In this document: one piece after another, positions 1 through 64,000 of the stretch
How the letters are laid out: each line of letters begins with the position of its first letter
How positions within the stretch are numbered: position 1 is the first letter of the stretch
Source of the DNA: Hyphomicrobium sp. 12-62-95
GTDB taxonomy: Bacteria; Pseudomonadota; Alphaproteobacteria; Rhizobiales; Hyphomicrobiaceae
Assembly: GCA_002279935.1 (NCBI GenBank)
Contig: NCCZ01000004.1
Coordinates: 62,001 to 126,000, forward strand
Length of the DNA stretch: 64,000 nucleotides
Direction: 5' to 3'
Translations under genes and position numbers: made by a program
Notes under the pieces: generated by a model
Told to the model about the DNA's origin: nothing
The model's input: the letters and a program-made list of their open reading frames with translations, nothing else
The model's database searches: none

Positions 1-516
<516 letters not shown>

Positions 517-561
517 TCAAGCCTGCAAGGAGAAAAATGCCTCCACCTGCCCGTGACCCGG

Positions 562-1692
562 TCAGTCTTGGTTCGCCCCCGCGTCTCGCCCGGCTCCGCG
601 TTGCCCGAGATAGCCCTCACTGCGCATCTCCATCAGCCGCGATGCGGTTCGAACAAACAGGTCCGCGCCATCCCCTGCCGGATAGAGCTTGTCCGGTTCC
701 GCCGCCGCCGACATCACGAGACACGCCCCGCGGTCATAAAGAGTATCGATGAGCGTAATGAACCGCCGCGCTTCGTTCCGCCGGTCGGGAGTGAGTAGCG
801 GAGCGTCCTCGATGATGATGGTTGGATACGCCCGCGCAATCGCAAGGTAGTCCGGTCCCGCCAGCGGCTGACCGCACAGATCGGCAAACGCGAACCGCGC
901 CACCCCGGGCGCCGACGCCGGGACCGGAATGATCCGGCCATTGCACTCCACAGCGGCAGACCGCGCCTCATCCGACCCCGTCAGCCGCACCCAGACCGCA
1001 TCGATCTCCCGCCGCGCCGCATCATCGGCCGGATGAAAGTACAGCGGCTGGCCCTGCAGCTGGTCGAGCCGGTAGTCCCGCGCGGCGGCGACCTCCACCA
1101 CATCGAGCTTCTCGCCCAACATGTCCACGAACGGCAGGAAAAGCTGGCGATTTAGGCCATTCCAGTACAGCCGGTCTGGCGGCACGTTGGAGGTAGCCAC
1201 CACGATGACACCCCGCTCGAACAGCGCTTTAAACAGCCGTCCGAGGATCATGGCGTCGGCGATATCCGTCACGTGGAACTCGTCGAAGCACAAGAGCTGC
1301 GCCTCGCCCGCGATCTCACCCGCAACATATGGGATCGGATCGCCGTCCGTCGTCGCGCGTCCGCGCGCGATGCGCTCGTGAACCTCGGCCATGAATTGAT
1401 GGAAGTGCACCCGCCGCCGCGGACTGAAACCAACGGCCAGATGGAACAGGTCCATCATCATGGTCTTGCCGCGGCCGACGGAGCCCCAGATATACAAACC
1501 GCGCGGAGCTTTCTGTGCTGCGCGCTTTGCGGGACGAAAGATCGACAGCGGCGAAGCGCGTTCGGCACGATGTCCTTCAAGCGCGATCGCAAGCGCATCG
1601 AGCCGCTCGACAACAAGTGCTTGCGCCGAATCGTTTTCGATCTGGCCCGAAGCCACCCTTTGCTGATAGTATTGCCAAACGCGGCCCGGCAT
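562..1692 (-). CDS. zapE: Cell division protein ZapE / AFG1-family ATPase
   Basis: A 376-residue AAA-like ATPase. Family members (ZapE in E. coli, AFG1/LACE1 in mitochondria) act at the inner membrane or Z ring. Walker A is GSVGRGKT at residues 70-77, Walker B is LCFDEFHV at about 134-141, and a sensor-type segment ATSNVPPDRLYWNGL follows. An open frame continues about 166 codons upstream, but that stretch is compositionally unlike a protein and includes the hairpin repeats of the intergenic region. I chose the ATG giving MPGRVWQYYQQRV because family proteins begin this way and the length then fits E. coli ZapE. It lies upstream of mdh, probably co-expressed. Confidence 0.9.
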   Translation of the reverse strand: MPGRVWQYYQQRVASGQIENDSAQALVVERLDALAIALEGHRAERASPLSIFRPAKRAAQKAPRGLYIWGSVGRGKTMMMDLFHLAVGFSPRRRVHFHQFMAEVHERIARGRATTDGDPIPYVAGEIAGEAQLLCFDEFHVTDIADAMILGRLFKALFERGVIVVATSNVPPDRLYWNGLNRQLFLPFVDMLGEKLDVVEVAAARDYRLDQLQGQPLYFHPADDAARREIDAVWVRLTGSDEARSAAVECNGRIIPVPASAPGVARFAFADLCGQPLAGPDYLAIARAYPTIIIEDAPLLTPDRRNEARRFITLIDTLYDRGACLVMSAAAEPDKLYPAGDGADLFVRTASRLMEMRSEGYLGQRGAGRDAGANQD

Positions 1693-2315
1693 TGCGCACC
1701 TTGGGTGAGTGATGCATGAGCTAGCCCCATCACCGTCATGCGCTGCAAGCACCTCGTGACGGTATGCCCCACACCCGCCTGCGGAGTGTGGGCAACAAGA
1801 GAGCCCCACACCCGCCTGCGGAGTGTGGGCATCACAAGAGCCCCCCACACCGGTGTCCCGATGTGGGACACGTGCAGCAGCAGAAGTGCCCAACCCCAAA
1901 ACCGCTCGTCGGTTTCGAAGTCGGGCGAAGGAAGTGAGCCAGACATCATCCGCCACGATCCTGTGACGGTGTTGTCGATGCGTAAGGTTCGAGAGCCAAC
2001 AAGCACACGCGAGTGTGCGGCAAGAGTTCGAGCGGAGATTTTGGACAGTGGAAAAGTTTGAGTGAGGGAGATCGCGGCGTTCGAATTTCTCACGTACGAA
2101 GAGTCGAGTGAGACGCTTCACTTCACGCGAGATCGCGAATTCGCAATCTACATCCCCGGAATCGCTCAAAAATTGCGGCGTTTGCGCCACACTTTTCGCA
2201 ATTGGACAAAAATATCGACGCGAAATCGAATTTCGATGTCAACAAAACTATCGAACTTGCGCATATTTTTTTCGTGATCGAAATGATTCGGTCTTATTCA
2301 GAGGGAGAGAGAACT
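1693..2315. other. Long intergenic region between zapE and the H1-like gene
   Basis: About 620 bases with no convincing gene. The part next to zapE holds three hairpin-forming repeats, annotated separately. The part from about 2060 to 2310 is AT-richer than the surroundings and must hold the promoter of the small basic protein. zapE must also be transcribed from here, since the two genes are divergent. Short open frames here lack codon bias and ribosome binding sites and were rejected. Confidence 0.6.
1768..1867. repeat. Three tandem CCCACAC/GTGTGGG hairpins
   Basis: Two near-identical units (1768-1792 and 1805-1829) each have 7-bp arms CCCACAC and GTGTGGG around the loop CGCCTGCGGA. A third, divergent unit (1844-1867) has arms CCCACA and TGTGGG around a longer loop. 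The units are 37-39 bp apart. They lie in the leader side of zapE. No run of T follows, so they are not a classic intrinsic terminator. They could be an extragenic palindromic element or an RNA-level structure. Confidence 0.75.
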
Positions 2316-2438
2316 ATGGCTAAGGCAGCAAAGAAGGCAGTGAAGAAGGCAACGGCGAAGCGCGCTCCGGCCAAGAAGGCCACCAAGGCAGCGAAGAAGC
2401 CGGCCAAGAAGGCTGCAAAGAAGAAGCGCGCGGCCTAA
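2316..2438 (+). CDS. Small histone-H1-like Lys/Ala-rich DNA-binding protein
   Basis: A 40-residue protein made almost entirely of Lys, Ala, Arg, Thr and Pro, with AKKA-type repeats (for example KKATKAAKKPAKKAAKKK). This resembles the basic tails of bacterial H1-like proteins (Hc1, AlgP, HctB types), which bind nucleic acid without sequence specificity. The ATG follows a purine-rich ribosome binding site (GAGGGAGAGAG) with short spacing. An intrinsic terminator lies about 70 bases downstream, so it is probably a single-gene transcript. A longer in-frame extension upstream was rejected because it is AT-rich and lacks the composition of the tail. Confidence 0.75.
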   Translation: MAKAAKKAVKKATAKRAPAKKATKAAKKPAKKAAKKKRAA

Positions 2439-2509
2439 AGCCGACGTTTCTTTGCTCTGCACCCGATTGGGCATCGGGAGTGGAGCCGGTCCAAAAGACC
2501 GAAATCTTA

Positions 2510-2547
2510 AAGGCCGGTGGCTGCGAGACGCGCCACCGGCCTTCTTC
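2510..2547 (+). terminator. Hairpin terminator after the H1-like gene
   Basis: A perfect 12-bp stem, AAGGCCGGTGGC paired with GCCACCGGCCTT, with a 10-base loop, followed by CTTC. The T-tract is short. It lies between the plus-strand H1-like gene and the minus-strand sdhB and could stop transcription from the plus strand. Confidence 0.6.
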
Positions 2548-2630
2548 ATGCCTGCATCAGCAACATAATATAAGTTGATTCAGCAATTCGACGGGTTGCG
2601 GCGCGGCGCCTTTGCAAAGGTCGAATGCAA

Positions 2631-3410
2631 TTAAACCCGCCGCTGCACCATCAGCTTTTTCAATTCAGCAATCGCCTTGGCCGGCGACAGCCCCTTGGGG
2701 CAGGCCTTGGTGCAATTCATGATCGTGTGGCAACGGTAGAGCCGGAACGGATCTTCCAGATTGTCCAGACGATCCCCGGTCGCCTCGTCGCGACTGTCGA
2801 TCACCCAGCGATACGCCTGCAAAAGAACGGCCGGACCCAGATAGCGGTCCGAATTCCACCAGTAGCTCGGGCAAGACGTCGAGCAGCAGGCGCACAGAAT
2901 GCACTCATAGAGCCCGTCGAGCTTCTCGCGATCTTCGCGCGATTGCTTCCATTCTTTCGGCGGCGTCGGCGTATCCGTCTTGAGCCAGGGCTCGATCGAA
3001 CGAAGCTGCGCATAGAAGTTCGTCATATCCGGCACGAGGTCCTTTACGACCTTCATGTGCGGCAGCGGATAGATCGCAACCGGCCCCTTCACCTCGTCGA
3101 TGCCCTTCAGGCACGCCAAATAATTGGTCCCGTCGATATTCATCGAGCACGACCCGCAGATGCCTTCCCGGCATGAGCGCCGGAACGTCAACGTCGGATC
3201 GATCTCGTTCTTGATCTTGATGAGCGCGTCCAGAACCATCGGACCGCACTGGTCCTGATTGATCCAATACGTATCGACATGCGGGTTCTGCCCGTCATCG
3301 GGCGTCCAGCGATAAACGCGAAACTCGCGCCAATGGCCCTCGCCTTCCGGCGCGTTCCAGGTCTTACCCGTCGTCAACTTCGAGTTCTTGGGAAGCGTCA
3401 GCTGCACCAT
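2631..3410 (-). CDS. sdhB: Succinate dehydrogenase iron-sulfur subunit
   Basis: SdhB, 259 residues, passes electrons from the flavin of SdhA to quinone in complex II at the inner membrane. All three cluster-binding motifs are visible: [15 protein letters not shown] plus a downstream Cys for the 2Fe-2S centre, [12 protein letters not shown] for 4Fe-4S, and [14 protein letters not shown] for 3Fe-4S. The start was placed at the ATG giving [11 protein letters not shown]; an upstream in-frame ATG adds 13 residues not typical of the family. Unusually, an unrelated gene separates it from sdhA. Confidence 0.95.
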
Positions 3411-3571
3411 GGGCCGGTGTCGATCCTCGCGATGAGCAATAAAATCCAATGAGCGCCAAGGATTGGAGCCCTAGGCCACCCCTGTCAACGCAGCCGAACG
3501 GTCGTTGGATGCGGTTCTTTGCCCTCATTGATCCTGCAAACCACATCAGCCGCGGACTTTGGTCGAAACCC

Positions 3572-4234
3572 TTAATCGGGCCGGTACTTTCGCAATTCGC
3601 GCACTAATTGCGTCAGCCGCTCGGCGATCTCCGCGCCCCCATCCACGGCGACCTTCAAAGTCGCCCGGTTCTGAATGAGCTTATTTAGCCGTTCCTGGCA
3701 TTCCCCGAACGCGAAATACAAGGTCTCCGGCGCATCGACTTCGCCGTCCTCAACCGCGCACATCACGTCGAACGCGTTCTGCGACGCCAGCACGAGCATA
3801 GAGGCTACATCGTTCATCAACTGGTGAAAGAGCCGGCTGCCATCCGGCCCAACCCGCGCCCCGTGCACGCCGAACTTCAGCGGCGACGACCCTTGCGCGC
3901 CCTCCCCGGCAAACAGCTTCGGATTGCGCTGGAACCGCCGGAAAATCTCCGTCAACCCGAGACAGCACGTCTCCAGTTCGCGGATCGCGGTCGCCGCTTT
4001 CCGCCGGGCCTTGGAACGGTCCGGCGTGCGCTCCTCCGCCGTCCAATTGATCGCGGCGATGGAAGCAATGGCCCCGAGCGCGGCCAAAGCCGGCAAAACG
4101 GCCGTAAAAGGATCGGGTGCGATCCGGCTATCCGCCGCGCGCGGGTCCTCGCCTGCCGGGGGCTCGTTGCCCTTGTCGCTGCCTTTGCGGGTCGGTAGTG
4201 CCACGCGCGCTCCAGGTTGCCTCTGCGGTCGCAA
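3572..4234 (-). CDS. Hypothetical membrane-anchored protein inside the sdh operon
   Basis: 220 residues, not recognised. The N-terminal 40 residues are basic and polar. A hydrophobic segment at about 43-65 (FTAVLPALAALGAIASIAAI) could span the membrane. The rest is a mainly helical soluble part with several Cys and hydrophobic heptads, ending in KYRPD. It lies between sdhA and sdhB on the same strand, with gaps of 111 and 161 bases, so it may be transcribed with them. Many alphaproteobacteria have sdhA next to sdhB, so this gene is an insertion. No function should be assumed from the position. The start is uncertain. Confidence 0.6.
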   Translation of the reverse strand: MRPQRQPGARVALPTRKGSDKGNEPPAGEDPRAADSRIAPDPFTAVLPALAALGAIASIAAINWTAEERTPDRSKARRKAATAIRELETCCLGLTEIFRRFQRNPKLFAGEGAQGSSPLKFGVHGARVGPDGSRLFHQLMNDVASMLVLASQNAFDVMCAVEDGEVDAPETLYFAFGECQERLNKLIQNRATLKVAVDGGAEIAERLTQLVRELRKYRPD

Positions 4235-4345
4235 CCCATCCCTTAGCGCAGCCCGGCTCCCGCCGCCACCCGGGACGGCAAGAGCATAACTGGTACACCG
4301 CGGCTGGCCACAAACCGGAGCGCCAGGCGGCGCTCCAAACCCGGA

Positions 4346-6184
4346 TCAATACACGCGAGCCTTAGGCTCGATGTACTTGATTTCGTTCGTCAGCGTGCGC
4401 GTGTGCACCGGCCGGCTGTCGAGCCGGACCTGCCGTGTCCCGTAATCCGCGAACGCCAGCGTATGTTTCATCCACTGCGCGTCGTCTCGATTGGGATAGT
4501 CCTCGCGCGCATGCGCCCCGCGGCTTTCCTTGCGGTGCGCCGCCCCCGCGACCGTCACGGCCGCTTGAGCAATCAGGTTGTCGAATTCCAGCGTTTCGAT
4601 CAAATCCGAGTTCCACACCAGCGACCGGTCGGTGACGCGGATGTCCTCCACGCCCTTCCAGATCTCGCCGATCTTCGCCACGCCCTCTTCCAGTATTGGC
4701 CCATCACGGAACACCGCACAGTTGGCCTGCATGGTCTTTTGCATTCTCAGCCGCAACGCCGCCGTCGGCGTTCCGCCATTCGCGTTCCGGTACCGGTCGA
4801 GCCGATCGAGTGCCTTGTCCGTCGCCGCACGCGGCAATTCCGGCTGTGTCGCACGCCGCTCCACCGTATCGGCGCACTTCAACGCCGCCGCCCGGCCAAA
4901 CACGACCAGATCGATGAGCGAGTTTGAACCCAAACGGTTCGCACCATGCACCGAGACGCACGCAGCCTCCCCAATCGCCATCAACCCCGGCACGACCGTA
5001 TCCGGGTTGCCACCCTTCAACGTCAGCACCTCGCCGTGATAGTTTGTCGGTATGCCGCCCATATTGTAATGCACCGTCGGAATAACCGGAATCGGCTGCC
5101 GGCGCAGATCGACGCCGGAGAAGATCCGCGCACTCTCCGTGATGCCCGGCAGACGCTCGGCCAGGATCTTCGGATCGAGATGGTCGAGATGCAGGTAGAT
5201 GTGATCTCCGTCTGGGCCCACGCCACGGCCTTCGCGGATCTCAATCGTCATCGAGCGCGAGACCACGTCCCGCGACGCCAGATCCTTGGCATGCGGGGCA
5301 TAGCGCTCCATGAATCGCTCGCCCTTCGAATTGGTCAGATACCCGCCTTCGCCGCGCGCGCCTTCCGTGATCAACACGCCGGCGCCGTAGATACCCGTCG
5401 GATGGAACTGCACGAATTCCATGTCCTGCAGCGGCAGCCCGGCGCGCAGCACCATGGCGTTGCCGTCGCCCGTGCACGTATGCGCCGACGTCGCTGAAAA
5501 GTAAGCGCGTCCATAACCGCCCGTCGCCAGAATGGTCCGCTTCGAACGAAAACGATGGATGCTCCCATCCTCCATGCACATGGCGATCACACCACGGCAT
5601 GCGCCCTCGTCGTCCATGATCAAATCGAGCGCAAAATACTCGATGAAAAACTCCGCCGAATGGCGCAGCGACTGGCCATAAAGTGTGTGCAGCATCGCGT
5701 GCCCGGTGCGATCGGCAGCCGCACATGTCCGCTGTGAGGGCGGCCCCTCGCCATATTCGGTCGTCATACCGCCGAATGGGCGCTGATAAATCTTCCCGTC
5801 TTCGGTGCGGCTGAACGGGACGCCGTAATGATCGAGTTCATAAACGGCTTCCGGCGCATTCCGGCACAGATACTCAATCGCATCCTGGTCGCCCAGCCAG
5901 TCGGACCCCTTGACGGTGTCGTACATGTGCCAGCGCCAGTTATCCGGCCCCATGTTCGCCAACGACGCAGCGATCCCGCCCTGCGCCGCCACCGTGTGCG
6001 AGCGCGTCGGAAACACCTTCGTCACGCACGCCGTCTTGAGACCCGCTTCCGCGCATCCCAGCGTCGCGCGCAAGCCCGCCCCACCCGCACCCACGACCAC
6101 AACGTCATAGGTATGATCGACGATCGGATAGGCTTGTCCGTTCGCGGACGCCTGACCCGTTGCCCCGTTCGCCTTGCCAGCCAT
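4346..6184 (-). CDS. sdhA: Succinate dehydrogenase flavoprotein subunit
   Basis: SdhA, 612 residues, oxidises succinate to fumarate with covalently bound FAD. Visible: the dinucleotide-binding motif [15 protein letters not shown] near residues 30-44, the FAD-attachment His in [14 protein letters not shown], and the substrate-site segments [22 protein letters not shown] and [15 protein letters not shown]. The C-terminus ends in [10 protein letters not shown], as usual. It follows sdhD by 7 bases and heads into the inserted hypothetical gene and sdhB. Confidence 0.97.
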
Positions 6185-6191
6185 GCTGCGT

Positions 6192-6572
6192 TCAAGCTCC
6201 GAAATAAAGTTTCAGGACGGCCAGAATGCTAGCCGCGCCGACCGCGATGGCGAAGAAGGTATTGAGCATCAAAAGAGCGATCTTCGCCCCTTCGCCATGC
6301 ACATAGTCCTCGATGATGACCTGCATCCCGAGCCGCATATGGATTACCGCCGAAAGCACCAAGAGGATCAGTGGCAGCGCAAATTCAGGACGCTTCAGCG
6401 CCGCAACCACCGTTGCGTGATCCGCACCTGCCAGCGAAACCAGGATCGCAACCACGATCACGGACAGCACGAGGTTGGACACCGCCGTGACACGTTGCTT
6501 CCAGAAATGATCGGCGCCTTCCTTGGCCGAGCCAAGGTAGCGCGCATTTTTGAGCGGAGTTCTCAGCGACAT
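6192..6572 (-). CDS. sdhD: Succinate dehydrogenase membrane anchor subunit
   Basis: 126 residues with three predicted transmembrane helices. The segment [17 protein letters not shown] in the second half is the family signature, carrying the heme-ligand His region and the Asp-Tyr pair near the quinone site. It starts 5 bases after the sdhC stop, so the two are translationally close. The start at [19 protein letters not shown] is typical of alphaproteobacterial SdhD; an upstream ATG would overlap sdhC. Confidence 0.93.
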
Positions 6573-6576
6573 CCCC

Positions 6577-6993
6577 TCAACCCCCCATCGCGCCAATGGC
6601 AAAATACCACACAACCGCAGTCAGCAGCACCGATGCAACCCCCGTCCCCCACGACAGAAGATCGATGGTCGCGTGCTCGTAGCCGACGCCAAAATCCCAG
6701 ATGAAATGCCGGATGCCACCCAGCGCATGATGAATCAGCGCCCACGTATACCCGGCCAGCACGATCCAACCCGGCCACGTATTCAAATACCCGCTGATCG
6801 TCTGAAACGCCTCAGGCCCGGATGCGGCAGCGATCAGCCAAACAGCAAGCACGAGGGTGCCGAAATACAGAGCGGCGCCCGTGATGCGATGCAAGATCGA
6901 CATCACCATGTTGATAAGCGGACGGTAAATCTGGAGGTGCGGCGACAGCGGCCGATCGACTTTGGCCCCGCGCCCCGTCGTAGCTTCAGACAT
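6577..6993 (-). CDS. sdhC: Succinate dehydrogenase cytochrome b556 subunit
   Basis: 138 residues, first gene of the sdh operon. The motif RPLSPHLQIYRPLINMVMSILHR near the N-terminus is the SdhC signature, and SILHRITG carries the Ser/Arg quinone-site residues. Three hydrophobic helices follow. The His-rich segment IHHALGGIRHFIWD contains the likely heme b ligand. It forms complex II with SdhD, SdhA and SdhB. Confidence 0.95.
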   Translation of the reverse strand: MSEATTGRGAKVDRPLSPHLQIYRPLINMVMSILHRITGAALYFGTLVLAVWLIAAASGPEAFQTISGYLNTWPGWIVLAGYTWALIHHALGGIRHFIWDFGVGYEHATIDLLSWGTGVASVLLTAVVWYFAIGAMGG

Positions 6994-7137
6994 GAAGGCT
7001 CCCGGGTATCTGGATATCCCGCCTTCTAGCCCGCCCCGCCCGCCGCCGCAATTTGCCAGAGGGGCGCAGACCTAAGGTCTAACCCCCTGGCATAGCGGCA
7101 AGGTCGCGGATTCCGTCCCTGCAACGCTGAGCCAGCG

Positions 7138-8115
7138 TCACTCCAGCGAGTTGATGATTGACTTGGCGAGGCCTGTCCCGCTTTCGAAGGCATGTTCGGC
7201 TAGCCGGCCAAGACACCAGTCGCCGGCCGCCCCGACACAATGCTCGTGCGAGTAGATAAAGGTCTCCCCGAGCGACTGCTCCACCAGCCCATGCCGCCAC
7301 AGGTAGGCCGACTTCCGGTTCGGCCGCACCGGCGGCAGTCCCAGCGCGTGCGAGGCCTCACTCCACAGCTCATCCGCCACCGCGTCCGGATCGACATCTT
7401 CGGTCTGCCGGCTCCATGTTGGAGAGGCATGAATGACGATCGTCTCGCCACGGCCGCCACGGCCCGGCTTAGTATTGTTGCGCGCGATCCAGCGGATCGT
7501 TTCGGTCATATCCGAAAACACATCCTGTTCCGGCAGCACGCGCTCATCGAATTGAATCATAAGTGCCCAGCACGGCGCCATGCGCACCCGTCCCATGATT
7601 TGCGTCATGTCGCCGACCCGGCCAAGCAACAAGCGGGCTTCCGGCGCCGGGACGCACACCGCGACCGCTGCAAACGGCCCCACGGACGTTTCATCCTCGA
7701 ACCAGATTTTCCAGCTCTTATCGACGCGCTCCAGAGTATGAACCCGGCGCGATGTCTGAATGCGCAGGCTCTCGGTCAACGGCCGCACGATCGACGCCAT
7801 GCCCGGCGTCCCCACGATCCACGAATTCATCTGGCCGCCACCCTCGGGACCGCTCACCTGGCTCCGTGGGGTCCAGCGGGCCGCATAACCAAGGTCACTG
7901 ACTTCATCGAGAAAATTGCGGAATTTGGCCGAGCGCCCCGTCAGATACTGCGCGCCATAATCAAAGCTATCCGTGCCCAGCCGCGCCGTGGCCAGCCGCC
8001 CGCCAATCACGCGCTCCTGCTCAAAGACCTCCACGAAGAAGCCCGCCCGGCGCAAGTCCCGAGCGCATGACAGCCCCGCAAGCCCAGCTCCAATGACGGC
8101 GACTTTTAATGTCAC
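7138..8115 (-). CDS. NAD(P)/FAD-dependent oxidoreductase, renalase-like
   Basis: 325 residues. The N-terminus has a clear FAD Rossmann motif (VAVIGAGLAGLSCARDL, then VFEQERVIGGRLAT), followed by DYGAQYLTGRS, a pattern shared by renalase-like and amine-oxidase-like flavoproteins. The C-terminus GAAGDWCLGRLAEHAFESG is the second FAD-contact motif. The physiological substrate cannot be read from sequence. It stands alone between sdhC and the MaoC-type gene, all on the minus strand. Confidence 0.8.
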   Translation of the reverse strand: MTLKVAVIGAGLAGLSCARDLRRAGFFVEVFEQERVIGGRLATARLGTDSFDYGAQYLTGRSAKFRNFLDEVSDLGYAARWTPRSQVSGPEGGGQMNSWIVGTPGMASIVRPLTESLRIQTSRRVHTLERVDKSWKIWFEDETSVGPFAAVAVCVPAPEARLLLGRVGDMTQIMGRVRMAPCWALMIQFDERVLPEQDVFSDMTETIRWIARNNTKPGRGGRGETIVIHASPTWSRQTEDVDPDAVADELWSEASHALGLPPVRPNRKSAYLWRHGLVEQSLGETFIYSHEHCVGAAGDWCLGRLAEHAFESGTGLAKSIINSLE

Positions 8116-8331
8116 GCCGAGGATCCCTAAAAACCTCCGCCCCCTGATGAGACGTAGTCGGACAAATACGCCGATTGGCGAGGGGATGTCACGCTTGCCG
8201 CGTTACGCGGCATTTGGCTTGCTCCCCCAATCCTAGAAAGTCTGTTTAGCGATAAATCGACAACAATCAGCTAACCGGAGGTAACACTACCACCGGCTCA
8301 ACCTTAGCGAGCGTGAAAATTAACGCTTCGT

Positions 8332-9390
8332 CTACCGGGGCAGCACGACCCAAGCGTCGAAATCGAGGATCACGCCCTCGGCATATTCGCCGCTATCTTT
8401 TTTCAACGGAAACGCCGCGCAGTCCTGGTTCTTCACTGCCACCAGACGAATGCGCAGAGCACCGACATCGCTCCGGCCCGGAATTTCAGCCTTCTCCAGA
8501 ATTTCCGACCAAGCATAGACGGTATCGCCCGCAAACAGTGGCGCCACATGCCGCCCGCCGTTGATCGCCGCCAGATGGAACGCGTTGTTCAAGCCGTTGA
8601 ACGACAGCGCGCGCGCCAAAGAAATCACGACGCCGCCGTAGATGATCCGCTTGCCGAACCGGCCCTTGGACTCAGTGTGCTGATTGAAGTGCACCTTCGC
8701 GGTGTTCTGATAGAGCCGCGTCGCCATCTGGTGTTCGGCTTCCTCGATCGTCATGCCATCAACATGGTCGATCTTCTCGCCCACATCATAGTCACCCCAG
8801 CGATAGGGGCTTCCCGCCAGCGCCAGATCGTAAGCGGCCGTGTTGATCGCCGGCACCGCCGAGCCCAGTTCCGATGGATCGATCCGGTCGGGCAGCTTCG
8901 GCACCACGGCCTCACCAACGGGAGCATTCTTGTCCCGCTTGCGCACCATCACCCAGCGCACGTACTCCAGCACGACCTCGCCGTTCTGGTTCCGCCCCGT
9001 TGACCGCACGTAAACCGTGCCCGTTTCCTTGTTCGAATTCTCCTTCAGCCCGATCACTTCCGACACCGTCGAAAGCGTATCGCCGGGATAAGCGGGCTTC
9101 AAAAAGCGGCCGCTCGCATAGCCGAGGTTGGCGATCGCATTGAGCGAGATATCCGGCACCGTCTTGCCGAACACCACATGAAAGGTCAGCAGATCGTCGA
9201 GCGGCGCACGCGGGTATCCAATCGCCTTGGCGAACTGATCCGACGAGGTCACTGCGAACCGCGGCCCATAAAGGCTCATGTAAACCGCCGCATCGCCTTC
9301 CGTGACCGTGCGCGGCGTCGAATGCGTCAGGATCTGACCGAATCTATAATCTTCGAAGAAGTTGCCGGCATTGGTCTTGGTCGTCGTCAT
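8332..9390 (-). CDS. Mesaconyl-CoA hydratase (two-hotdog MaoC-family dehydratase)
   Basis: 352 residues forming two MaoC-like hotdog halves. The segments GNFFEDYRFGQILTHSTPRTVTEGD, KPAYPGDTLSTVSEV and KIDHVDGMTIEEAEHQMATRL fit the long MaoC proteins that hydrate mesaconyl-CoA to beta-methylmalyl-CoA in the ethylmalonyl-CoA pathway. This pathway regenerates glyoxylate from acetate or C1 carbon in bacteria lacking isocitrate lyase. The next gene on the same strand encodes a malyl-CoA lyase/thioesterase-like protein, which supports the assignment. The start is the ATG giving MTTTKTNAGN; further upstream ATGs lack family similarity. Assignment to this substrate is from family resemblance. Confidence 0.75.
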   Translation of the reverse strand: MTTTKTNAGNFFEDYRFGQILTHSTPRTVTEGDAAVYMSLYGPRFAVTSSDQFAKAIGYPRAPLDDLLTFHVVFGKTVPDISLNAIANLGYASGRFLKPAYPGDTLSTVSEVIGLKENSNKETGTVYVRSTGRNQNGEVVLEYVRWVMVRKRDKNAPVGEAVVPKLPDRIDPSELGSAVPAINTAAYDLALAGSPYRWGDYDVGEKIDHVDGMTIEEAEHQMATRLYQNTAKVHFNQHTESKGRFGKRIIYGGVVISLARALSFNGLNNAFHLAAINGGRHVAPLFAGDTVYAWSEILEKAEIPGRSDVGALRIRLVAVKNQDCAAFPLKKDSGEYAEGVILDFDAWVVLPR

Positions 9391-9543
9391 GGCGCGCGCC
9401 CTCATGTCGGAACGTCTGAAAGTGATCGGAAAAACGGGATTTCTGGACGCGATTAGAGCCTCCAGCGCAGGCTGTCCACCGCCCATGCCGTCTCAGGTGC
9501 CCGTCCCCGCCGCGCGCAAGCGTCGCAGCGGCGGCCCCGGCTA

Positions 9544-10437
9544 TCAGAACCAGTCGTCGATCTCGCGCACCGCATGTGCGATCGCCGCCGTCCGCCGCGC
9601 CATCACCAGGTGCAGCCGCTCGACCATCTTACCCTCGACGGTGATAACGCCCTTCTGCGAATTAACAGGCTGCGAGAAGGCATCGATAATCTTGCGCGAC
9701 CACTCCACCTCGTCGTCCGTCGGCGTGAACACTTCGTTGCACGGCCCCACCTGCGAGGGATGAATCAGCGTCTTGCCATCCATGCCCAGCGTCCGCCCGT
9801 GCTCGCACTCCTTGCGGAAGCCCTCTTCATCCTTGAAGTCGTTGTAAACGCCATCGATGATATCGATCCCAAACGCCCGCGCCGCCACGATGGTCAACGC
9901 CAGCCAGGGCACGATCGCAAACCGGTTATAGAGTGCGCGCGCCCGCGATTCCTTCAAAAGATCGTTGGTCCCCAGCACGAAGCATTCGAGCCGGTTTTCC
10001 GGGTCCATGGCCACGGCCGCGATCTCGCGCGCGTAGAGGATCGCCTGCGGCGTCTCCATCATCGCCCAGATGCGCGTCCGCTCCGGCGCGTTCACGGATT
10101 TGAGGATCTTCGCCGCGCTGATGATGTCGCCGGGATGTGCCACCTTTGGGATGAGGATCGCATCCGGCGCGGCTTCCGCCGCTGCTAAAAGGTCCGTCGC
10201 CCCCCAGATCGTCTCCAGCGCGTTGGTGCGGATAACCAGTTCCCGCCGCCCATACCCGCCCTCACGGACAACGGCGCAAACCCGCTCCCGCGCCTGCACC
10301 TTGGCTTCCGGGGCGACCGAGTCCTCCAGATCGAGGATCACCGCGTCCGCCGGCAACGCCTTGGCCTTTTCCAACGCGCGGTCGTTGGCACCGGGCATGT
10401 AGAGCACGCTGCGGCGGGGTCGAATGTTGGTTTTCAT
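9544..10437 (-). CDS. HpcH/HpaI aldolase family CoA-ester lyase, malyl-CoA thioesterase/lyase-like
   Basis: 297 residues of the CitE/HpcH family. Visible: RRSVLYMPGANDRALEKA at the N-terminus, AVILDLEDSVAPEAK (metal/CoA site), and the catalytic-barrel pieces ILIPKV, WAMMETPQAILYAREIA and FVLGTNDLLKE. GMDGKTLIHPSQVGPCNEVFTPT is near the C-terminus. This subgroup includes (3S)-malyl-CoA thioesterase (Mcl2 type) and beta-methylmalyl-CoA lyase. The N-terminal form resembles the thioesterase branch more than Mcl1, but I cannot separate them without an alignment. Next to the mesaconyl-CoA hydratase, it likely serves the ethylmalonyl-CoA pathway. Confidence 0.7.
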   Translation of the reverse strand: MKTNIRPRRSVLYMPGANDRALEKAKALPADAVILDLEDSVAPEAKVQARERVCAVVREGGYGRRELVIRTNALETIWGATDLLAAAEAAPDAILIPKVAHPGDIISAAKILKSVNAPERTRIWAMMETPQAILYAREIAAVAMDPENRLECFVLGTNDLLKESRARALYNRFAIVPWLALTIVAARAFGIDIIDGVYNDFKDEEGFRKECEHGRTLGMDGKTLIHPSQVGPCNEVFTPTDDEVEWSRKIIDAFSQPVNSQKGVITVEGKMVERLHLVMARRTAAIAHAVREIDDWF

Positions 10438-10548
10438 AAAAGCGCGGGCCCGAACGTTGATTGTGCACTGCAACAATACGCGAAGCGCCGCCTGTTCACA
10501 AACGGCTATTGGACGAATACCGTGCGCATCGTCGGAGGAACCAAGCGC

Positions 10549-11367
10549 GTGGCACGAATCGTCGCACTCTCATCCATGGTGGCCTACGGACATGTCGGCC
10601 TCCGGGCGATGGTCCCAGCTCTCGAACGTCTCGGCCACGATGTTGTCGCCCTGCCCACCGTCGTCTTGTCCAGCCATGCGGCTTACCCGCATGTCGCCGG
10701 CACACACGTCGATCCCGCCACACTGGATGAAATGGCCACCGCCCTCGACGCGAACGGCTGGCTATCCTCAGTCGACATGGTCATCACAGGCTATCTGCCA
10801 ACCGAGGCCCACGTCGCGGTCGCAACCGGCCTCGTCCAACGCGTCCGCAAGTTATCTCCCGCGATGACATACATCTGTGATCCCGTGCTCGGCGACGACC
10901 CCAAAGGACTGTACCTGCCGCTTGAGACCGCAAATGCCCTTCGGGATGAGCTTCTCCCCTTGGCCGATATCGCCACACCGAACGCCTTTGAACTGGCGTG
11001 GCTGACAACCCAGCCCGCATCCTCAATTGAAACCGCAATCAGCGCCGCCCGCACCCTGCGCCCGTCGTTGATCCTCGCCACGTCGATCCCAGCAGCGGAC
11101 CATCACCTCGCAACACTCCTCGTCGGCCCCACGTCCGCGCACGCCACCTCCAGCCCCCAGCGCGCCAAAGCTCCCTCAGGCACCGGCGACCTGCTCACCG
11201 CACTGCTCGCGGGTCATCTCGCATCCCGCAAGACCCCACCTGAAGCTTTGGCACACGCCAGCGCCTGGCTCGAACAGTGCTTCGATGCCAGCACGGACAG
11301 CAGTGACCTAAATCTCGCGCCGCTCTATGCTTCCCCGCCGTCGCCTCTGGCGCTCTTAACCGCCTAG
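10549..11367 (+). CDS. pdxY: Pyridoxal kinase
   Basis: 272 residues of the ribokinase-like PdxY/PdxK family, which phosphorylates pyridoxal to PLP with ATP. Visible: ALSSMVAYGHVGLRAMVPALERLG at the N-terminus, VVLSSHAAYPHVAG, the YICDPVLGDDPKGLYLP phosphate-site segment, IATPNAFELAWLT, and the anion-hole motif PSGTGDLLTALLAGHL with the catalytic Asp. The GTG start was chosen because GGAGGA lies 9 bases upstream; an in-frame GTG 27 bases further up would put that sequence inside the gene. It is divergent from the CoA-lyase gene. Confidence 0.85.
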   Translation: MARIVALSSMVAYGHVGLRAMVPALERLGHDVVALPTVVLSSHAAYPHVAGTHVDPATLDEMATALDANGWLSSVDMVITGYLPTEAHVAVATGLVQRVRKLSPAMTYICDPVLGDDPKGLYLPLETANALRDELLPLADIATPNAFELAWLTTQPASSIETAISAARTLRPSLILATSIPAADHHLATLLVGPTSAHATSSPQRAKAPSGTGDLLTALLAGHLASRKTPPEALAHASAWLEQCFDASTDSSDLNLAPLYASPPSPLALLTA

Positions 11368-11468
11368 ACCCATCCGCGGCCCGCCATGCTTGACATTTGC
11401 AGGCATCAATAGAAAACGCCCCTAGTCGACGCCATCAGCGCGATAATCGTCAAAAGAGAAAGCCGCCG

Positions 11469-12107
11469 ATGTCCTCCTTCCCCGAAACGCTCACCGATCG
11501 CTATCGCCGCTTCAAGCACCGCATTTATGTGCCCAACGCCGACAGCTACGAGGAACTGGCGACGTTCGGCCAGAATCCAGAGGTCATGATCGTTTCCTGC
11601 TGCGATAGCCGCGTCGACCCCGAAACGATCTTCAACGCCATGCCCGGCGAACTCTTCGTCGCCCGCAATGTCGCCAACCTCATCCCGCCCTTCGAACTGG
11701 GCGGAAAGTTTCACGGCGTCAGCGCGGCCATCGAATTCGCGGTCTTGAACCTGCGCGTCAAACACATCGTCATCCTCGGCCACGCCAACTGCGGCGGCAT
11801 CAAAGCCGCTCTCGACCAGTCCGCCGCGATCCAGACGGAATCGATGTTCATCTCACGCTGGATGTCGATGCTCGATGAAGCGCGCCTCTCTGTTCTCGCT
11901 TCGCATCAAACCAAGACGCCCGAGGAGCGGCTCACGGCCTTGGAGCAAGAAGGGGTAAAAACCTCGATCAAGAACCTGCGCTCGTTCCCCTTCGTCCGCG
12001 AACGCGAAGAGAAGGGCAAACTCAACCTCCACGGCGGCCACTTCGACATCAAAACCGGCACGCTCTCGATCCTCAACCACTCCCGTGGCGAGTTCTTTCC
12101 GCTTTAA
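11469..12107 (+). CDS. Beta-class carbonic anhydrase
   Basis: 212 residues. It hydrates CO2 to bicarbonate using zinc. The zinc and catalytic residues are visible: Cys44 and Asp46 in SCCDSRVD, and His105 and Cys108 in GHANCGG. RNVANLIPP follows the first motif as usual. The ATG has an AAGAGAAAG sequence just upstream. It is convergent with ccmG, with only 15 bases between the stops. Confidence 0.9.
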   Translation: MSSFPETLTDRYRRFKHRIYVPNADSYEELATFGQNPEVMIVSCCDSRVDPETIFNAMPGELFVARNVANLIPPFELGGKFHGVSAAIEFAVLNLRVKHIVILGHANCGGIKAALDQSAAIQTESMFISRWMSMLDEARLSVLASHQTKTPEERLTALEQEGVKTSIKNLRSFPFVREREEKGKLNLHGGHFDIKTGTLSILNHSRGEFFPL

Positions 12108-12122
12108 GTTGGATGAAACGCA

Positions 12123-12731
12123 CTAGCCCGCCGGCGTTGCTGCACCCTGCGCGGCACGCACGGCCGGTAGCACCTTTTGCGCGATGCTCTGTGGCGTCAG
12201 CGGCCCGACGTGCTTGTAGGCAATCCGGCCTTTGCCATCGACGACGAACGTCTCCGGCATCCCATAGACCCCCCACTCGATCGCGCCCCGGCCTTTGGGA
12301 TCAACGCCCAGCGCCGCAAACGGATTGCCGTAACGCCCCAAAAATCGCCGTCCATTTTCGGGCTCGTCTTTGTAGTTCACGCCCACCAACTTGAGCCCTG
12401 GCTCCTTCGCCAATTCCACCAGCAGCGGATGTTCGTCCACGCACGGCCCGCACCATGACGCCCAGAAATTGACGACTGTCACCTCACCCTTCGCCAGGTC
12501 CGCCGCCGTGAAACCGGGCACCGGTCCGGCCGCGCCGCTCAGCCCCTCCAGCGCCGCGAAGTCCGTCGCCGGCACCGGCTTGCCGATCAGCGCCGACGGC
12601 AGCTTCGACGGATCGCCCGACTTCAGCGCGAACTGGAACATGATCGCCACCGCCAGAAAGATCGCCAGCGGCACGAACACCCAAGCCCGTCCGCTGCGCC
12701 CCTCGGCCACCCCATCGATCTGCTCCGTCAT
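12123..12731 (-). CDS. ccmG: Thiol:disulfide interchange protein CcmG/DsbE
   Basis: 202 residues. A single N-terminal transmembrane anchor (WVFVPLAIFLAVAIMFQFAL) is followed by a periplasmic thioredoxin fold with the active site FWASWCGPCVDEHP and the cis-Pro segment YGMPETFVVD. CcmG reduces apocytochrome c before heme attachment. It starts 5 bases after the ccmD stop and is the last gene of the ccm operon here. The C-terminal RAAQGAATPAG tail is low-complexity. Confidence 0.92.
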   Translation of the reverse strand: MTEQIDGVAEGRSGRAWVFVPLAIFLAVAIMFQFALKSGDPSKLPSALIGKPVPATDFAALEGLSGAAGPVPGFTAADLAKGEVTVVNFWASWCGPCVDEHPLLVELAKEPGLKLVGVNYKDEPENGRRFLGRYGNPFAALGVDPKGRGAIEWGVYGMPETFVVDGKGRIAYKHVGPLTPQSIAQKVLPAVRAAQGAATPAG

Positions 12732-12735
12732 GTCT

Positions 12736-12921
12736 TCAAGTCTCCTTGGCCGCCCGCGACCGGCGCGAGACGCCCCGCGCTTCCAGATCGGCAAGCCGCG
12801 CCTTGATCCGCGCCCCATCCCACACGAGCCAGCCGATCACACCACCCAGCACCACCGCGTAGATCGCATAGGAGGCCCAGATAAACGCCGCGTGCGGCCC
12901 AAGATCGATCATCGCACTCAC
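12736..12921 (-). CDS. ccmD: Heme exporter protein CcmD
   Basis: 61 residues: one transmembrane helix (FIWASYAIYAVVLGGVIGWLVW) followed by a basic cytoplasmic tail, the normal form of this small subunit. CcmD helps release holo-CcmE from the CcmABC complex. The start overlaps the ccmC stop as ATGA, which supports this ATG over an internal one three codons later. Confidence 0.88.
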   Translation of the reverse strand: MSAMIDLGPHAAFIWASYAIYAVVLGGVIGWLVWDGARIKARLADLEARGVSRRSRAAKET

Positions 12922-13706
12922 TCCGCCGCCGCCGGTGCCGAAACGCCCCGCGCCCGGTCCACCTCCGCCATCGTCAGCGCGCGCAACCGCCGCCGCAGGA
13001 TCTCATTGCGCATGCCCTGCATATGCAGCGCAAAGAACAACAGCGAAAACCCGATCGCGCTGATCAAGAGCGGCCACAACAGATCGGAATGGATCGTCGG
13101 CCCATCCAGACGAATGACACTCGCCGGCTGATGCAGCGTGTTCCACCAATCGACCGAAAACTTGATGATCGGCAGGATCGTCACGCCAACCAGCCCCAGC
13201 ACCGCGCACAGCTTGCCCGCCAGCGCCTCATCATCGATCGCCGACCGCAACGCCATCAACCCGAAATACAAAAACAACAGGATCAGCATCGAGGTCAGCC
13301 GCGCGTCCCACACCCAATAGGTGCCCCACATCGGCTTTCCCCACAGCGACCCGGTCGCCAGCGCCAGGAACGTAAACGCCGCCCCCAAAGGAGCCGCCGC
13401 CTTCGCCGACACATCCGCCAGCGGATGCCGAAACACCAGATACCCGAAGCTCGAAATCGCAATCAGCGCATACCCCATCATGCCGAGCCACGCTGCCGGC
13501 ACGTGGATGTACATGATCTTGACGGTCTGGCCCTGCTGGTAATCATCCGGCGCCACGAAGAACGCCAGATACAGCGCATACAAAATCAACGCGACAGCAG
13601 CCCCCGCCAACCACGGCATCAAAGTGCCCGACAGCTGCATAAACCGCGTCGGGTTCGCGAGCTTCTGCGTCAAGGACTGCTGAGGCGCGGTGTTGGTCTG
13701 GGTCAT
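12918..13706 (-). CDS. ccmC: Heme exporter protein CcmC
   Basis: 262 residues with six predicted membrane helices. It handles heme in the periplasm and loads it on CcmE. The conserved tryptophan-rich motif WGTYWVWDARLTS lies in the middle, and conserved His residues occur in IMYIHVPAAW and WWNTLHQPAS. It overlaps ccmD by 4 bases and lies 63 bases after ccmB. Confidence 0.95.
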   Translation of the reverse strand: MTQTNTAPQQSLTQKLANPTRFMQLSGTLMPWLAGAAVALILYALYLAFFVAPDDYQQGQTVKIMYIHVPAAWLGMMGYALIAISSFGYLVFRHPLADVSAKAAAPLGAAFTFLALATGSLWGKPMWGTYWVWDARLTSMLILLFLYFGLMALRSAIDDEALAGKLCAVLGLVGVTILPIIKFSVDWWNTLHQPASVIRLDGPTIHSDLLWPLLISAIGFSLLFFALHMQGMRNEILRRRLRALTMAEVDRARGVSAPAAAE

Positions 13707-13769
13707 GGCGCTGACTTAAGGGTTTAAAGCCCCGCGCGCAACGCACGGAACGAGTTAAGGGCTAACCGC

Positions 13770-14438
13770 TCATTGTGTCTGGAAGCGGATCGCCGCCGCC
13801 GCCGCGACCGGGCCGATCACCAGCGAAAACAACGATATGGCCCCCAATATCAGAAACGAGGCCTGAAACCCCGACGGACCACCCGTCGCCGCCGAAATCG
13901 CCGCGATCCCGAAAATCAGCGTCGGGATGTACAGTGGCAAAACGAGGAGGGCGAGCAAAAGCCCACCCCGCCGCGCCCGCAGCGTCAGCGCCGCCCCGAC
14001 CAAGCCCAGAAAGCTGATCGCCGGCGTCCCAACCAGCATGGTCGCCACCAGAACCGGATAGGCCTCGATATCCAGGTTCAAAAGCAGCCCCAGAACCGGT
14101 GCCAACAAAGCCAGCGGAATCCCCGTCGAGATCCAGTGCGCCAGCGCTTTCGCCGCCGTCGCCAGTTCCAGCGGCAGATCCCCCGTCGCGATCACCTCCA
14201 GCGACCCGTCCTCGTCATCCGCTTCAAATATCCGCGGTAGCGAGAGCAGCGCCGCAAGCAACAGCGCGATCCACAACACTCCCGGCGCGATCCGCGACAG
14301 CAAATTCAAATCCGGCCCAAGCCCCAGCGGCATCATCGCCACGACGATGAGATAGAACCCCAGCGCCGTCCCGACCGCCCCGCCTTCCCGCACCTGCAAC
14401 AGAAGATCGCGCTTCAAAAGCGTCCAAAACGCACTCAT
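13770..14438 (-). CDS. ccmB: Heme exporter protein CcmB
   Basis: 222 residues, six hydrophobic segments, starting MSAFWTLLKRDLLLQVREGG. It is the membrane component of the CcmAB ABC transporter. LPRIFEADDEDGSLE after the second helix is the conserved cytoplasmic loop of the family. Its start overlaps the ccmA stop by 4 bases. Confidence 0.93.
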   Translation of the reverse strand: MSAFWTLLKRDLLLQVREGGAVGTALGFYLIVVAMMPLGLGPDLNLLSRIAPGVLWIALLLAALLSLPRIFEADDEDGSLEVIATGDLPLELATAAKALAHWISTGIPLALLAPVLGLLLNLDIEAYPVLVATMLVGTPAISFLGLVGAALTLRARRGGLLLALLVLPLYIPTLIFGIAAISAATGGPSGFQASFLILGAISLFSLVIGPVAAAAAIRFQTQ

Positions 14439-15070
14439 GCGGCGGCACTCCGCACGCCGATCTCCAACCGCCGCTCCGACGCCAAACCCAGCGGAATATG
14501 CGTCGCAGCCAGCACCAGCCCGCCGCCCGCCACATGCTGCCCCACCTGCCGGGCCAGCAACGCCACCGACGCCGCATCAAGCGACACCGTCGGCTCATCG
14601 AGCAGCCACAACGGCCGCGGCGTCGCAATCAACCGGGCGAGACACGCCCGCCGCTTTTGCCCCGCCGACAGATACCCCGCCGGGATCATCGCCAGCGGTT
14701 CCAAATCAAACGCCACCAGCGCCGCATCGATCGCCGCCCCATCGACGGCCCCACCACCCAGATACGCCGCCCAAAAGCGCAAATTTTCCTCCACCGTCAG
14801 CGACGGCTTCAGCGCGTTGAGATGTCCGATATAATGCGCCTGCGCGGGAAGCTCCTTCTCCGCATCCCCGCCTTCCAACGCGATGCTGCCGCCCGCCACG
14901 CCGATCAATCCCGCCACGGTGCGGATGACAGTCGTCTTGCCCGCCCCATTGGGCCCGACGAGCACGAGCGCCTCGCCCGCCTCCACCGCGAACGACAGAT
15001 CATCCACGATGCGCCGCGCGCCGCGATCAACGACGAGATGTTTAACCGACAGGCGCACTAGGAAATCCAT
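14435..15070 (-). CDS. ccmA: Cytochrome c biogenesis ABC transporter ATP-binding protein CcmA
   Basis: 211 residues. Walker A is LVGPNGAGKTT, the signature is LSAGQKRRACLARL, and Walker B with the catalytic Glu is LWLLDEPTVSLD. It powers release of holo-CcmE by the CcmABCD complex. It is the first gene of ccmABCDG. The start ATG lies just 6 bases from a strong hairpin element in the leader. Confidence 0.93.
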   Translation of the reverse strand: MDFLVRLSVKHLVVDRGARRIVDDLSFAVEAGEALVLVGPNGAGKTTVIRTVAGLIGVAGGSIALEGGDAEKELPAQAHYIGHLNALKPSLTVEENLRFWAAYLGGGAVDGAAIDAALVAFDLEPLAMIPAGYLSAGQKRRACLARLIATPRPLWLLDEPTVSLDAASVALLARQVGQHVAGGGLVLAATHIPLGLASERRLEIGVRSAAA

Positions 15071-15076
15071 TCAACG

Positions 15077-15116
15077 TGCATGGCGGCCGGCTCCCAGCGG
15101 GGGAGTCGCCATGCAC
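15077..15116. repeat. Hairpin element copy 1 (conserved core, covarying outer stem)
   Basis: A 40-base inverted repeat. The outer 10-bp stem is GTGCATGGCG paired with CGCCATGCAC. Inside are CTCCC and GGGAG arms, with an unpaired GCCGG on the left. The core from GGCGGCCGG to GGGAGTCGCC is shared with the element at 22216-22256, while the outermost 6 bp differ but still pair perfectly. It lies between ccmA and acnA, almost touching the ccmA start. Confidence 0.75.
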
Positions 15117-15334
15117 AACTAAGGTGCACTAAAGAGAGGCGGATTGCCGCAAAATCGCACGCGCAGGGTGGCTGGTTCTCTCCGGTTTACGCCTATATAA
15201 AAGGCTTGCCCATGATTTCGCCAGCGCAAAAAAAGCGTCGTCGTTCCTACGGTCGCAGCCGCGCTGCGCTGCGAAAACACGGCTGTCACATCACGGGCTG
15301 AGAATTCACCGTCAAGCTTCCGAGGAGACTTACA

Positions 15335-18049
<2,715 letters not shown>

Positions 18050-18185
18050 AGCTGGCATGCGTTAAGCGTCGCCGCACCATACAAAGAGGCGTGCCGAGAA
18101 CCTCCCGCACTTTTTTTCTAGCCTGCAAGTGACGAAGGTCACATGCTATGCAATGTGTGCTGCTTTGAATCGATAGGGCCCCATT

Positions 18186-18494
18186 ATGGACAAGATTAAA
18201 CAGGGCCTATTTTCTTTTGTGCTCGCGTTCATCTGGTGGCTTACAGACCGGCTCTATGGTGACGAGCTATTCCGCATAATCCGGCAACACATTCCGAAGA
18301 AACTACGCACACTTGACGGCCTCTCTGACGCCGCACTCCAATCTATGCTCAGCTTCGGCCCACCGGTCGTGCTGAATCTGCTTGGCAGTTGGCTAATCTA
18401 TAAGGGGTGGAAACACATGTCGGGCAAAAATGCAAAAGACGAGGCCTATGGCGCAGAAGCCTCCAAGTTAAGTCAGCAGAATTCCGATAGCTAA
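18186..18494 (+). CDS. Hypothetical small membrane protein in a low-GC insert
   Basis: 102 residues, not recognised. An N-terminal hydrophobic segment (LFSFVLAFIWWLTDRL) and a second one (FGPPVVLNLLGSWLIYKGW) could both span the membrane. The tail is polar. Base composition is clearly lower in GC than acnA or dcp, and codon choice differs, suggesting acquisition. It lies between acnA and a decayed copy of the acnA 3' end. Confidence 0.55.
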   Translation: MDKIKQGLFSFVLAFIWWLTDRLYGDELFRIIRQHIPKKLRTLDGLSDAALQSMLSFGPPVVLNLLGSWLIYKGWKHMSGKNAKDEAYGAEASKLSQQNSDS

Positions 18495-18530
18495 GCTTAC
18501 TAACTAGCGGCCATGCGAATTGCTCTTCGG

Positions 18531-18651
18531 ACCGACGCCATGGGCAACAAAGTTGCCATGCCCGTAGTCCGCCGCATAGATACCTCGACGAGATCGAATA
18601 CTAACGCAACAGCGGTATCCTCCAGAACATTTCCGGAACCTGCCAGCGTAG
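18531..18651 (+). pseudogene. Degraded duplicate of the acnA 3' end
   Basis: This stretch aligns by eye with the last 123 bases of acnA (17927-18049), including the final stop codon. Most positions match: GGGCAACAAAGT, CTCGACGAGATCGAATACTA and ATCCTCCAG are shared. About 19 substitutions and two single-base deletions break the reading frame. It has the same orientation as acnA. It is a relic left by duplication, recombination or integration at the acnA end. Confidence 0.85.
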
Positions 18652-18666
18652 GAGCACCTCGAATCA

Positions 18667-19335
18667 TTAGATAGGTATATCTTTCAGAACTTGAGGAAGC
18701 GGAGGCCTATCGGGGAGCCGATTCGGCCCAGCTTTCTCTATGGCAGCGTCCAGCGCATTCATCGGAGTACCCGGTGGATAGTATTTTTCGTGCCACTCGC
18801 GAAACCGATACAGACCAAGCGCCATCAGCAGATCGTACGTCCGCAGAATGTCATCTGCGACTTGTCGAAGTTGCACTACAGATAACGCAAAAAACATATC
18901 GCGTGTCTTCTGTGAATTCTTTTTGCTTCCAATGAGTAGCTCGCCTGTGGCTTTGGGCAGATAGTATTCGACAATATGCGCAAGCGTGTTCCTATTTTGC
19001 GAGCAAATCTTGAAGCATTTGAGTGCGTACAGCGTACACTCTGCGTGATCCCCTTTTAACTTCTGATTCACGAGAGTCGTCAAAGCGTCTAGCCGATTAT
19101 CCGTCGTCATGCGGTGATTGAAAGAGTCGCCCAATTCCCTGTCCACGCGCAGCAAGTCCGCGAATAGGATCCCGAGGCATGCTTCAAGCCGATTGTATGA
19201 CAGACTAATCGCACCGAGAGCATGCAGATGCGCAGCCGAAACGCCGAACTTAGCCGACGTTGGCCAGTCCTGTTTAAATGGATCGGAATCAGCGGCTGCG
19301 ATTGCGCTACGGTCCTCGGTTGACTCTCCACTCAC
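18667..19335 (-). CDS. Hypothetical protein, low GC, start overlapping the dcp stop
   Basis: 222 residues, not recognised. It looks soluble and mostly helical: residues about 40-190 hold amphipathic stretches such as LHALGAISLSYNRLEACLGILFADLL and VVQLRQVADDILRTYDLLMALGLYRF. The best start is a GTG overlapping the stop of the upstream oligopeptidase gene as GTGA; the frame open further upstream is only the shadow of that gene. GC is lower than in its neighbours, indicating transfer. The helical form is reminiscent of HEPN-like or AbiV-like proteins, but no diagnostic motif supports either. Confidence 0.55.
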   Translation of the reverse strand: MSGESTEDRSAIAAADSDPFKQDWPTSAKFGVSAAHLHALGAISLSYNRLEACLGILFADLLRVDRELGDSFNHRMTTDNRLDALTTLVNQKLKGDHAECTLYALKCFKICSQNRNTLAHIVEYYLPKATGELLIGSKKNSQKTRDMFFALSVVQLRQVADDILRTYDLLMALGLYRFREWHEKYYPPGTPMNALDAAIEKAGPNRLPDRPPLPQVLKDIPI

Positions 19336-21401
19336 CCCCCAAACCCCCGCTTCCGGAGCAAGCTCTCCACCTTCGGCGGCCGGCCCCGGAAAGCCACATA
19401 CGCCTCCAGCGGATCGCGCCGGTTCCCCGCCGAATACACGTGCTGCTTGAGCCGCGCCGCCGTCTTCCGGTCGTAGATGTCGCCCGCCTCCTCGAAGGCC
19501 GCGAACGCATCCGCGTCCATCACCTCCGACCACAGGTAGCTGTAATACCCCGCCGCATACCCGCCCATGATGTGCTGGAAGTGCGGAATACGATGCCGCA
19601 TCACCACCTCGCGCGGCATGCCGAGCCGTGACAGCGTCGTCTTCTCGAACTCGCCCACGTCCAGACCGTCCGCGGCTTCCAGTGCGTGCAGGTCCATATC
19701 GACCAGCGCGGACGCCACATACTCCGCCGTCGCAAACCCCTGATTGAACGTCCGCGACGCCTGAATGCGCTTCATCAGGCTCTCCGGCATCGGCCGGCCG
19801 GTCTTGTAATGGGTGGCAAACTTCCGCAGCACCTCCGGCCGCGTCAGCCAGTGCTCATAAAGCTGCGAAGGCAGCTCCACGAAATCGCGCGACACGTTCG
19901 TTCCCGACAGCGTCGGATACGTCACGTCCGAGAGCAGCCCGTGCAGCCCATGCCCGAACTCGTGAAACAGCGTCCGCGCATCGTCGATTGACAGCAGCGT
20001 CGGCTTGCCCTCCGCCCCGCGCGCGAAATTGAGCACGTTCACGATTACCGGCTTAGAGCCTTTGCCCAGCTTGTGCTGCGCCCGGAAGCTCGACATCCAC
20101 GCGCCCGACCGCTTCGACGGCCGCGCATAATAGTCGCCGAGGAACACGCCGACCGGCTCGCCCGCCTTGGTCGTCACCTCCCACACGCGCACATCCGGAT
20201 GATAGCGCGGCGCGTCCTTCAGTTCCTTGAACTTCAAACCAAACAGCCGCGACGCCGTATCGAACGCCGCATCAATCATGTTCTCCAATTGCAGATACGG
20301 CCGGATCTCGCTCTCATCCAGATCGTAGCGCGCCTTGCGCTCCTTCTCGGCCAAGTAGCGCCAATCCCACGCCTCGAGCGTGTAGTTCCCGCCCTCTTTC
20401 CGCGCCAACGCCGTCAGCGCCTCGCGCTCCTCACCCACCCGCGAGACCGCCGCCGACCAAACCTGCGTGAGCAAACCCCGCACCGCATCCGGCGTCTTCG
20501 CCATCGTGTCGTCGAGGCTGTACTCGGCGAACGTGCGATAACCCATCAGCTTCGCCAATTCCGCGCGCAAGGCCACGATCTCGGCGACGATCTTCCGGTT
20601 ATCCGTCTTGCCGCCGTTCTCCCCGCGTTTGATCCACGCCTTGAACGCCTCCTCGCGCAAATCCCGCCGCGCGGAAAACTGCAAAAACGGCTCAACACTC
20701 GACCGCGACAGCGTAATCACATGCGACGCCGGCAATTTCAGATCCGCTGCCGTCCGCGCCGCTGCGTCCCGCACGCCCTGCGGCAACCCCGCCAAATCCG
20801 CGTCCCCATCCAGAGCCAGCCGCCACGACTGTTCGTCCGCCAGCACGTTCTGCCCGAACGCGGTCACCAACTCGGCCAAGCGCGTATTGATCTCCGCCAC
20901 GCGCTTACGCGACTTCGCCGACAACTTCGCCCCCGCCCGCACGAACGTTGTGTACGTCCGCTCCAGCAGTCGCATCTGCTCATCATCAAGCTTCAGAGCA
21001 TCCCGCCGCTCGTACAAATCCTCAATTCTGCGGAACAGCTTCTGATCGAGCTGGATCGTGTTCGAGTGATGCGCCAGCACCGGCGCCAGCTTGCGCTCGA
21101 TCTCCTGCAACGCCGGGCTGGTGTCTGAACTGGATAAATTGAAAAACACGTCAGCGACCTTGTTCAGCGCGTCGCCGCTCTTCTCCATCGCCACGATCGT
21201 ATTCTGAAACGTCGGCTTCTTCTCATTCGCGCCAATCGCAGCGATCTCCGCCTTGTGCTGGCTGAGCGCATCCTTGAAAGCCGGCCAATAATGCTCAGCT
21301 GTTATCTTCGCGAACGGCGGCAGCCCATGCGGCGTCCGCCACGCCGTCTGAAACGGATTGGCAGCGGTCTTCGGCTTGGAACGGGATGCGGTCTTGCTCA
21401 T
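19332..21401 (-). CDS. M3 family oligopeptidase (dipeptidyl carboxypeptidase / oligopeptidase A type)
   Basis: 689 residues, the usual size for the M3 family of zinc peptidases that trim peptides in the cytoplasm. The zinc site is HEFGH at residues 480-484, with the downstream Glu in the SRDFVELPSQLYEHW helix. The substrate-loop segment HIMGGYAAGYYSYLWSEVMDADAF near the C-terminus is characteristic. The start is the ATG giving MSKTASRSKPKTAANPFQTAW. A strong GGCCGG hairpin lies upstream in the leader. The downstream low-GC gene overlaps its stop. Confidence 0.92.
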   Translation of the reverse strand: MSKTASRSKPKTAANPFQTAWRTPHGLPPFAKITAEHYWPAFKDALSQHKAEIAAIGANEKKPTFQNTIVAMEKSGDALNKVADVFFNLSSSDTSPALQEIERKLAPVLAHHSNTIQLDQKLFRRIEDLYERRDALKLDDEQMRLLERTYTTFVRAGAKLSAKSRKRVAEINTRLAELVTAFGQNVLADEQSWRLALDGDADLAGLPQGVRDAAARTAADLKLPASHVITLSRSSVEPFLQFSARRDLREEAFKAWIKRGENGGKTDNRKIVAEIVALRAELAKLMGYRTFAEYSLDDTMAKTPDAVRGLLTQVWSAAVSRVGEEREALTALARKEGGNYTLEAWDWRYLAEKERKARYDLDESEIRPYLQLENMIDAAFDTASRLFGLKFKELKDAPRYHPDVRVWEVTTKAGEPVGVFLGDYYARPSKRSGAWMSSFRAQHKLGKGSKPVIVNVLNFARGAEGKPTLLSIDDARTLFHEFGHGLHGLLSDVTYPTLSGTNVSRDFVELPSQLYEHWLTRPEVLRKFATHYKTGRPMPESLMKRIQASRTFNQGFATAEYVASALVDMDLHALEAADGLDVGEFEKTTLSRLGMPREVVMRHRIPHFQHIMGGYAAGYYSYLWSEVMDADAFAAFEEAGDIYDRKTAARLKQHVYSAGNRRDPLEAYVAFRGRPPKVESLLRKRGFGG

Positions 21402-21462
21402 GGAGGGCGTGTGTCCTGGTTGGGGTGCGCGCCTACCATATAGAGACGCACCCAAACGCGTC

Positions 21463-21490
21463 GAGGGCCGGCTGGGGGGAGCCGGCCCTC
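21463..21490. repeat. Perfect 11-bp GC-rich hairpin in the oligopeptidase leader
   Basis: GAGGGCCGGCT pairs perfectly with AGCCGGCCCTC around a GGGGGG loop. No T-tract follows on either strand, so it is not a standard terminator. It lies about 60 bases upstream of the oligopeptidase ATG on the minus strand and could be part of its 5' untranslated region. Confidence 0.7.
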
Positions 21491-21793
21491 GTGCAGGGTA
21501 GAGGGGACACTTGGGAGAAGCTGCCTGATGGGACCGGCCGCGACCACCAGCGAGCTGGGGGCTAGGCGCTTGGGCGGTCGTAGGTGACCGGCCCCTGAGG
21601 CAACTGTCGAAACAATGCCTGCCCAATGCGGCGCGGTTGGGGTCCGAATTTGACGGTTTGCGGACCGCCGCCTGAAATTTCCGTAAGTTTGGCGGCAGTT
21701 TCCGCGTCCGCCCCTCTTGCCAACCGGGATGACCTTGCCGATCATGTCGGTTCTGTGAACGGCGTGCGCGGAAGCGAAGGCTAGGAGGCGCCC

Positions 21794-22177
21794 TTGAGCG
21801 ATATCGAGCCCATACAGTTCACGCCGCGAGCCACAAGCTCCCGGCAGCGTTCCGATGCCGGGAACGCCCATGAAACCGGCACCATCACAGCCTTCAATCG
21901 GCAAGAACTCTCCGCCATCATGGCCGTCTATGGCCGCATGGTCGCCGCTGGTGAATGGCGCGACTACGCCCTCGACATGACGCGCGACAAGGCAATCTTC
22001 AGCGTCTTCCGCCGCGCCACCGAATTCCCCCTCTACCGCATCGAGAAAAACCTGAAGCTCGCGCGTAAGCAGGGCGCCTATAGCGTCGTCACACCAACTG
22101 GCCTCATCCTCAAACGCGGCCACGACCTCGCCCGCGTCCTCACCGTCCTCGACAAATCCCTCCGCGTCGTCGGCTGA
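21794..22177 (+). CDS. DUF2794 family protein
   Basis: 127 residues. The sequence FNRQELSAIMAVYGRMVAAGEWRDYALD, followed by AIFSVFRRATEFPLYRIEKNLKLARKQGAYSVV and RGHDLARVL, matches the small alphaproteobacterial DUF2794 family of unknown function. The start is TTG, decided by a perfect AGGAGG 5 bases upstream. A hairpin element and an intrinsic terminator follow the stop. Confidence 0.8.
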   Translation: MSDIEPIQFTPRATSSRQRSDAGNAHETGTITAFNRQELSAIMAVYGRMVAAGEWRDYALDMTRDKAIFSVFRRATEFPLYRIEKNLKLARKQGAYSVVTPTGLILKRGHDLARVLTVLDKSLRVVG

Positions 22178-22215
22178 TCCGCCCGCGCGCCTTCCGGCCG
22201 GCGCACCCCACGTCC

Positions 22216-22256
22216 GCGCCCGGCGGCCGGCTCCCCGCGGGGGAGTCGCCGGGCGC
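22216..22256. repeat. Hairpin element copy 2 (conserved core, covarying outer stem)
   Basis: The outer 10-bp stem GCGCCCGGCG pairs perfectly with CGCCGGGCGC. The core matches the copy at 15077-15116 except for one base in the loop. The six outermost base pairs differ from the first copy but pairing is kept, which is compensatory change. It sits between the DUF2794 stop and the terminator. Confidence 0.75.
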
Positions 22257-22263
22257 CATTAAA

Positions 22264-22293
22264 AAAGCCCCGCATCGCTGCGGGGCTTTCTCG
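22264..22293. terminator. Bidirectional intrinsic terminator
   Basis: AAAGCCCCGC pairs with GCGGGGCTTT around the loop ATCGCT, preceded by a run of A and followed by TTTCTCG. It lies between convergent genes (DUF2794 protein and the Bax-inhibitor-like gene) and can serve both strands. Confidence 0.85.
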
Positions 22294-22311
22294 TCTCAGA
22301 TCATCAACCTG

Positions 22312-23046
22312 TTACTCGCGGTCGCCCATCAACTGGAGCAGCGACGTAAACATGTTGATGAAGTTCAGGTACAGGCTGAGCGCGCCCATGATGGCCGACT
22401 TTGACATCGTGGCCGCATCGCCATGGACGCTGTAGTACTCGTCCTTGAGGCGCTGCGTATCATAGGCCGTGAGACCCGCGAAGATCAGCACGCCCAGCGA
22501 GCTGATGGCGAATGCCAGACCGCTCGACTGCAGGAAGATGTTCAAGATCGCGGCGAGGATGATACCCACCACACCCATGATCAGGAACGAACCCCAGCCG
22601 GTGAGGTCCTTCTGCGTCGTGTAGCCATAGACGCTGAGCGCCGCGAAGGCCGCCGACGTGACGAAGAACACCTGCGCGATCGAAGCGCCCGTGAACACCA
22701 GGAAGATCGCCGACAGCGACACGCCCATCACGGCCGCGAACGCCCAGAACGCGATCTGCGCCGCCGCCGGGCTCATCTTATAAACCCGGAACGACAGGTA
22801 GAACACGAACGCGAGCGGCGCGAACATGATCACCCACTTCAGCGGCGACTGGTAAAGCGCCTGCGCGACGGCCGGATTGGTGGTCGCCAACTGCGCCGTG
22901 AAATAGGCGATAACGCCTGTCAGCGCCACGCCCGCCGTCATGTAGTTATAGATGCGCAGCATGTAAGCGCGCAGACCTGCATCAACCGCGGCGCCCGGGC
23001 GGACAACCGTACCCGGCCGCGCGTATCTCTCTTCAAGCTGTGCCAT
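22312..23046 (-). CDS. Bax inhibitor-1/YccA family inner membrane protein
   Basis: 244 residues with seven predicted membrane helices. Family signatures are visible: LRAYMLRIYNYMTAGVALTGVIAYFTA near the N-terminus and GLTAYDTQRLKDEYY with SALxLYLNFINMFTSLLQLMG-like segments at the end. Members act as membrane protein quality-control partners (YccA with FtsH) or as leak channels; which applies here is not known. The start was set at MAQLEERYARPG; open frame further upstream lacks family similarity. Confidence 0.9.
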   Translation of the reverse strand: MAQLEERYARPGTVVRPGAAVDAGLRAYMLRIYNYMTAGVALTGVIAYFTAQLATTNPAVAQALYQSPLKWVIMFAPLAFVFYLSFRVYKMSPAAAQIAFWAFAAVMGVSLSAIFLVFTGASIAQVFFVTSAAFAALSVYGYTTQKDLTGWGSFLIMGVVGIILAAILNIFLQSSGLAFAISSLGVLIFAGLTAYDTQRLKDEYYSVHGDAATMSKSAIMGALSLYLNFINMFTSLLQLMGDRE

Positions 23047-23071
23047 CTGGCAAACCCTTTGAAACCTGTAA

Positions 23072-23093
23072 CGCGGCCCCCTCTCGGGCCGCG
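23072..23093. repeat. 8-bp GC-rich inverted repeat upstream of the Bax-inhibitor gene
   Basis: CGCGGCCC pairs with GGGCCGCG around CCTCTC, 26 bases before the start of the downstream minus-strand gene. No T-tract is present. It could be an RNA leader structure or an operator. Confidence 0.45.
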
Positions 23094-23206
23094 TGTGGGA
23101 TATTGGAGAATCATCAGTCCAATTCAAGACCGGCGATGCCGCGAACCGCACAAATCCGCACAAATCCGGGTCCGGAAAAATACTTATCGTCCAGGAATTT
23201 GGATGT

Positions 23207-25780
23207 TCACTGCGTCCTGAGATAAGGCACCGGCCGCGCACTGAGCACCCGCCAGGTCCCCACCGCCCCGAACACCAGCACCAGGATCGCCGCCGTCGCA
23301 AGCGCCCCGATGACCGCCGACCCGGAAAAGGCGAACGGCAGATCCATCAACTGGGTAATCACCAGATACGCCACGATCGAGCCTAGCACCGTTGCCGCCA
23401 AGGCCGCGACGGTCGCCAGCATCAAATACTCCGCCACATGCGCCGTCAGGATTCGCGCCCGCGTCGCCCCGAGCGCCCGCAGGATCACCGCTTCCAGAAT
23501 ACGCCGCCGCTGCGCCGTCGCCATCGCTCCAGCAAGAACCAGCGCGCCCGCCAGCAGTGTCACGCTGCCCGCCACCCGCACGGCCGCCATCACCTTCTCA
23601 AAAACAGTATTGAAGGCTTCGATCGCCTCCTTCACCCGGATCGCCGTCACCGCCGGAAACGCCTTGCCGAGCGCGCGCGCCAGCCGCACTTCCTCCGTGG
23701 TCCCAACGCTATCCGGCAGCGAGATCGTCGCCAGCAGATTGTGCGGCGCGCCCGCCAGCGTATTGGGCGAAAACACCATCACGAAGTTGAGCGCCAGGCT
23801 CTCCCACTTTACCTCGCGCAGGTTGGCAATTTTCGCCGTCAGATTGCGCCCAAGCACGTTGACGGTGATCATGTCCCCGACCTTGAGGTCAAGATTGCGC
23901 GCCAGTTCAGACTCGAACGACACCAGCGGCTCGCCGTTATATCCAGGCTTCCACCAATCGCCCTCCACCACATTCGATCCCGCAGGAACACGGTCCGAAT
24001 AGGTCAGTCCCCGGTCGCCCGTGAGAACCCACTGCGCCTCCGGCGGCGCCTTGATCTCCTCCACCGGCACACCCTTCAGCGAAACCATGCGTCCGCGCAA
24101 CATCGGCGCGTCTTCGATCTGTGCGCCCGGCGCCTCGCGCAACACGGTCTCCCGGAACGCCTCCTGATCCTTCTTCGTGATGTCGATGACGAAATACGCC
24201 GGCGAACTCGCAGGCAGCCGGCTCTCAAGTTCATTCACGATCGACGCATCCGTCAGCGCCACCGCCACGAGCAGCGACAGCCCCGCGCCCAGCGACAGCA
24301 CCACTGACCGCGTCAACCCACCAGGCGCCCCAATGTTTGCAATCGCCAACGCCAATTCCGGCCGCCGTGGCCGCTTCATCTTCCGAGCCACCCACGTCAC
24401 GAGCCCGCCAAGACCCCAGAACAGCGCCAGCACGACCGCCAGCCCGCCCACGAACGATCCCGCGATCACGCGCGACTCCGACGACAGCACCGCAATCGCT
24501 ACCAGCGCCGCCGCGCACACCGCAATCAAAGCCAACACACGCGGCGCCGGCCACGCCGGGCTCGGATCGACCTCATCGCGAAACAGCACGCTCGCGCGCA
24601 CCTTCTCGGCCCGCCCCAAAGGCCACAGTGCAAACAGCAGCGCCACGAGCAGCCCATACGCCACCGCCAAACCGACGCTCTGCGCCGAAAGCGCGAACTC
24701 CGGCGCCACCGGCAAATAACCAGCCAAGAGCTGCGTCAGAATCGGCGGAATAAAGAGCCCGAGACCAAGCCCCACAGCGACGCCGATCAGCGCCATCGCC
24801 AGCACCTGCACGAGAAACACCGCGAACACGGTACTCCCCGTCGCGCCGACGCTCTTCATCGTCGCAATCACTTTCCGCCGCTGGTCGATGAACGTCGCCA
24901 CCGCGTTCGCAACGCCGACACCGCCCGTCACAAGCGCCGTTAGCCCGAGCAACGTAAGAAACTGCCGCAACCGTTCCAGCGTCTTCGTAACCTGCGGCGA
25001 GGGATCCCGCCGGTCCGTCACGGAAAACCCCGACTCCGGCAATTCCTTTTTCACCCGCTCGCGGAACGACAATAATCTCGGCTCGATCGCCTCTGAACTC
25101 TCAGCAAATGCTGCCGCATACTTCCAGCGAATGAGCGCGCCCGGCTGCACCAGACCGGTCTTCGCCATCTGCTCATGCGTGAGCATCACCCGCGGGCCAT
25201 ACGCCACGCGGTCCGCCAACCCATCCGGCTCCGACTTCAAAACAGCTGCGATATCGAACTCAGTCTCGCCGATGCGGATTCGGTCCTTCGCCGTCAGCTT
25301 GAGCCGCTCCAGCAGCATCGGATCGACCACCACCCCGCGCGTCAGCACATCATCGAGCGCTTCACCGTTCTCCAGTGTCACCGCACCGACCAACGGGTAC
25401 GCGCCATCCACGGCCTTCACTTCGATCAGCGTCTGATCTTCACCATCGATCCGCCGCCCCATGGTGCGCATCGTCGCCGTCTCGCTGACGCGCCCGAACG
25501 TCTCGATCCACCGCCGCTCGTCGTTCGTCGCCCGCGTATGGGGCCGCGACACGGTCACGTCGCCGCCGAGCAGCAACGCGCCTTGCTTCTCAAAGCCCGA
25601 CTTGAGTGCATCCGACAGCGCACCCACACCCGTGATGACCATCACGCCGAGCGCCACACACGCGATAAACACGTAGAAACCCGACAAACCGGAGCGCAAC
25701 TCGCGCGCCGCCAGCCGCAGCACCAGCGGGATCGACGCTGCAGTTCCCGCATCCCGAACATCTGTCGCAACGATGGTCAT
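23207..25780 (-). CDS. ABC transporter permease, YbbP/FtsX-like
   Basis: 857 residues, a long MacB/FtsX-type permease with two repeats. An N-terminal helix (FYVFIACVALGVMVITGVGALSDAL) precedes a large periplasmic domain. A group of helices follows (LTALVTGGVGVANAVATFIDQRRKVIATMKSVGATG), then a central hydrophobic stretch, a second periplasmic domain and a C-terminal helix set with the matching AQRRRILEAVILRALGATRARI loop. Such permeases often work as mechanotransmission or lipid/lipoprotein-handling systems rather than solute importers. It overlaps the ATPase gene by 4 bases (ATGA) and faces a divergent TesA-like esterase, as in E. coli ybbA-ybbP-tesA. Confidence 0.88.
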   Translation of the reverse strand: MTIVATDVRDAGTAASIPLVLRLAARELRSGLSGFYVFIACVALGVMVITGVGALSDALKSGFEKQGALLLGGDVTVSRPHTRATNDERRWIETFGRVSETATMRTMGRRIDGEDQTLIEVKAVDGAYPLVGAVTLENGEALDDVLTRGVVVDPMLLERLKLTAKDRIRIGETEFDIAAVLKSEPDGLADRVAYGPRVMLTHEQMAKTGLVQPGALIRWKYAAAFAESSEAIEPRLLSFRERVKKELPESGFSVTDRRDPSPQVTKTLERLRQFLTLLGLTALVTGGVGVANAVATFIDQRRKVIATMKSVGATGSTVFAVFLVQVLAMALIGVAVGLGLGLFIPPILTQLLAGYLPVAPEFALSAQSVGLAVAYGLLVALLFALWPLGRAEKVRASVLFRDEVDPSPAWPAPRVLALIAVCAAALVAIAVLSSESRVIAGSFVGGLAVVLALFWGLGGLVTWVARKMKRPRRPELALAIANIGAPGGLTRSVVLSLGAGLSLLVAVALTDASIVNELESRLPASSPAYFVIDITKKDQEAFRETVLREAPGAQIEDAPMLRGRMVSLKGVPVEEIKAPPEAQWVLTGDRGLTYSDRVPAGSNVVEGDWWKPGYNGEPLVSFESELARNLDLKVGDMITVNVLGRNLTAKIANLREVKWESLALNFVMVFSPNTLAGAPHNLLATISLPDSVGTTEEVRLARALGKAFPAVTAIRVKEAIEAFNTVFEKVMAAVRVAGSVTLLAGALVLAGAMATAQRRRILEAVILRALGATRARILTAHVAEYLMLATVAALAATVLGSIVAYLVITQLMDLPFAFSGSAVIGALATAAILVLVFGAVGTWRVLSARPVPYLRTQ

Positions 25781-26469
25781 GCCGCCTTCGCCCGTTTGTC
25801 GTCGATGATCCGCCCGTCCGCCATGCGGATCACGCGATCGCATTCCGCCGCCAGCCGCTCGTCATGCGTCACCAGCACCAGCGTCGCCTCGCGCGTCTTC
25901 TTCATTCCAAATAGCAAATCCACGACACCCCGGCCGGTGCGCCCGTCGAGGTTCCCGGTCGGCTCATCCGCCAGCAGCAGTTTCGGCTCGATCGACAACG
26001 CCCGCGCCAACGCCACGCGCTGCTGCTCGCCGCCCGACAGCTGCGCCGGATAATGATCCAGCCGGTGCGCCAACCCCACTTCGTCGAGCCGCGTCCGCGC
26101 AATCGTCTCCGCGTTCGCCCGTCCCGAAAACTCCAGCGGTAGCGCCACGTTCTCCAGAGCCGTCATCGTCGGCACGAGATGGAACGACTGGAACACGATC
26201 CCAATCGATTCTCCCCGCACCCGCGCCAGCTGATCCTCGCCCAAGGCCTGGAAATCACGCCCCGCCACGCGAACCTCGCCCGAGGTCGCCCGTTCCAATC
26301 CCGCCAGGATCATCAGAAGCGATGTCTTCCCCGATCCCGACGGCCCGACAATCGCCACCGACTGTCCCGCCTCGACCTCGAGAGCCACCCCATTCAAAAT
26401 GGACACCGGCCCCGCGCGGCTATCGAGCGACAAATGCACGTCTTTCAGAGAAATGATGGAAGTGGTCAC
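25777..26469 (-). CDS. ABC transporter ATP-binding protein, YbbA/LolD-like
   Basis: 230 residues. Walker A is VGPSGSGKTSLL, the Q-loop lies in IVFQSFHLVPTMTALENVALPLEF, the signature is LSGGEQQRVALARAL, Walker B is LLLADEPTGNLD, and the switch His is in LVTHDERLA. The sequence falls in the MacB/LolD/YbbA class that pairs with FtsX-like permeases. It is the partner of the downstream permease, with which it overlaps. Confidence 0.93.
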   Translation of the reverse strand: MTTSIISLKDVHLSLDSRAGPVSILNGVALEVEAGQSVAIVGPSGSGKTSLLMILAGLERATSGEVRVAGRDFQALGEDQLARVRGESIGIVFQSFHLVPTMTALENVALPLEFSGRANAETIARTRLDEVGLAHRLDHYPAQLSGGEQQRVALARALSIEPKLLLADEPTGNLDGRTGRGVVDLLFGMKKTREATLVLVTHDERLAAECDRVIRMADGRIIDDKRAKAA

Positions 26470-26572
26470 GCGCGGTCCTTATGTGACGGCGTTGTAAGGA
26501 GAGGCGCCTTGTTTTGCGCCTGCGAGAGCTATACGTGACTGAGAGCCTATGGACGACACGTAAGGCGGAAAA

Positions 26573-27271
26573 ATGATAAGCGCACCAACCCTTCGGCAGT
26601 GGCGCCGCCCCCTTCACTTGGGGCTGCTGGCCGTGCTGTTCAATGCGGCGATCCTCCTCACTCTAACCCCGGCGGAGGCCAAGACGCCTGTGAAACTCGT
26701 CGCATTTGGTGACAGCCTCACCGCCGGCTACATGCTGAAGCCGGATGAATCCTTTCCCGCCCAGCTTGCCAAAGCTCTCGCCGCCAAGGGCTACGCGGTC
26801 GACGTCACCAACGCCGGCGTATCCGGCGACACCACCGCCGCAGGATTGGAGCGCTTCGATTGGGCCATTCCTGAAGGCACCGAAGCCGTCATCCTCGAAT
26901 TGGGCGCCAACGACGCGCTACGCGGTCAATCCCCCGCTGACGCCAAAGCGAACCTCGACACGATCATCACCAAACTAAAGGAACGCAACATCGCCGTGCT
27001 GCTGACCGGCATGCTCGCCCCCACCAACTGGGGCGCTGATTATGCCCGCGACTTCGACGGCATGTACCGCGATCTCGCCGCCAAGCACGGTCTTCTGCTT
27101 TACCCCTTCTTCCTCGAAGGCGTCGCGCTCGATAAATCCTTGAATCTCGACGACGGTCTCCACCCCAACGGCAAGGGGGTCGCTAAAATCGTCCAAGGCA
27201 TCATGCCCCAAGTAGAAGATCTCCTGCGTCAGGTCGAAACGAAACGCGCCAGCGTGCAATCGAAGTCCTGA
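26573..27271 (+). CDS. SGNH/GDSL arylesterase, TesA-like
   Basis: 232 residues. An N-terminal signal peptide (hydrophobic LLAVLFNAAILLTLTP then AEA-KT) targets it to the periplasm. The block I nucleophile is in AFGDSLTAGYML, block III Asn in LELGANDALRGQ, and the Asp-His pair in DDGLHPNGKGV. E. coli TesA has thioesterase, lysophospholipase and protease activity; the substrate here is not known. It is divergent from the YbbAP-like genes, a conserved neighbourhood. Confidence 0.9.
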   Translation: MISAPTLRQWRRPLHLGLLAVLFNAAILLTLTPAEAKTPVKLVAFGDSLTAGYMLKPDESFPAQLAKALAAKGYAVDVTNAGVSGDTTAAGLERFDWAIPEGTEAVILELGANDALRGQSPADAKANLDTIITKLKERNIAVLLTGMLAPTNWGADYARDFDGMYRDLAAKHGLLLYPFFLEGVALDKSLNLDDGLHPNGKGVAKIVQGIMPQVEDLLRQVETKRASVQSKS

Positions 27272-27305
27272 CACCGTCTCCACGCACCGATAAGGGAGGC
27301 GACCC

Positions 27306-27872
27306 ATGCCGCGGCTCTTCAGCGGTCTCGAACTGCCCGACGACATCAAGGACCAGCTCTCGGATTTGGAGGTCCCCCTCCCCGGCGCATCCTGGATCGA
27401 GGAGGACAACCTCCACATCACGCTCCGCTTCGCCGGCGACATCGACAACCGCCTTGCCCATGAATTCGCCGAAGAACTCGCCCGCATCGATATCGACGTC
27501 TTTGATCTCGCCCTCGAAGGCGTCCACGTCATCGGCGGCAATGATCCTAAAATCCTCTACGCCGGCCTCAGCGCCTCATCCCAACTTGAAGCCCTCGCCC
27601 GGGCCCATGAACGCGCGGCGCGCTCCGCCGGCCTCGCCCCCGAGACCCGCCCCTTCAAGCCGCACATCACGCTCGCCCGCCTGCGCAACGTCTCCATCCC
27701 CGACCTGACACGCTTTCTCCAGGCCCATGCGCTCCTGCGCTCGCGCCGTTTTGTCATCGAAGAATTCGTGCTGTTTTCATCGAAGCCGAAGACCGGTGGC
27801 GGCCCCTACGCCGTCGAGGAGACCTTCCCTCTGCGCGGCGCCCGTCCCGTCTTCGCTGATCTCGACGACTAA
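27306..27872 (+). CDS. thpR: RNA 2',3'-cyclic phosphodiesterase
   Basis: 188 residues of the 2H phosphoesterase family, also called 2'-5' RNA ligase. Both catalytic HxTx motifs are present: HITLRFAGD near residue 39 and HITLARL near residue 120. It starts MPRLFSGLELP as family members do, with GGGAGG just upstream. It is 34 bases after the esterase gene on the same strand, so the two may be co-transcribed. Confidence 0.92.
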   Translation: MPRLFSGLELPDDIKDQLSDLEVPLPGASWIEEDNLHITLRFAGDIDNRLAHEFAEELARIDIDVFDLALEGVHVIGGNDPKILYAGLSASSQLEALARAHERAARSAGLAPETRPFKPHITLARLRNVSIPDLTRFLQAHALLRSRRFVIEEFVLFSSKPKTGGGPYAVEETFPLRGARPVFADLDD

Positions 27873-27885
27873 TCGCAATCGCGCC

Positions 27886-29025
27886 CTACCGTTTGGGACC
27901 GTCACCCGGCCACGTCATGGCCGGCGCCGATCCACCGAACAGCGAGACCGTCTGCACGGGCTTCGCGGCCTTGCGCACCGCACTCCGGCCCCGAACCTTG
28001 CGCGGGCTCTTTGCGGTCTTCACAGCGGGCTCTCCGGCAATTTCAGCAAATGCCGCTTCCAGCTGTGCAACGTCGGTTTTGGGAGCCGCCGCGCCGCGGT
28101 CGCCGTCCGTCGAATTGGGCGCCTCGGCGTTTTCAATCTCCGCCTCCACCGCCGCATCCGGCAGCACATGCAAATGAATGTACCCCGTGACGCTCACATC
28201 CGGGTTCGTATCCACCTCAGCCGCGACCAACGCCTCCCCGCCGTCGACCGCAACGACATCGTTCGCTTCCACGGCCACCACTGACACCGCAACCGCCTCG
28301 CCGAATGTCGCCTCTTCCGATTCATCCATCATTACAGCTTCGCGCGTGGCAGCGATAATCTGGGCAATCTTATCCTTACGCAGCGCCTCAGCCTTCTCGC
28401 GCTCCCGCGCCATGGCGATCTGCAACTTCTTCGCATCGTCCGCGACTTTGTATTCCCGATGCCTGTACTGCTCCGCCACCGACCACGGCGCCGGCTTACA
28501 CCCGCAGCCGTTGATCAGCGTCTTCCGATAGAGAAACGCCATTTTCAGCGCCGTGTACGGCGTCCCGTCCAGTCCCACCATCGACTTGGGATCGTCGCTG
28601 TTCTTGTGCTGATAATAGAGCTTGGCTTCGCCCACACACGACGCGTCGCACCGCTTCGCATCCGTCTCGAACCGATCGCTCGAAACCGACCGGCTCACCG
28701 GCCAATAAAATCCATCGCAGGTCCGCACACACACCGTCTTATAGCTGCCGCCATAGCTCGGATCGCGCCGGTATCCGTCGCCATCGACCGGCGCACTCTG
28801 AAACCGCTCCGCCTTCCAGTCCGAAAACGACTGCGGCTTCAATCCCATCCGAACGCCCGGCCGCGGCGCTGCCCGCTCGATCTTCGGCTTAGCTGCCTGC
28901 CCCATCCCGAACAACGACTCGAAAAACCCCTGCGCCTTCGCCGGCGGACAAAGGAAACTGCCGGCCAGGAAGCTCATCGCCACCCGCCACCACAGCGTGT
29001 TCATCGAATGCCAGATGATGTCCAC
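27886..29025 (-). CDS. DUF2865 domain-containing exported protein
   Basis: About 379 residues. An N-terminal signal peptide (VAMSFLAGSFLCPPAKAQG) is followed by the DUF2865 core: KTVCVRTCDGFYWPVSRS, RCDASCVGEAKLYY and the region around ALKMAFLYRKTLINGCGCKPAPWS, with many paired Cys suggesting disulfides. The second half (about 225-379) is acidic, Ala/Val/Glu-rich and low in complexity. The family is common in Rhizobiales and has no known function. The GTG start was chosen because GGGGGAAGGG lies about 8 bases upstream; ATG starts 21 bases on either side are possible. Confidence 0.75.
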   Translation of the reverse strand: MDIIWHSMNTLWWRVAMSFLAGSFLCPPAKAQGFFESLFGMGQAAKPKIERAAPRPGVRMGLKPQSFSDWKAERFQSAPVDGDGYRRDPSYGGSYKTVCVRTCDGFYWPVSRSVSSDRFETDAKRCDASCVGEAKLYYQHKNSDDPKSMVGLDGTPYTALKMAFLYRKTLINGCGCKPAPWSVAEQYRHREYKVADDAKKLQIAMAREREKAEALRKDKIAQIIAATREAVMMDESEEATFGEAVAVSVVAVEANDVVAVDGGEALVAAEVDTNPDVSVTGYIHLHVLPDAAVEAEIENAEAPNSTDGDRGAAAPKTDVAQLEAAFAEIAGEPAVKTAKSPRKVRGRSAVRKAAKPVQTVSLFGGSAPAMTWPGDGPKR

Positions 29026-29171
29026 GGATCGACCCTTCCCCCGCATGCACTGCTGCCGGGATCATCCGCTCCGATAGGAAATTTTAGCTGAACGAAATAC
29101 AGAAAAAGCGATATATTCCAATGCGTTACAGTGAAGAGGCCGTCAACGCCCGTCCCAATCCGGAACGATCC

Positions 29172-30152
29172 CTAGTCCGAGACTCGCACGACGACCTTCC
29201 CCGTCGCCTCCCGCCGCTCCAGCACGCCGATGGCCTCCACGATCCGCTCCAGCGGAAAGCTCCCATGCACGCGCGGGGTCAGCCGCCCATCCGCCACGGC
29301 GCGCAGCACGAACTCCATATTCTCCCGGTGCCCCGCCGGATCGCGCGTCACGCTCTCTCCCCAGAACACCCCGATCGCCGACACGCCCTTCACCAGCAGC
29401 AGATTAAGCGGCAGCTTCGGGATTTCCCCCGACGCAAACCCGACCACAAGAAACCGCCCGTTCCACTTGAGCGCCCTCAGCGCCGGCTCGGCCACATCGC
29501 CACCGACGCATTCATAAACGACATCGACCCCCGCCCCGCCGGTCCGCTCGCGCAGCGCCGTCTTCACGTCCTCGGAACTCGAATTGACCACCGCATCCGC
29601 GCCATGCGCCCGGCAGATCGCGAGTTTGTCGTCCGACGACGCCACTGCAATCACCCGCGCGCCCAGCACCTTCGCGATCTCGATCGCAGCCAACCCCGCA
29701 CCGCCAGCCGCCCCCGTCACCGCAACCCAGCCGTTCGGCTGCACATTGGCGCGATCTTTGAGCCCATGGATCGCCGTCCCGTACGTGATCGGCACCCCCG
29801 CCGCGACCTCGTCCGAAACGCCTGCAGGAATAGCAAACGCCGCATCCGCCGCCACGATCACCTCGTCCCGCGCCCCGCCATAGCCGATGTAAGCCGCCAC
29901 GCGATCGCCGGGCTGAAACCGAGTCACCCCATCGCCCACGCGCGCCACAACGCCCGCGATCTCACCACCCGGCGAGAACGGTAGCTCCGGCTTCGTCTGA
30001 TATTTCCCGCGCGTGATCAGCGTATCGAAGTGGTTAAGCGCCACAACGCGCACGGCGACCGCGATCTCACCGGGTCCAGGCTCCACCGCCGGAATATCCG
30101 CGATCTCGAGCGCGTCCGGTCCATCGAGCCGCTTGCACAGAACCGCCCGCAT
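29172..30152 (-). CDS. NADPH:quinone reductase-like zinc-independent MDR protein
   Basis: 326 residues of the medium-chain dehydrogenase superfamily. The GroES-like N-terminal part (GEIAVAVRVVALNHFDTLITRGKY, FSPGGEIAGVVARVGDGVTRFQPGDRV) lacks the zinc cysteines, and the Rossmann motif VTGAAGGAGLAAIEIAKVLGARVIAVASSDDK follows. This is the quinone oxidoreductase pattern. The true substrate is not readable from sequence. Confidence 0.85.
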   Translation of the reverse strand: MRAVLCKRLDGPDALEIADIPAVEPGPGEIAVAVRVVALNHFDTLITRGKYQTKPELPFSPGGEIAGVVARVGDGVTRFQPGDRVAAYIGYGGARDEVIVAADAAFAIPAGVSDEVAAGVPITYGTAIHGLKDRANVQPNGWVAVTGAAGGAGLAAIEIAKVLGARVIAVASSDDKLAICRAHGADAVVNSSSEDVKTALRERTGGAGVDVVYECVGGDVAEPALRALKWNGRFLVVGFASGEIPKLPLNLLLVKGVSAIGVFWGESVTRDPAGHRENMEFVLRAVADGRLTPRVHGSFPLERIVEAIGVLERREATGKVVVRVSD

Positions 30153-30181
30153 TTAAATTCTCCCGCAAACCAAAGAACGAC

Positions 30182-30234
30182 CGCCGAGCGGCTTCCGCTC
30201 GGCGAGGCCGCAAGGCGGCCCGGCGCAAGCGCCG
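30182..30234. repeat. Three back-to-back GC-rich hairpins
   Basis: Three hairpins follow one another without spacers: CGCCGAGCGG/CCGCTCGGCG with a 3-base loop, GGCCGC/GCGGCC with a 3-base loop, and CGGCGC/GCGCCG with a 2-base loop. They lie between the quinone reductase start and the RNA methyltransferase, which are divergent. No T-tract follows. A REP-like element or small structured RNA is possible. Confidence 0.6.
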
Positions 30235-30336
30235 TAAACAAATTAAACAAGTGAGGTGGAACGTTTCGCCGCCGGGCGCAAGGGCTCAGCCCGGGCTACG
30301 GCTCTAAAGGAAACCGACCGACCGGAAAAAGCGACG

Positions 30337-30927
30337 ATGCCCCAAGACCAATCGCCCCCCTCGACGTATTCGCCCCCGCCGCCGTCCTGGCCGCCCCGGG
30401 CGCGCGGCTATTTCGCCATCGGCGCCGAACGCATGTCGAAGTCGCTCAACCTCGGCAACCTCATGCGTTCGGCCCACGCCTTCGGCGCCAGCTTCACCTT
30501 CACCATCGGCGCCCGGTATTCCGCGCACGAGGCCTATGCCGATACGTCGCGCAGCCAGATCCACATGCCACATTACAACTGGCACGGCCTCGACGAAATG
30601 GTCTTCCCCAAGGGCGTTAAACTGGTCGGCATCGAACTCGTCGACGGCGCCATCGATCTGCCGAGCTTCCGCCACCCCCAACAGGCCGCCTACGTCCTCG
30701 GCCCCGAACGCGGCTCGCTCTCCGACGCGCTGCTTGAGCGCTGCGACTTCGTCGTCAAGATCCCGACATCGTTTTGCGTGAACGTCGCCATGGCGGGCGC
30801 AATTGTCATGTACGACCGCGTCAAGTCGCTCGCCCGCTTCGCCGACCGTCCCATCCACGAAGGCGGCCCCGCAGCACCCCTGGCCCCCGTCAGCCACGCC
30901 CCGCTGGGGAAAAGCCGCAAAGTCTGA
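30337..30927 (+). CDS. SpoU/TrmH family RNA 2'-O-methyltransferase
   Basis: 196 residues. The SPOUT knot motifs are visible: LNLGNLMRSAHAFGA (motif 1), AAYVLGPERGSLSDALLERCD (motif 2) and IPTSFCVNVAMAGAIVMYDR (motif 3). Such enzymes methylate tRNA or rRNA riboses with S-adenosylmethionine; the target here is unknown. The start is the ATG giving MPQDQSPPSTYSPPPPSWPP, a Pro-rich lead-in. A further-upstream frame start has no family support. Confidence 0.85.
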   Translation: MPQDQSPPSTYSPPPPSWPPRARGYFAIGAERMSKSLNLGNLMRSAHAFGASFTFTIGARYSAHEAYADTSRSQIHMPHYNWHGLDEMVFPKGVKLVGIELVDGAIDLPSFRHPQQAAYVLGPERGSLSDALLERCDFVVKIPTSFCVNVAMAGAIVMYDRVKSLARFADRPIHEGGPAAPLAPVSHAPLGKSRKV

Positions 30928-31023
30928 CGAACTCGTTTCTGCCACACGCAGCGATAGAGTTAGAGTGAACTAAACCATTTCGTTCCGCGTCGTGTTCCGG
31001 CGCGAGCGAGCGCACTAAAAACC

Positions 31024-31136
31024 CCCTCTCCCCATCGCCTCCGATGGGGAGAGGGTTGGGGTGAGGGGCAGCTGCTTGTTCCATGCGGATGCTGCCCCTC
31101 ACCCTAGCCCTCTCCCCGTGAAGAACGGGGAGAGGG
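31024..31136. repeat. Nested palindromic repeat cluster (REP-like)
   Basis: Two outer hairpins with GGGGAGAGGG-type arms (CCCTCTCCCCAT/ATGGGGAGAGGG at 31024-31055; CCCTCTCCCC/GGGGAGAGGG at 31108-31136) flank an imperfect larger inverted repeat. Its arms at 31053-31072 and 31091-31110 contain GGGGTGAGGGGCAGC and GCTGCCCCTCACCC. This is the familiar intergenic palindromic repeat type of Rhizobiales genomes. It lies between the methyltransferase and the IalB-like gene. Confidence 0.85.
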
Positions 31137-31168
31137 GAAAGTCCGACGCTACTTTTGGAATCGAGATC

Positions 31169-31681
31169 ATGCGCCGAACCAACCTCCGCTCCTTCACCAC
31201 CTTCGCGCTGGCAGCCCTGGCCCCGCTCGCGGCTAACGCGCAGGCGACCACCGTCGAAGGCACCTTCGGGGCGTGGAGCCTCTATGAAAACGAAGACGCC
31301 GGATCGAAGCTCTGCTTCGTCGCCGCCACCCCGTCGGAGAAAAAAGCGGCGACCGCCAATCGTGGGCCCTCGCTGCTCTACGTCTCCGCCTGGCCCAAGG
31401 ACGGCATCCGCTCCGAAGTCAGCGTCAAACTCGGCTATCCCGTGAAAACCGATACGACGGTCACCGTCACCATCGGCACTGATACCTTCAGCCTGTTCCC
31501 CAAAGACGAGCGCGCCTTCGTCGCCGACGCGACCCAGGAACTCAAACTCGTCGAAGCGCTGAAAAAAGGCTCCAAAGCCGACGTCACCGCCACATCCGCC
31601 CGCGGCACCGAAACCACCGACACCTACACCCTCAGCGGCCTAACCCAAGCGCTCACGGAATTGGGCAAGCAGTGTAAGTGA
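31169..31681 (+). CDS. Invasion-associated locus B (IalB)-like periplasmic protein
   Basis: 170 residues. A Sec signal peptide (FTTFALAALAPLAANAQA) precedes a beta-rich domain: GTFGAWSLYENEDAGSKLCFVAATPSEKK, a run of paired strands (SLLYVSAWPKDGIRSEVSVKLGYPV), and a C-terminal Cys in LGKQCK. This is the IalB pattern, common in Rhizobiales, where most members are exported proteins of unknown role despite the Bartonella-derived name. Confidence 0.75.
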   Translation: MRRTNLRSFTTFALAALAPLAANAQATTVEGTFGAWSLYENEDAGSKLCFVAATPSEKKAATANRGPSLLYVSAWPKDGIRSEVSVKLGYPVKTDTTVTVTIGTDTFSLFPKDERAFVADATQELKLVEALKKGSKADVTATSARGTETTDTYTLSGLTQALTELGKQCK

Positions 31682-31691
31682 GGGAAACTGT

Positions 31692-32645
31692 ATGACAGTT
31701 TGTATCGCAGCGATTTGCAATGCCCACGATGAGACAGGTCCAATCATCGTCACAGCCGCCGACCGAATGATCACCATTGGTGAGATTGAATATGAACCAC
31801 AGCAAACCAAAGCGATAATTTTAGCGTCGCAAACTGTTGCCCTATTGGCGGGTGATATGACGTTTCACGCAGCAGTAGTGCCTCGAGTTGAAGAGCGCAT
31901 TCGAGAGGATTTGCAGGAGCATCCTGACAACATTAATGTTGCCCGTATCTCAGAAATATATGCTGAAGAATTTGCATATCGTCGGCGACGTATGGCCGAG
32001 CAACATATCTTAGTACCACGTGGGTTGGATTTTGACCGTTTCAATTCTCGCCAAAACACCATGGCGCATTATCAAGTAAGTAATATTGATAATGAGCTTC
32101 TCGCTTACAGGACCGATGCAATAGCAATTATTGCAGGATTGGACCCTACCGGCGGCCATATTTTCGTCGTAGAGAATCCTGGAATAAGCCATTCCTACGA
32201 CGTTCCCTCATTTGCCTGCATTGGATCTGGTGAGTATCTTGCCCGCACTCAATTCATGGTCAAAAGATATAGCCGCAGCTGGTCCTTTCCAGATGCCGTA
32301 TGGATAACTTTTGACGCAAAGGCACGGGCGCAGTCAGCCGGTGGTGTCGGCAGAGAAACTGATATGTACATTATCATGCCGGGCGGCAAAATTAATCCGG
32401 CGTCAGATAGTGAAAAGGAAATGCTAAACAAGCTGTTTCGGGAAACTCGCGAACAGGAAGACATTCTTACCAGGACGAACGGACAAAAGATTTCAGAATA
32501 CATTATGGCGACATTATCTAGGTCTGCAGAACAGAACCAAGAACCCAGCTCTCAAACAGAGCCACCTTCAGAAAACGACATCCAATCTCAACTGGTAATA
32601 CAGGAGGCTCAGACTGCAAAGACTCGGAGCAAAAAGAAAAGATAG
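31692..32645 (+). CDS. Proteasome-beta/HslV-like Ntn hydrolase homologue, low GC
   Basis: 317 residues. The first 180 fit the proteasome beta fold. Thr2 would be exposed after Met removal, as in HslV. Asp24 lies in TAADRM (matching the HslV GGDGQ Asp), Lys40 in QQTKAIIL (matching the catalytic Lys), a LLAGD turn follows, and FACIGSGEYLA at about 174-184 matches the family IGSG motif. After residue 230 comes a polar tail rich in Gln/Glu/Ser and ending KTRSKKKR. Base composition is clearly lower in GC than in flanking genes, so it was probably acquired. No HslU, Mpa or other ATPase partner is adjacent. The role is inference. Confidence 0.6.
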   Translation: MTVCIAAICNAHDETGPIIVTAADRMITIGEIEYEPQQTKAIILASQTVALLAGDMTFHAAVVPRVEERIREDLQEHPDNINVARISEIYAEEFAYRRRRMAEQHILVPRGLDFDRFNSRQNTMAHYQVSNIDNELLAYRTDAIAIIAGLDPTGGHIFVVENPGISHSYDVPSFACIGSGEYLARTQFMVKRYSRSWSFPDAVWITFDAKARAQSAGGVGRETDMYIIMPGGKINPASDSEKEMLNKLFRETREQEDILTRTNGQKISEYIMATLSRSAEQNQEPSSQTEPPSENDIQSQLVIQEAQTAKTRSKKKR

Positions 32646-32679
32646 CCAGCCAGACTTTGGTCAGGTCAATTCCGCCCCC

Positions 32680-33297
32680 CTACCCCCGCCTCAAATGCAC
32701 ATAAAGCGCGCCCGAGCCTCCATGCTCCACCGCCGCTTCCGTGAAGCTCACGATCAGCCCGCGCACGTCCGGCTCCGAAAGCCACATCGGCACGTTGCGC
32801 TTCAAGACCCCGCGCGGCACCTCCCCGAACGGACGCTCATGATCGTCGTCCCGCGCGCGTGACGGCAAGCCCTTGCCCGTAATCACGAGCACCCACCGCC
32901 GCCCCATTGCCGCCGAGCCGTGAATGAACCGGATCAGCGCCTCATGCGCCTCCGCCTGCCGCATCCCGTGCAGATCGATCCGCGCGTCGATCTCGATTTT
33001 CCCGCGCTTCAGCTTCTTCATGTTGCGCCGGTCGAACGCATTGAGCTCCGGCGTGGCCTTCTTCGCGGCGGGCTTCGGCGCAGCTGCCGGCGCGTGATCC
33101 TTCTTTCCGTGATGTCCCGCCTTCGTCTTCGGCGCGAACAATTGGGCGAAATCCTCCTCGCCCTCATAGGCGTCGAGCACATACCCCTTCGGATTCTTCA
33201 ACGGCGACAGCGATTGCGCGGTGTGCTCCCACACCTCGTGATCCTCGTCCGTCAGAAGCGTCTTGTTCCCGCCCCCGCGGCCCGGCTTCTTGCTCAC
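32680..33297 (-). CDS. Smr domain protein
   Basis: 205 residues. The C-terminal Smr domain has the IDLHGMRQAEAHEALIRFI motif (LDLHG type) at about 107-126 and the ITGKG motif (TGxG type) near 140. Smr domains are nuclease-like modules found alone or in MutS2. The N-terminal half is basic and Lys/Ala/Pro-rich. It overlaps the mltA stop by 4 bases (ATGA); mltA-smr is a conserved Rhizobiales pair. Confidence 0.88.
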   Translation of the reverse strand: MSKKPGRGGGNKTLLTDEDHEVWEHTAQSLSPLKNPKGYVLDAYEGEEDFAQLFAPKTKAGHHGKKDHAPAAAPKPAAKKATPELNAFDRRNMKKLKRGKIEIDARIDLHGMRQAEAHEALIRFIHGSAAMGRRWVLVITGKGLPSRARDDDHERPFGEVPRGVLKRNVPMWLSEPDVRGLIVSFTEAAVEHGGSGALYVHLRRG

Positions 33298-34388
33298 GGC
33301 ACATCATCCGGAACCAAAACAAAGAAATTCCCCAGATGCTTCGTGCAGCCAGCCTTGGCGCCGGCGGCGTCCCCGGTGCCGAAATAAATATCGCCCCGCT
33401 CCGGCCCGCGAATGGCCGAGCCCACATCCTGCGCCACCATCAGCCGGAAAAATCCATCATCGCGCCCCGCATGCGTCAGCGCCGGCGACACCACATAAAC
33501 CGGCGTCCCCAACGCGTGATAGCGGGTGTCCACCGCCAGGCTGCGATGATCCGACAGCGGGATCTCCATCGCGCCCAGCGCCGATCCCGCCGCCTCCCCG
33601 GTCAACTCGCGAAAGAACACATAAGAGCGGTTCTGCCGCATCGCCGCGATCCCGCGCGCACCATCCGCCTTCAGCCAATCCTTCAGCGCATCGAGCGACA
33701 TCTGCTCCGCCGGAAACAACCCCGCATCGATCAAATATCGCCCAACCGACGTGTAGGGGTGCCCGTTCTTGCCGTCATAAGTGATCCGCGCCGTCGTCGC
33801 GTCGGCGAACGCAATCATCCCCGATCCCTGCACATGCAGGAAAAACGCGTCCACCGGATCCTCGAGCCACACGAACTCGAGCCCCTGGCCCGCCAGCGCG
33901 CCCTCTTCGATCTCTTCGCGCGTCGCATAAGGCTCCGTGCCGGTCGCGGTTTTGCGCAAATGGGTGAACGCCTCGGCATTCGCCCCGCGCTCACTCTCCG
34001 AAACGACATTCACAAGATCCGCTGGCCGCCGCAGCACCGGCACGGTGAACCGCTCCGTCCGCGTCCGCGAGCCAGGAATCACCGGCTCATAATATCCGGT
34101 TAGCAGACCGTGCGGCTCGCTGTGCACCACCCTGTGCGGCGTGAAATGCGCTTCAAAAAACGCCCGCGCATCATCGGCTGATTCAATACGCGCGCATCCG
34201 TCGACCGCGATCCGCGCCACCCGCAAGAGCGCCTCCGGGCTCTCCGGCTTCGCCCCCTCGCGCGCCCGCTCCAACAAGCGCCGCGCAGAAACAAGAAACG
34301 CGGCGAACGCCGCCGCGTGATCGTCGTCCGCCCAATGCGGCAGATCCGCAAACGTCATTCGTGCGCGTGAGACATCCGTGCTCGCCAT
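33294..34388 (-). CDS. mltA: Membrane-bound lytic murein transglycosylase A
   Basis: 364 residues. MltA domain: HGLLTGYYEPVIPGSRTRTERFTVPVLRRP, then FFLHVQGSGMIAF (substrate site) and TSVGRYLIDAG; the C-terminal 3D domain holds the catalytic-Asp motif MVAQDVGSAIRGPERGDIYFGTG. It cleaves peptidoglycan to anhydro-muropeptides. No lipobox or signal peptide is obvious at the N-terminus, so membrane attachment as in E. coli is not evident. It lies between tim44 and smr. Confidence 0.9.
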   Translation of the reverse strand: MASTDVSRARMTFADLPHWADDDHAAAFAAFLVSARRLLERAREGAKPESPEALLRVARIAVDGCARIESADDARAFFEAHFTPHRVVHSEPHGLLTGYYEPVIPGSRTRTERFTVPVLRRPADLVNVVSESERGANAEAFTHLRKTATGTEPYATREEIEEGALAGQGLEFVWLEDPVDAFFLHVQGSGMIAFADATTARITYDGKNGHPYTSVGRYLIDAGLFPAEQMSLDALKDWLKADGARGIAAMRQNRSYVFFRELTGEAAGSALGAMEIPLSDHRSLAVDTRYHALGTPVYVVSPALTHAGRDDGFFRLMVAQDVGSAIRGPERGDIYFGTGDAAGAKAGCTKHLGNFFVLVPDDVP

Positions 34389-34413
34389 GGCCCCACGCGC
34401 CTCGCCCTCGGCT

Positions 34414-35166
34414 TTAGTGCGCGTCTTGGGTGGCGATGAGGCGCCAATTCGGATTGGACCGCGCCCGCGCCGTCGAAATATCGCGGCTGAAGGTCCAGAT
34501 GTCCGTCACATCCGCGATCTTCGTCGGATCGCCGGCCACAATCGTGCCTGCCTTATCGCGCGTCGCCGTGATCAACTGGCTCACGAACCGCATCGTGATG
34601 TTGGCCACGCCGTTCTTCAGTTCCGCTTCCAGAATGTCGGCCTTGTTGATGCCGACGAAGTTCTGCTCGATGCGCTCGCCCCGCGCTTCCCGCTCGCTGA
34701 TCGCCGCCGTGAAGCCTTCCAACACGTCCTTCGAGAGCAGGTCGCGCAACGCCTTTTTGTTGCCCTCGCCAAACGACGTCACGATAATTTCATAAGCCTG
34801 CTTGGCTCCGTTGACGAATTCACCCGGATCGAATTCCGGATCCAGCTTGCGGATGGCGAACAGGCCGTCCGCCACCGTCTCGTCGCCCTTGGCGAACTCG
34901 CGAACGCGCTTGTCCTCCTCCTCCGTATCGACAGGCGCCCCGAGGACCGCCGGCTCCTCGCGGTCCCGCCGCGGCAGGCTCACGACCTTGTCCGACCCCG
35001 CGCCGGCAGTTGCGGGGTTGCGTACGTCCTCCCGCGCCTTGCGTTCGATCCGCGCGTCATCCTCGTCACTGCGCTGACCAAGCACGCTTCTCAGCTTCAG
35101 AACCGCAATCACGGCGACGATCATCGCCAAGAGGGTAAAGAGGTCGATCTGGCCTTCCATCGGCAT
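34414..35166 (-). CDS. Tim44-like (TimA) membrane-associated protein
   Basis: 250 residues. A single N-terminal membrane helix (LFTLLAMIVAVIAVLKL) is followed by a charged linker. The Tim44-like domain covers about 90-250 (EFVNGAKQAYEIIVTSFGEGNKKALRDLLSKDVLEGF at its start, ATQDAH at its end). It resembles the mitochondrial Tim44 C-terminal domain. The start is the first of two nearby ATGs. The gene is divergent from fxsA-secB and upstream of mltA, the standard alphaproteobacterial arrangement. Confidence 0.88.
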   Translation of the reverse strand: MPMEGQIDLFTLLAMIVAVIAVLKLRSVLGQRSDEDDARIERKAREDVRNPATAGAGSDKVVSLPRRDREEPAVLGAPVDTEEEDKRVREFAKGDETVADGLFAIRKLDPEFDPGEFVNGAKQAYEIIVTSFGEGNKKALRDLLSKDVLEGFTAAISEREARGERIEQNFVGINKADILEAELKNGVANITMRFVSQLITATRDKAGTIVAGDPTKIADVTDIWTFSRDISTARARSNPNWRLIATQDAH

Positions 35167-35468
35167 CTTTCCGGATAAGAGTTCGGGCAGGGGCCCATTT
35201 TGCAGGGACCCAAATGAGCGGGACCCTTGTCATGTAGGTGGTGGGCCCGGGAAATCACAGCTCATTATGGCTGCCCCGGGCAATTGGACCTGTTCGAAGG
35301 CCCGTTTCGGTTTGCGGTTGGTGTTGGGTTTGACCTTAGGGCACAATGGCATAGATGCCAACCGTGTCGCGACCGCCAACCCCCCGGTTATGGGGTTTGC
35401 TGATCGACGCGACCACGCCGGCACGTCGCGGCCCGCAGCCCCCTCAAGACACACGCCAGGACTGATGT

Positions 35469-35951
35469 ATGCGCCTCGCTCTTCTGCTCGTTTTCGTCGC
35501 ATACCCGCTGCTTGAGCTGGCGCTGTTGATCCGCGCCGGCCAGTCGTGGGGCTTCTGGCCCGTCCTCGGCGCCATCATCGGGACCGGTCTGCTCGGTGCC
35601 GCTGTCCTCCGCCACCAGGGCTTCAAGGTCGCCGAAAAACTCTCCGAAGACTTGAACGCCGGCCGCGCGCCCGTCGCCCCGCTGGCCGACGGCGGCCTTG
35701 TCTTCGCCGCCGGCGCCTTCCTCATGTCGCCTGGCCTCATCGGCGACGCGCTCGCCCTTCTCCTGCTGCTTCCGCCCGTCCGCGTCCTCGTCCGCCGTGC
35801 ACTTGCCGCCCGCCTCGACGGCTCTTCGACGTTCGAGGTCCGCCGCGCCAACATGCGCTGGCGCCGCAGACAGCCGCCCAAACAAGATGAGCCACCGGTC
35901 ATCGAAGGCGAATGGGAACGCTTGGACGACGACAGGGAGAACCGCCCCTGA
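35469..35951 (+). CDS. FxsA family membrane protein
   Basis: 160 residues. The first 110 hold hydrophobic segments typical of FxsA (LLLVFVAYPLLELALLIRAG, GFWPVLGAIIGTGLLGAAVLRHQG, VFAAGAFLMSPGLIGDALALLLLLPPVR). The C-terminal tail is charged (RWRRRQPPKQDEPPVIEGEWERLDDD). It is just ahead of secB on the same strand. E. coli FxsA eases phage T7 exclusion by the F plasmid; no role is known here. Confidence 0.85.
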   Translation: MRLALLLVFVAYPLLELALLIRAGQSWGFWPVLGAIIGTGLLGAAVLRHQGFKVAEKLSEDLNAGRAPVAPLADGGLVFAAGAFLMSPGLIGDALALLLLLPPVRVLVRRALAARLDGSSTFEVRRANMRWRRRQPPKQDEPPVIEGEWERLDDDRENRP

Positions 35952-36027
35952 TTGCCCTTCGCCCCGCCGCGTGTTAGCGCTCCCGCGTTCATCGACCCAA
36001 ATCAGCGCTCACATCAGCGAAAGTCCC

Positions 36028-36516
36028 ATGGCAGACGAGACCAACGGCGGCGCCGCCGCGACCGAAAACCAACCCGCCGGAATGCAGATTCAAGTGCTCG
36101 GCCAGCACATCAAGGATCTGTCCTTCGAAAATCCGAACGTGGGCAAAATCCAGATCAAAGAGGGCGAAAGCCCCGCGGTCGCGCTCGAGGTCAATGTCGA
36201 AGCGCAGCGCCTCGGTCCCGACGTTTTCGAAAGCGCCATCACCTTCACGGCCACCGCCTCGCACTCGGGCGGCACGATCTACGTGCTCGAACTCAACTAC
36301 GGCGGCGCGTTTCGCCTGCAGAACGTCCCGCCCCAGGCGATGGAACCGTTCCTGCTCGTCAACTGCCCGACGCTGCTGTTCCCCTTCCTCCGCCGCATCG
36401 TCGCCGACATCACCCGCGAAGGCGGCTACCCGCCGCTCTGGCTCGATCCGGTGGACTTTGGCGCGCTCTACATGCGCCGCCAGCAGGAACTAGCGAAAAC
36501 AGCCGAAAAGCAGTAA
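36028..36516 (+). CDS. secB: Protein-export chaperone SecB
   Basis: 162 residues. SecB binds unfolded precursors in the cytoplasm and delivers them to SecA. Visible signatures: IQVLGQHIKDLSFENPN, FESAITFTATASHSGGTIYVLELNYGGAFRLQNVP and CPTLLFPFLRRIVADITREGGYPPLWLDPVDFGALY. The start ATG gives MADETNGG. It converges with dnaQ, with a 6-base gap. Confidence 0.95.
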   Translation: MADETNGGAAATENQPAGMQIQVLGQHIKDLSFENPNVGKIQIKEGESPAVALEVNVEAQRLGPDVFESAITFTATASHSGGTIYVLELNYGGAFRLQNVPPQAMEPFLLVNCPTLLFPFLRRIVADITREGGYPPLWLDPVDFGALYMRRQQELAKTAEKQ

Positions 36517-36522
36517 CGCGAT

Positions 36523-37257
36523 TTACGACGCCTTATCCGTCTCGGCGGGTGGCTGCGGATAAAACCGCCGCCACAGGGCGTTCGCGCCCAGCGTCTCTAC
36601 AAATGCCCGGTGCGCGGCCTCCATCTCGACGGACAATCGCGATGGCAGCGGCGCGGGCCGCTGCGCCGCCTTGCGTTGTGCCGCCCCCGCCCGCCGCGCC
36701 GCGCTCTCTTTCGCCGCCGACTGCGCCAGCCCTAGCGTCGCCTGCCGCTCGCCCAGCAACTCGACATAAACGTCCGCCAGCAAAACCGAATCCATCAGCG
36801 CGCCATGCTTCGTGCGCTTGGAATTATCGACGCCGTACCGCTTGCACAGCGCATCGAGGTTGTTCGGCCCCGCCGGATGCTTGCGCCGCGCTAGCGCCAA
36901 CGTATCGACAACGCGGCTCATCGCGATCGCGGGCTTTTTCAGTCGCGCCAATTCTGCATTCAAAAACCCGATGTCGAACGACGCGTTATGAATGACCAGA
37001 ACGTCCCCGCCGATGAATTCTAAGAACGCGTCGGCAACCTCGTGAAACCGCGCCTTATCCTTCAAAAACTCCGTCGAAATTCCATGCACCGCCTGCGCCT
37101 CCGCCGGCACATCGCGATCAGGATTGATAAAGCAGTGATACTCGCGCCCAGTAGGAATCCGGTTGAACAGCTCGATGCAGCCGATTTCGATCAGCCGGTC
37201 GCCCTTCGTCGGATCGAGTCCCGTCGTTTCCGTATCGAGCACGATTTCCCGCAGCAT
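36523..37257 (-). CDS. dnaQ: DNA polymerase III epsilon subunit
   Basis: 244 residues. A DEDDh 3'-5' exonuclease that proofreads for the replicative polymerase. Exo I is LDTETTGLDP, exo II lies in VIHNASFDIGFLNAEL, and exo III is HGALMDSVLLADVYVEL with the catalytic His-Asp pair. The C-terminal tail binds the alpha subunit in the family. The start MLREIVLDTETTG was chosen with a G-rich sequence 9 bases upstream; two ATGs 21-24 bases further up are possible. Confidence 0.92.
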   Translation of the reverse strand: MLREIVLDTETTGLDPTKGDRLIEIGCIELFNRIPTGREYHCFINPDRDVPAEAQAVHGISTEFLKDKARFHEVADAFLEFIGGDVLVIHNASFDIGFLNAELARLKKPAIAMSRVVDTLALARRKHPAGPNNLDALCKRYGVDNSKRTKHGALMDSVLLADVYVELLGERQATLGLAQSAAKESAARRAGAAQRKAAQRPAPLPSRLSVEMEAAHRAFVETLGANALWRRFYPQPPAETDKAS

Positions 37258-37295
37258 GTCGATAGGCCCCCCGGCCATCAAAAATAGGTCTCATC

Positions 37296-37916
37296 TTAAG
37301 CAGACCAATAGCGTGCATACGCCTGCGCGCGCCGTCCACCCAACATGCCGAGAATAGCATCCAGCTGATGCAGCGAGACCCCCGGCGGCCCGTTCGTATC
37401 CACAACGAAATGCGCCCGCCGCCGCTTTTCTTCATCTGGCATCTGCCGCGCGAGCAGTTGATCGAGCTTTTCCGCCGTCATACCGGGCCGCATCAACGCC
37501 CGCTCCCTCTGAGCCTCGGCACTGGCGCTCACCACGATCACCGCATCGAGCGCCGCATCGAGGCCCGTCTCATAGAGCAAAGGCACATCCAGAACCGCCA
37601 CAGCCGCCCCCGCCTCGGCTGCATCGCGCAAAAACGCCACTTCCCGCTGCCGCACCAGCGGATGCACGATCGCCTCGAGCCGCTTGAACCCGGCCGGATC
37701 GCGCTGGAGTGCCGCCGATAACAGCGCGCGGTCAACACCCGCGTTGTCCGTCGTCCCCGGAAACGCCGCCTCGATCAACGGCACCGCCTCGGCCCGATAA
37801 AGCTCATGCACACACCCATCCGCATCAAACACCGGCACGCCGCGCGACCGCAAATGCGCCGCAGCCGTCGTCTTCCCCATCGCGATCGATCCGGTAAGCC
37901 CCACGACCAGCATCAC
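37296..37916 (-). CDS. coaE: Dephospho-CoA kinase
   Basis: 206 residues. It performs the last step of CoA synthesis. P-loop LTGSIAMGKTTAAAHL is at the N-terminus, followed by VPVFDADGCVHELY and LEAIVHPLV, all family motifs. The start overlaps the aroE stop as ATGATG; either Met is possible. It belongs to the maf-aroE-coaE-dnaQ row. Confidence 0.92.
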   Translation of the reverse strand: MMLVVGLTGSIAMGKTTAAAHLRSRGVPVFDADGCVHELYRAEAVPLIEAAFPGTTDNAGVDRALLSAALQRDPAGFKRLEAIVHPLVRQREVAFLRDAAEAGAAVAVLDVPLLYETGLDAALDAVIVVSASAEAQRERALMRPGMTAEKLDQLLARQMPDEEKRRRAHFVVDTNGPPGVSLHQLDAILGMLGGRRAQAYARYWSA

Positions 37917-38746
37917 GCCGGCCTCTCGATATCGGCGCGCACCAAATCATAAAGCGCATCCGTCACCTGCGGCCGCACGCCAAACCACCTCTCAAAACCC
38001 GGCACCGCCTGATACAGCAGCATGCCAAGCCCATCGACCGTGCGCAGCCCACGCCGACGCGCTGACGCCAGAAACGCCGTTTCCAACGGCACATAAACGA
38101 TATCGCTCACAACCGTATCGGCATGCACGCCGGCAAAATCGATCCCCGGATCACCGGCGCCCTTCATGCCGAGCGTCGTCGTATTGACGATCACGCCCGT
38201 CTCCCGCGCGGCGTCGTTACGCGCATCCCAATCCCACACCTCCACGCGCGACCCAAAATGCCGGGCCAGCTCCTCGCTCCGCGCCCGCGACCGGTTACAC
38301 ACCCGCACTCGCGCAACACCGGCCTGCAAAAATCCATGCACGATCGCCCGCGCCGCCCCGCCCGCACCTAAAATCAAAACCGGTGCATCGCGCGTTGCCC
38401 ATTGCGGCGCCTTCACTCCCAAATACGTCATGAAGCCATAAGCATCCGTATTCGACGCGATGAGCCGCCCATCCTGCAGCCACAGCGTATTCGCCGCCCC
38501 GATCGCCACCGCCGCTGCATCGCGCTCATCCGCCAACGCCAGTGCCGCTTCCTTATGCGGTACCGTCACATTGCACCCGGCAAACCCGCGCTCACCCAAC
38601 GATGCCAGAAACGCCGGCAACTCTTCCGGCCGCACCGGCTCGCGCGTATAGCTGCCGTCGATGCCCAGCGTCCGCAACCAATAGCCATGAATAATCGGCG
38701 AGCGCGAATGTTCGATCGGCCAGCCAATAACGCACGCGCGCGTCAT
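37913..38746 (-). CDS. aroE: Shikimate dehydrogenase
   Basis: 277 residues; NADPH-dependent reduction of 3-dehydroshikimate in aromatic amino acid synthesis. Visible: IEHSRSPIIHGYWL (substrate), GCNVTVPHKEAAL with the catalytic Lys, NTDAYGFMTYL with the catalytic Asp, and the glycine motif LILGAGGAARAIVHGF. Overlaps maf and coaE by 4 bases each, so these genes are translationally coupled. Confidence 0.94.
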   Translation of the reverse strand: MTRACVIGWPIEHSRSPIIHGYWLRTLGIDGSYTREPVRPEELPAFLASLGERGFAGCNVTVPHKEAALALADERDAAAVAIGAANTLWLQDGRLIASNTDAYGFMTYLGVKAPQWATRDAPVLILGAGGAARAIVHGFLQAGVARVRVCNRSRARSEELARHFGSRVEVWDWDARNDAARETGVIVNTTTLGMKGAGDPGIDFAGVHADTVVSDIVYVPLETAFLASARRRGLRTVDGLGMLLYQAVPGFERWFGVRPQVTDALYDLVRADIERPA

Positions 38747-39342
38747 GCCGCCACCTCATCCATCCGCCGCAACTGGCCCAAGAGCGGCAGCAACGGCATC
38801 CCCATAATCGTGAAGTGATCGCCCGCAACGCGCTCGAACAACTGCACACCAGCACCTTCGATCTGATACGCACCGACACAGCCAAAAATGCCCGAGCCTG
38901 CAGCATCCAGATAACGCTCGATATCCGCGTCCGAGAGGTCGCGCATCGTCAGCGCAGCACTCTCCACCGTCCGCCACCTCAGATCATCGCCCACCGCGAC
39001 AGCCACCGCCGCATGCAACCAATGCGTCCGCCCGCTCAGCGTCCGCAACGTCTCCCGCGCACCCTCACGCGATCCCGGCTTCGACAGAATGTCATCACCC
39101 GTGCTCAGGATTTGATCCGATCCAATCACTATCGCACCCGGGTGCGCGGCCGCCACCGACAGCGCCTTCGTCTCCGCCAGCACCACCGCGATCTGCGGAT
39201 GCGGCGCGGACGCAATCATCACATCGCGTACGCTGTCTTCATCGATATCCGCCGGCACCACGTCGAACGCCAGCCCGGCATTCAACAGCATCTGCCGCCG
39301 CGCTGCCGATCCAGATGCCAAAATGAGCAGCCGCCCGCTCAT
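38743..39342 (-). CDS. Maf-like nucleoside triphosphate pyrophosphatase
   Basis: 199 residues. Family motifs: LILASGSAARRQMLLNAGL at the N-terminus, VLAETKALSVA, IVIGSDQILS, and the SGRTHWLHAAVAV segment. Maf proteins hydrolyse dTTP, UTP or modified nucleotides. Overlaps ppsR and aroE by 4 bases each. Confidence 0.92.
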   Translation of the reverse strand: MSGRLLILASGSAARRQMLLNAGLAFDVVPADIDEDSVRDVMIASAPHPQIAVVLAETKALSVAAAHPGAIVIGSDQILSTGDDILSKPGSREGARETLRTLSGRTHWLHAAVAVAVGDDLRWRTVESAALTMRDLSDADIERYLDAAGSGIFGCVGAYQIEGAGVQLFERVAGDHFTIMGMPLLPLLGQLRRMDEVAA

Positions 39343-40190
39343 GGCAAACTCTCGGCCGCGCGCGAATCAGACCGCCGGTCGTTCATCATTTGAATCACCG
39401 TCGCCGCCGTCTCTTCGACGGACTTGCGGGTCACATCGATCACCGGCCAACCATGGTCCGCGCAAATCCGCCGCGAATACGCGATTTCTTCCGTGATCTG
39501 CGTGCGATCGGCATAGGCGTTGATATCGCGGTCCGACATCAACAGCGCCCGGTTGCGCCGAACTTCCGTGATGCGATCGACACTCGCCACCAAACACACG
39601 ACGAATGCCGAATGCGGCTCGGTCAGTGCCGGCGGCAAGGGAATCTCCGGCACCAGCGGCAAGTTCGTCGTCTTATATCCGCGCTGTGCCAGATAGATGC
39701 TCGTCGGCGTTTTCGACGTGCGCGAAATTCCCAGTAGAATGATATCGGCCTTGTTGAGGTCTTCAGGCAGCCGCCCGTCGTCGTGCTGCATCGTAAAATT
39801 CAGCGCATCGATTCGCTTGAAGTAGCTGGCATCCAGCACATGCTGTCCGGCCACCGTCGGCGTCTGCGGCGCACCCAAATACGATTCGAACACCTGCATG
39901 ATCGGTTGCAACACCGCGTGCGCCGGCACGTTCAAATCACGGCACCGGTCTTCCAGCGTCGCAACAAGCTCGCGGTTGACGATCGTATAGAGCACGATCC
40001 CCGGCGCCTGCTCGATCTCCTGCAGCACGCGCTTCAACTGCCGCGGCGTTCGCACCAACGGATGCATATGCTCGATCGGCTTCAACGTCGCGTATTGAGC
40101 CGCAGCCGCCTTCGCAATCGCTGTCAGCGTATCGCCCGTGGAATCGGACACGAGATGCATATGATAGTAACTGGGCGGGCTGTTCGGCAT
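39339..40190 (-). CDS. ppsR: Pyruvate, phosphate dikinase / PEP synthase regulatory protein (DUF299)
   Basis: 283 residues, a bifunctional ADP-dependent kinase and pyrophosphorylase family. It begins HMHLVSDSTGDTLTAIAKAA and has the P-loop-like motif LGISRTSKTPTSIYLAQRGYKTTNLPLVP in the middle. This is the homologue of RP001, which borders the chromosomal origin in Rickettsia and Caulobacter. The start is the ATG giving MPNSPPSYYHMHLV; open frame further upstream enters the origin region. First gene of ppsR-maf-aroE-coaE-dnaQ. Confidence 0.9.
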   Translation of the reverse strand: MPNSPPSYYHMHLVSDSTGDTLTAIAKAAAAQYATLKPIEHMHPLVRTPRQLKRVLQEIEQAPGIVLYTIVNRELVATLEDRCRDLNVPAHAVLQPIMQVFESYLGAPQTPTVAGQHVLDASYFKRIDALNFTMQHDDGRLPEDLNKADIILLGISRTSKTPTSIYLAQRGYKTTNLPLVPEIPLPPALTEPHSAFVVCLVASVDRITEVRRNRALLMSDRDINAYADRTQITEEIAYSRRICADHGWPVIDVTRKSVEETAATVIQMMNDRRSDSRAAESLP

Positions 40191-40605
40191 CTGTGGACAA
40201 AAGACCGGGTTATCAACGGCGTGGGGCGACCGGTCGGCCCTCTCCCCAGCCGTGTGTGGACTTGCCCTGCCAGATACCCACATTCGGCCCCGCCGGGATA
40301 GTCCTGACCCATTTTCCTCCCTGCCCGTGGAGAAGCATTTTCCTCCGCGCCGGTCAGCCACCTTTCCCCAGGCTGTCCCCGAAGGTTGCCGGCGCATCGC
40401 ATACCGCAACACACTGACTTCCAAAGCCGCATCCGACCCTGGTAGACTGTCATCGTCTTCTGCCACTACATGGTGTCAGTCACGACGTGCACATCGAAGA
40501 CCTGTTGGAGAACCTGGGGATGACTATTCAATTCCCGCAATCCCTCGGTCTAAGAGTCAAAGAAGAAACCTAGAAAGACTCTCTCTAAGAATTTAAGGGA
40601 CCGGA
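40191..40605. other. Probable chromosomal replication origin (oriC)
   Basis: A 415-base gap between ppsR (minus) and hemE (plus), the place of the Caulobacter and Rickettsia origin. DnaA-box-like sites: TGTGGACAA at 40192-40200 (reverse complement TTGTCCACA, one mismatch from TTATCCACA), TTATCAACG at 40210-40218 and CGTGGAGAA at 40326-40334 (two mismatches each). TCCCCA motifs, like Caulobacter W-boxes, lie at 40243-40248, 40365-40370 and reversed at 40515-40520. The part next to hemE (about 40515-40600) is AT-richer and carries an inverted AGAGTC/GACTCT pair (40552-40557, 40578-40583). Genes on both sides mostly point outward. Confidence 0.7.
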
Positions 40606-41676
40606 ATGTCGAGTGCGGGGGCCAAGGGCCAAAACGATCGCAAACTGCTCAAGGTGCTTTCCGGTGAGGTGCTTCCTACCCCACCGATCTGGCTCATGCG
40701 CCAAGCTGGCCGCTACCTCGCCGAATACCGCGCCACGCGGACCGAGGCCGGCGGTTTCCTAAAGCTGTGCTACACACCGGCTCTGGCTGCCGAAGTGACC
40801 CTGCAGCCGATCCGCCGCTATGGCTTCGATGCTGCCATCCTGTTTTCCGACATCCTCGTCGTACCCGACGCGCTCGGCCAATCGGTGGCCTTCCTCGAAG
40901 GCGAAGGTCCCAAGCTCGAGCCGATCACATCGACCGTCGAATTGACCCGCCTCGATCGCGGCAAGACAGGCGAAAAATTTGGCCTCATCTGCGAAACCGT
41001 TTCACGTCTGCGCCAGGATCTGCCGAAAGAAACCACACTCATCGGCTTCTGCGGCGCCCCCTGGACGGTCGCCACCTATGTCGTCGGCGGTGAAGGCTCC
41101 TCCGACCAAGCCGCCGCCCGCCGCTTCGCCTATCGTGATCCGAAGGGTTTCCAGCAGTTGATCGACATTCTCGTCGACACCTCGGTCGATTATCTCGACC
41201 AGCAAATCAAAGCCGGCGCCGATACCGTGATGGTCTTTGACAGCTGGGCCGGCACGCTACCTGATCGCGAATTCGCAGCCTGGGTCACGGCCCCAACCGC
41301 CCGCCTCGTCCGCGATCTGAAAAAGCGCCGCCCGAACGTTCCCGTCATCGGTTTCCCGCGCGGCGCCGGCTCGAATGCGCTTGGATTCGTCAAGGAAACC
41401 GGCGTTCGCGGCGTCGGCTGCGATACGGCAATGCCGCTGAAGGATATGCGCACCCTTGCCAAGGATGCGGGAATCGCTGTCCAAGGAAACATCGATCCTC
41501 TGCTTCTCGTCGCCGGCGGGGATGCCCTCGATCGCCGCATTGATGAGACATTGGAAGCCATGCACGGCCTGCCTCATATCTTCAATCTTGGCCACGGCAT
41601 CGTGCCCGATACGCCGCCTGAAAACGTCGCCCGCCTTGTCGATCGCGTCCGCGCCTTCAACAAGGTCTCTGCATGA
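40606..41676 (+). CDS. hemE: Uroporphyrinogen decarboxylase
   Basis: 356 residues. It decarboxylates uroporphyrinogen III to coproporphyrinogen III in heme synthesis. Visible: PPIWLMRQAGRYLAEYRATR (signature 1), AAILFSDILVVPDALGQSV, FCGAPWTVATYVVGG, VMVFDSWAGTLPDREF and LGHGIVPDTPPENVARLVD. It overlaps hemJ by 4 bases (ATGA). The start GGGACCGGAATG directly abuts the origin region. Confidence 0.96.
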   Translation: MSSAGAKGQNDRKLLKVLSGEVLPTPPIWLMRQAGRYLAEYRATRTEAGGFLKLCYTPALAAEVTLQPIRRYGFDAAILFSDILVVPDALGQSVAFLEGEGPKLEPITSTVELTRLDRGKTGEKFGLICETVSRLRQDLPKETTLIGFCGAPWTVATYVVGGEGSSDQAAARRFAYRDPKGFQQLIDILVDTSVDYLDQQIKAGADTVMVFDSWAGTLPDREFAAWVTAPTARLVRDLKKRRPNVPVIGFPRGAGSNALGFVKETGVRGVGCDTAMPLKDMRTLAKDAGIAVQGNIDPLLLVAGGDALDRRIDETLEAMHGLPHIFNLGHGIVPDTPPENVARLVDRVRAFNKVSA

Positions 41677-42200
41677 CCACGGCGGTCGAGGAGAAGTCCG
41701 CCGCCGGTCGCGCGGGCACCGCGCTTGCCGTCACGGTCGCGGTCACCGCGCTCACGATCTGGCTCTTCGGCGACGACGCTTATCTATGGATCAAGTCGGT
41801 CCACGTCATCGCGATCATCTCGTGGATGGCGGGCCTCCTCTACCTGCCGCGCCTGTTCATCTACCACTGCGACGCGCCGAAGGGCTCCGTGCAGTCCGAG
41901 ACCTTCAAGGTGATGGAGCGCCGCCTCCTCAACATCATCATGACCCCGGCGATGGTCATTTCCTGGGTCCTCGGCCTCTGGCTCGCCTACCAAGCCGGCT
42001 TCTTTTCCAGCGGCTGGCTGCTCGTAAAGCTGGCTCTCGTTATCGCCCTATCTGGCGTGCACGGATATTTCTCCGCCTCCGTCCGCCGCTTCGGTCAGGA
42101 CGCTAACGAGAAGCCCCCGCGCCATTGGAGGATCGTCAACGAAGTCCCCACGCTATTGATGGTAGCTATCGTTATCCTGGTGATCGTGAAGCCTTTCTGA
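41673..42200 (+). CDS. hemJ: Protoporphyrinogen IX oxidase HemJ
   Basis: 175 residues with about five membrane helices. The segment WIKSVHVIAIISWMAGLLYLPRLFIYH carries conserved His residues of the oxygen-independent HemJ oxidase, followed by VMERRLLNIIMTPAMVISW and KPPRHWRIVNEVPTLLMVAIV. It makes protoporphyrin IX in the membrane. It is coupled to hemE by a 4-base overlap, which matches its pathway role. Confidence 0.93.
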   Translation: MTTAVEEKSAAGRAGTALAVTVAVTALTIWLFGDDAYLWIKSVHVIAIISWMAGLLYLPRLFIYHCDAPKGSVQSETFKVMERRLLNIIMTPAMVISWVLGLWLAYQAGFFSSGWLLVKLALVIALSGVHGYFSASVRRFGQDANEKPPRHWRIVNEVPTLLMVAIVILVIVKPF

Positions 42201-42438
42201 CGGCGATCTCGTGGCTCAAGAGGAAACGCTTTTAATTCGGCGACGATTCTGCTAACGATCTCTTGTCTCAACAAAGACTTCGCGGTCTCTCCGGCCGCGA
42301 AAAGGTCCAGGTCGGCCCCAGTCAGCGGCTCGCACCGGCCAATCAAGCTCAGCACAAGACTGCGCTTTTTCTCCCCACCCAGACCCCGGCGCGCGGCCCA
42401 AAACCCCCTCCATCGCCGCAGCCCATGCGGAGCCATTT

Positions 42439-43704
42439 ATGAGTGAAGTAAAGCTCGAAGACCTCAAGCGCAAAACCCCGACGGAGCTGTTGAGCTTCGC
42501 CGAAGAGGCCGGCGTGGAAAACGCGAGCACCCTGCGTAAACAGGAATTGATGTTTGCGACGCTGAAGCAGCTCGCCGCCAAAGACATCGAAATCGCCGGC
42601 ATCGGCGTCGTCGAAGTCCTCCAGGACGGTTTCGGCTTCCTGCGCTCCCCCGATGCGAACTATCTCCCGGGCCCCGACGACATCTACATCTCGCCCAGCC
42701 AGATCCGCCGCTTTGCGCTCCGCACAGGCGACACCGTTGAAGGCCAGATCCGCAGCCCCAAGGAAGGCGAACGCTACTTCGCCCTCGTCAAGGTCAACAA
42801 GATCAACTTCGAAGACCCCGAAGCTACCAAGCACAAGATCCACTTCGACAACCTGACGCCGCTCTACCCGACGAAGTGGCTCAAGATGGAAATCGAAGAT
42901 CCCACCATCAAGGACTTCTCCGCCCGCGTCATCGACATCGTCGCCCCGCTTGGCAAAGGCCAGCGCGGCCTCATCGTCGCCCCGCCGCGCACCGGTAAAA
43001 CGGTCCTCCTCCAGAACATCGCGCACGCGATCTCCACCAATCATCCCGAGTGCTATCTGATGGTGCTGCTCATCGACGAGCGCCCGGAAGAAGTCACCGA
43101 CATGCAGCGCACTGTGAAGGGCGAGGTCATTGCTTCCACCTTCGACGAGCCGCCTTCGCGCCACGTGCAGGTCTCCGAAATGGTGATCGAAAAGGCCAAA
43201 CGCCTCGTCGAACACAAGCGCGACGTGGTCATCCTCTTGGACTCAATCACGCGCCTCGGCCGCGCTTACAACACCGTCGTTCCGTCTTCTGGCAAGGTCC
43301 TGACAGGCGGCGTTGATTCCAATGCACTCCAGCGGCCCAAGCGCTTCTTCGGCGCCGCGCGTAATATCGAAGAAGGCGGCTCGCTCACCATCATCGCTAC
43401 CGCGCTCGTCGAAACGGGCTCGCGCATGGACGAAGTCATCTTCGAAGAATTCAAAGGCACCGGTAACTCGGAAGTCATCCTCGACCGCAAGGTCTCCGAC
43501 AAGCGCGTCTTCCCGGCGATCGACGTTGCCCGCTCCGGCACCCGCAAGGAAGACCTGCTCATTCCGAAGGATCAGCTCAAGAAGGTCTATGTGCTCCGCC
43601 GCATCCTCAACCCGATGGGCACGATGGACTCGATCGAGTTCCTCATCGACAAACTCAAGTCGACCAAGACCAACAGCGAGTTCTTCCAGCAGATGAACAC
43701 CTGA
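42439..43704 (+). CDS. rho: Transcription termination factor Rho
   Basis: 421 residues, a hexameric RNA helicase. The N-terminal domain [34 protein letters not shown] is followed by the RNA-binding cold-shock-like segment [30 protein letters not shown]. The P-loop is at about 182-189 (PPRTGKTV), Walker B in [13 protein letters not shown], and [30 protein letters not shown] is the Q-loop and R-loop region. A strong terminator follows. The hemE-hemJ-rho order is standard. Confidence 0.97.
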
Positions 43705-43733
43705 CGCGCTCACTCCGCGCCGCTGCGAAAATC

Positions 43734-43767
43734 AAAAGGGCCGCTGAAACCAGCGGCCCTTTTTTTT
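43734..43767 (+). terminator. Intrinsic terminator after rho
   Basis: AAAAGGGCCGCTG pairs with CAGCGGCCCTTTT around a short loop, followed by a run of T. It lies between rho and the convergent desaturase gene. Confidence 0.92.
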
Positions 43768-43788
43768 GATCTCCAAGCGACATCCAAC

Positions 43789-45156
43789 TTATCGCGGCGC
43801 GCCCTGACGCGAGGCCTCGCTGTGGCTCGCGATGGCGGCCTTGTCGTTCACGTCCGCCAGTTCGAGCGAATCGTCCTGCACGCTGATCTCCTCGCCCGTC
43901 ATCGCGTAGCGCGGCCCCAGCACCTCCACGATCGACGGCATGCCCGGCGCGCCCTGGCCCAACACCCCATGCACGACCATGCCCTTCTCACGATACTCCG
44001 GATCGTTGAGCAGCACCTCGTGCAGATCCTTCAGCTTGTAGTGCGGCACCGAGCAATAAATGTGATGCGGCAGGTGGTAGTCCATGCCCCACGGGAACAC
44101 GAGCCATCGCACCACCGGGTTCACGAAGAAGATCCGGGAATTCGTCAGCCGCCCGCGATCCGCATTGCCATGTTGCACCCACTCGCGCGCGATCATGAAC
44201 AGCGGGAATGTCGTGAACAGCGGCAGGATCCAAAGGAGTCCATACCATCCCCAAGCCGGCGCGCCCGTCAGATAACACGTCAGCGACAGCGCTCCGTAAA
44301 GCAGCGCCAGGAAGCCCATCCGCCCGATCGCCGTCGCCCGATGCGACACGATCGGATTGATCCGGCTCTGCGCGAAGTCCTCGTCCGGGATCAGCGCATA
44401 GTATCCCAGCACTGCCGCGGAAATGGCCATGTGCGCAATCAGAAGCGCCAACCAATCTCCATGCAGGATGAGCGCAATCGCCACCGCCGGCATGAACACG
44501 GCAAACAGCGCGCCGACGCGCACCGTCCACGGCGACCCCATCCGCGCCTTATCGGCATACGGGTTATCGTCCGATCCAATCGCGCTGTAGCGCGCCCGCG
44601 CCATGACGTACCGCACGAGCCGCACCGGATTGAGCTGCCGGATGACACCCATCAGCAGCTCATACTGCGTCAGCGGAAAATCGAGCCAATGCCCGGACAT
44701 CTCGGCTTGCGCGAAATTCGGATCGCGCACGGGATCGTTGACGAATTGATGATGCGCCAGATGATGCAACCGGAACGCATACGTCGACGTGTAGATCGGG
44801 AACGCCGCCAACCAGTCGGAGATGATCTCGTTCTTCTTCCGGTCCGCAAAGAGGATGTAATGCGTGCCCTCGTGGATCGCCCCGCCAAGCTGATGCTGAA
44901 ACCCGCCGATGATGATCACCGCCAGCACGGTCGCCGGCACGGTCAGCCAGCCGCCCAATCCCGATGTCTCGGCGTACGAGAACGACCACAGCGTCGCGGC
45001 CACCGTCGCGATAAAGATCGCGTAGTTCACCGCGAGGTAGCGATGGTTCGTGTGGTTGTCCCGCTCCTTGAGCCGCTGCAATTCCCGCGCAACGGACTTA
45101 TCGAGGGCCCATGATTTGGGTTCAGGCTGAGACGCCGCCAGCGGTGCACTCTGCAT
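43789..45156 (-). CDS. Membrane fatty acid desaturase
   Basis: 455 residues. The three histidine boxes of di-iron membrane desaturases are visible: GAIHEGTHYI, RLHHLAHHQF and DYHLPHHIY. Four or more hydrophobic stretches lie between them. The sequence falls in the general fatty-acid desaturase superfamily, which also includes hydroxylases and ketolases, so the substrate is uncertain. The start was set at MQSAPLAASQPEPK with AGGAGA 7 bases upstream. The C-terminal 60 residues are hydrophilic. It sits between rho and mnmE, pointing against them. Confidence 0.85.
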   Translation of the reverse strand: MQSAPLAASQPEPKSWALDKSVARELQRLKERDNHTNHRYLAVNYAIFIATVAATLWSFSYAETSGLGGWLTVPATVLAVIIIGGFQHQLGGAIHEGTHYILFADRKKNEIISDWLAAFPIYTSTYAFRLHHLAHHQFVNDPVRDPNFAQAEMSGHWLDFPLTQYELLMGVIRQLNPVRLVRYVMARARYSAIGSDDNPYADKARMGSPWTVRVGALFAVFMPAVAIALILHGDWLALLIAHMAISAAVLGYYALIPDEDFAQSRINPIVSHRATAIGRMGFLALLYGALSLTCYLTGAPAWGWYGLLWILPLFTTFPLFMIAREWVQHGNADRGRLTNSRIFFVNPVVRWLVFPWGMDYHLPHHIYCSVPHYKLKDLHEVLLNDPEYREKGMVVHGVLGQGAPGMPSIVEVLGPRYAMTGEEISVQDDSLELADVNDKAAIASHSEASRQGAPR

Positions 45157-45193
45157 GATCGGTCTCCTGCGCGACTGTCGTTCAGTAAGCCTG

Positions 45194-45202
45194 TTATCCA
45201 CA
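45194..45202 (+). promoter_or_regulatory. Perfect consensus DnaA box TTATCCACA
   Basis: An exact match to the DnaA 9-mer in the intergenic region between the desaturase (minus) and mnmE (plus), with AT-rich sequence just downstream (45220-45260, including TTGTCAACAA). It lies 5 kb from the putative origin. A role in transcriptional control by DnaA or DnaA titration is possible. Confidence 0.6.
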
Positions 45203-45423
45203 GGCCGTCGCTTCACTCTTGTTGAATAAGTTCAATGCCGTACTCAATATTTGTCAACAAGCCGTAAGAGCATGGTTAAGAGAGCGTCGAGGACCAGTCT
45301 GGCCGTCGCGCACCCCGCTCAAATTACGACGCTGAACCGCGCCCGATTGTTCCCCGCAATACATCGCGAGCGTCGCCCCGGTCCGCACCCCGTGATATGC
45401 ACGGGCCGAACCCGCAGGTGCCG

Positions 45424-46776
45424 ATGCCGCCCCCAACCGAGACCTCGACGATCTACGCCCTCTCGACCGCGCCGGGCCGCGCGGGCGTCGCCGTCATTCG
45501 CGTCTCCGGCCCCCGCGCCAGCCAGGTCCTCGCCCTGATGACCCGGCCCCGCCCCAAGCCCCGCATCGCCTCCGCCCGCACCTTCATCCATCCCATCGAC
45601 AGCCGCCCCCTCGATCGCGGCCTCGTCCTCTGGTTCCCCGGCCCAAAGAGCTTCACCGGCCAAGACGTCGTCGAACTGATGCTCCACGGCGGCCGCGCGG
45701 TCGTCGCAAGCCTGCTTGAGGCCCTTAGCGCCATCCACGGCTTCCGCCTCGCCGAACCCGGAGAATTCGCCCGCCGCGCTTTCGACAACGGCAAGATCGA
45801 CCTCGCCGAAGCCGAAGGCCTCGCCGACCTCATCGACGCCGAAACCGAAGCCCAACGCCGCCAGGCCCTGCGCCAGGCGACTGGCGCCCTCTCCGCCCTC
45901 ATCGAAAGCTGGCGCGCCACCCTCCTCGACGCCCTCGCGCTGACCGAAGCCGCCATCGACTTCTCCGACGAAGCCGACGTCAGCGACCAAAGCATCGCCC
46001 AAGCCCGCGCCAGCGTCGAAAGCCTCGAAGCCGCCATCCGCCACCACCTGGACGATTCCAACCGCGGCGAGATCCTCCGCGACGGCTTCCGCGTCACGCT
46101 CGCCGGCCCGCCCAACGTCGGAAAATCCAGCCTCCTGAACGCGCTCGCCCGCCGCCCCGCCGCCATCGTCTCCGAGGAAGCCGGCACCACCCGCGACGTG
46201 ATCGACGTCCGCCTCGACCTCGGCGGCTACCCGGTCCTGCTCTCCGACACCGCCGGCATCCGCCAGACCGAACTCCGCGTCGAACAGGAGGGCATCCGCC
46301 GCACGCTCGAGGCCGCCCGCGCAGCCGACTTGATCCTCTGGCTGGTCGACCCCGGCGCCCCCGAAATCCAGCTCCCGGCCGACCTCGTGCCCGTCAGCGA
46401 CCGCGTGCTCCTCGTCCGCAACAAGGCCGACCTGATCAAAACCGGCGCCCCGCCCGCACTCCCCGACGACAGCGTGCTCGTCTCAGCCAAGACCGGCCAG
46501 GGCCTCGACGACCTCACCGCGCGCCTCGCCGCCATCGCTCAAGATCGCCTCGACGACCGCGGTCTGCCCGCCGCCCTGACGAACGCCCGCCAGCGCGCCC
46601 TCGTCGCCGACACCCACCATCATCTGTGCGTCTTCCTGGAGGGCAACCCGCACGAACCCGAGCTGCGCGCCGAAGACCTCCGCCGCGCCGCCCACGCGCT
46701 CGGCCGCCTCACTGGCCGCATCGACGTCGAAGACATCCTCGGCCAAATCTTCAGCCGCTTCTGCATCGGCAAATGA
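45424..46776 (+). CDS. mnmE: tRNA uridine-5-carboxymethylaminomethyl(34) synthesis GTPase MnmE
   Basis: 450 residues. MnmE and MnmG modify wobble uridine 34 in some tRNAs. The N-terminal tetrahydrofolate-binding domain contains APGRAGVAVIRVSGPRA and ELMLHGGRAVVASLLEAL. The G domain has GPPNVGKSSLLNAL (G1, about 228-241), LSDTAGIRQTE (G3) and VRNKADLI (G4). The C-terminal CIGK motif with the catalytic Cys is intact. The start MPPPTETSTIYAL fits the family; an ATG 27 bases upstream also works. Confidence 0.94.
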   Translation: MPPPTETSTIYALSTAPGRAGVAVIRVSGPRASQVLALMTRPRPKPRIASARTFIHPIDSRPLDRGLVLWFPGPKSFTGQDVVELMLHGGRAVVASLLEALSAIHGFRLAEPGEFARRAFDNGKIDLAEAEGLADLIDAETEAQRRQALRQATGALSALIESWRATLLDALALTEAAIDFSDEADVSDQSIAQARASVESLEAAIRHHLDDSNRGEILRDGFRVTLAGPPNVGKSSLLNALARRPAAIVSEEAGTTRDVIDVRLDLGGYPVLLSDTAGIRQTELRVEQEGIRRTLEAARAADLILWLVDPGAPEIQLPADLVPVSDRVLLVRNKADLIKTGAPPALPDDSVLVSAKTGQGLDDLTARLAAIAQDRLDDRGLPAALTNARQRALVADTHHHLCVFLEGNPHEPELRAEDLRRAAHALGRLTGRIDVEDILGQIFSRFCIGK

Positions 46777-46801
46777 CTCGGAACGCGCCACACGCTCACG
46801 A

Positions 46802-46830
46802 ATGATTCACGTGAAACATGCCCGTGAATC
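46802..46830. repeat. 29-bp direct repeat, left copy, with a near-consensus parS site
   Basis: Contains TGATTCACGTGAAACA at 46803-46818, one base from the parS consensus TGTTTCACGTGAAACA. The whole unit also forms an inverted repeat with arms GATTCACG and CGTGAATC. An identical copy lies at 47949-47977. It is 25 bases after the mnmE stop. It would be a ParB binding site. Confidence 0.85.
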
Positions 46831-47001
46831 ATGTCGGCCCGTCCCGCTTAGACCGTAGCTGCAGACAAGACTAACGACGCGCTGCCTCCGCCTTACAAAA
46901 TCCATCCGTTGCGATGCCACCGAAACGTCTAGCAACCGAGCGGCGCCGACATGCTTAGACTATCAAATGGAAATGCAGGACGGCTCGTATTTAGATCAGC
47001 G

Positions 47002-47280
47002 TCAGTCAGCGCTATCTGGCGATTTGAAATATGACCGAAGCCCAAACGTGCTCAACGAGAATACGAGTATGCCGACGGTATCATTCACACCAGACCGCCA
47101 ATGGAGGAATGGGTCAGCGTAGAAGTACGCGTCGTGAATCATGTTGGGCCCGAAGCCGACTACAGAGGGTAGAATGACGGCCCATAGCCACGATCTCGCC
47201 AATCCACCGCATATAGTGCCCAACAATAAATTGAGGAGATTGAATACGGCAAACACAACACCTCCAATGTGGTTACGCAC
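47002..47280 (-). CDS. Hypothetical small membrane protein in the parS-flanked insert
   Basis: 92 residues, not recognised. Two or three hydrophobic segments (GVVFAVFNLLNLLLGTICGGLA, WLWAVILPSVVGFGP, NDTVGILVFSLSTFGL) suggest an integral membrane protein. The start is GTG without a clear ribosome binding site, so the gene call is uncertain. Lower GC than the neighbours. It is divergent from the PD-(D/E)XK-like gene. Confidence 0.4.
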   Translation of the reverse strand: MRNHIGGVVFAVFNLLNLLLGTICGGLARSWLWAVILPSVVGFGPNMIHDAYFYADPFLHWRSGVNDTVGILVFSLSTFGLRSYFKSPDSAD

Positions 47281-47324
47281 GCAGCATCAAGTAGCTATTG
47301 TGCCGTATCAAGTAGCGGATTGAG

Positions 47325-47894
47325 ATGAGCAACATAACCAAGGCAATTTGTGAATCCCTGACCGTTGTCGAACTACTTCGGCGAGGATGGCATGTCGTCA
47401 ATCTCAACGCTGTTAATAATACCCCAAACGCTGACCTCATCGCCATTAAAGCATCAAGTCGAATTACTCTACAGGTCAAGGGCACCGATGGTCGTGCAGG
47501 TCAGCCGTTTCCGCATACGGTGTCGTTCGCAAGAAGCTGCGAAAAGTTTCTGACCCAACAGACGCCGTTTTTCAATTCCAAGCAGTCACCGGTCCAGGCA
47601 GACTTCTTTGTGGGTGTAACGCAGGCTCCCGGCACCCAATCATTCCTCATCATGCCAATTAGCGCCGCAGAATCGCTGGCGCGAGAGATCGCAAGTTGGT
47701 GGTATCAGGTACCAACTGTCGACGGCAGACTGCGCTCCCCTAACTTTGCGGCCCTTGTCGCCATTAGAGAGGAAGGCATCATCGGTGGGCAGTGGCGATG
47801 TGCACGTGAAGCGCACTTCAGAAAGGCGGCCCCGTATATCGACAATTGGGGCATCCTCGATGACGTACAGACTTCGGCCATCGGTGGCACCTAG
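47325..47894 (+). CDS. PD-(D/E)XK nuclease-like hypothetical protein in the parS-flanked insert
   Basis: 189 residues. The N-terminal part fits a restriction-endonuclease-like fold: Glu16 in VVELLRRGWHVV, Asp37 in PNADLIAIK, and QVK at 50-52 in ITLQVKG, the spacing and hydrophobic pattern expected for a PD-(D/E)XK active site with Gln in place of Glu. The second half has no recognised motif. Lower GC and different codon choice than mnmE and mnmG, so probably acquired. The function is inference; a nucleic-acid-processing or defence role is one possibility. Confidence 0.55.
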   Translation: MSNITKAICESLTVVELLRRGWHVVNLNAVNNTPNADLIAIKASSRITLQVKGTDGRAGQPFPHTVSFARSCEKFLTQQTPFFNSKQSPVQADFFVGVTQAPGTQSFLIMPISAAESLAREIASWWYQVPTVDGRLRSPNFAALVAIREEGIIGGQWRCAREAHFRKAAPYIDNWGILDDVQTSAIGGT

Positions 47895-47948
47895 CAGCCC
47901 CACGACGCCCCTCCAAAAAACAACTCCTGGGGTTCCTTATGTCCACCC

Positions 47949-47977
47949 ATGATTCACGTGAAACATGCCCGTGAATC
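47949..47977. repeat. 29-bp direct repeat, right copy, with a near-consensus parS site
   Basis: Identical to the copy at 46802-46830, with TGATTCACGTGAAACA at 47950-47965. The two copies bracket the 1.1-kb AT-richer segment between mnmE and mnmG. Confidence 0.85.
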
Positions 47978-48022
47978 CACCGACCCTTCGACCCACCTCA
48001 CCCCCCCCGATTCCCCCACCCC

Positions 48023-48038
48023 AGTTTCACGTGAAACC
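48023..48038. promoter_or_regulatory. parS site (perfect 14-bp core)
   Basis: GTTTCACGTGAAAC at 48024-48037 matches the inner 14 bases of the parS consensus exactly; only the outermost bases differ. It lies between the repeat and the mnmG start, in a C-rich stretch. Confidence 0.9.
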
Positions 48039-48115
48039 AATTCTTCACGGATTTGGAATCGGTTAGCCCCTGATCGCTACTTTTCCTCTCCGCGTTTTGC
48101 GCTAGAAGAACGCCC

Positions 48116-50053
48116 ATGAGCCCTGTCAACACCCTGTCGCCGGCCCAGCACACCCCAGCCCTGAACACCTATGACGTGATCGTCGTGGGCGGCGGCCACG
48201 CGGGCGTGGAAGCCGCCGCCGCCGCGGCCCGCATGGGCGCTGCGACCGTGCTCGTCACCCACCGCTTTGCAACCATCGGCGAAATGTCGTGCAACCCGGC
48301 CATTGGCGGCCTCGGCAAGGGCCATTTGGTCCGCGAAGTTGATGCCCTCGACGGCCTCATGGGCCGCGTCGCCGACGCCGCCGGTATCCAGTTCCGCCTG
48401 CTCAACCGCTCCAAGGGCCCCGCCGTCCAGGGCCCCCGCGCCCAGGCCGACCGCAAGCTCTACCGCCAGGCCATGCAGTCAGCGATCCGCGCCACGCCCG
48501 GCCTCACGGTCGTCGAAGGCGCCGTCCACGACCTCATCGTCGAAAACGGGCACGTTATCGGCCTGAAACTCGAAGACGGCCGCGAACTCCGCGCCGCCGC
48601 CGTGGTCCTCACCACCGGCACGTTCCTCAACGGCCTGATCCACCTGGGCGAAACCCGCACCCCCGCCGGCCGCCATGGCGAGGCCCCGGCCAAAGGCCTG
48701 TCCGAGCGGCTCTATACCTCCGGTTTGGCGATGGGCCGCCTCAAAACCGGCACCCCAGCCCGCCTCGATGGCCGCACGATCGCCTGGGATCGCCTCGCTA
48801 GCCAGCCGGGCGACGACCCCCCGGTCCCGTTTTCTTTCCTGACGACGGCCATCACGACGCCCCAGATCGCCTGCGGCGTCACCGAAACCACGCCCGAAAC
48901 CCACCGCATCATCCGCGAAAATCTCAGCCGCTCCCCCATGTACAGCGGCCAGATCGAGAGCGTCGGCCCCCGCTATTGCCCCTCGATCGAAGACAAGGTG
49001 GTCCGTTTTGCCGCCCGGGAAACCCACCAGATCTTCCTCGAACCCGAAGGCCTTGACGACCCGACGGTCTACCCAAACGGCATCTCGACCTCGCTCCCCG
49101 CCGAGGTCCAGGAGGCCTTTATCCGAACGATTCCGGGCCTCGAACAGGCAGCGATCCTGCGCCCGGGCTACGCCATCGAATACGACACGATCGATCCCCG
49201 CGAGCTGGAATCCACCCTTGAAGTCAAGCGCTTGCCGGGCCTGTTCCTCGCCGGCCAGATCAACGGCACCACGGGCTATGAAGAAGCCGCCGCCCAAGGG
49301 ATTATCGCCGGCATCAATGCCGCGCTCGCAGCCGGCGGCGGCCACCGCACCTTCGTTCTCTCCCGCTCCGACGCCTATATCGGCGTCATGATCGATGACC
49401 TCGTTACCCGCGGCGTCACCGAGCCCTACCGCATGTTCACGTCGCGCGCCGAATTCCGATTAAAACTCCGCGCCGACAACGCCGATCAGCGCCTCACCCC
49501 GCTGGGCCGCGCCATTGGCTGCGTCGGCCCTGAGCGCGAAACCGCCTTTTCCGCCCGCATGGCCACCCTTGACGCCGGCCGCGCTGTGCTCGACCGACTG
49601 ACGCTCACCCCCAACGAAGCCGCCAGCGCCGGCCTTGCGATCAACCACGACGGACGCCGCCGCTCGGCGTTTGAGCTGATGGCCTTCCCCGACATCACAT
49701 TCGACCGCCTCGCCGCCATCTGGCCGGAACTCGCCGCCATTGGCCCGGCCACCGCCGCCCAGATCGAAACCGACGCCCGCTACGCCGCTTATGTCCGCCG
49801 CCAGGAAGAAGACGTTGCCGCCTTGAAGCGTGACGAAGCCATTGCGATTCCAGCCGGATTCGACTTTGCTGCCATTCAGAGCCTGTCCAACGAGGTACGC
49901 CAAAAGCTGACCAAGCATCAGCCCCGCACATTGGCCCAGGCCGCCCGCATTGATGGCATGACGCCCGCCGGCCTGACCCTGCTGCTCGCCGCCGTCAAAA
50001 AGGCCGGCAAATCCGCGAAAACCGCCACGCCTAATCGGCTTTCCCGTGCATGA
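48116..50053 (+). CDS. mnmG: tRNA uridine-5-carboxymethylaminomethyl(34) synthesis enzyme MnmG
   Basis: 645 residues. The FAD motif [21 protein letters not shown] is near the N-terminus, followed by [53 protein letters not shown] and the C-terminal helical domain that contacts MnmE follow. It works with MnmE on U34 of tRNA. Its stop overlaps the rsmG start by 4 bases. Confidence 0.96.
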
Positions 50054-50733
50054 CCAACTCAGCCACCCCCGTCACCGACGCCGCCAGCTTTCAACGCGCG
50101 TTCGGGGTTTCACGTGAAACGGGAGTAAAATTCGAGGCTTACGCCGCTCTGCTCAAACAATGGCAGAAGGCCGTTCAGCTCGTCGCCCCCAGCACGCTCG
50201 ACGCTGTCTGGTCCCGCCACTTCGCCGATTCGGCTCAATTGTGGGCCCTGACACCCCCCGGAACGCGTACTTGGGCCGATCTCGGCTCCGGCGCCGGCTT
50301 TCCCGGCCTGGTCATTGCCCTCATGGCCCGCGATCCCGGCTCGCCCAGCCCCGACCTGCGCGTCACCCTGGTCGAAAGCGATTCCCGCAAGGCCGCCTTC
50401 CTCCGCGAGGCCGCCCGGCAGGCCGGGTGCCCTGTGGACATCTTGGGGACACGAATCGAATCATCCTCGACTCGCGATAAGGTTGGGCCAGTAGACGTGG
50501 TTTCGGCCCGTGCCTTGGCGCCGTTGACCGACCTTTTCCGCCTCGCCCACCCTTTCTGGCAGCCCCAAACGCTGGGCCTGTTCCTCAAAGGGCGCGATGC
50601 GGAAAAAGAGGTTGACGCCGCTCGCGCCGTCTGGGACTCCGAGTTGGAGCTAAAACTCAGCTTGACCGACCCCGACGCGCGCATTGTGTGCGTCCGAAAT
50701 CTCAATCCGCGGGCTTTAACGCCCGCCGCCTAA
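50050..50733 (+). CDS. rsmG: 16S rRNA (guanine-527-N7)-methyltransferase
   Basis: 227 residues. It begins with a segment ending [33 protein letters not shown], then the SAM motif [18 protein letters not shown] and [17 protein letters not shown]. The codons for VSRET are themselves a parS site. It is coupled to mnmG and lies just ahead of parA. Confidence 0.94.
50107..50120. promoter_or_regulatory. parS site inside rsmG
   Basis: GTTTCACGTGAAAC, a perfect 14-bp core palindrome, within the 5' part of rsmG. The rsmG reading frame encodes VSRET here, so the amino acids and the centromere site are kept together. Confidence 0.9.
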
Positions 50734-50748
50734 CGGAGGGAAAGCCCC

Positions 50749-51582
<834 letters not shown>

Positions 51583-51660
51583 GTAATCCCCGCTGGGGCT
51601 GTGTATGTTGGAGTGCGTGAAAACAATGGATTGCAGACCTTTGCAAAGGTGAAGACAACG

Positions 51661-52540
51661 ATGAACGTGCCCCTGCAGAAGAGCCGCCTCGGCCGTGGTC
51701 TCGCGTCACTGATCGGTGATACGCCCACCATTGCAACGCCGCGCGGCCCCGCCGAGGGCGAGCAGCGCGTCGTCGGCACCGATCTTCTCCGCGGCGGCCG
51801 CTTCAACCCGCGCAAGGATTTCCGCGACGAAGAATTGGCCGAATTAGCCGAGTCGATCCGCCAGAAGGGGCTCGTCCAGCCGATCATAGTCCGTTCCGAT
51901 CCCGACAACGAGCAGCGCTTCGAAATCGTCGCCGGCGAACGCCGCTGGCGCGCGGCACAGCGCGCTGGTCTGCACACGGTCCCCGTCATCGTCCGCATCC
52001 TTGACGACAAGGAAGTCCTCGAACTCGCCATCATCGAGAACGTCCAGCGCGCCGACCTCAACGCCATCGAACTATCGCGATCTCATCGAACGCTTCGACT
52101 ATAGCCAGGAGCAGGTCTCCGAAATCATCGGCAAGAGCCGTAGCCACGTCACCAACACGCTGCGCCTCCTGAAGCTGCCCACGTCGGTGCAGTCCCTCGT
52201 GCAGAACGGTTCGCTCACCGCCGGCCACGCCCGTGCCCTCGTCGGCCGCGACGATGCCGAAGCGCTGGCTCAAAAAATTATCGAAGACAGCCTCAACGTC
52301 CGCGAAGTCGAATCCCTGGTCCAATCGGGCCCGATTGGCACCGCCGGTGCAACAGGCGCCCGCAAGGCCCGCGATAAAGACGCCGACACGCGCGCCTTCG
52401 AAAAGGAACTCACCGACGCCCTCGGCCTCAAGGTCGAGATCAAGCGCAGTTCGGGCGAAAGCGGTGTCATGACCATCAAGTTCGGCAACTTTGACCAGCT
52501 CGACTACATCCGGATGCGGCTGACCGGCATGACCGAGTAA
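51661..52540 (+). pseudogene. parB: Chromosome partitioning protein ParB, frameshifted
   Basis: Two reading frames together make a full ParB of about 292 residues. Frame 1 (51661-52071) covers residues 1-137 and includes RLGRGLASLIGD, GERRWRA (92-98) and ENVQRADLNAIE (126-137). Frame 2 resumes at 52073 with YRDLIERFDYSQEQVSEIIGKSRSHVTNTLRLLKLP, the helix-turn-helix part, and runs to 52540. The normal joining sequence (EEARGY-like) is missing about 11 bases. Without repair, frame 1 stops at 52104, giving a 147-residue protein without the DNA-binding and dimerisation domains. It is either a real mutation or a sequence error. Confidence 0.85.
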
Positions 52541-52671
52541 GGTCTCGGGCCAAATCGGCCACCTGAGGATTTGCCACGGCGGCCGGAAGTCCTTGACGGG
52601 ACCCGGTCAGTCGGGCATCGCCCATCTTGAGCCGTTATGCCCATCCAAACCTCGCTCCCCGGATCGAAGCC

Positions 52672-52995
52672 ATGTCCGATGCCATCCTGACCGAATTGGC
52701 TGCGACCATCCAGGCCCGCCGCAACGCAACGGCCAACGCCTCCTACACAAAATCCCTCCTCGACGCCGGCCCCGCCCGCTGCGCCAAAAAGTTCGGCGAA
52801 GAAGCCGTCGAAGCCGTCATAGCCGCTACTGCCCAGGACGACGCGGCCCTCAAATCCGAAGCTGCCGACGTGTTCTTTCACCTTCTGGTGCTATTGGAGT
52901 CGCGCAATATCCCGCTTGCCGACGTTCTGGCCGAACTGAAAGACCGTCAGGGCACATCCGGCCACGCCGAAAAAGCCGCCCGCCAGAAGCCGTAA
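52672..52995 (+). CDS. hisE: Phosphoribosyl-ATP pyrophosphatase
   Basis: 107 residues, the normal HisE size; second step of histidine synthesis. The helical MazG-like metal motifs are KKFGEEAVEAVIAA and KSEAADVFFHLLVLL. The start MSDAILTELAATIQARR is family-typical; an upstream ATG adds 15 unrelated residues. In many relatives hisE follows hisF, but here it follows parB, and coaA comes next. Confidence 0.9.
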   Translation: MSDAILTELAATIQARRNATANASYTKSLLDAGPARCAKKFGEEAVEAVIAATAQDDAALKSEAADVFFHLLVLLESRNIPLADVLAELKDRQGTSGHAEKAARQKP

Positions 52996-53013
52996 ATCCT
53001 CCAACCGGGGACA

Positions 53014-54081
53014 GTGTTTCACGTGAGTCCAGCTCAAGAGCGTAAGCAAAATAGGCGCAAGCGGCAGAAGGATCTGCGCTTACCGGCCACGCGGGCCAAA
53101 AAGCGCCGCGCCGCTTCACCGGCGTCCGCGCAAGTCGGCGAAGATCTGGTTTTTTCTCCCTATCGGATTTTTTCGCGCAGCGATTGGGCCCGCCTTCGCG
53201 CCGACACGCCAATGACCCTCCTGCCCGAAGAGCTCGAGCAGCTCTCCGGTATCATCGAGGAGCTCTCAGTCGAGGAAGTAGAGCAGATTTATCTCCCCCT
53301 CTCGCGACTCTTGAACCTTTACGTCGCCGCCCTGCAGCGTCTCCACGCCGTCACCACGACATTCCTCGGCCACGGCGACAACCGCGTCCCCTTCATCATC
53401 GGCGTCGCCGGCTCGGTGGCCGTCGGCAAGAGCACCACGGCACGCGTGCTGAAGGCGCTCCTCGCCCGCTGGCCGGATCATCCCCGCGTCGATCTCATCA
53501 CGACCGACGGCTTTCTTCTCCCCAACGCGGAGCTCGAAGCGCGCGGCATCATGAATCGCAAGGGCTTCCCCGAGAGCTTCGATACCGCAGCGCTCCTGCA
53601 ATTCTTAGCCGACGTGAAATCCGGTAAAGATCAGGTCGAAGCCCCCGTGTATTCGCATTTCCATTACGACATCCTCGAAGATCAGAAAGCCGTCTTCCGC
53701 CGCCCCGATATTCTGATCGTCGAAGGACTCAACGTTCTCCAGCCCGGCCGTCTGCCAAAGGATGGCGCTGGCATTCCATTCGTCTCCGATTTCTTCGATT
53801 TCTCGATCTATCTCGATGCCGATCCCGATGTGATCGAGGAATGGTATCTTGAACGCTTCATGCGCTTGCGCTCCACCGCCTTCCGCGACCCCGGCGCCTA
53901 CTTCCACAAATATGCCGGCATGTCGCCCGACGTAGCCAAGGCCCGCGCTCTCGAACTCTGGTCGGATATCAACTTGAAGAATCTCGAAGAGAACATTCTT
54001 CCAACACGCCAGCGCGCCCGCCTTATCCTGCGCAAAACGGCCGACCACCGCGTTGAATCTGTCGCGCTGCGCAAACTCTAA
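53014..54081 (+). CDS. coaA: Type I pantothenate kinase
   Basis: 355 residues; first committed step of CoA synthesis. The core starts near residue 48 ([15 protein letters not shown]); P-loop GSVAVGKS at 133-140, [38 protein letters not shown] and [11 protein letters not shown] follow. Residues 1-45 are a basic, Arg/Lys/Ala-rich extension not usual for the family. The GTG start overlaps a parS-like sequence, so the true start may differ. A terminator follows. Confidence 0.9.
53015..53030. promoter_or_regulatory. Degenerate parS-like sequence at the coaA start
   Basis: TGTTTCACGTGAGTCC has a perfect left half and centre of parS but a changed right half (AAACA became AGTCC). It could be a weak ParB site or chance. 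Confidence 0.4.
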
Positions 54082-54102
54082 AGCATCGTTGCATAAAAAA
54101 GA

Positions 54103-54127
54103 AAAGGCCGCTTGGGGAGCGGCCTTT
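54103..54127. terminator. Intrinsic terminator between coaA and the AT-hook gene
   Basis: AAAGGCCGCT pairs with AGCGGCCTTT around TGGGG, with A-rich sequence on the left and TTTAAAG on the right. It can serve both convergent genes. Confidence 0.85.
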
Positions 54128-54177
54128 AAAGTTTCATGGAGTGGGCTTTCAGGCGGGCGTACATCCGCGGGTCGCGA

Positions 54178-54750
54178 TCACCGCGAAGGCTTGTCCTTCT
54201 CCGTCAAGCTCGACAGGACGAGATGCGTAAATTCGTTATTTCGGATCAGACACGCATAAGGCGACAATTGAAACGCGTACCACATCGTCTTGTAGTGCAG
54301 ATGGATCGCCGTCTTTGCCGTAGCAATGCTGGCTGCATAGGCCGCTGCAAAGAGATCGGGCTTCGCCTTCGCTTCCGGCCGTGCCGGGTGCTCGTCGGAA
54401 GCCTTTGACGAACCGTCATCCCTCTCCTTCGCCACTGGCGGAGAAGGCCGGGATGAATCTGGATCTGCCGTCCGCACCGGGCGTTGAACGGTGGTGCTGC
54501 GCGGCTTGAGCGCAATGACGTTGTTGGCCGGCGGCTGAGCCGGAGCTACATCGCGCGGCGCATATCGCTGCTGATATTTGTCGCGTAGACGGCGCACCGT
54601 CGACGGATCGCTAAATCCAAGCGCCTTGATGGCCGTGGTCGGTTTCATGCCGGGATTAGCGGCAATCAATTCGGCGATGGCCGCAAGGGGACCGGCATCA
54701 TCGAGGCCCGTGCCCTTCGGCCGGCCGCGTGCCGCGGTCTTCTGTGCCAT
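54178..54750 (-). CDS. Putative AT-hook and helix-turn-helix DNA-binding protein
   Basis: 190 residues. The N-terminus has an AT-hook-like core RGRPKG at residues 8-13. A helix-turn-helix-like segment follows at about 22-60 (AAIAELIAANPGMKPTTAIKALGFSDPSTVRRLRDKY). A Pro/Ser/Arg-rich linker covers about 65-130. The C-terminal part (LFAAAYAASIATAKTAIHLHYKTMWYAF) is an amphipathic, Ala-rich segment somewhat like phasin-type proteins. It is not a recognised family member. The domain reading is inference. It is convergent with coaA. Confidence 0.6.
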   Translation of the reverse strand: MAQKTAARGRPKGTGLDDAGPLAAIAELIAANPGMKPTTAIKALGFSDPSTVRRLRDKYQQRYAPRDVAPAQPPANNVIALKPRSTTVQRPVRTADPDSSRPSPPVAKERDDGSSKASDEHPARPEAKAKPDLFAAAYAASIATAKTAIHLHYKTMWYAFQLSPYACLIRNNEFTHLVLSSLTEKDKPSR

Positions 54751-55001
54751 TCGTTTTTAACCCTGCAAAGTGAAATGCGGAAGACACCAAAAGGATGCCG
54801 CAATTCGCTTCATTTTCCAGGGAGTTTAATTAGGAATGCGTAAAGAAACGGCCCGAAGAGCCTGTTTCTGTTGCGCAATTACACCTCGGACTTGTATGGC
54901 CGCGAGAACGAAACGGGCCGATTCAGCTACAACGCAAAGGTCTTGGTCCAGCAACGCATCTGCAATATCGCGAAAGTGGCCTTAAAACCAATTCGAGGGA
55001 A

Positions 55002-56000
55002 TCACGAAAGCAATCCACGCGCGCGCGCCAATTCACCCAAATTCGTCTGCGGCCGCGCCCCCACATGCGAAATGATTTCCGCGGCCGCCAGGCTGCCCAG
55101 CCGCCCCGCCGTCGCCAGGTCGCGACTAGCCGTCAGCCCATACAAAAAGCCCGCCGCATAAAGATCGCCCGCACCCGTCGTATCGACGGCTTCGGCCACC
55201 GGATCGACCGGTATTTCATGCGCCTTCCCGTCCGCCAGAATGAGCGAGCCTTTAGCACTCCGCGTGAGCACAGCGAGCTTGGTATCCGCAGCAGCCCGAC
55301 GCGCGGCCTCGTCGAAATTCGCCGTCTGATAAAGCGATGTGATCTCCGCCTCATTCGCAAATAGGATGCCGACACCCGACCGGATGAGCTCCAGAAACTC
55401 CGTCCGGTGCCGGTCGACGCAGAACCCATCCGACAACGTCAGCGCAACCGTCCGCCCGGCCGCATTCGCCAGCGACACCGCTTGCCGGAACGCCGCCTTC
55501 GCCTGCGGCTGATCGAAGAGATACCCTTCCAGATAAACGACCTCCGCGCCGGTCACGGTCGCCGCATCCACTTCCCCGTGATCGAGATCGGTGCTGATGC
55601 CGAGAAACGTGTTCATCGTCCGCTCGCCGTCGGGCGTTACAAGAATGAGCGATCGCGACGTCGGCGCCTTGTCATTGACGGGCGCTGTGTCGAAGGCCAC
55701 GCCCGCCGCCCCGATGTCGTGCCGGAAAATGCGCCCGAATTCGTCGCCTGCCACTTTGCCGATAAAGGCCGCCTTGCCACCGAACGACGCAATGCCGACC
55801 ATTGTATTGGCCGCCGAGCCACCGGAAATTTCGATCCCCGGCCCCATCTCGCTGTAAAGCGTTTCGATCGTCTGCGCATCGACGAGCCGCATCGATCCCT
55901 TCGCCGCCCCGTGCTTGGCCAGAAACGCGTCATCACAGCGGCCGATAATGTCGACGATGGCATTGCCGATGGCGGCAACGGCGAAACGGGCGGCGGTCAT
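55002..56000 (-). CDS. PfkB-family sugar/adenosine kinase
   Basis: 332 residues of the ribokinase superfamily. Visible: AAIGNAIVDIIGRCDDAFL at the N-terminus, ISGGSAANTMVGIASFGGKAAFIGKVAGDEFG (substrate and PfkB signature 1), and DTTGAGDLYAAGFLYGL (signature 2 with the catalytic Asp). Alphaproteobacterial genes of this type are annotated as adenosine kinases, but substrate cannot be decided from sequence alone. Confidence 0.85.
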   Translation of the reverse strand: MTAARFAVAAIGNAIVDIIGRCDDAFLAKHGAAKGSMRLVDAQTIETLYSEMGPGIEISGGSAANTMVGIASFGGKAAFIGKVAGDEFGRIFRHDIGAAGVAFDTAPVNDKAPTSRSLILVTPDGERTMNTFLGISTDLDHGEVDAATVTGAEVVYLEGYLFDQPQAKAAFRQAVSLANAAGRTVALTLSDGFCVDRHRTEFLELIRSGVGILFANEAEITSLYQTANFDEAARRAAADTKLAVLTRSAKGSLILADGKAHEIPVDPVAEAVDTTGAGDLYAAGFLYGLTASRDLATAGRLGSLAAAEIISHVGARPQTNLGELARARGLLS

Positions 56001-56087
56001 GGAGGCTCCTTGGGAAAAAACTCGGGCGGACTATAGGGTCCGCGCCGTTGGGTGCAACTGGGTCACTTTGGCGATAGCCCGCCGGAT

Positions 56088-57116
56088 TTAGCGGGCTGGC
56101 CGCGCCAGTCGCGAAAGGGTTAGCACGAGCCGCTCTACCAGCAGATCCTCCAGCGCCGACGAGACGCGTGCCGCTCGTGCCGCGGTCGCAATCCCCGCCA
56201 ACGCGGCGTCCAGTGCCTCCGCCCGCCATGTCCGCAATTGCGCCGCCAGCGCATCCTTTTGCTTGAAATGGATCGGCGGCCGCATCTCGCCGATCGTCTG
56301 CTCAATCGATTTACCGCCATCGACCGCAGCACGCAGCCTGTGTAGCCGCGTGAAATGCCGCTGAACCGCATTGATGATGCCCTGCGCGCTCTCACCCGCA
56401 TGCAACGCCCGCTGCAATTCCGTCACCGCCGCCGCGCCGTCTCCCAACGCCGACGCATTGACGATCCGGTCGATCGTCAGTTCCGCCGCGTCGCCCACAA
56501 CCGCTTCCACGTCGTCTTCCGTGATCTGCCCTTGCCCTTGCGCATAAAGCGCGAGCTTTTCGATCTCGCCGCGCGACATCACGCGATCCGCGCCAAGACG
56601 GCTGACGAGCATCTGCCGCGCTCCAGGCGTGATCGTCAGCCGCAGCGGCTGCAGAACGTCGCTGATCACCGCATCGAGGTCGCGCCCGTCGTCGGCATAG
56701 CAGGCAACAGCGGCTGCGTTCGGGGCCTTCTCGAAAGCCAGCCGTAACGCATCGTCTTTCTTGAGATTGCCGGCTTCAACGATCAGCACGCCCGCCAGCG
56801 CGTGCCCGTCCAGCAGCGGCTTGAGCATGTTGGTGGTGACGCGCCGGCTGGTCTCGACGCGCACGATCTTGCGCCCACCGAACATCGGGATCGTCAGGAG
56901 TTCGACCGAAAGCTTGTCCGGATCGGCTTCGATGTCGATCTCATCAAGGCGCACGATTTCGCCCGGTGGCGTATCGTTGGCGGCGATGGCCTTAGCAATC
57001 CCCGCCGCGCGCTCGCTGACGAGCCCTGCATCGCCGCCAAAGATGAGATAGGCGCTGTAGCGCGGATCGGGGGATTTGAGAAAGGCCTGGGCCTGATGCG
57101 CCTTGACGGCCACCAT
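56088..57116 (-). CDS. holA: DNA polymerase III delta subunit
   Basis: 342 residues. Family segments: YLIFGGDAGLVSERAAGIAKAI, the central LLDGHALAGVLIVEAGNLKKDDALRLAFE and ADRVMSRGEIEKLALYAQGQGQITEDDVEAVVGDAAE, and the C-terminal helical domain. It is the clamp-loader subunit that opens the sliding clamp. It lies 6 bases after lptE, in leuS-lptE-holA. Confidence 0.92.
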   Translation of the reverse strand: MVAVKAHQAQAFLKSPDPRYSAYLIFGGDAGLVSERAAGIAKAIAANDTPPGEIVRLDEIDIEADPDKLSVELLTIPMFGGRKIVRVETSRRVTTNMLKPLLDGHALAGVLIVEAGNLKKDDALRLAFEKAPNAAAVACYADDGRDLDAVISDVLQPLRLTITPGARQMLVSRLGADRVMSRGEIEKLALYAQGQGQITEDDVEAVVGDAAELTIDRIVNASALGDGAAAVTELQRALHAGESAQGIINAVQRHFTRLHRLRAAVDGGKSIEQTIGEMRPPIHFKQKDALAAQLRTWRAEALDAALAGIATAARAARVSSALEDLLVERLVLTLSRLARPAR

Positions 57117-57122
57117 GGCAAG

Positions 57123-57686
57123 TTACGCGGCGGTTGCGACATACGCGCTAATGCGCGTGCGCAGTTCTTCCGCCATGGTTTTGGCCGCACGCGTTTCAGC
57201 CTCTTCGCGCGCCCGCACGTTCGAGTAGATCGAGCTGAAGCGGTCGAAGGCGGCTCGCGAGTAGCTCTTGCCTTCCATCACGACCTGACTGTCGGCGATG
57301 CGCACAAGCTTGAAGGCGGCGTCGAGATTATAAACCTGACCGCGCGAGTCACCTGCCTGATCGATAAGGGTCGATGTCACGGATTCACGCACGGCGATTT
57401 CCAGCCGGTAGACCGGTTCCGGCCGGGCCCCGCCACCGGTCGCTTGATAGATGAATTCGTTGCGCAGCTGCTGCCCGACGCGGCCCGGAATGGTCGAGAT
57501 ATCGACCTGCGCCAATTTTTCGGACGCCGCCGCCCCGCCGATCGCGGCCCCGCCGTACATCGGCCGGAACCCACCGTCGCCGCAGCCGCCGAGAAGCACC
57601 CCGCCAAGCAAAACGAGACCGCCCAGTGCGCGCCATGTGCGCGTCCCGCTGCGGCCGTCCGTTTCGTTGCGTCGAGCTTCGATCAT
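57123..57686 (-). CDS. lptE: LPS-assembly lipoprotein LptE
   Basis: 187 residues. The N-terminal hydrophobic stretch ends in the lipobox LLGGC, so it is a lipoprotein attached to a membrane; LptE plugs the LptD barrel in the outer membrane. GFRPMYGG follows the Cys as usual. The start MIEARRNETDG was chosen because it begins just after the leuS stop with AGG upstream; an ATG 15 bases earlier would overlap leuS. Confidence 0.85.
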   Translation of the reverse strand: MIEARRNETDGRSGTRTWRALGGLVLLGGVLLGGCGDGGFRPMYGGAAIGGAAASEKLAQVDISTIPGRVGQQLRNEFIYQATGGGARPEPVYRLEIAVRESVTSTLIDQAGDSRGQVYNLDAAFKLVRIADSQVVMEGKSYSRAAFDRFSSIYSNVRAREEAETRAAKTMAEELRTRISAYVATAA

Positions 57687-57693
57687 ACGCGCC

Positions 57694-60303
57694 TCAGGCA
57701 ACGATATTCACGATCCTCTGAGGCACGACGATGACCTTTTTGGCCTGTCGCCCTTCGAGGGCTTTCACGACGGGCTCGAGCGCCAGCGCCGCGGCCTCAG
57801 CCTCAGCGTTTGTGGCGGCTCGCGCGAGGGTTATCTCCCCACGCCGCTTACCATTGACCTGTACGGCAAGGGTCACGCGATCGTCAACGAGCAACGCCGG
57901 ATCGGCCTCAGGCCAGGGTTCTTTGGCGAGCAGAGTGTTGTATCCGAGCCGCGCCCAGCATTCCTCAGCCAGATGCGGCATCATCGGGGCGATCATCTTC
58001 ACGAGTATTACCGCTGACTCATGCAGCGCCGCATCGAGATCTTGCCCTGTCTTGCCCAATGCTGCCGAGACGGCGTTGGTCAACTCGTAAATCTGGGCCA
58101 CCGCCACATTGAACCGCAGCGCCTCGATGTTGCGGCCGACTGCGTCCAGCGCTTTATGCGCCGCTCGCCGCACCTCCATGGCATCCTCGGACGGCGTGGC
58201 CGAAGCCGTACCCGCGGGCCGCTCGGCAATATCGTTCACCAGACGCCAGATGCGCTGGATGAACCGCCCAGCCCCCTGCACGCCGGCTTCCGTCCAGATC
58301 ACGTCGCGCTCCGGAGGGCTGTCGGAGAGCATAAACCAACGCGCGCAGTCCGCGCCCCAATGCTGGATTATGTCATCCGGGTCGACGAGGTTCTTTTTCG
58401 ACTTCGACATCTTCTCGATCGAGCCGATGCTGGCCGGCTTGCCCGTCGCGATTTCCGTCGCGCGCCGGCCCTCGCCCTCGCCCTCGATCGTCACATCCGT
58501 CGGCAACAGCCAGGCGCCAGTCTCCGACTTGTACGTCTCGTGCGTTACCATCCCTTGCGTGAACAGCGCTGCGAACGGCTCCGACACGCTCGCCGGAGCA
58601 GCCCCCGCCGCACCCATCGCCCGCCAGAAAAAGCGCGAGTACAGCAGATGCAATATCGCGTGCTCGATGCCGCCGATATATTGATCGACCGGCAGCCAGT
58701 AATTCGCAGCCTTCGTATCGATCGCCGTGTCGCTGTCGGGCGCGGTAAAGCGGCCGTAGTACCAGGAGCTGTCGACGAATGTATCCATCGTGTCCGTCTC
58801 GCGCCGCGCCGGTTTCCCGCACTGCGGACACGCGCAACTCTTCCACGTCGGGTGCCGCTCCAGCGGATTACCCGGCTTGTCGAACGTCGCGTCCTCCGGC
58901 AATTCCACCGGCAGATCCTTCGCCGGAACCGGCACCACGCCGCATGTTTCGCAATGAATGACCGGGATCGGACAACCCCAATAGCGCTGCCGCGAAACGC
59001 CCCAATCCTTCAGCCGGAATCGGACCTGCCGCTTGCCCACCGGACGGCCGTCGAGCGTTTCCGCTTCGAGCTTATCGGCGACCTTCTGGAATGCGTCCGC
59101 CGTCGACAGCCCATCGAGGAACCGCGAATTGATCATCGTCCCGTCGCCGTCGACGGCCTGATTTTCGATTTTAAATGCCGCCGCATCCGCACCCGCAGGC
59201 AACACCACCGGGATCACAGGAAGGCTATATTTACGGGCAAAATCGAGGTCGCGCTGATCTCCCGCCGGACAGCCGAAAATGGCGCCCGTTCCATAATCCA
59301 TCAGCACGAAATTCGCTACCCACACCGGCACGAGCCAATCTGGATCGAGCGGATGGCGCACTTTGAGCCCCGTATCGAATCCGAGCTTCTCGCCCTTCTC
59401 GATCTCGATCACCGACGTCCCGCGCCGGCGGCACTCGTCGGCGAACTCTTTGAGTGCCGGATTGGCCTCCGCCATCTTCCGCGCCAGCGGATGATCGGCC
59501 GCAATGGCGACGAACGACGCGCCGAAAAGCGTGTCCGGCCGCGTCGTGAAAACTTCGATCTCCGTTTCGCCCTCAGGCGCACCCTTGGGATCGAGCGCCC
59601 AGCGAACCGACATCCCCTCCGAGCGGCCGATCCAGTTCGCTTGCATCAGGCGCACCTTCTCCGGCCACTTGTCTAGCGTGCCAAGCGCCTTCAAAAGATC
59701 GTCTGCGAATTCCGAAATCTTGAAATACCAGACCTGCATCTGGCGCTGTTCGACGAGTGCGCCCGACCGCCACCCGCGCCCGTCGATCACCTGTTCATTC
59801 GCCAGCACCGTCAGATCGACCGGATCCCAGTTCACCTTGCCGGGACCGCGATACGCCAGCCCCTTCTCGAGAAGCTTCAGGAAGATCGCCTGCTGATGCT
59901 TGTAATAGGCAACGTGGCACGTCGCGATCTCGCGCGACCAGTCGAGCGATAGCCCCATCGATTTGAGCTGCGCCTTCATCGCGTCGATGTTGGCGTAGGT
60001 CCACGCAGCCGGATGCGTCTTGCGCTCCAGCGCCGCATTCTCCGCTGGCATGCCGAACGCGTCCCACCCCATCGGATGCAGAACGTTGAACCCCTTCGCG
60101 CGCTTGTAGCGGGCGAACACGTCGCCCATCGCGTAGTTGCGCACATGCCCCATGTGGATCCGCCCGGACGGATACGGGAACATCTCCAGCACGTAGCATT
60201 TTGGCTTCGTTTGATCGGCGCCGGCCACGAAAATCTGGGCCTCATCCCAGGCCGCCTGCCAGTGATGTTCGCGGTCGGGAGCGTTGTAGCGTTCGGTTGC
60301 CAT
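57694..60303 (-). CDS. leuS: Leucine--tRNA ligase
   Basis: 869 residues, class I synthetase. The HIGH motif is in [16 protein letters not shown] near residue 50, the editing domain is in the middle ([22 protein letters not shown]), and [15 protein letters not shown] is the KMSKS motif near residue 620. The start [19 protein letters not shown] is family-typical; the upstream open frame adds about 37 unsupported residues. Confidence 0.96.
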
Positions 60304-60687
60304 TGGGCCTGTCGAATCTAATGGAGAAGTCGAATCTGATGGAGAGATGGTGAACGGGAAGTCGGCCGTACAGAGCCCGAAAGCCCTCAGGGGGTCAAGG
60401 CGACGCCGACGCAAGGGCCCTCTCGATGGACATGTCGATGTTTCGGCTTTTCGTCGACATATCCTCCCCGATATGTCGCCGCCGTCACCATATCATCTGC
60501 CATGTGGAATAAAAATACGGTTTTGGTTCCGCAATATCCGGACACGGCATCCCCAACGCCCTATCCACGCCCATATGTCGCCGGATCACACATTTAGTGC
60601 CATATCCCCTGGACACGGCGTCCCCAACACCATATCCTGCCAAATATGGAATAAAAAACGCAATATGGTTCCATATCAGGTCCGCCC
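60304..60687. promoter_or_regulatory. Repeat-rich divergent upstream region of leuS and the Fic gene
   Basis: 384 bases without a gene. It holds a perfect 9-bp inverted repeat CGACATATC/GATATGTCG (60455-60478). Two imperfect direct repeats of about 45 bases (60486-60530 and 60628-60672) share TGGAATAAAAA and GGTTCC. An 18-base repeat starting GGACACGGC occurs twice (60540-60557, 60611-60628, one mismatch). ATATGTCG recurs at 60573-60580. The second long repeat ends 15 bases before the Fic start. Likely operators, but no regulator is known. Confidence 0.6.
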
Positions 60688-61836
60688 ATGCCCTACGACG
60701 CCCGCCGCCCGTACAACGACCTGCCGCTTCTCCCGCCCCTCACCGACCTTGAAACCAAGGCGGTGCTGAAAAAGTGCGTCCTCGCCCGCACCGCCATTGC
60801 CGACCTGCGCCGCGCCGGCGAATTGATCCCCGACCAATCCGTTCTCGTGAACACCATCCCCCTCCTTGAAGCCAAGGACAGCTCCGAGATCGAAAACATC
60901 GTCACGACCAACGATGCCCTCTTCCGCGAGGCCAGCCAGCGCGACGAAGCCGGCGATTTCTCGGCCAAAGAAGCGCTCCGCTACCGCGCCGCTCTCTACA
61001 GTGGCGTCCAGATGCTCTCCGAACGTCCCCTCTCCGCCCGCACCGCCATCGAGGTCTGCAGCGCCATCAAAGGCGTCGACATGGATGTCCGCAAAACGCC
61101 CGGAACCGAACTGAAGAACACCTTCACCGGCGAAATCATCTACACGCCGCCCGAAGGCGAGGCCAAGTTGCGCGATCTCTTGTCGAACTGGGAGCGCTTC
61201 GCCAACGCTGACGACGATCTCGATCCCCTCGTCCGCATGGCAGTCCTCCATTACCAGTTCGAAGCCATCCACCCGTTTATCGACGGCAACGGACGCACCG
61301 GCCGCATCCTCAACGTGTTGTCGCTCATCCAAGCCGGCCTGCTCGATATCCCGACGCTCTACCTCAGCCGCTACATCGTCCGCACCAAAGGCGACTACTA
61401 CCGCCTGCTTCAAGGCGTCACCGAGCGCGGCGACTGGGAACCCTGGGTGCTCTACATTCTCCAAGCCGTCGAAGTCACCGCGACGTGGACCAACGCCCGC
61501 ATCCGCGCCATCCGCGACCTGATGCTTCACACCGCCGAACATGTGAAAGTCACCGCGCCCAACCTGTACTCGCACGATCTCATCCAGGTGATCTTCGCCC
61601 AACCCTACGTCCGTATCGGCCACCTGATCGACAGCGGCATCGCCGAACGCCACGCTGCCTCGCGCTATCTCAAACAGCTGGCATCCATCGGCGTTGTGGT
61701 CGAAGAAAAGCGCGGCCGCGATAAGCTCTTCGTCCATCGCAAATACATGGATCTCCTCGGCCGCGACGACCACGCCTTCCCGCCCTACACGGCGGTTTCC
61801 AAACCGCCCCAGACCTCGAAAAAGAAGCCCAAATGA
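60688..61836 (+). CDS. Fic/DOC family protein (probable AMPylase with N-terminal inhibitory motif)
   Basis: 382 residues. The Fic core motif HPFIDGNGRTGR is at residues 195-206, fully matching HPFxxGNGRxxR. An inhibitory motif of the [S/T]xxxE[G/N] type, SSEIEN at 65-70, lies N-terminal to it, as in self-inhibited class II Fic enzymes. The C-terminal part has a winged-helix-like segment (SRYLKQLASIGVVVEEKRGRDKLFVHRKYMDLL). Fic enzymes transfer AMP to Ser/Thr/Tyr of target proteins; the target is unknown. The next gene starts within its stop (ATGA). Confidence 0.93.
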   Translation: MPYDARRPYNDLPLLPPLTDLETKAVLKKCVLARTAIADLRRAGELIPDQSVLVNTIPLLEAKDSSEIENIVTTNDALFREASQRDEAGDFSAKEALRYRAALYSGVQMLSERPLSARTAIEVCSAIKGVDMDVRKTPGTELKNTFTGEIIYTPPEGEAKLRDLLSNWERFANADDDLDPLVRMAVLHYQFEAIHPFIDGNGRTGRILNVLSLIQAGLLDIPTLYLSRYIVRTKGDYYRLLQGVTERGDWEPWVLYILQAVEVTATWTNARIRAIRDLMLHTAEHVKVTAPNLYSHDLIQVIFAQPYVRIGHLIDSGIAERHAASRYLKQLASIGVVVEEKRGRDKLFVHRKYMDLLGRDDHAFPPYTAVSKPPQTSKKKPK

Positions 61837-62498
61837 CCGACCCCGTCGCCGCCCTCCGCGAAATCCACAGCCGCATCGACATAGCAGCCAAGGCGGCCAA
61901 CCGCGATCCGGCCTCCATCACGCTCGTCGCCGTCTCCAAAACCTACGGCGAAGACCTGATCCTGCCCGTGATCGAATCCGGCCAGCGCATCTTTGGCGAA
62001 AACCGCGTCCAGGAAGCCAAAACCAAATGGCCGCCGATCCAGGATCGCGTCCCCGGCCTGAAGCTCCACCTCATCGGCCCGATGCAATCGAACAAGGTCA
62101 AAGACGCCGTCGAACTTTTCGACGCCATCCACACCGTCGACCGCCCCAAAATCGCCGAAGCCATCGCCGCCGAAATCAAAAAGCTGGGCCGCAGCCCCGA
62201 GCTCTTCGTTCAGGTCAACACCGGCGAGGAACCGCAAAAGGCCGGCATCCCGCCCCAGATGACGGCAGCCTTCGTCAACGTCTGCCGCAACAAGCTGGAA
62301 CTTCCGATCACCGGCCTCATGTGCATCCCGCCCATCGACGAAGAAGCGGCCCTGCATTTCGGCCTGCTTGCAAAACTCGCAGCCGAAAGCGACCTCACCG
62401 GTCTCAGCATGGGCATGAGCGACGACTTCGAGACGGCCATCGCGCTCGGCGCCACCCACATCCGCGTCGGCAGCGCCATCTTCGGAGCGCGAACGTGA
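61833..62498 (+). CDS. YggS-family pyridoxal 5'-phosphate homeostasis protein
   Basis: 221 residues. The PLP-binding Lys is in LVAVSKTYGED (residue about 37), with FGENRVQEAKTKW and LHLIGPMQSNKVKDAVELFDAIHTVD following. The C-terminus has LSMGMSDDFETAIALGATHIRVGSAIFG, the phosphate site. The product buffers PLP without clear enzyme activity in relatives. It overlaps the Fic gene by 4 bases, so the two are translationally coupled. Confidence 0.93.
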   Translation: MTDPVAALREIHSRIDIAAKAANRDPASITLVAVSKTYGEDLILPVIESGQRIFGENRVQEAKTKWPPIQDRVPGLKLHLIGPMQSNKVKDAVELFDAIHTVDRPKIAEAIAAEIKKLGRSPELFVQVNTGEEPQKAGIPPQMTAAFVNVCRNKLELPITGLMCIPPIDEEAALHFGLLAKLAAESDLTGLSMGMSDDFETAIALGATHIRVGSAIFGART

Positions 62499-62507
62499 TG
62501 CCGGTTA

Positions 62508-62870
62508 TTAAGCGTTCTGCGCGGTAAAGTGCTTGGCCACGGGTTCGAGAATCTCCCACGTGCCGGTGAAGCCCGGCTCCACGACGAATGCGCACCCCGC
62601 CGTCATTTCCACCGGCTCCCCGCCATCCGGCGTGATGACAACACGGCCCTTCAACAGGTGGACGAACTCAAAGCCGGTATAAACCGCCCGGTAAGTCCCC
62701 GGCGTCGCCTCCCAGTAGCCCGACACCATCGACCCGTCGGCCGACGAGTGCTGCACACAAGTCTTCATGGTGGGCGTGCCGGCAACCACCGTCCAGCCGT
62801 CCAAATCTTCGGTAATTGGTTCAGCCCCGCCACCGGTCGGCAAAAGGCGTGTCACAGGCGCGCTGGTCAT
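62508..62870 (-). CDS. Cupin-domain protein
   Basis: 120 residues forming one small beta barrel. GYWEATPGTYRAVYTGFEFVHLLKGRVVITPDGGEPVEMTAGCAFVVEPGFTGTWEI shows the two cupin half-motifs, with fewer metal-binding His than classic cupins (one His in EFVHLL). It resembles the cupin_3 (DUF861) group. Function unknown. It converges with yggS. Confidence 0.75.
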   Translation of the reverse strand: MTSAPVTRLLPTGGGAEPITEDLDGWTVVAGTPTMKTCVQHSSADGSMVSGYWEATPGTYRAVYTGFEFVHLLKGRVVITPDGGEPVEMTAGCAFVVEPGFTGTWEILEPVAKHFTAQNA

Positions 62871-63098
62871 CGATGGCTCCCTCTAGTCAGTGATGCGACC
62901 GTGACGGACGGACACGGAAACGCGTGTGATGAACTCGGTGAAAATAACATCACCCCTGTGAATGCACAACGACACCAAGGTTTCGCGCCTTTCGGCGCCT
63001 TGGAGCGCTAGTTATCCAAAGCTTTTCCACCTCCATCGCGCAGGCTGCCGTGGTCCGGATGCTACCGTTCAGCAGCTGATTCTCTGACGGAGAGCACC

Positions 63099-63983
63099 AT
63101 GACGACGATCGTTGCCCGCAGCGCCGATGCGGCCGCTGAAGCCGCCGCCAACGACGCCGCGCGCGAAGAACTCGCCGAGCGGGCCACCGCCAAAAAAGGC
63201 TCGTCGAAGGCCCCTAAACCCGGCAAGGACGGTTGGCATCGCTTCACCGTCGACGTCTGGATCACGAATTTCAATAAGATCGAATTCGGCGTCTATAAGC
63301 GCTCGCGCAACCGCGCCAAGTCGCGCCAGTTCACCTCCGACATGGATATCTTCGCCGAGATCATCGAGAACGGCGAGCGCACGGGCCTCATCGGCTACCG
63401 CGAAGATCTCTGGAAGCAGCAGACCGGGATGGATAAGCGCCTCGTCTTCAAGCTGTTCAGCGACACGGTCAATTGGCGCGCCACCATGGATCTCATGATC
63501 GGCCGCAGCCTGCAGATGACCATCGGCGCCCGCGGCCTGCCCGTCACCGCCTTCTCCATCAACACCGACGACGACAATTTCCTCATCTACCTCGAGCGCT
63601 CCGCCAACAAGTGGCCGTTCATGCCCGACAACTTCTCGTTCTTCCTCATGAACGACAACCAGCCGGAATTTTATCGCCTCAAGCGCGACCTCATCGATCT
63701 GGCCGGCGATTACACGCTCTATGATCAGCACGGCAACGTCGTCGGCGCCATCGATGGCAAGGTCTTCTCGCTCGGCGGCAAGTGGCACTGCAAAGTCAAG
63801 CAGGGCCACGCCGACAAGCGCCTCCTCACCGTGATGAAGCTGTTCGCCGGCATGATGATCTTCAACGCCGACAGCCGCCGCCACATGAAGTCGCTCTACC
63901 GCGATGTCCGCCGCGGCAAGGTCAAGCCGCGCATCGAGACCCAGGAAGCCGACCTCTACAAGAACCCGCGCCGCACGCGTTGA
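63099..63983 (+). CDS. Conserved hypothetical protein, possible LURP-one/tubby-like C-terminus
   Basis: 294 residues. The first 45 are Ala/Lys-rich and disordered-looking. The middle is mixed and hydrophilic (KRLVFKLFSDTVNWRATMDLMIGRSLQMTIGARGLPVTAF). Residues about 205-245 (DYTLYDQHGNVVGAIDGKVFSLGGKWHCKV) form short beta-hairpin-like strands that recall tubby/LURP-one proteins. This last point is a weak resemblance only. The start follows a GGAG sequence about 8 bases upstream. I do not recognise a function. Confidence 0.65.
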   Translation: MTTIVARSADAAAEAAANDAAREELAERATAKKGSSKAPKPGKDGWHRFTVDVWITNFNKIEFGVYKRSRNRAKSRQFTSDMDIFAEIIENGERTGLIGYREDLWKQQTGMDKRLVFKLFSDTVNWRATMDLMIGRSLQMTIGARGLPVTAFSINTDDDNFLIYLERSANKWPFMPDNFSFFLMNDNQPEFYRLKRDLIDLAGDYTLYDQHGNVVGAIDGKVFSLGGKWHCKVKQGHADKRLLTVMKLFAGMMIFNADSRRHMKSLYRDVRRGKVKPRIETQEADLYKNPRRTR

Positions 63984-64000
63984 CGTTTCGCCGCGCAAAC

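Follow-up and report, generated by a model that had tools for sequence, protein, structure and literature searches.

Proteasome-like threonine hydrolases as cargo of small transposons, and a probable stranded copy in Hyphomicrobium

In this work, we have shown that eight relatives of a proteasome-like hydrolase from Hyphomicrobium sp. 12-62-95 are carried as cargo by small transposons and that a proteasome-family enzyme can thus be a mobile gene. The Hyphomicrobium gene lies in a 64,000-nucleotide stretch of DNA, the whole of which was analyzed and is referred to here as the window; as read from its sequence, the product is a proteasome-like N-terminal-threonine hydrolase with an intact active site, most likely of the PHI type. 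On balance, we favor the interpretation that the PHI-like hydrolase is single-gene transposon cargo and that the window copy is cargo left stranded, which would have arrived by transposon. The features of the locus, in window coordinates, are as follows.

31061 to 31681, forward strand: IalB-like gene, left flank of the insertion (PF06776, E = 3.3e-7; start uncertain)
31680 to 31685, forward strand: putative ribosome-binding site GAGGGA, read from the sequence, 6 bases 5' of the ATG and sharing bases with the stop codon of the preceding gene
31682 to 32677, no strand: inserted stretch that congeners G001 and G400 lack between the same two genes; boundaries approximate
31692 to 32645, forward strand: proteasome-like Ntn hydrolase ORF, 317 amino acids, intact and uninterrupted
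32654 to 32677, reverse strand: stretch that may be left over from the right terminal repeat of an IS1595-type element (GGGCGGAATTGACCTGACCAAAGT when read inward); suggestive only
32680 to 33297, reverse strand: Smr-domain-like gene, convergent, right flank of the insertion (ORF; family assigned by eye)

The first-pass annotation had described this gene as a low-GC ORF of foreign composition encoding a proteasome-beta/HslV-like Ntn hydrolase, and both the composition and the fold bear this out. The GC content of the ORF is 46.5% and its GC3 is 43%, compared to mostly 60 to 66% GC across the window. The protein matches the Pfam Proteasome family (PF00227; E = 3.7e-7, 30.4 bits, cut-off 22.4); in the NCBIfam search, the proteasome models scored far below their cut-offs, and there was no HslV equivalog among the matches. 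Structure prediction, which had been suggested as a check together with the HMM search, yielded a single-chain AlphaFold2 model (17 sequences; pLDDT, 89.4; pTM, 0.79) with the Ntn alpha-beta-beta-alpha sandwich. The 50 best Foldseek matches were all proteasome chains, and VIA-align superimposed the model on the beta subunit of Thermoplasma acidophilum with a Z score of 24.5 and an rmsd of 2.1 over 200 residues, placing model residue 2 on Thr1 of that chain; no HslV or Anbu chains were among the 50 matches listed by VIA-align, an absence that carries no weight. Elsewhere in the window, positions 47325 to 47894 hold another isolated low-GC (54%) ORF of 189 amino acids, which perhaps was acquired too.

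Thr2, Asp24, and Lys40, which had been recognized early as likely catalytic features, were invariant in an alignment of 19 relatives. The conservation of Thr2 was partly selected, because the pattern used to search for relatives included an M-T-[VI]-C-I-A start; Asp24 and Lys40 lie outside that pattern, and three relatives found without the start pattern carry a threonine directly after the start codon (TTG, GTG, and ATG, respectively). Two other features from the first-pass annotation survive only in part: the IGSG motif is present in the window protein, but only its two glycines (G178 and G180) are invariant, and the charged C-terminal tail does end in KKKR but varies in length and sequence in every relative aligned, so this ending is no family signature. 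Upon removal of the start methionine, Thr2 would be exposed as a nucleophile, activated by Lys40 and Asp24, leading to the cleavage of peptide bonds. Such residues do not prove peptidase activity, since connectase has the same fold yet is a ligase (PMC8665760); the window copy is probably an active peptidase. As first noted, no unfoldase gene is adjacent to the hydrolase gene, whose neighbors are the IalB-like and Smr-like genes. Because of this, and because the helical insertion described below may hinder ring closure, cleavage would probably be ATP-free, and we infer that the enzyme acts on loosely folded or specific cytosolic proteins.

Fuchs, Alva, and Lupas described 22 new proteasome homologues in 2021 and did not find gene context that suggested function (PMC8665760). 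In that study, PHI is characterized by a long helical insertion after H1/H2, which was argued to be a possible hindrance to ring closure; for some members, a coiled coil is predicted at the C terminus. PHI is spread thinly over bacteria and archaea, with 53 sequences at 90% identity and 52 at 70% (PMC8665760). The window protein resembles PHI in its proteasome-beta fold, in a helical insertion at about residues 111 to 140 (extra helices 114 to 120 and 126 to 138, after H2 at 83 to 110), in a long C-terminal helix (239 to 281, followed by a weakly predicted tail), and in the sparse bacterial and archaeal spread of its relatives. The PHI type is therefore the most likely assignment, made from published architecture and phyletic spread, and the earlier proposal of a new branch is unsupported as stated, since both properties match the PHI description (PMC8665760). 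PMI-2 to PMI-6 had been considered first and were ruled out: the H3/H4 insertion is absent, and H3 (181 to 190) is joined to H4 (199 to 213) by only 8 residues. Most of the homologues reported in 2021 have no known function or context; unlike PHI in that study, the relatives of the window protein are transposon cargo, and packaging with a transposase gives one group a context.

The gene neighbors of the homologues, another check proposed at the outset, include transposases beside many relatives, eight of them in elements with mapped ends. In five copies, the hydrolase gene is adjacent to and convergent with a gene for an IS1595-family transposase; the same layout is seen in an acidobacterial genome for a sixth hydrolase, which is more divergent. 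All six gene pairs lie between terminal repeats that match at 16 to 20 of 22 positions and are flanked by exact 8-bp target duplications, in elements of 2.1 to 2.4 kb. Two IS6-like elements likewise enclose a hydrolase and a transposase, and the cargo status of all eight relatives is thereby established.

G158a, IS1595 element: 8-bp target duplication GATATTTT
G158b, IS1595 element in the same genome as G158a: 8-bp target duplication AATTTGAT
G090, IS1595 element: 8-bp target duplication GTTGCCGC
L045, IS1595 element: 8-bp target duplication CGAGGGCG
L046, IS1595 element: 8-bp target duplication CTATTTTA
L064, IS1595 element: 8-bp target duplication ACAAGGAG
L048, IS6-like element on a viral contig, hydrolase and transposase enclosed: duplication GCGTGTGG, repeats 18/22
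L041, IS6-like element on a Woesearchaeota contig, hydrolase and transposase enclosed: duplication GTATATCG, repeats 18/22

None of 1500 random placements had repeats of 16/22 together with an 8-bp duplication. The IS1595-type elements were found in Alphaproteobacteria and Acidobacteria and the IS6-like elements on the Woesearchaeota contig and the viral contig. IS1-type transposases adjoin the hydrolase genes at L038, L044, L049, and L052, and an IS5-type transposase adjoins that at L040; carriage by transposons is likely at these five loci, although element ends were not found there or at the stand-alone loci. No linked transposase was seen at L035, L036, L037, L039, L042, L043, or the window locus. 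We propose that the family moves as single-gene cargo of small DDE transposons, of the IS1595 type, the IS6-like type, and probably the IS1 type. IS elements of the IS1595 and IS6 families that carry passengers, termed tIS, have been described (PMC5704250, PMC7986276), and the hydrolase elements are organized like them, with transposase and passenger between terminal repeats and 8-bp target duplications. In the literature examined, mostly open access, there was no described tIS with a proteasome-like passenger, nor one in which such a hydrolase had been swapped for another.

The distribution of the relatives is that of a mobile gene, since they are scattered in single records from Saccharibacteria, Thorarchaeota, Pirellula, Deltaproteobacteria, Cloacimonadota, Thermoplasmata, Woesearchaeota, Euryarchaeota, Eremiobacterota, Hyphomicrobiales, and Acidobacteriaceae and also on viral contigs, at identities of about 19 to 33%. 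Among 396 other genomes of the order, a single-protein search recovered relatives in only 2, and a four-row alignment search of 385 genomes of the class and 398 of the phylum returned nothing beyond the window copy. The first scans of genomes and viral contigs with the single window protein gave no match, nor did searches with this protein against plasmids and phages or with the proteins of two relatives against plasmids. Transposon carriage would explain the odd composition of the gene, its isolation, and its patchy spread from Woesearchaeota to Alphaproteobacteria.

The window copy itself occupies a site that accepts inserts. The hydrolase ORF begins 10 bp past the IalB-like gene; in congeners G001 and G400, the IalB and Smr flanks are nearly contiguous, with about 7 to 13 bp between them, whereas the gap is occupied in G398 by a HigBA-like toxin-antitoxin pair (L028; HigB named by eye) and in G397 by an unrelated 183-residue ORF with no Pfam match (L027). 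The window genome has therefore gained approximately 1 kb at this position, and the IalB-Smr gap is a minor hotspot for insertions. An intergenic repeat of about 118 bp, GC-rich and palindromic, is located at 31020 to 31138, immediately 5' of the IalB-like gene; this genome and its congeners contain dozens of copies of it.

It can be envisioned that the cargo landed downstream of the IalB-like gene with its transposase and left end lacking or subsequently lost. We consider stranded IS1595 cargo the likeliest origin because the right edge of the insert resembles the L046 and L064 repeats and because of the place of the protein in the tree beside IS1595 cargo. With a matrix built from the L046 and L064 repeats, this edge ranked 3rd of 127,952 positions; the matrix built from the repeats of all elements did not single it out. 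In the tree, the window protein has three sisters, a Pirellula protein and two proteins carried by IS1595 elements (support, 98/95). There is, however, no adjacent IS1595 transposase near the gene, and the insert has no left repeat, no terminal-repeat pair, and no 8-bp target duplication. It is somewhat less likely that the window copy arrived by another route, such as illegitimate or homologous recombination into the hotspot, a phage, or a plasmid, and was never part of an IS1595 element, carriage being a property of other branches. This would agree with the missing repeat pair and duplication, with the other occupants of the gap in G397 and G398, and with the sister Pirellula locus, which has no transposase; against it, IS1595 elements carry two of these three sisters, and the right edge is similar to the L046 and L064 repeats.

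The IS1595 elements also indicate how this cargo is exchanged. G158, from the same order as the window genome, carries two copies of one IS1595 element, whose DNA is 96% identical over 1159 bp on the right and 87% identical over 61 bp on the left. The hydrolases between these ends are only 23% identical as proteins and fall in different supported clades; given the near-identical backbones, one hydrolase has taken another's place, and the cargo slot is exchangeable. At 30 other IS1595 loci across the order, no such hydrolase was present in the flank examined, which was usually about 1.5 kb, so the association of this transposase subgroup with the hydrolase is not obligatory. Eight of the 30 have mapped ends; these are elements of 2.1 to 2.5 kb that devote 1.0 to 1.5 kb beside the transposase to other single genes; one of these encodes a DUF3800 protein and another a trypsin-like peptidase, and several specify small, unassigned products bearing an RxxxxH motif. 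The elements with the hydrolase can therefore be compared with siblings carrying other cargo, providing a handle on function. The loci L068, L071, L072, L077, L079, L083, L084, and L088 illustrate that IS1595-family elements commonly have one variable cargo gene, and a small lysine/proline-rich ORF is often found near the transposase in elements of the same order.

We tentatively suggest that proteasome-like threonine hydrolases may be recurrent, exchangeable cargo that small bacterial and archaeal transposons retain for a benefit to the element or the host, be it defense, addiction, or transposition control, and that this mobility may underlie their scattered distribution. Among the specific roles, a defense or addiction function, in which a protease effector protects the host or penalizes loss of the element, is on present evidence unlikely. 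The cargo of the sibling elements and the presence of some relatives on viral contigs are in keeping with it, but there was no PADLOC or PHROG match among the members tested, and the likeness of the other cargo to defense genes was judged by eye, except for DUF3800 and Trypsin_2. We regard it as quite improbable that the hydrolase serves the element itself, cleaving the transposase or some host factor and thereby adjusting transposition. In favor of this role are the constant convergent arrangement of hydrolase and IS1595 transposase and the exchange of hydrolases within a single slot; against it, the majority of IS1595 relatives have a different cargo or lack this kind, and several of the hydrolase genes occur on their own.

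The comparison with the classical proteasome-like proteins sets the window protein apart. Like a 20S proteasome beta subunit, it has Thr, Asp, and Lys at matching places in a common fold (Z score, 24.5); in contrast to that subunit, it lacks a propeptide (the start methionine is followed directly by the threonine), has extra helices, and shares only 14 to 21% identity, and genes for an alpha subunit and an unfoldase are absent nearby. HslV and Anbu belong to the same superfamily but show no family-level match, have a different context, and lie far apart from it in the tree. The same genome encodes HslV beside HslU and an Anbu-like protein, both elsewhere, which makes the window protein its third proteasome-like protein; this Anbu-like protein, the only Anbu sequence used in the tree, branched apart from the window-protein family. 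That the window protein is a divergent HslV, Anbu, or proteasome beta subunit in its usual role is therefore extremely unlikely despite the common fold, given the NCBIfam equivalog scores far under the cut-off and the separate, distantly branching HslV (with HslU) and Anbu-like genes.

The Anbu-like gene (L002) adjoins transglutaminase-like and alpha-E-like ORFs, both named by eye. Among the candidate family members that were rejected, L055 is an HslV gene beside HslU, and L059, L060, L061, and L062 hold a different, shorter Ntn-type protein, starting with MTVVLATV; within the order, it occurs in four genomes, of which three belong to a single family.

Follow-up and report, generated by a model that had tools for sequence, protein, structure and literature searches.

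A putative replication origin of the hemE/COG1806 type within one-signed GC skew in Hyphomicrobium

In Caulobacter, the dnaA gene is close to the chromosomal origin of replication, and parS lies a few kb from that origin, a placement of parS that the locus described here shares. The origin itself is located by PMC1914354 between hemE and COG1806, and GANTC motifs in it are already on record (PMC3973325). The nearest experimental parallel to the present locus is Hyphomonas neptunium: in the account given by PMC6650430, the measured replication maximum is close to hemE, and neither the skew nor dnaA nor the boxes gave a clear indication. The skew of Methylocystis SC2 is likewise described as having no clear pattern (PMC3794950). 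At a larger scale, SkewDB records about 250 chromosomes with skews that are at least threefold unequal, and calls them hard to explain (PMC8941118).

Here we analyze a window (the whole stretch of DNA under study, 64 kb long) corresponding to positions 62001-126000 of contig C63 (422,631 bp) of a Hyphomicrobium assembly (G000; 4.39 Mb in 65 contigs). Its closest named relatives by HemE comparison are Hyphomicrobium MAGs (87-99% identical), and three further assemblies (G064, G065 and G066) belong to the same genus. A preliminary description of this DNA had put forward a chromosomal origin between ppsR and hemE. By examining synteny, DnaA boxes, the AT-rich side of the gap, parS sites, the direction of rRNA and rpsL genes, and a step in GC skew, all of which support that proposal, we hypothesize that the 415-bp gap at 40191..40605 is very probably an oriC of the alphaproteobacterial hemE/COG1806 type, DnaA-dependent and bidirectional. 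The gap is like Caulobacter crescentus Cori, as portrayed in the sources cited, in its flanking genes, its length near 400 bp, its TCCCCA W-boxes, its AT-rich part and its GANTC sites (PMC1914354, PMC4285127, PMC3973325). It is like Hyphomonas neptunium, as that chromosome is presented in PMC6650430, in being an origin close to hemE, with parAB and parS some 7 kb distant and an uninformative skew; the Hyphomonas neptunium position rests on read depth, whereas ours rests on sequence only, and the skew of Hyphomicrobium is strong and one-signed where that of Hyphomonas neptunium is merely unclear.

Gene neighbourhood of the ppsR-hemE gap

The gap separates two divergent genes: ppsR, the COG1806 (RP001) homologue of the Kinase-PPPase family (39339..40190, minus strand; PF03618, E 3.7e-89), and hemE, encoding uroporphyrinogen decarboxylase (40606..41676, plus strand; PF01208, E 1.2e-115). 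Both the likeness of these neighbours to a known alphaproteobacterial origin and their outward orientation, which the preliminary description had pointed out, are thus borne out. Farther left, maf, aroE, coaE and a dnaQ-like exonuclease gene occupy 36523..39342 on the minus strand; the right flank (41673..50733, plus strand) carries UPF0093, rho, mnmE, mnmG and rsmG, with a desaturase gene on the opposite strand (43789..45216, minus) inside it. An Rfam search of the window gave no match.

The preliminary description had also reported parS sites nearby, and four parS-type palindromes are indeed found 6-10 kb right of the gap, at 46803..46818, 47950..47965, 48023..48038 and 50106..50121, the last two with a perfect core. 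They represent 8 strand-matches between 46803 and 50121 (0.03 expected) and are all the parS sites of the assembly at one mismatch or fewer: they fall within 3.3 kb (C63:108804-112120), and at one mismatch none occurs elsewhere in the assembly. A parS cluster within about 10 kb is what a ParABS origin domain contains. In 13 relatives most parS sites are within about 13 kb of hemE, with sites elsewhere in G012 (three), G023, G049 and G065 (one each); in G064 the parS sites and ppsR are on different contigs. The cluster is followed by parA (50749..51582, plus strand; AAA_31, E 4.8e-54) and by parB (51601..52540, plus strand), which is split in two frames, one with ParB_N (51601-52104) and one with the HTH and the C-terminal domain (52001-52540). 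Among the 10 ParB_N matches in the assembly, the stretch 51601-52540 ranks first by a wide margin (second best E 1.4e-14). The frameshift corresponds to an 11-bp gap relative to G065, and the frame is open in G065 and G066; the split is either a real mutation or an assembly error.

The layout is widely conserved. A divergent ppsR-hemE pair with a gap of 344-445 bp (approximate lengths, because the gap ends were extrapolated from tblastn) is present at 49 of 54 loci, three of the 49 repeating a genome; these loci span Hyphomicrobiales, Azospirillum and other alphaproteobacterial loci. The exceptions are three loci without ppsR in the stretch covered and two (L024 and L025) where the genes are 6.8-8.0 kb apart. 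Within Hyphomicrobiaceae, both the gap length and the clustering of boxes persist.

Boxes and the AT-rich side of the gap

Counting as DnaA-box-like any 9-mer on either strand with at most two mismatches from TTATCCACA, we found five in the gap, one of them with a single mismatch, against 0.79 in 500 dinucleotide shuffles (p 0.002); TCCCCA W-boxes of the Caulobacter type, counted on both strands, number three against 0.48 (500 dinucleotide shuffles, p 0.012). The DnaA-like boxes and TCCCCA motifs noted from inspection of the sequence are therefore in excess of chance, and the accompanying remark that the DnaA boxes are weak also stands, as the gap has no perfect TTATCCACA. The box density of the gap is not reached in any of 65 other intergenic stretches of the contig. 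Two further 415-bp windows among 602 kb scanned also reach five 9-mers (C63:217311 and C1:145021), and there every site has two mismatches. The sole perfect copy of TTATCCACA in the 64-kb window (45194-45202) is 4.6 kb right of the gap on the mnmE side, at the 5' end of the desaturase frame and probably upstream of the true start of that gene.

From the ppsR side onward, and with identities given as means over five genus-level sequences in alignment, the motifs are: TTGTCCACA (40192..40200, minus strand, one mismatch, identity 0.98); TTATCAACG (40210..40218, plus strand, two mismatches, 0.93); a W-box at 40243..40248 (plus strand, 0.83); ATACCCACA (40274..40282, plus strand, two mismatches, 1.0); the weak TTCTCCACG (40326..40334, minus strand, 0.69), which is poorly conserved and probably a chance match; a second W-box at 40365..40370 (plus strand, 1.0); and TCATCCCCA (40515..40523, minus strand, 0.84), a two-mismatch box with a W-box inside it. 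The best-conserved sites are those at 40192, 40210 and 40274 and the W-box at 40365, and over the five sequences box columns have an identity of 0.895 versus 0.808 elsewhere (circular-shift p 0.011). The same excess is seen more widely: 35 non-repeat gaps contain 150 two-mismatch boxes (30.5 expected) and 33 one-mismatch boxes (2.3 expected). Unlike Caulobacter Cori, the window gap contains no G-box TGATCCACA, and none of the 35 gaps contains a CtrA site by the strict consensus TTAAN7TTAA, the only form searched.

As had been described, an AT-richer part adjoins hemE: the AT fraction, 0.34 on the ppsR side, climbs to 0.58 at 40541-40590, and the AT-rich part (40541..40605), judged from its composition, is a probable unwinding element. 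All 35 gaps have a higher AT content in the 100 bp nearest hemE than in the remainder. A DnaA-trio reading of this part was looked at by eye only and is not claimed. Two GANTC (CcrM-type) sites lie here, GAGTC at 40554..40558 and GACTC at 40577..40581, and a GANTC site is present in the hemE-proximal 120 bp of 33 of the 35 gaps (shuffle mean 16.4, maximum 23, in 200 shuffles); since GANTC is already recorded in the Caulobacter origin, this placement is an extension and not a new idea. A RAMA-domain protein, which we infer to be CcrM in G000, is encoded there and in the three relatives queried, and among 14 control genomes only Caulobacter matched. At 40414-40444 we also observed a conserved pair of elements, CTGACT/TTGACT-like and, after 19 bases, CTGGTA/CTAGTG-like, possibly a hemE promoter within the origin.

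Divergent genes need promoters, and a loose TTGA/CTGA plus CTNGT pattern is present in 23 of the 35 gaps (counted without a shuffle control), so that the gap could be merely a conserved double promoter for ppsR and hemE; we regard this as extremely improbable, as promoters alone predict neither clusters of DnaA boxes nor a gap of near-constant length across orders, and neither the proximity of parS nor the skew step described below.

If the gap is the oriC that we propose, DnaA would nucleate on the ppsR-side boxes (40192, 40210 and 40274), spread via the weak W-boxes (40243, 40365 and 40515), and open the AT-rich stretch beside hemE (about 40541-40605), where CcrM-type methylation of the GANTC sites could tie initiation to the cell cycle. 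From the gap, two forks would then depart outward, and the new origin would be moved by ParB, if it works in this strain, acting at the parS sites clustered 6-10 kb to the right.

GC skew and gene direction around hemE

The preliminary description had expected the switch point of the skew to fall at the gap, but it does not: between about 18 and 398 kb of C63 the skew remains below zero, and at hemE (102.4 kb) we see a step only and no change of sign. Measured as the skew of the 20 kb to the right minus that of the 20 kb to the left (12 kb for the left flank of G031), the raw step across the gap is positive in 14 of 14 genomes from 7 genera, which are not independent within genera, with a mean of +0.047. 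Control steps are -0.0035 inside the left flanks (5 of 14 positive) and +0.0116 inside the right flanks (9 of 14 positive). The skew keeps one sign with a small step at the gap because one strand carries a long-range bias. An artefact of gene orientation was rejected, since the bias survives averaging of third codon positions over plus- and minus-strand genes: the averaged values left and right are -0.30 and about -0.26 in G000, -0.185 and -0.096 in G066, -0.296 and -0.26 in G065, and +0.056 and +0.12 in G031. The base level of the skew is therefore opposite in sign between lineages, and the change at hemE is always origin-directed. An inversion adjoining hemE, as a cause of the wrong-signed right side, was rejected as well, because the sign is shared by both sides in relatives collinear with C63 (G066 over about 17-281 kb, through hemE, and G065 over about 20-160 kb) and the order rho-mnmE-mnmG-rsmG-parA is intact.

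Change-point scans did not single out the gap in the three genomes scanned: in C63 of G000 the scan is highest at 112-115 kb, some 10 kb beyond the gap on its right, and the gap ranks 32 of 361 positions; in G066 the optimum falls about 9 kb to the right, with the gap at rank 13 of 341; and in G065 the gap ranks 79 of 121. The block from hemE to parB consists almost wholly of plus-strand housekeeping genes, and the codon usage of these may make the change-point estimate less sharp. Near the end of the contig and outside the window (C63:398000-422631), the skew falls to near zero, and there is a short frame of ParB_N-like sequence at 419790; this segment may be an acquired element.

In G000, G065 and G066 the skew is strongly negative both left and right of hemE, which, together with a gap that has no perfect DnaA box, would also fit a working origin that has moved elsewhere in the genus, the hemE gap being an old origin kept by promoters and parS; the uniform negative skew would then reflect forks crossing hemE from the right. 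We consider such a move quite improbable: boxes are still enriched and conserved in the genus, parS is still beside hemE, the origin-directed step is present in those same three genomes, C63 genes tend to point outward to either side (by crude gene calls, 51 of 74 to the left of 100 kb and 142 of 252 to its right), and one-signed flanks are found also in other genera, where rRNA and rpsL genes point away from hemE.

The direction of these genes was determined in ten genomes by hand from coordinates, with the terminus taken as halfway. On the hemE contig, the 5S rRNA gene points away from hemE at 9 of 9 loci (leaving out G036, where it is on another contig, and G000, where 5S was not found), as does rpsL at 8 of 8, three on the right and five on the left (leaving out G000 and G053, where it is on other contigs); outward 5S rRNA and rpsL genes thus occur on both arms in the relatives. 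The left flank of G012 has a skew of +0.035, yet its 5S gene points left; gene orientation therefore follows hemE and not the sign of the skew. Unlike in Caulobacter, dnaA is 215-400 kb from hemE in nine relatives, on either side (a placement that matches inversions symmetric about the origin, as expected), and on another contig in G000; it points away from hemE in 8 of the 9, the exception being G053. The locus of dnaA in G000 has no DnaA-box cluster within 1.5 kb, and its contig, C1, has positive skew throughout the 180 kb read; an origin at the dnaA gene was rejected on these grounds, and the skew switch at a dnaA locus that the preliminary description had named as counting against the gap is not seen.

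These outward genes, which are those of relatives and not of the window's own genus, support two forks leaving hemE. They argue against an origin at hemE from which copying is mostly one-directional, an account of the one-signed skew that would draw on the net G excess of one strand (in six of six complete relatives by motif count and in two by sampling) and on the unidirectional large secondary replicons that PMC7858055 reports. As rRNA and rpsL genes are outward on both arms, even on the wrong-signed left flank of G012, and the skew steps at hemE in all 14 genomes, we judge one-directional copying very improbable.

Long-range strand asymmetry

The one-signed baseline is lineage-specific; it reaches its greatest strength in the window's genus and, in complete relatives, extends over the whole chromosome. 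On C1 (294 kb), a C-rich 8-mer falls on one strand at 51 of 51 places among the matches listed. Sampled net skew is +0.030 in G031 (27 stretches, oversampled near hemE) and +0.033 in G035 (22 stretches), with one sampled arm near +0.06 and the other near zero in both. A G-rich 10-mer is commoner on one strand in six of six complete chromosomes (69:23, 61:26, 62:31, 82:35, 65:46 and 74:45; G012, G031, G032, G035, G048 and G049), of which only G012, G032, G048 and G049 (270:145) test the bias independently, because the 10-mer was chosen from data of G031, G035 and G000; the count for G048 taken alone is weak. These chromosomes are like the asymmetric ones described by SkewDB in having one arm skewed and the other near zero (PMC8941118), and unlike them in that the asymmetry recurs within one family, where it can be compared at a fixed origin landmark. 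Our literature searches found no paper naming a strand asymmetry for Hyphomicrobium.

We raise as a speculative possibility, on balance unlikely, that in Hyphomicrobiaceae some process besides bidirectional copying from oriC writes a chromosome-wide asymmetry that leaves one strand G-rich on both arms; candidates are a long-term imbalance of forks, a second site of initiation, or some process by which one and the same strand is always exposed. If this were so, the origin would show merely as a step within a one-signed skew. With the gap between ppsR and hemE as the probable oriC, an origin is placed for a genus in which cumulative GC skew would mislead, and a practical remedy may be to compare relatives at one fixed landmark and to seek a step there instead of a sign change. 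The recurring one-strand baseline of the family would likewise allow the asymmetric skews recorded in SkewDB to be put to the test in one case.
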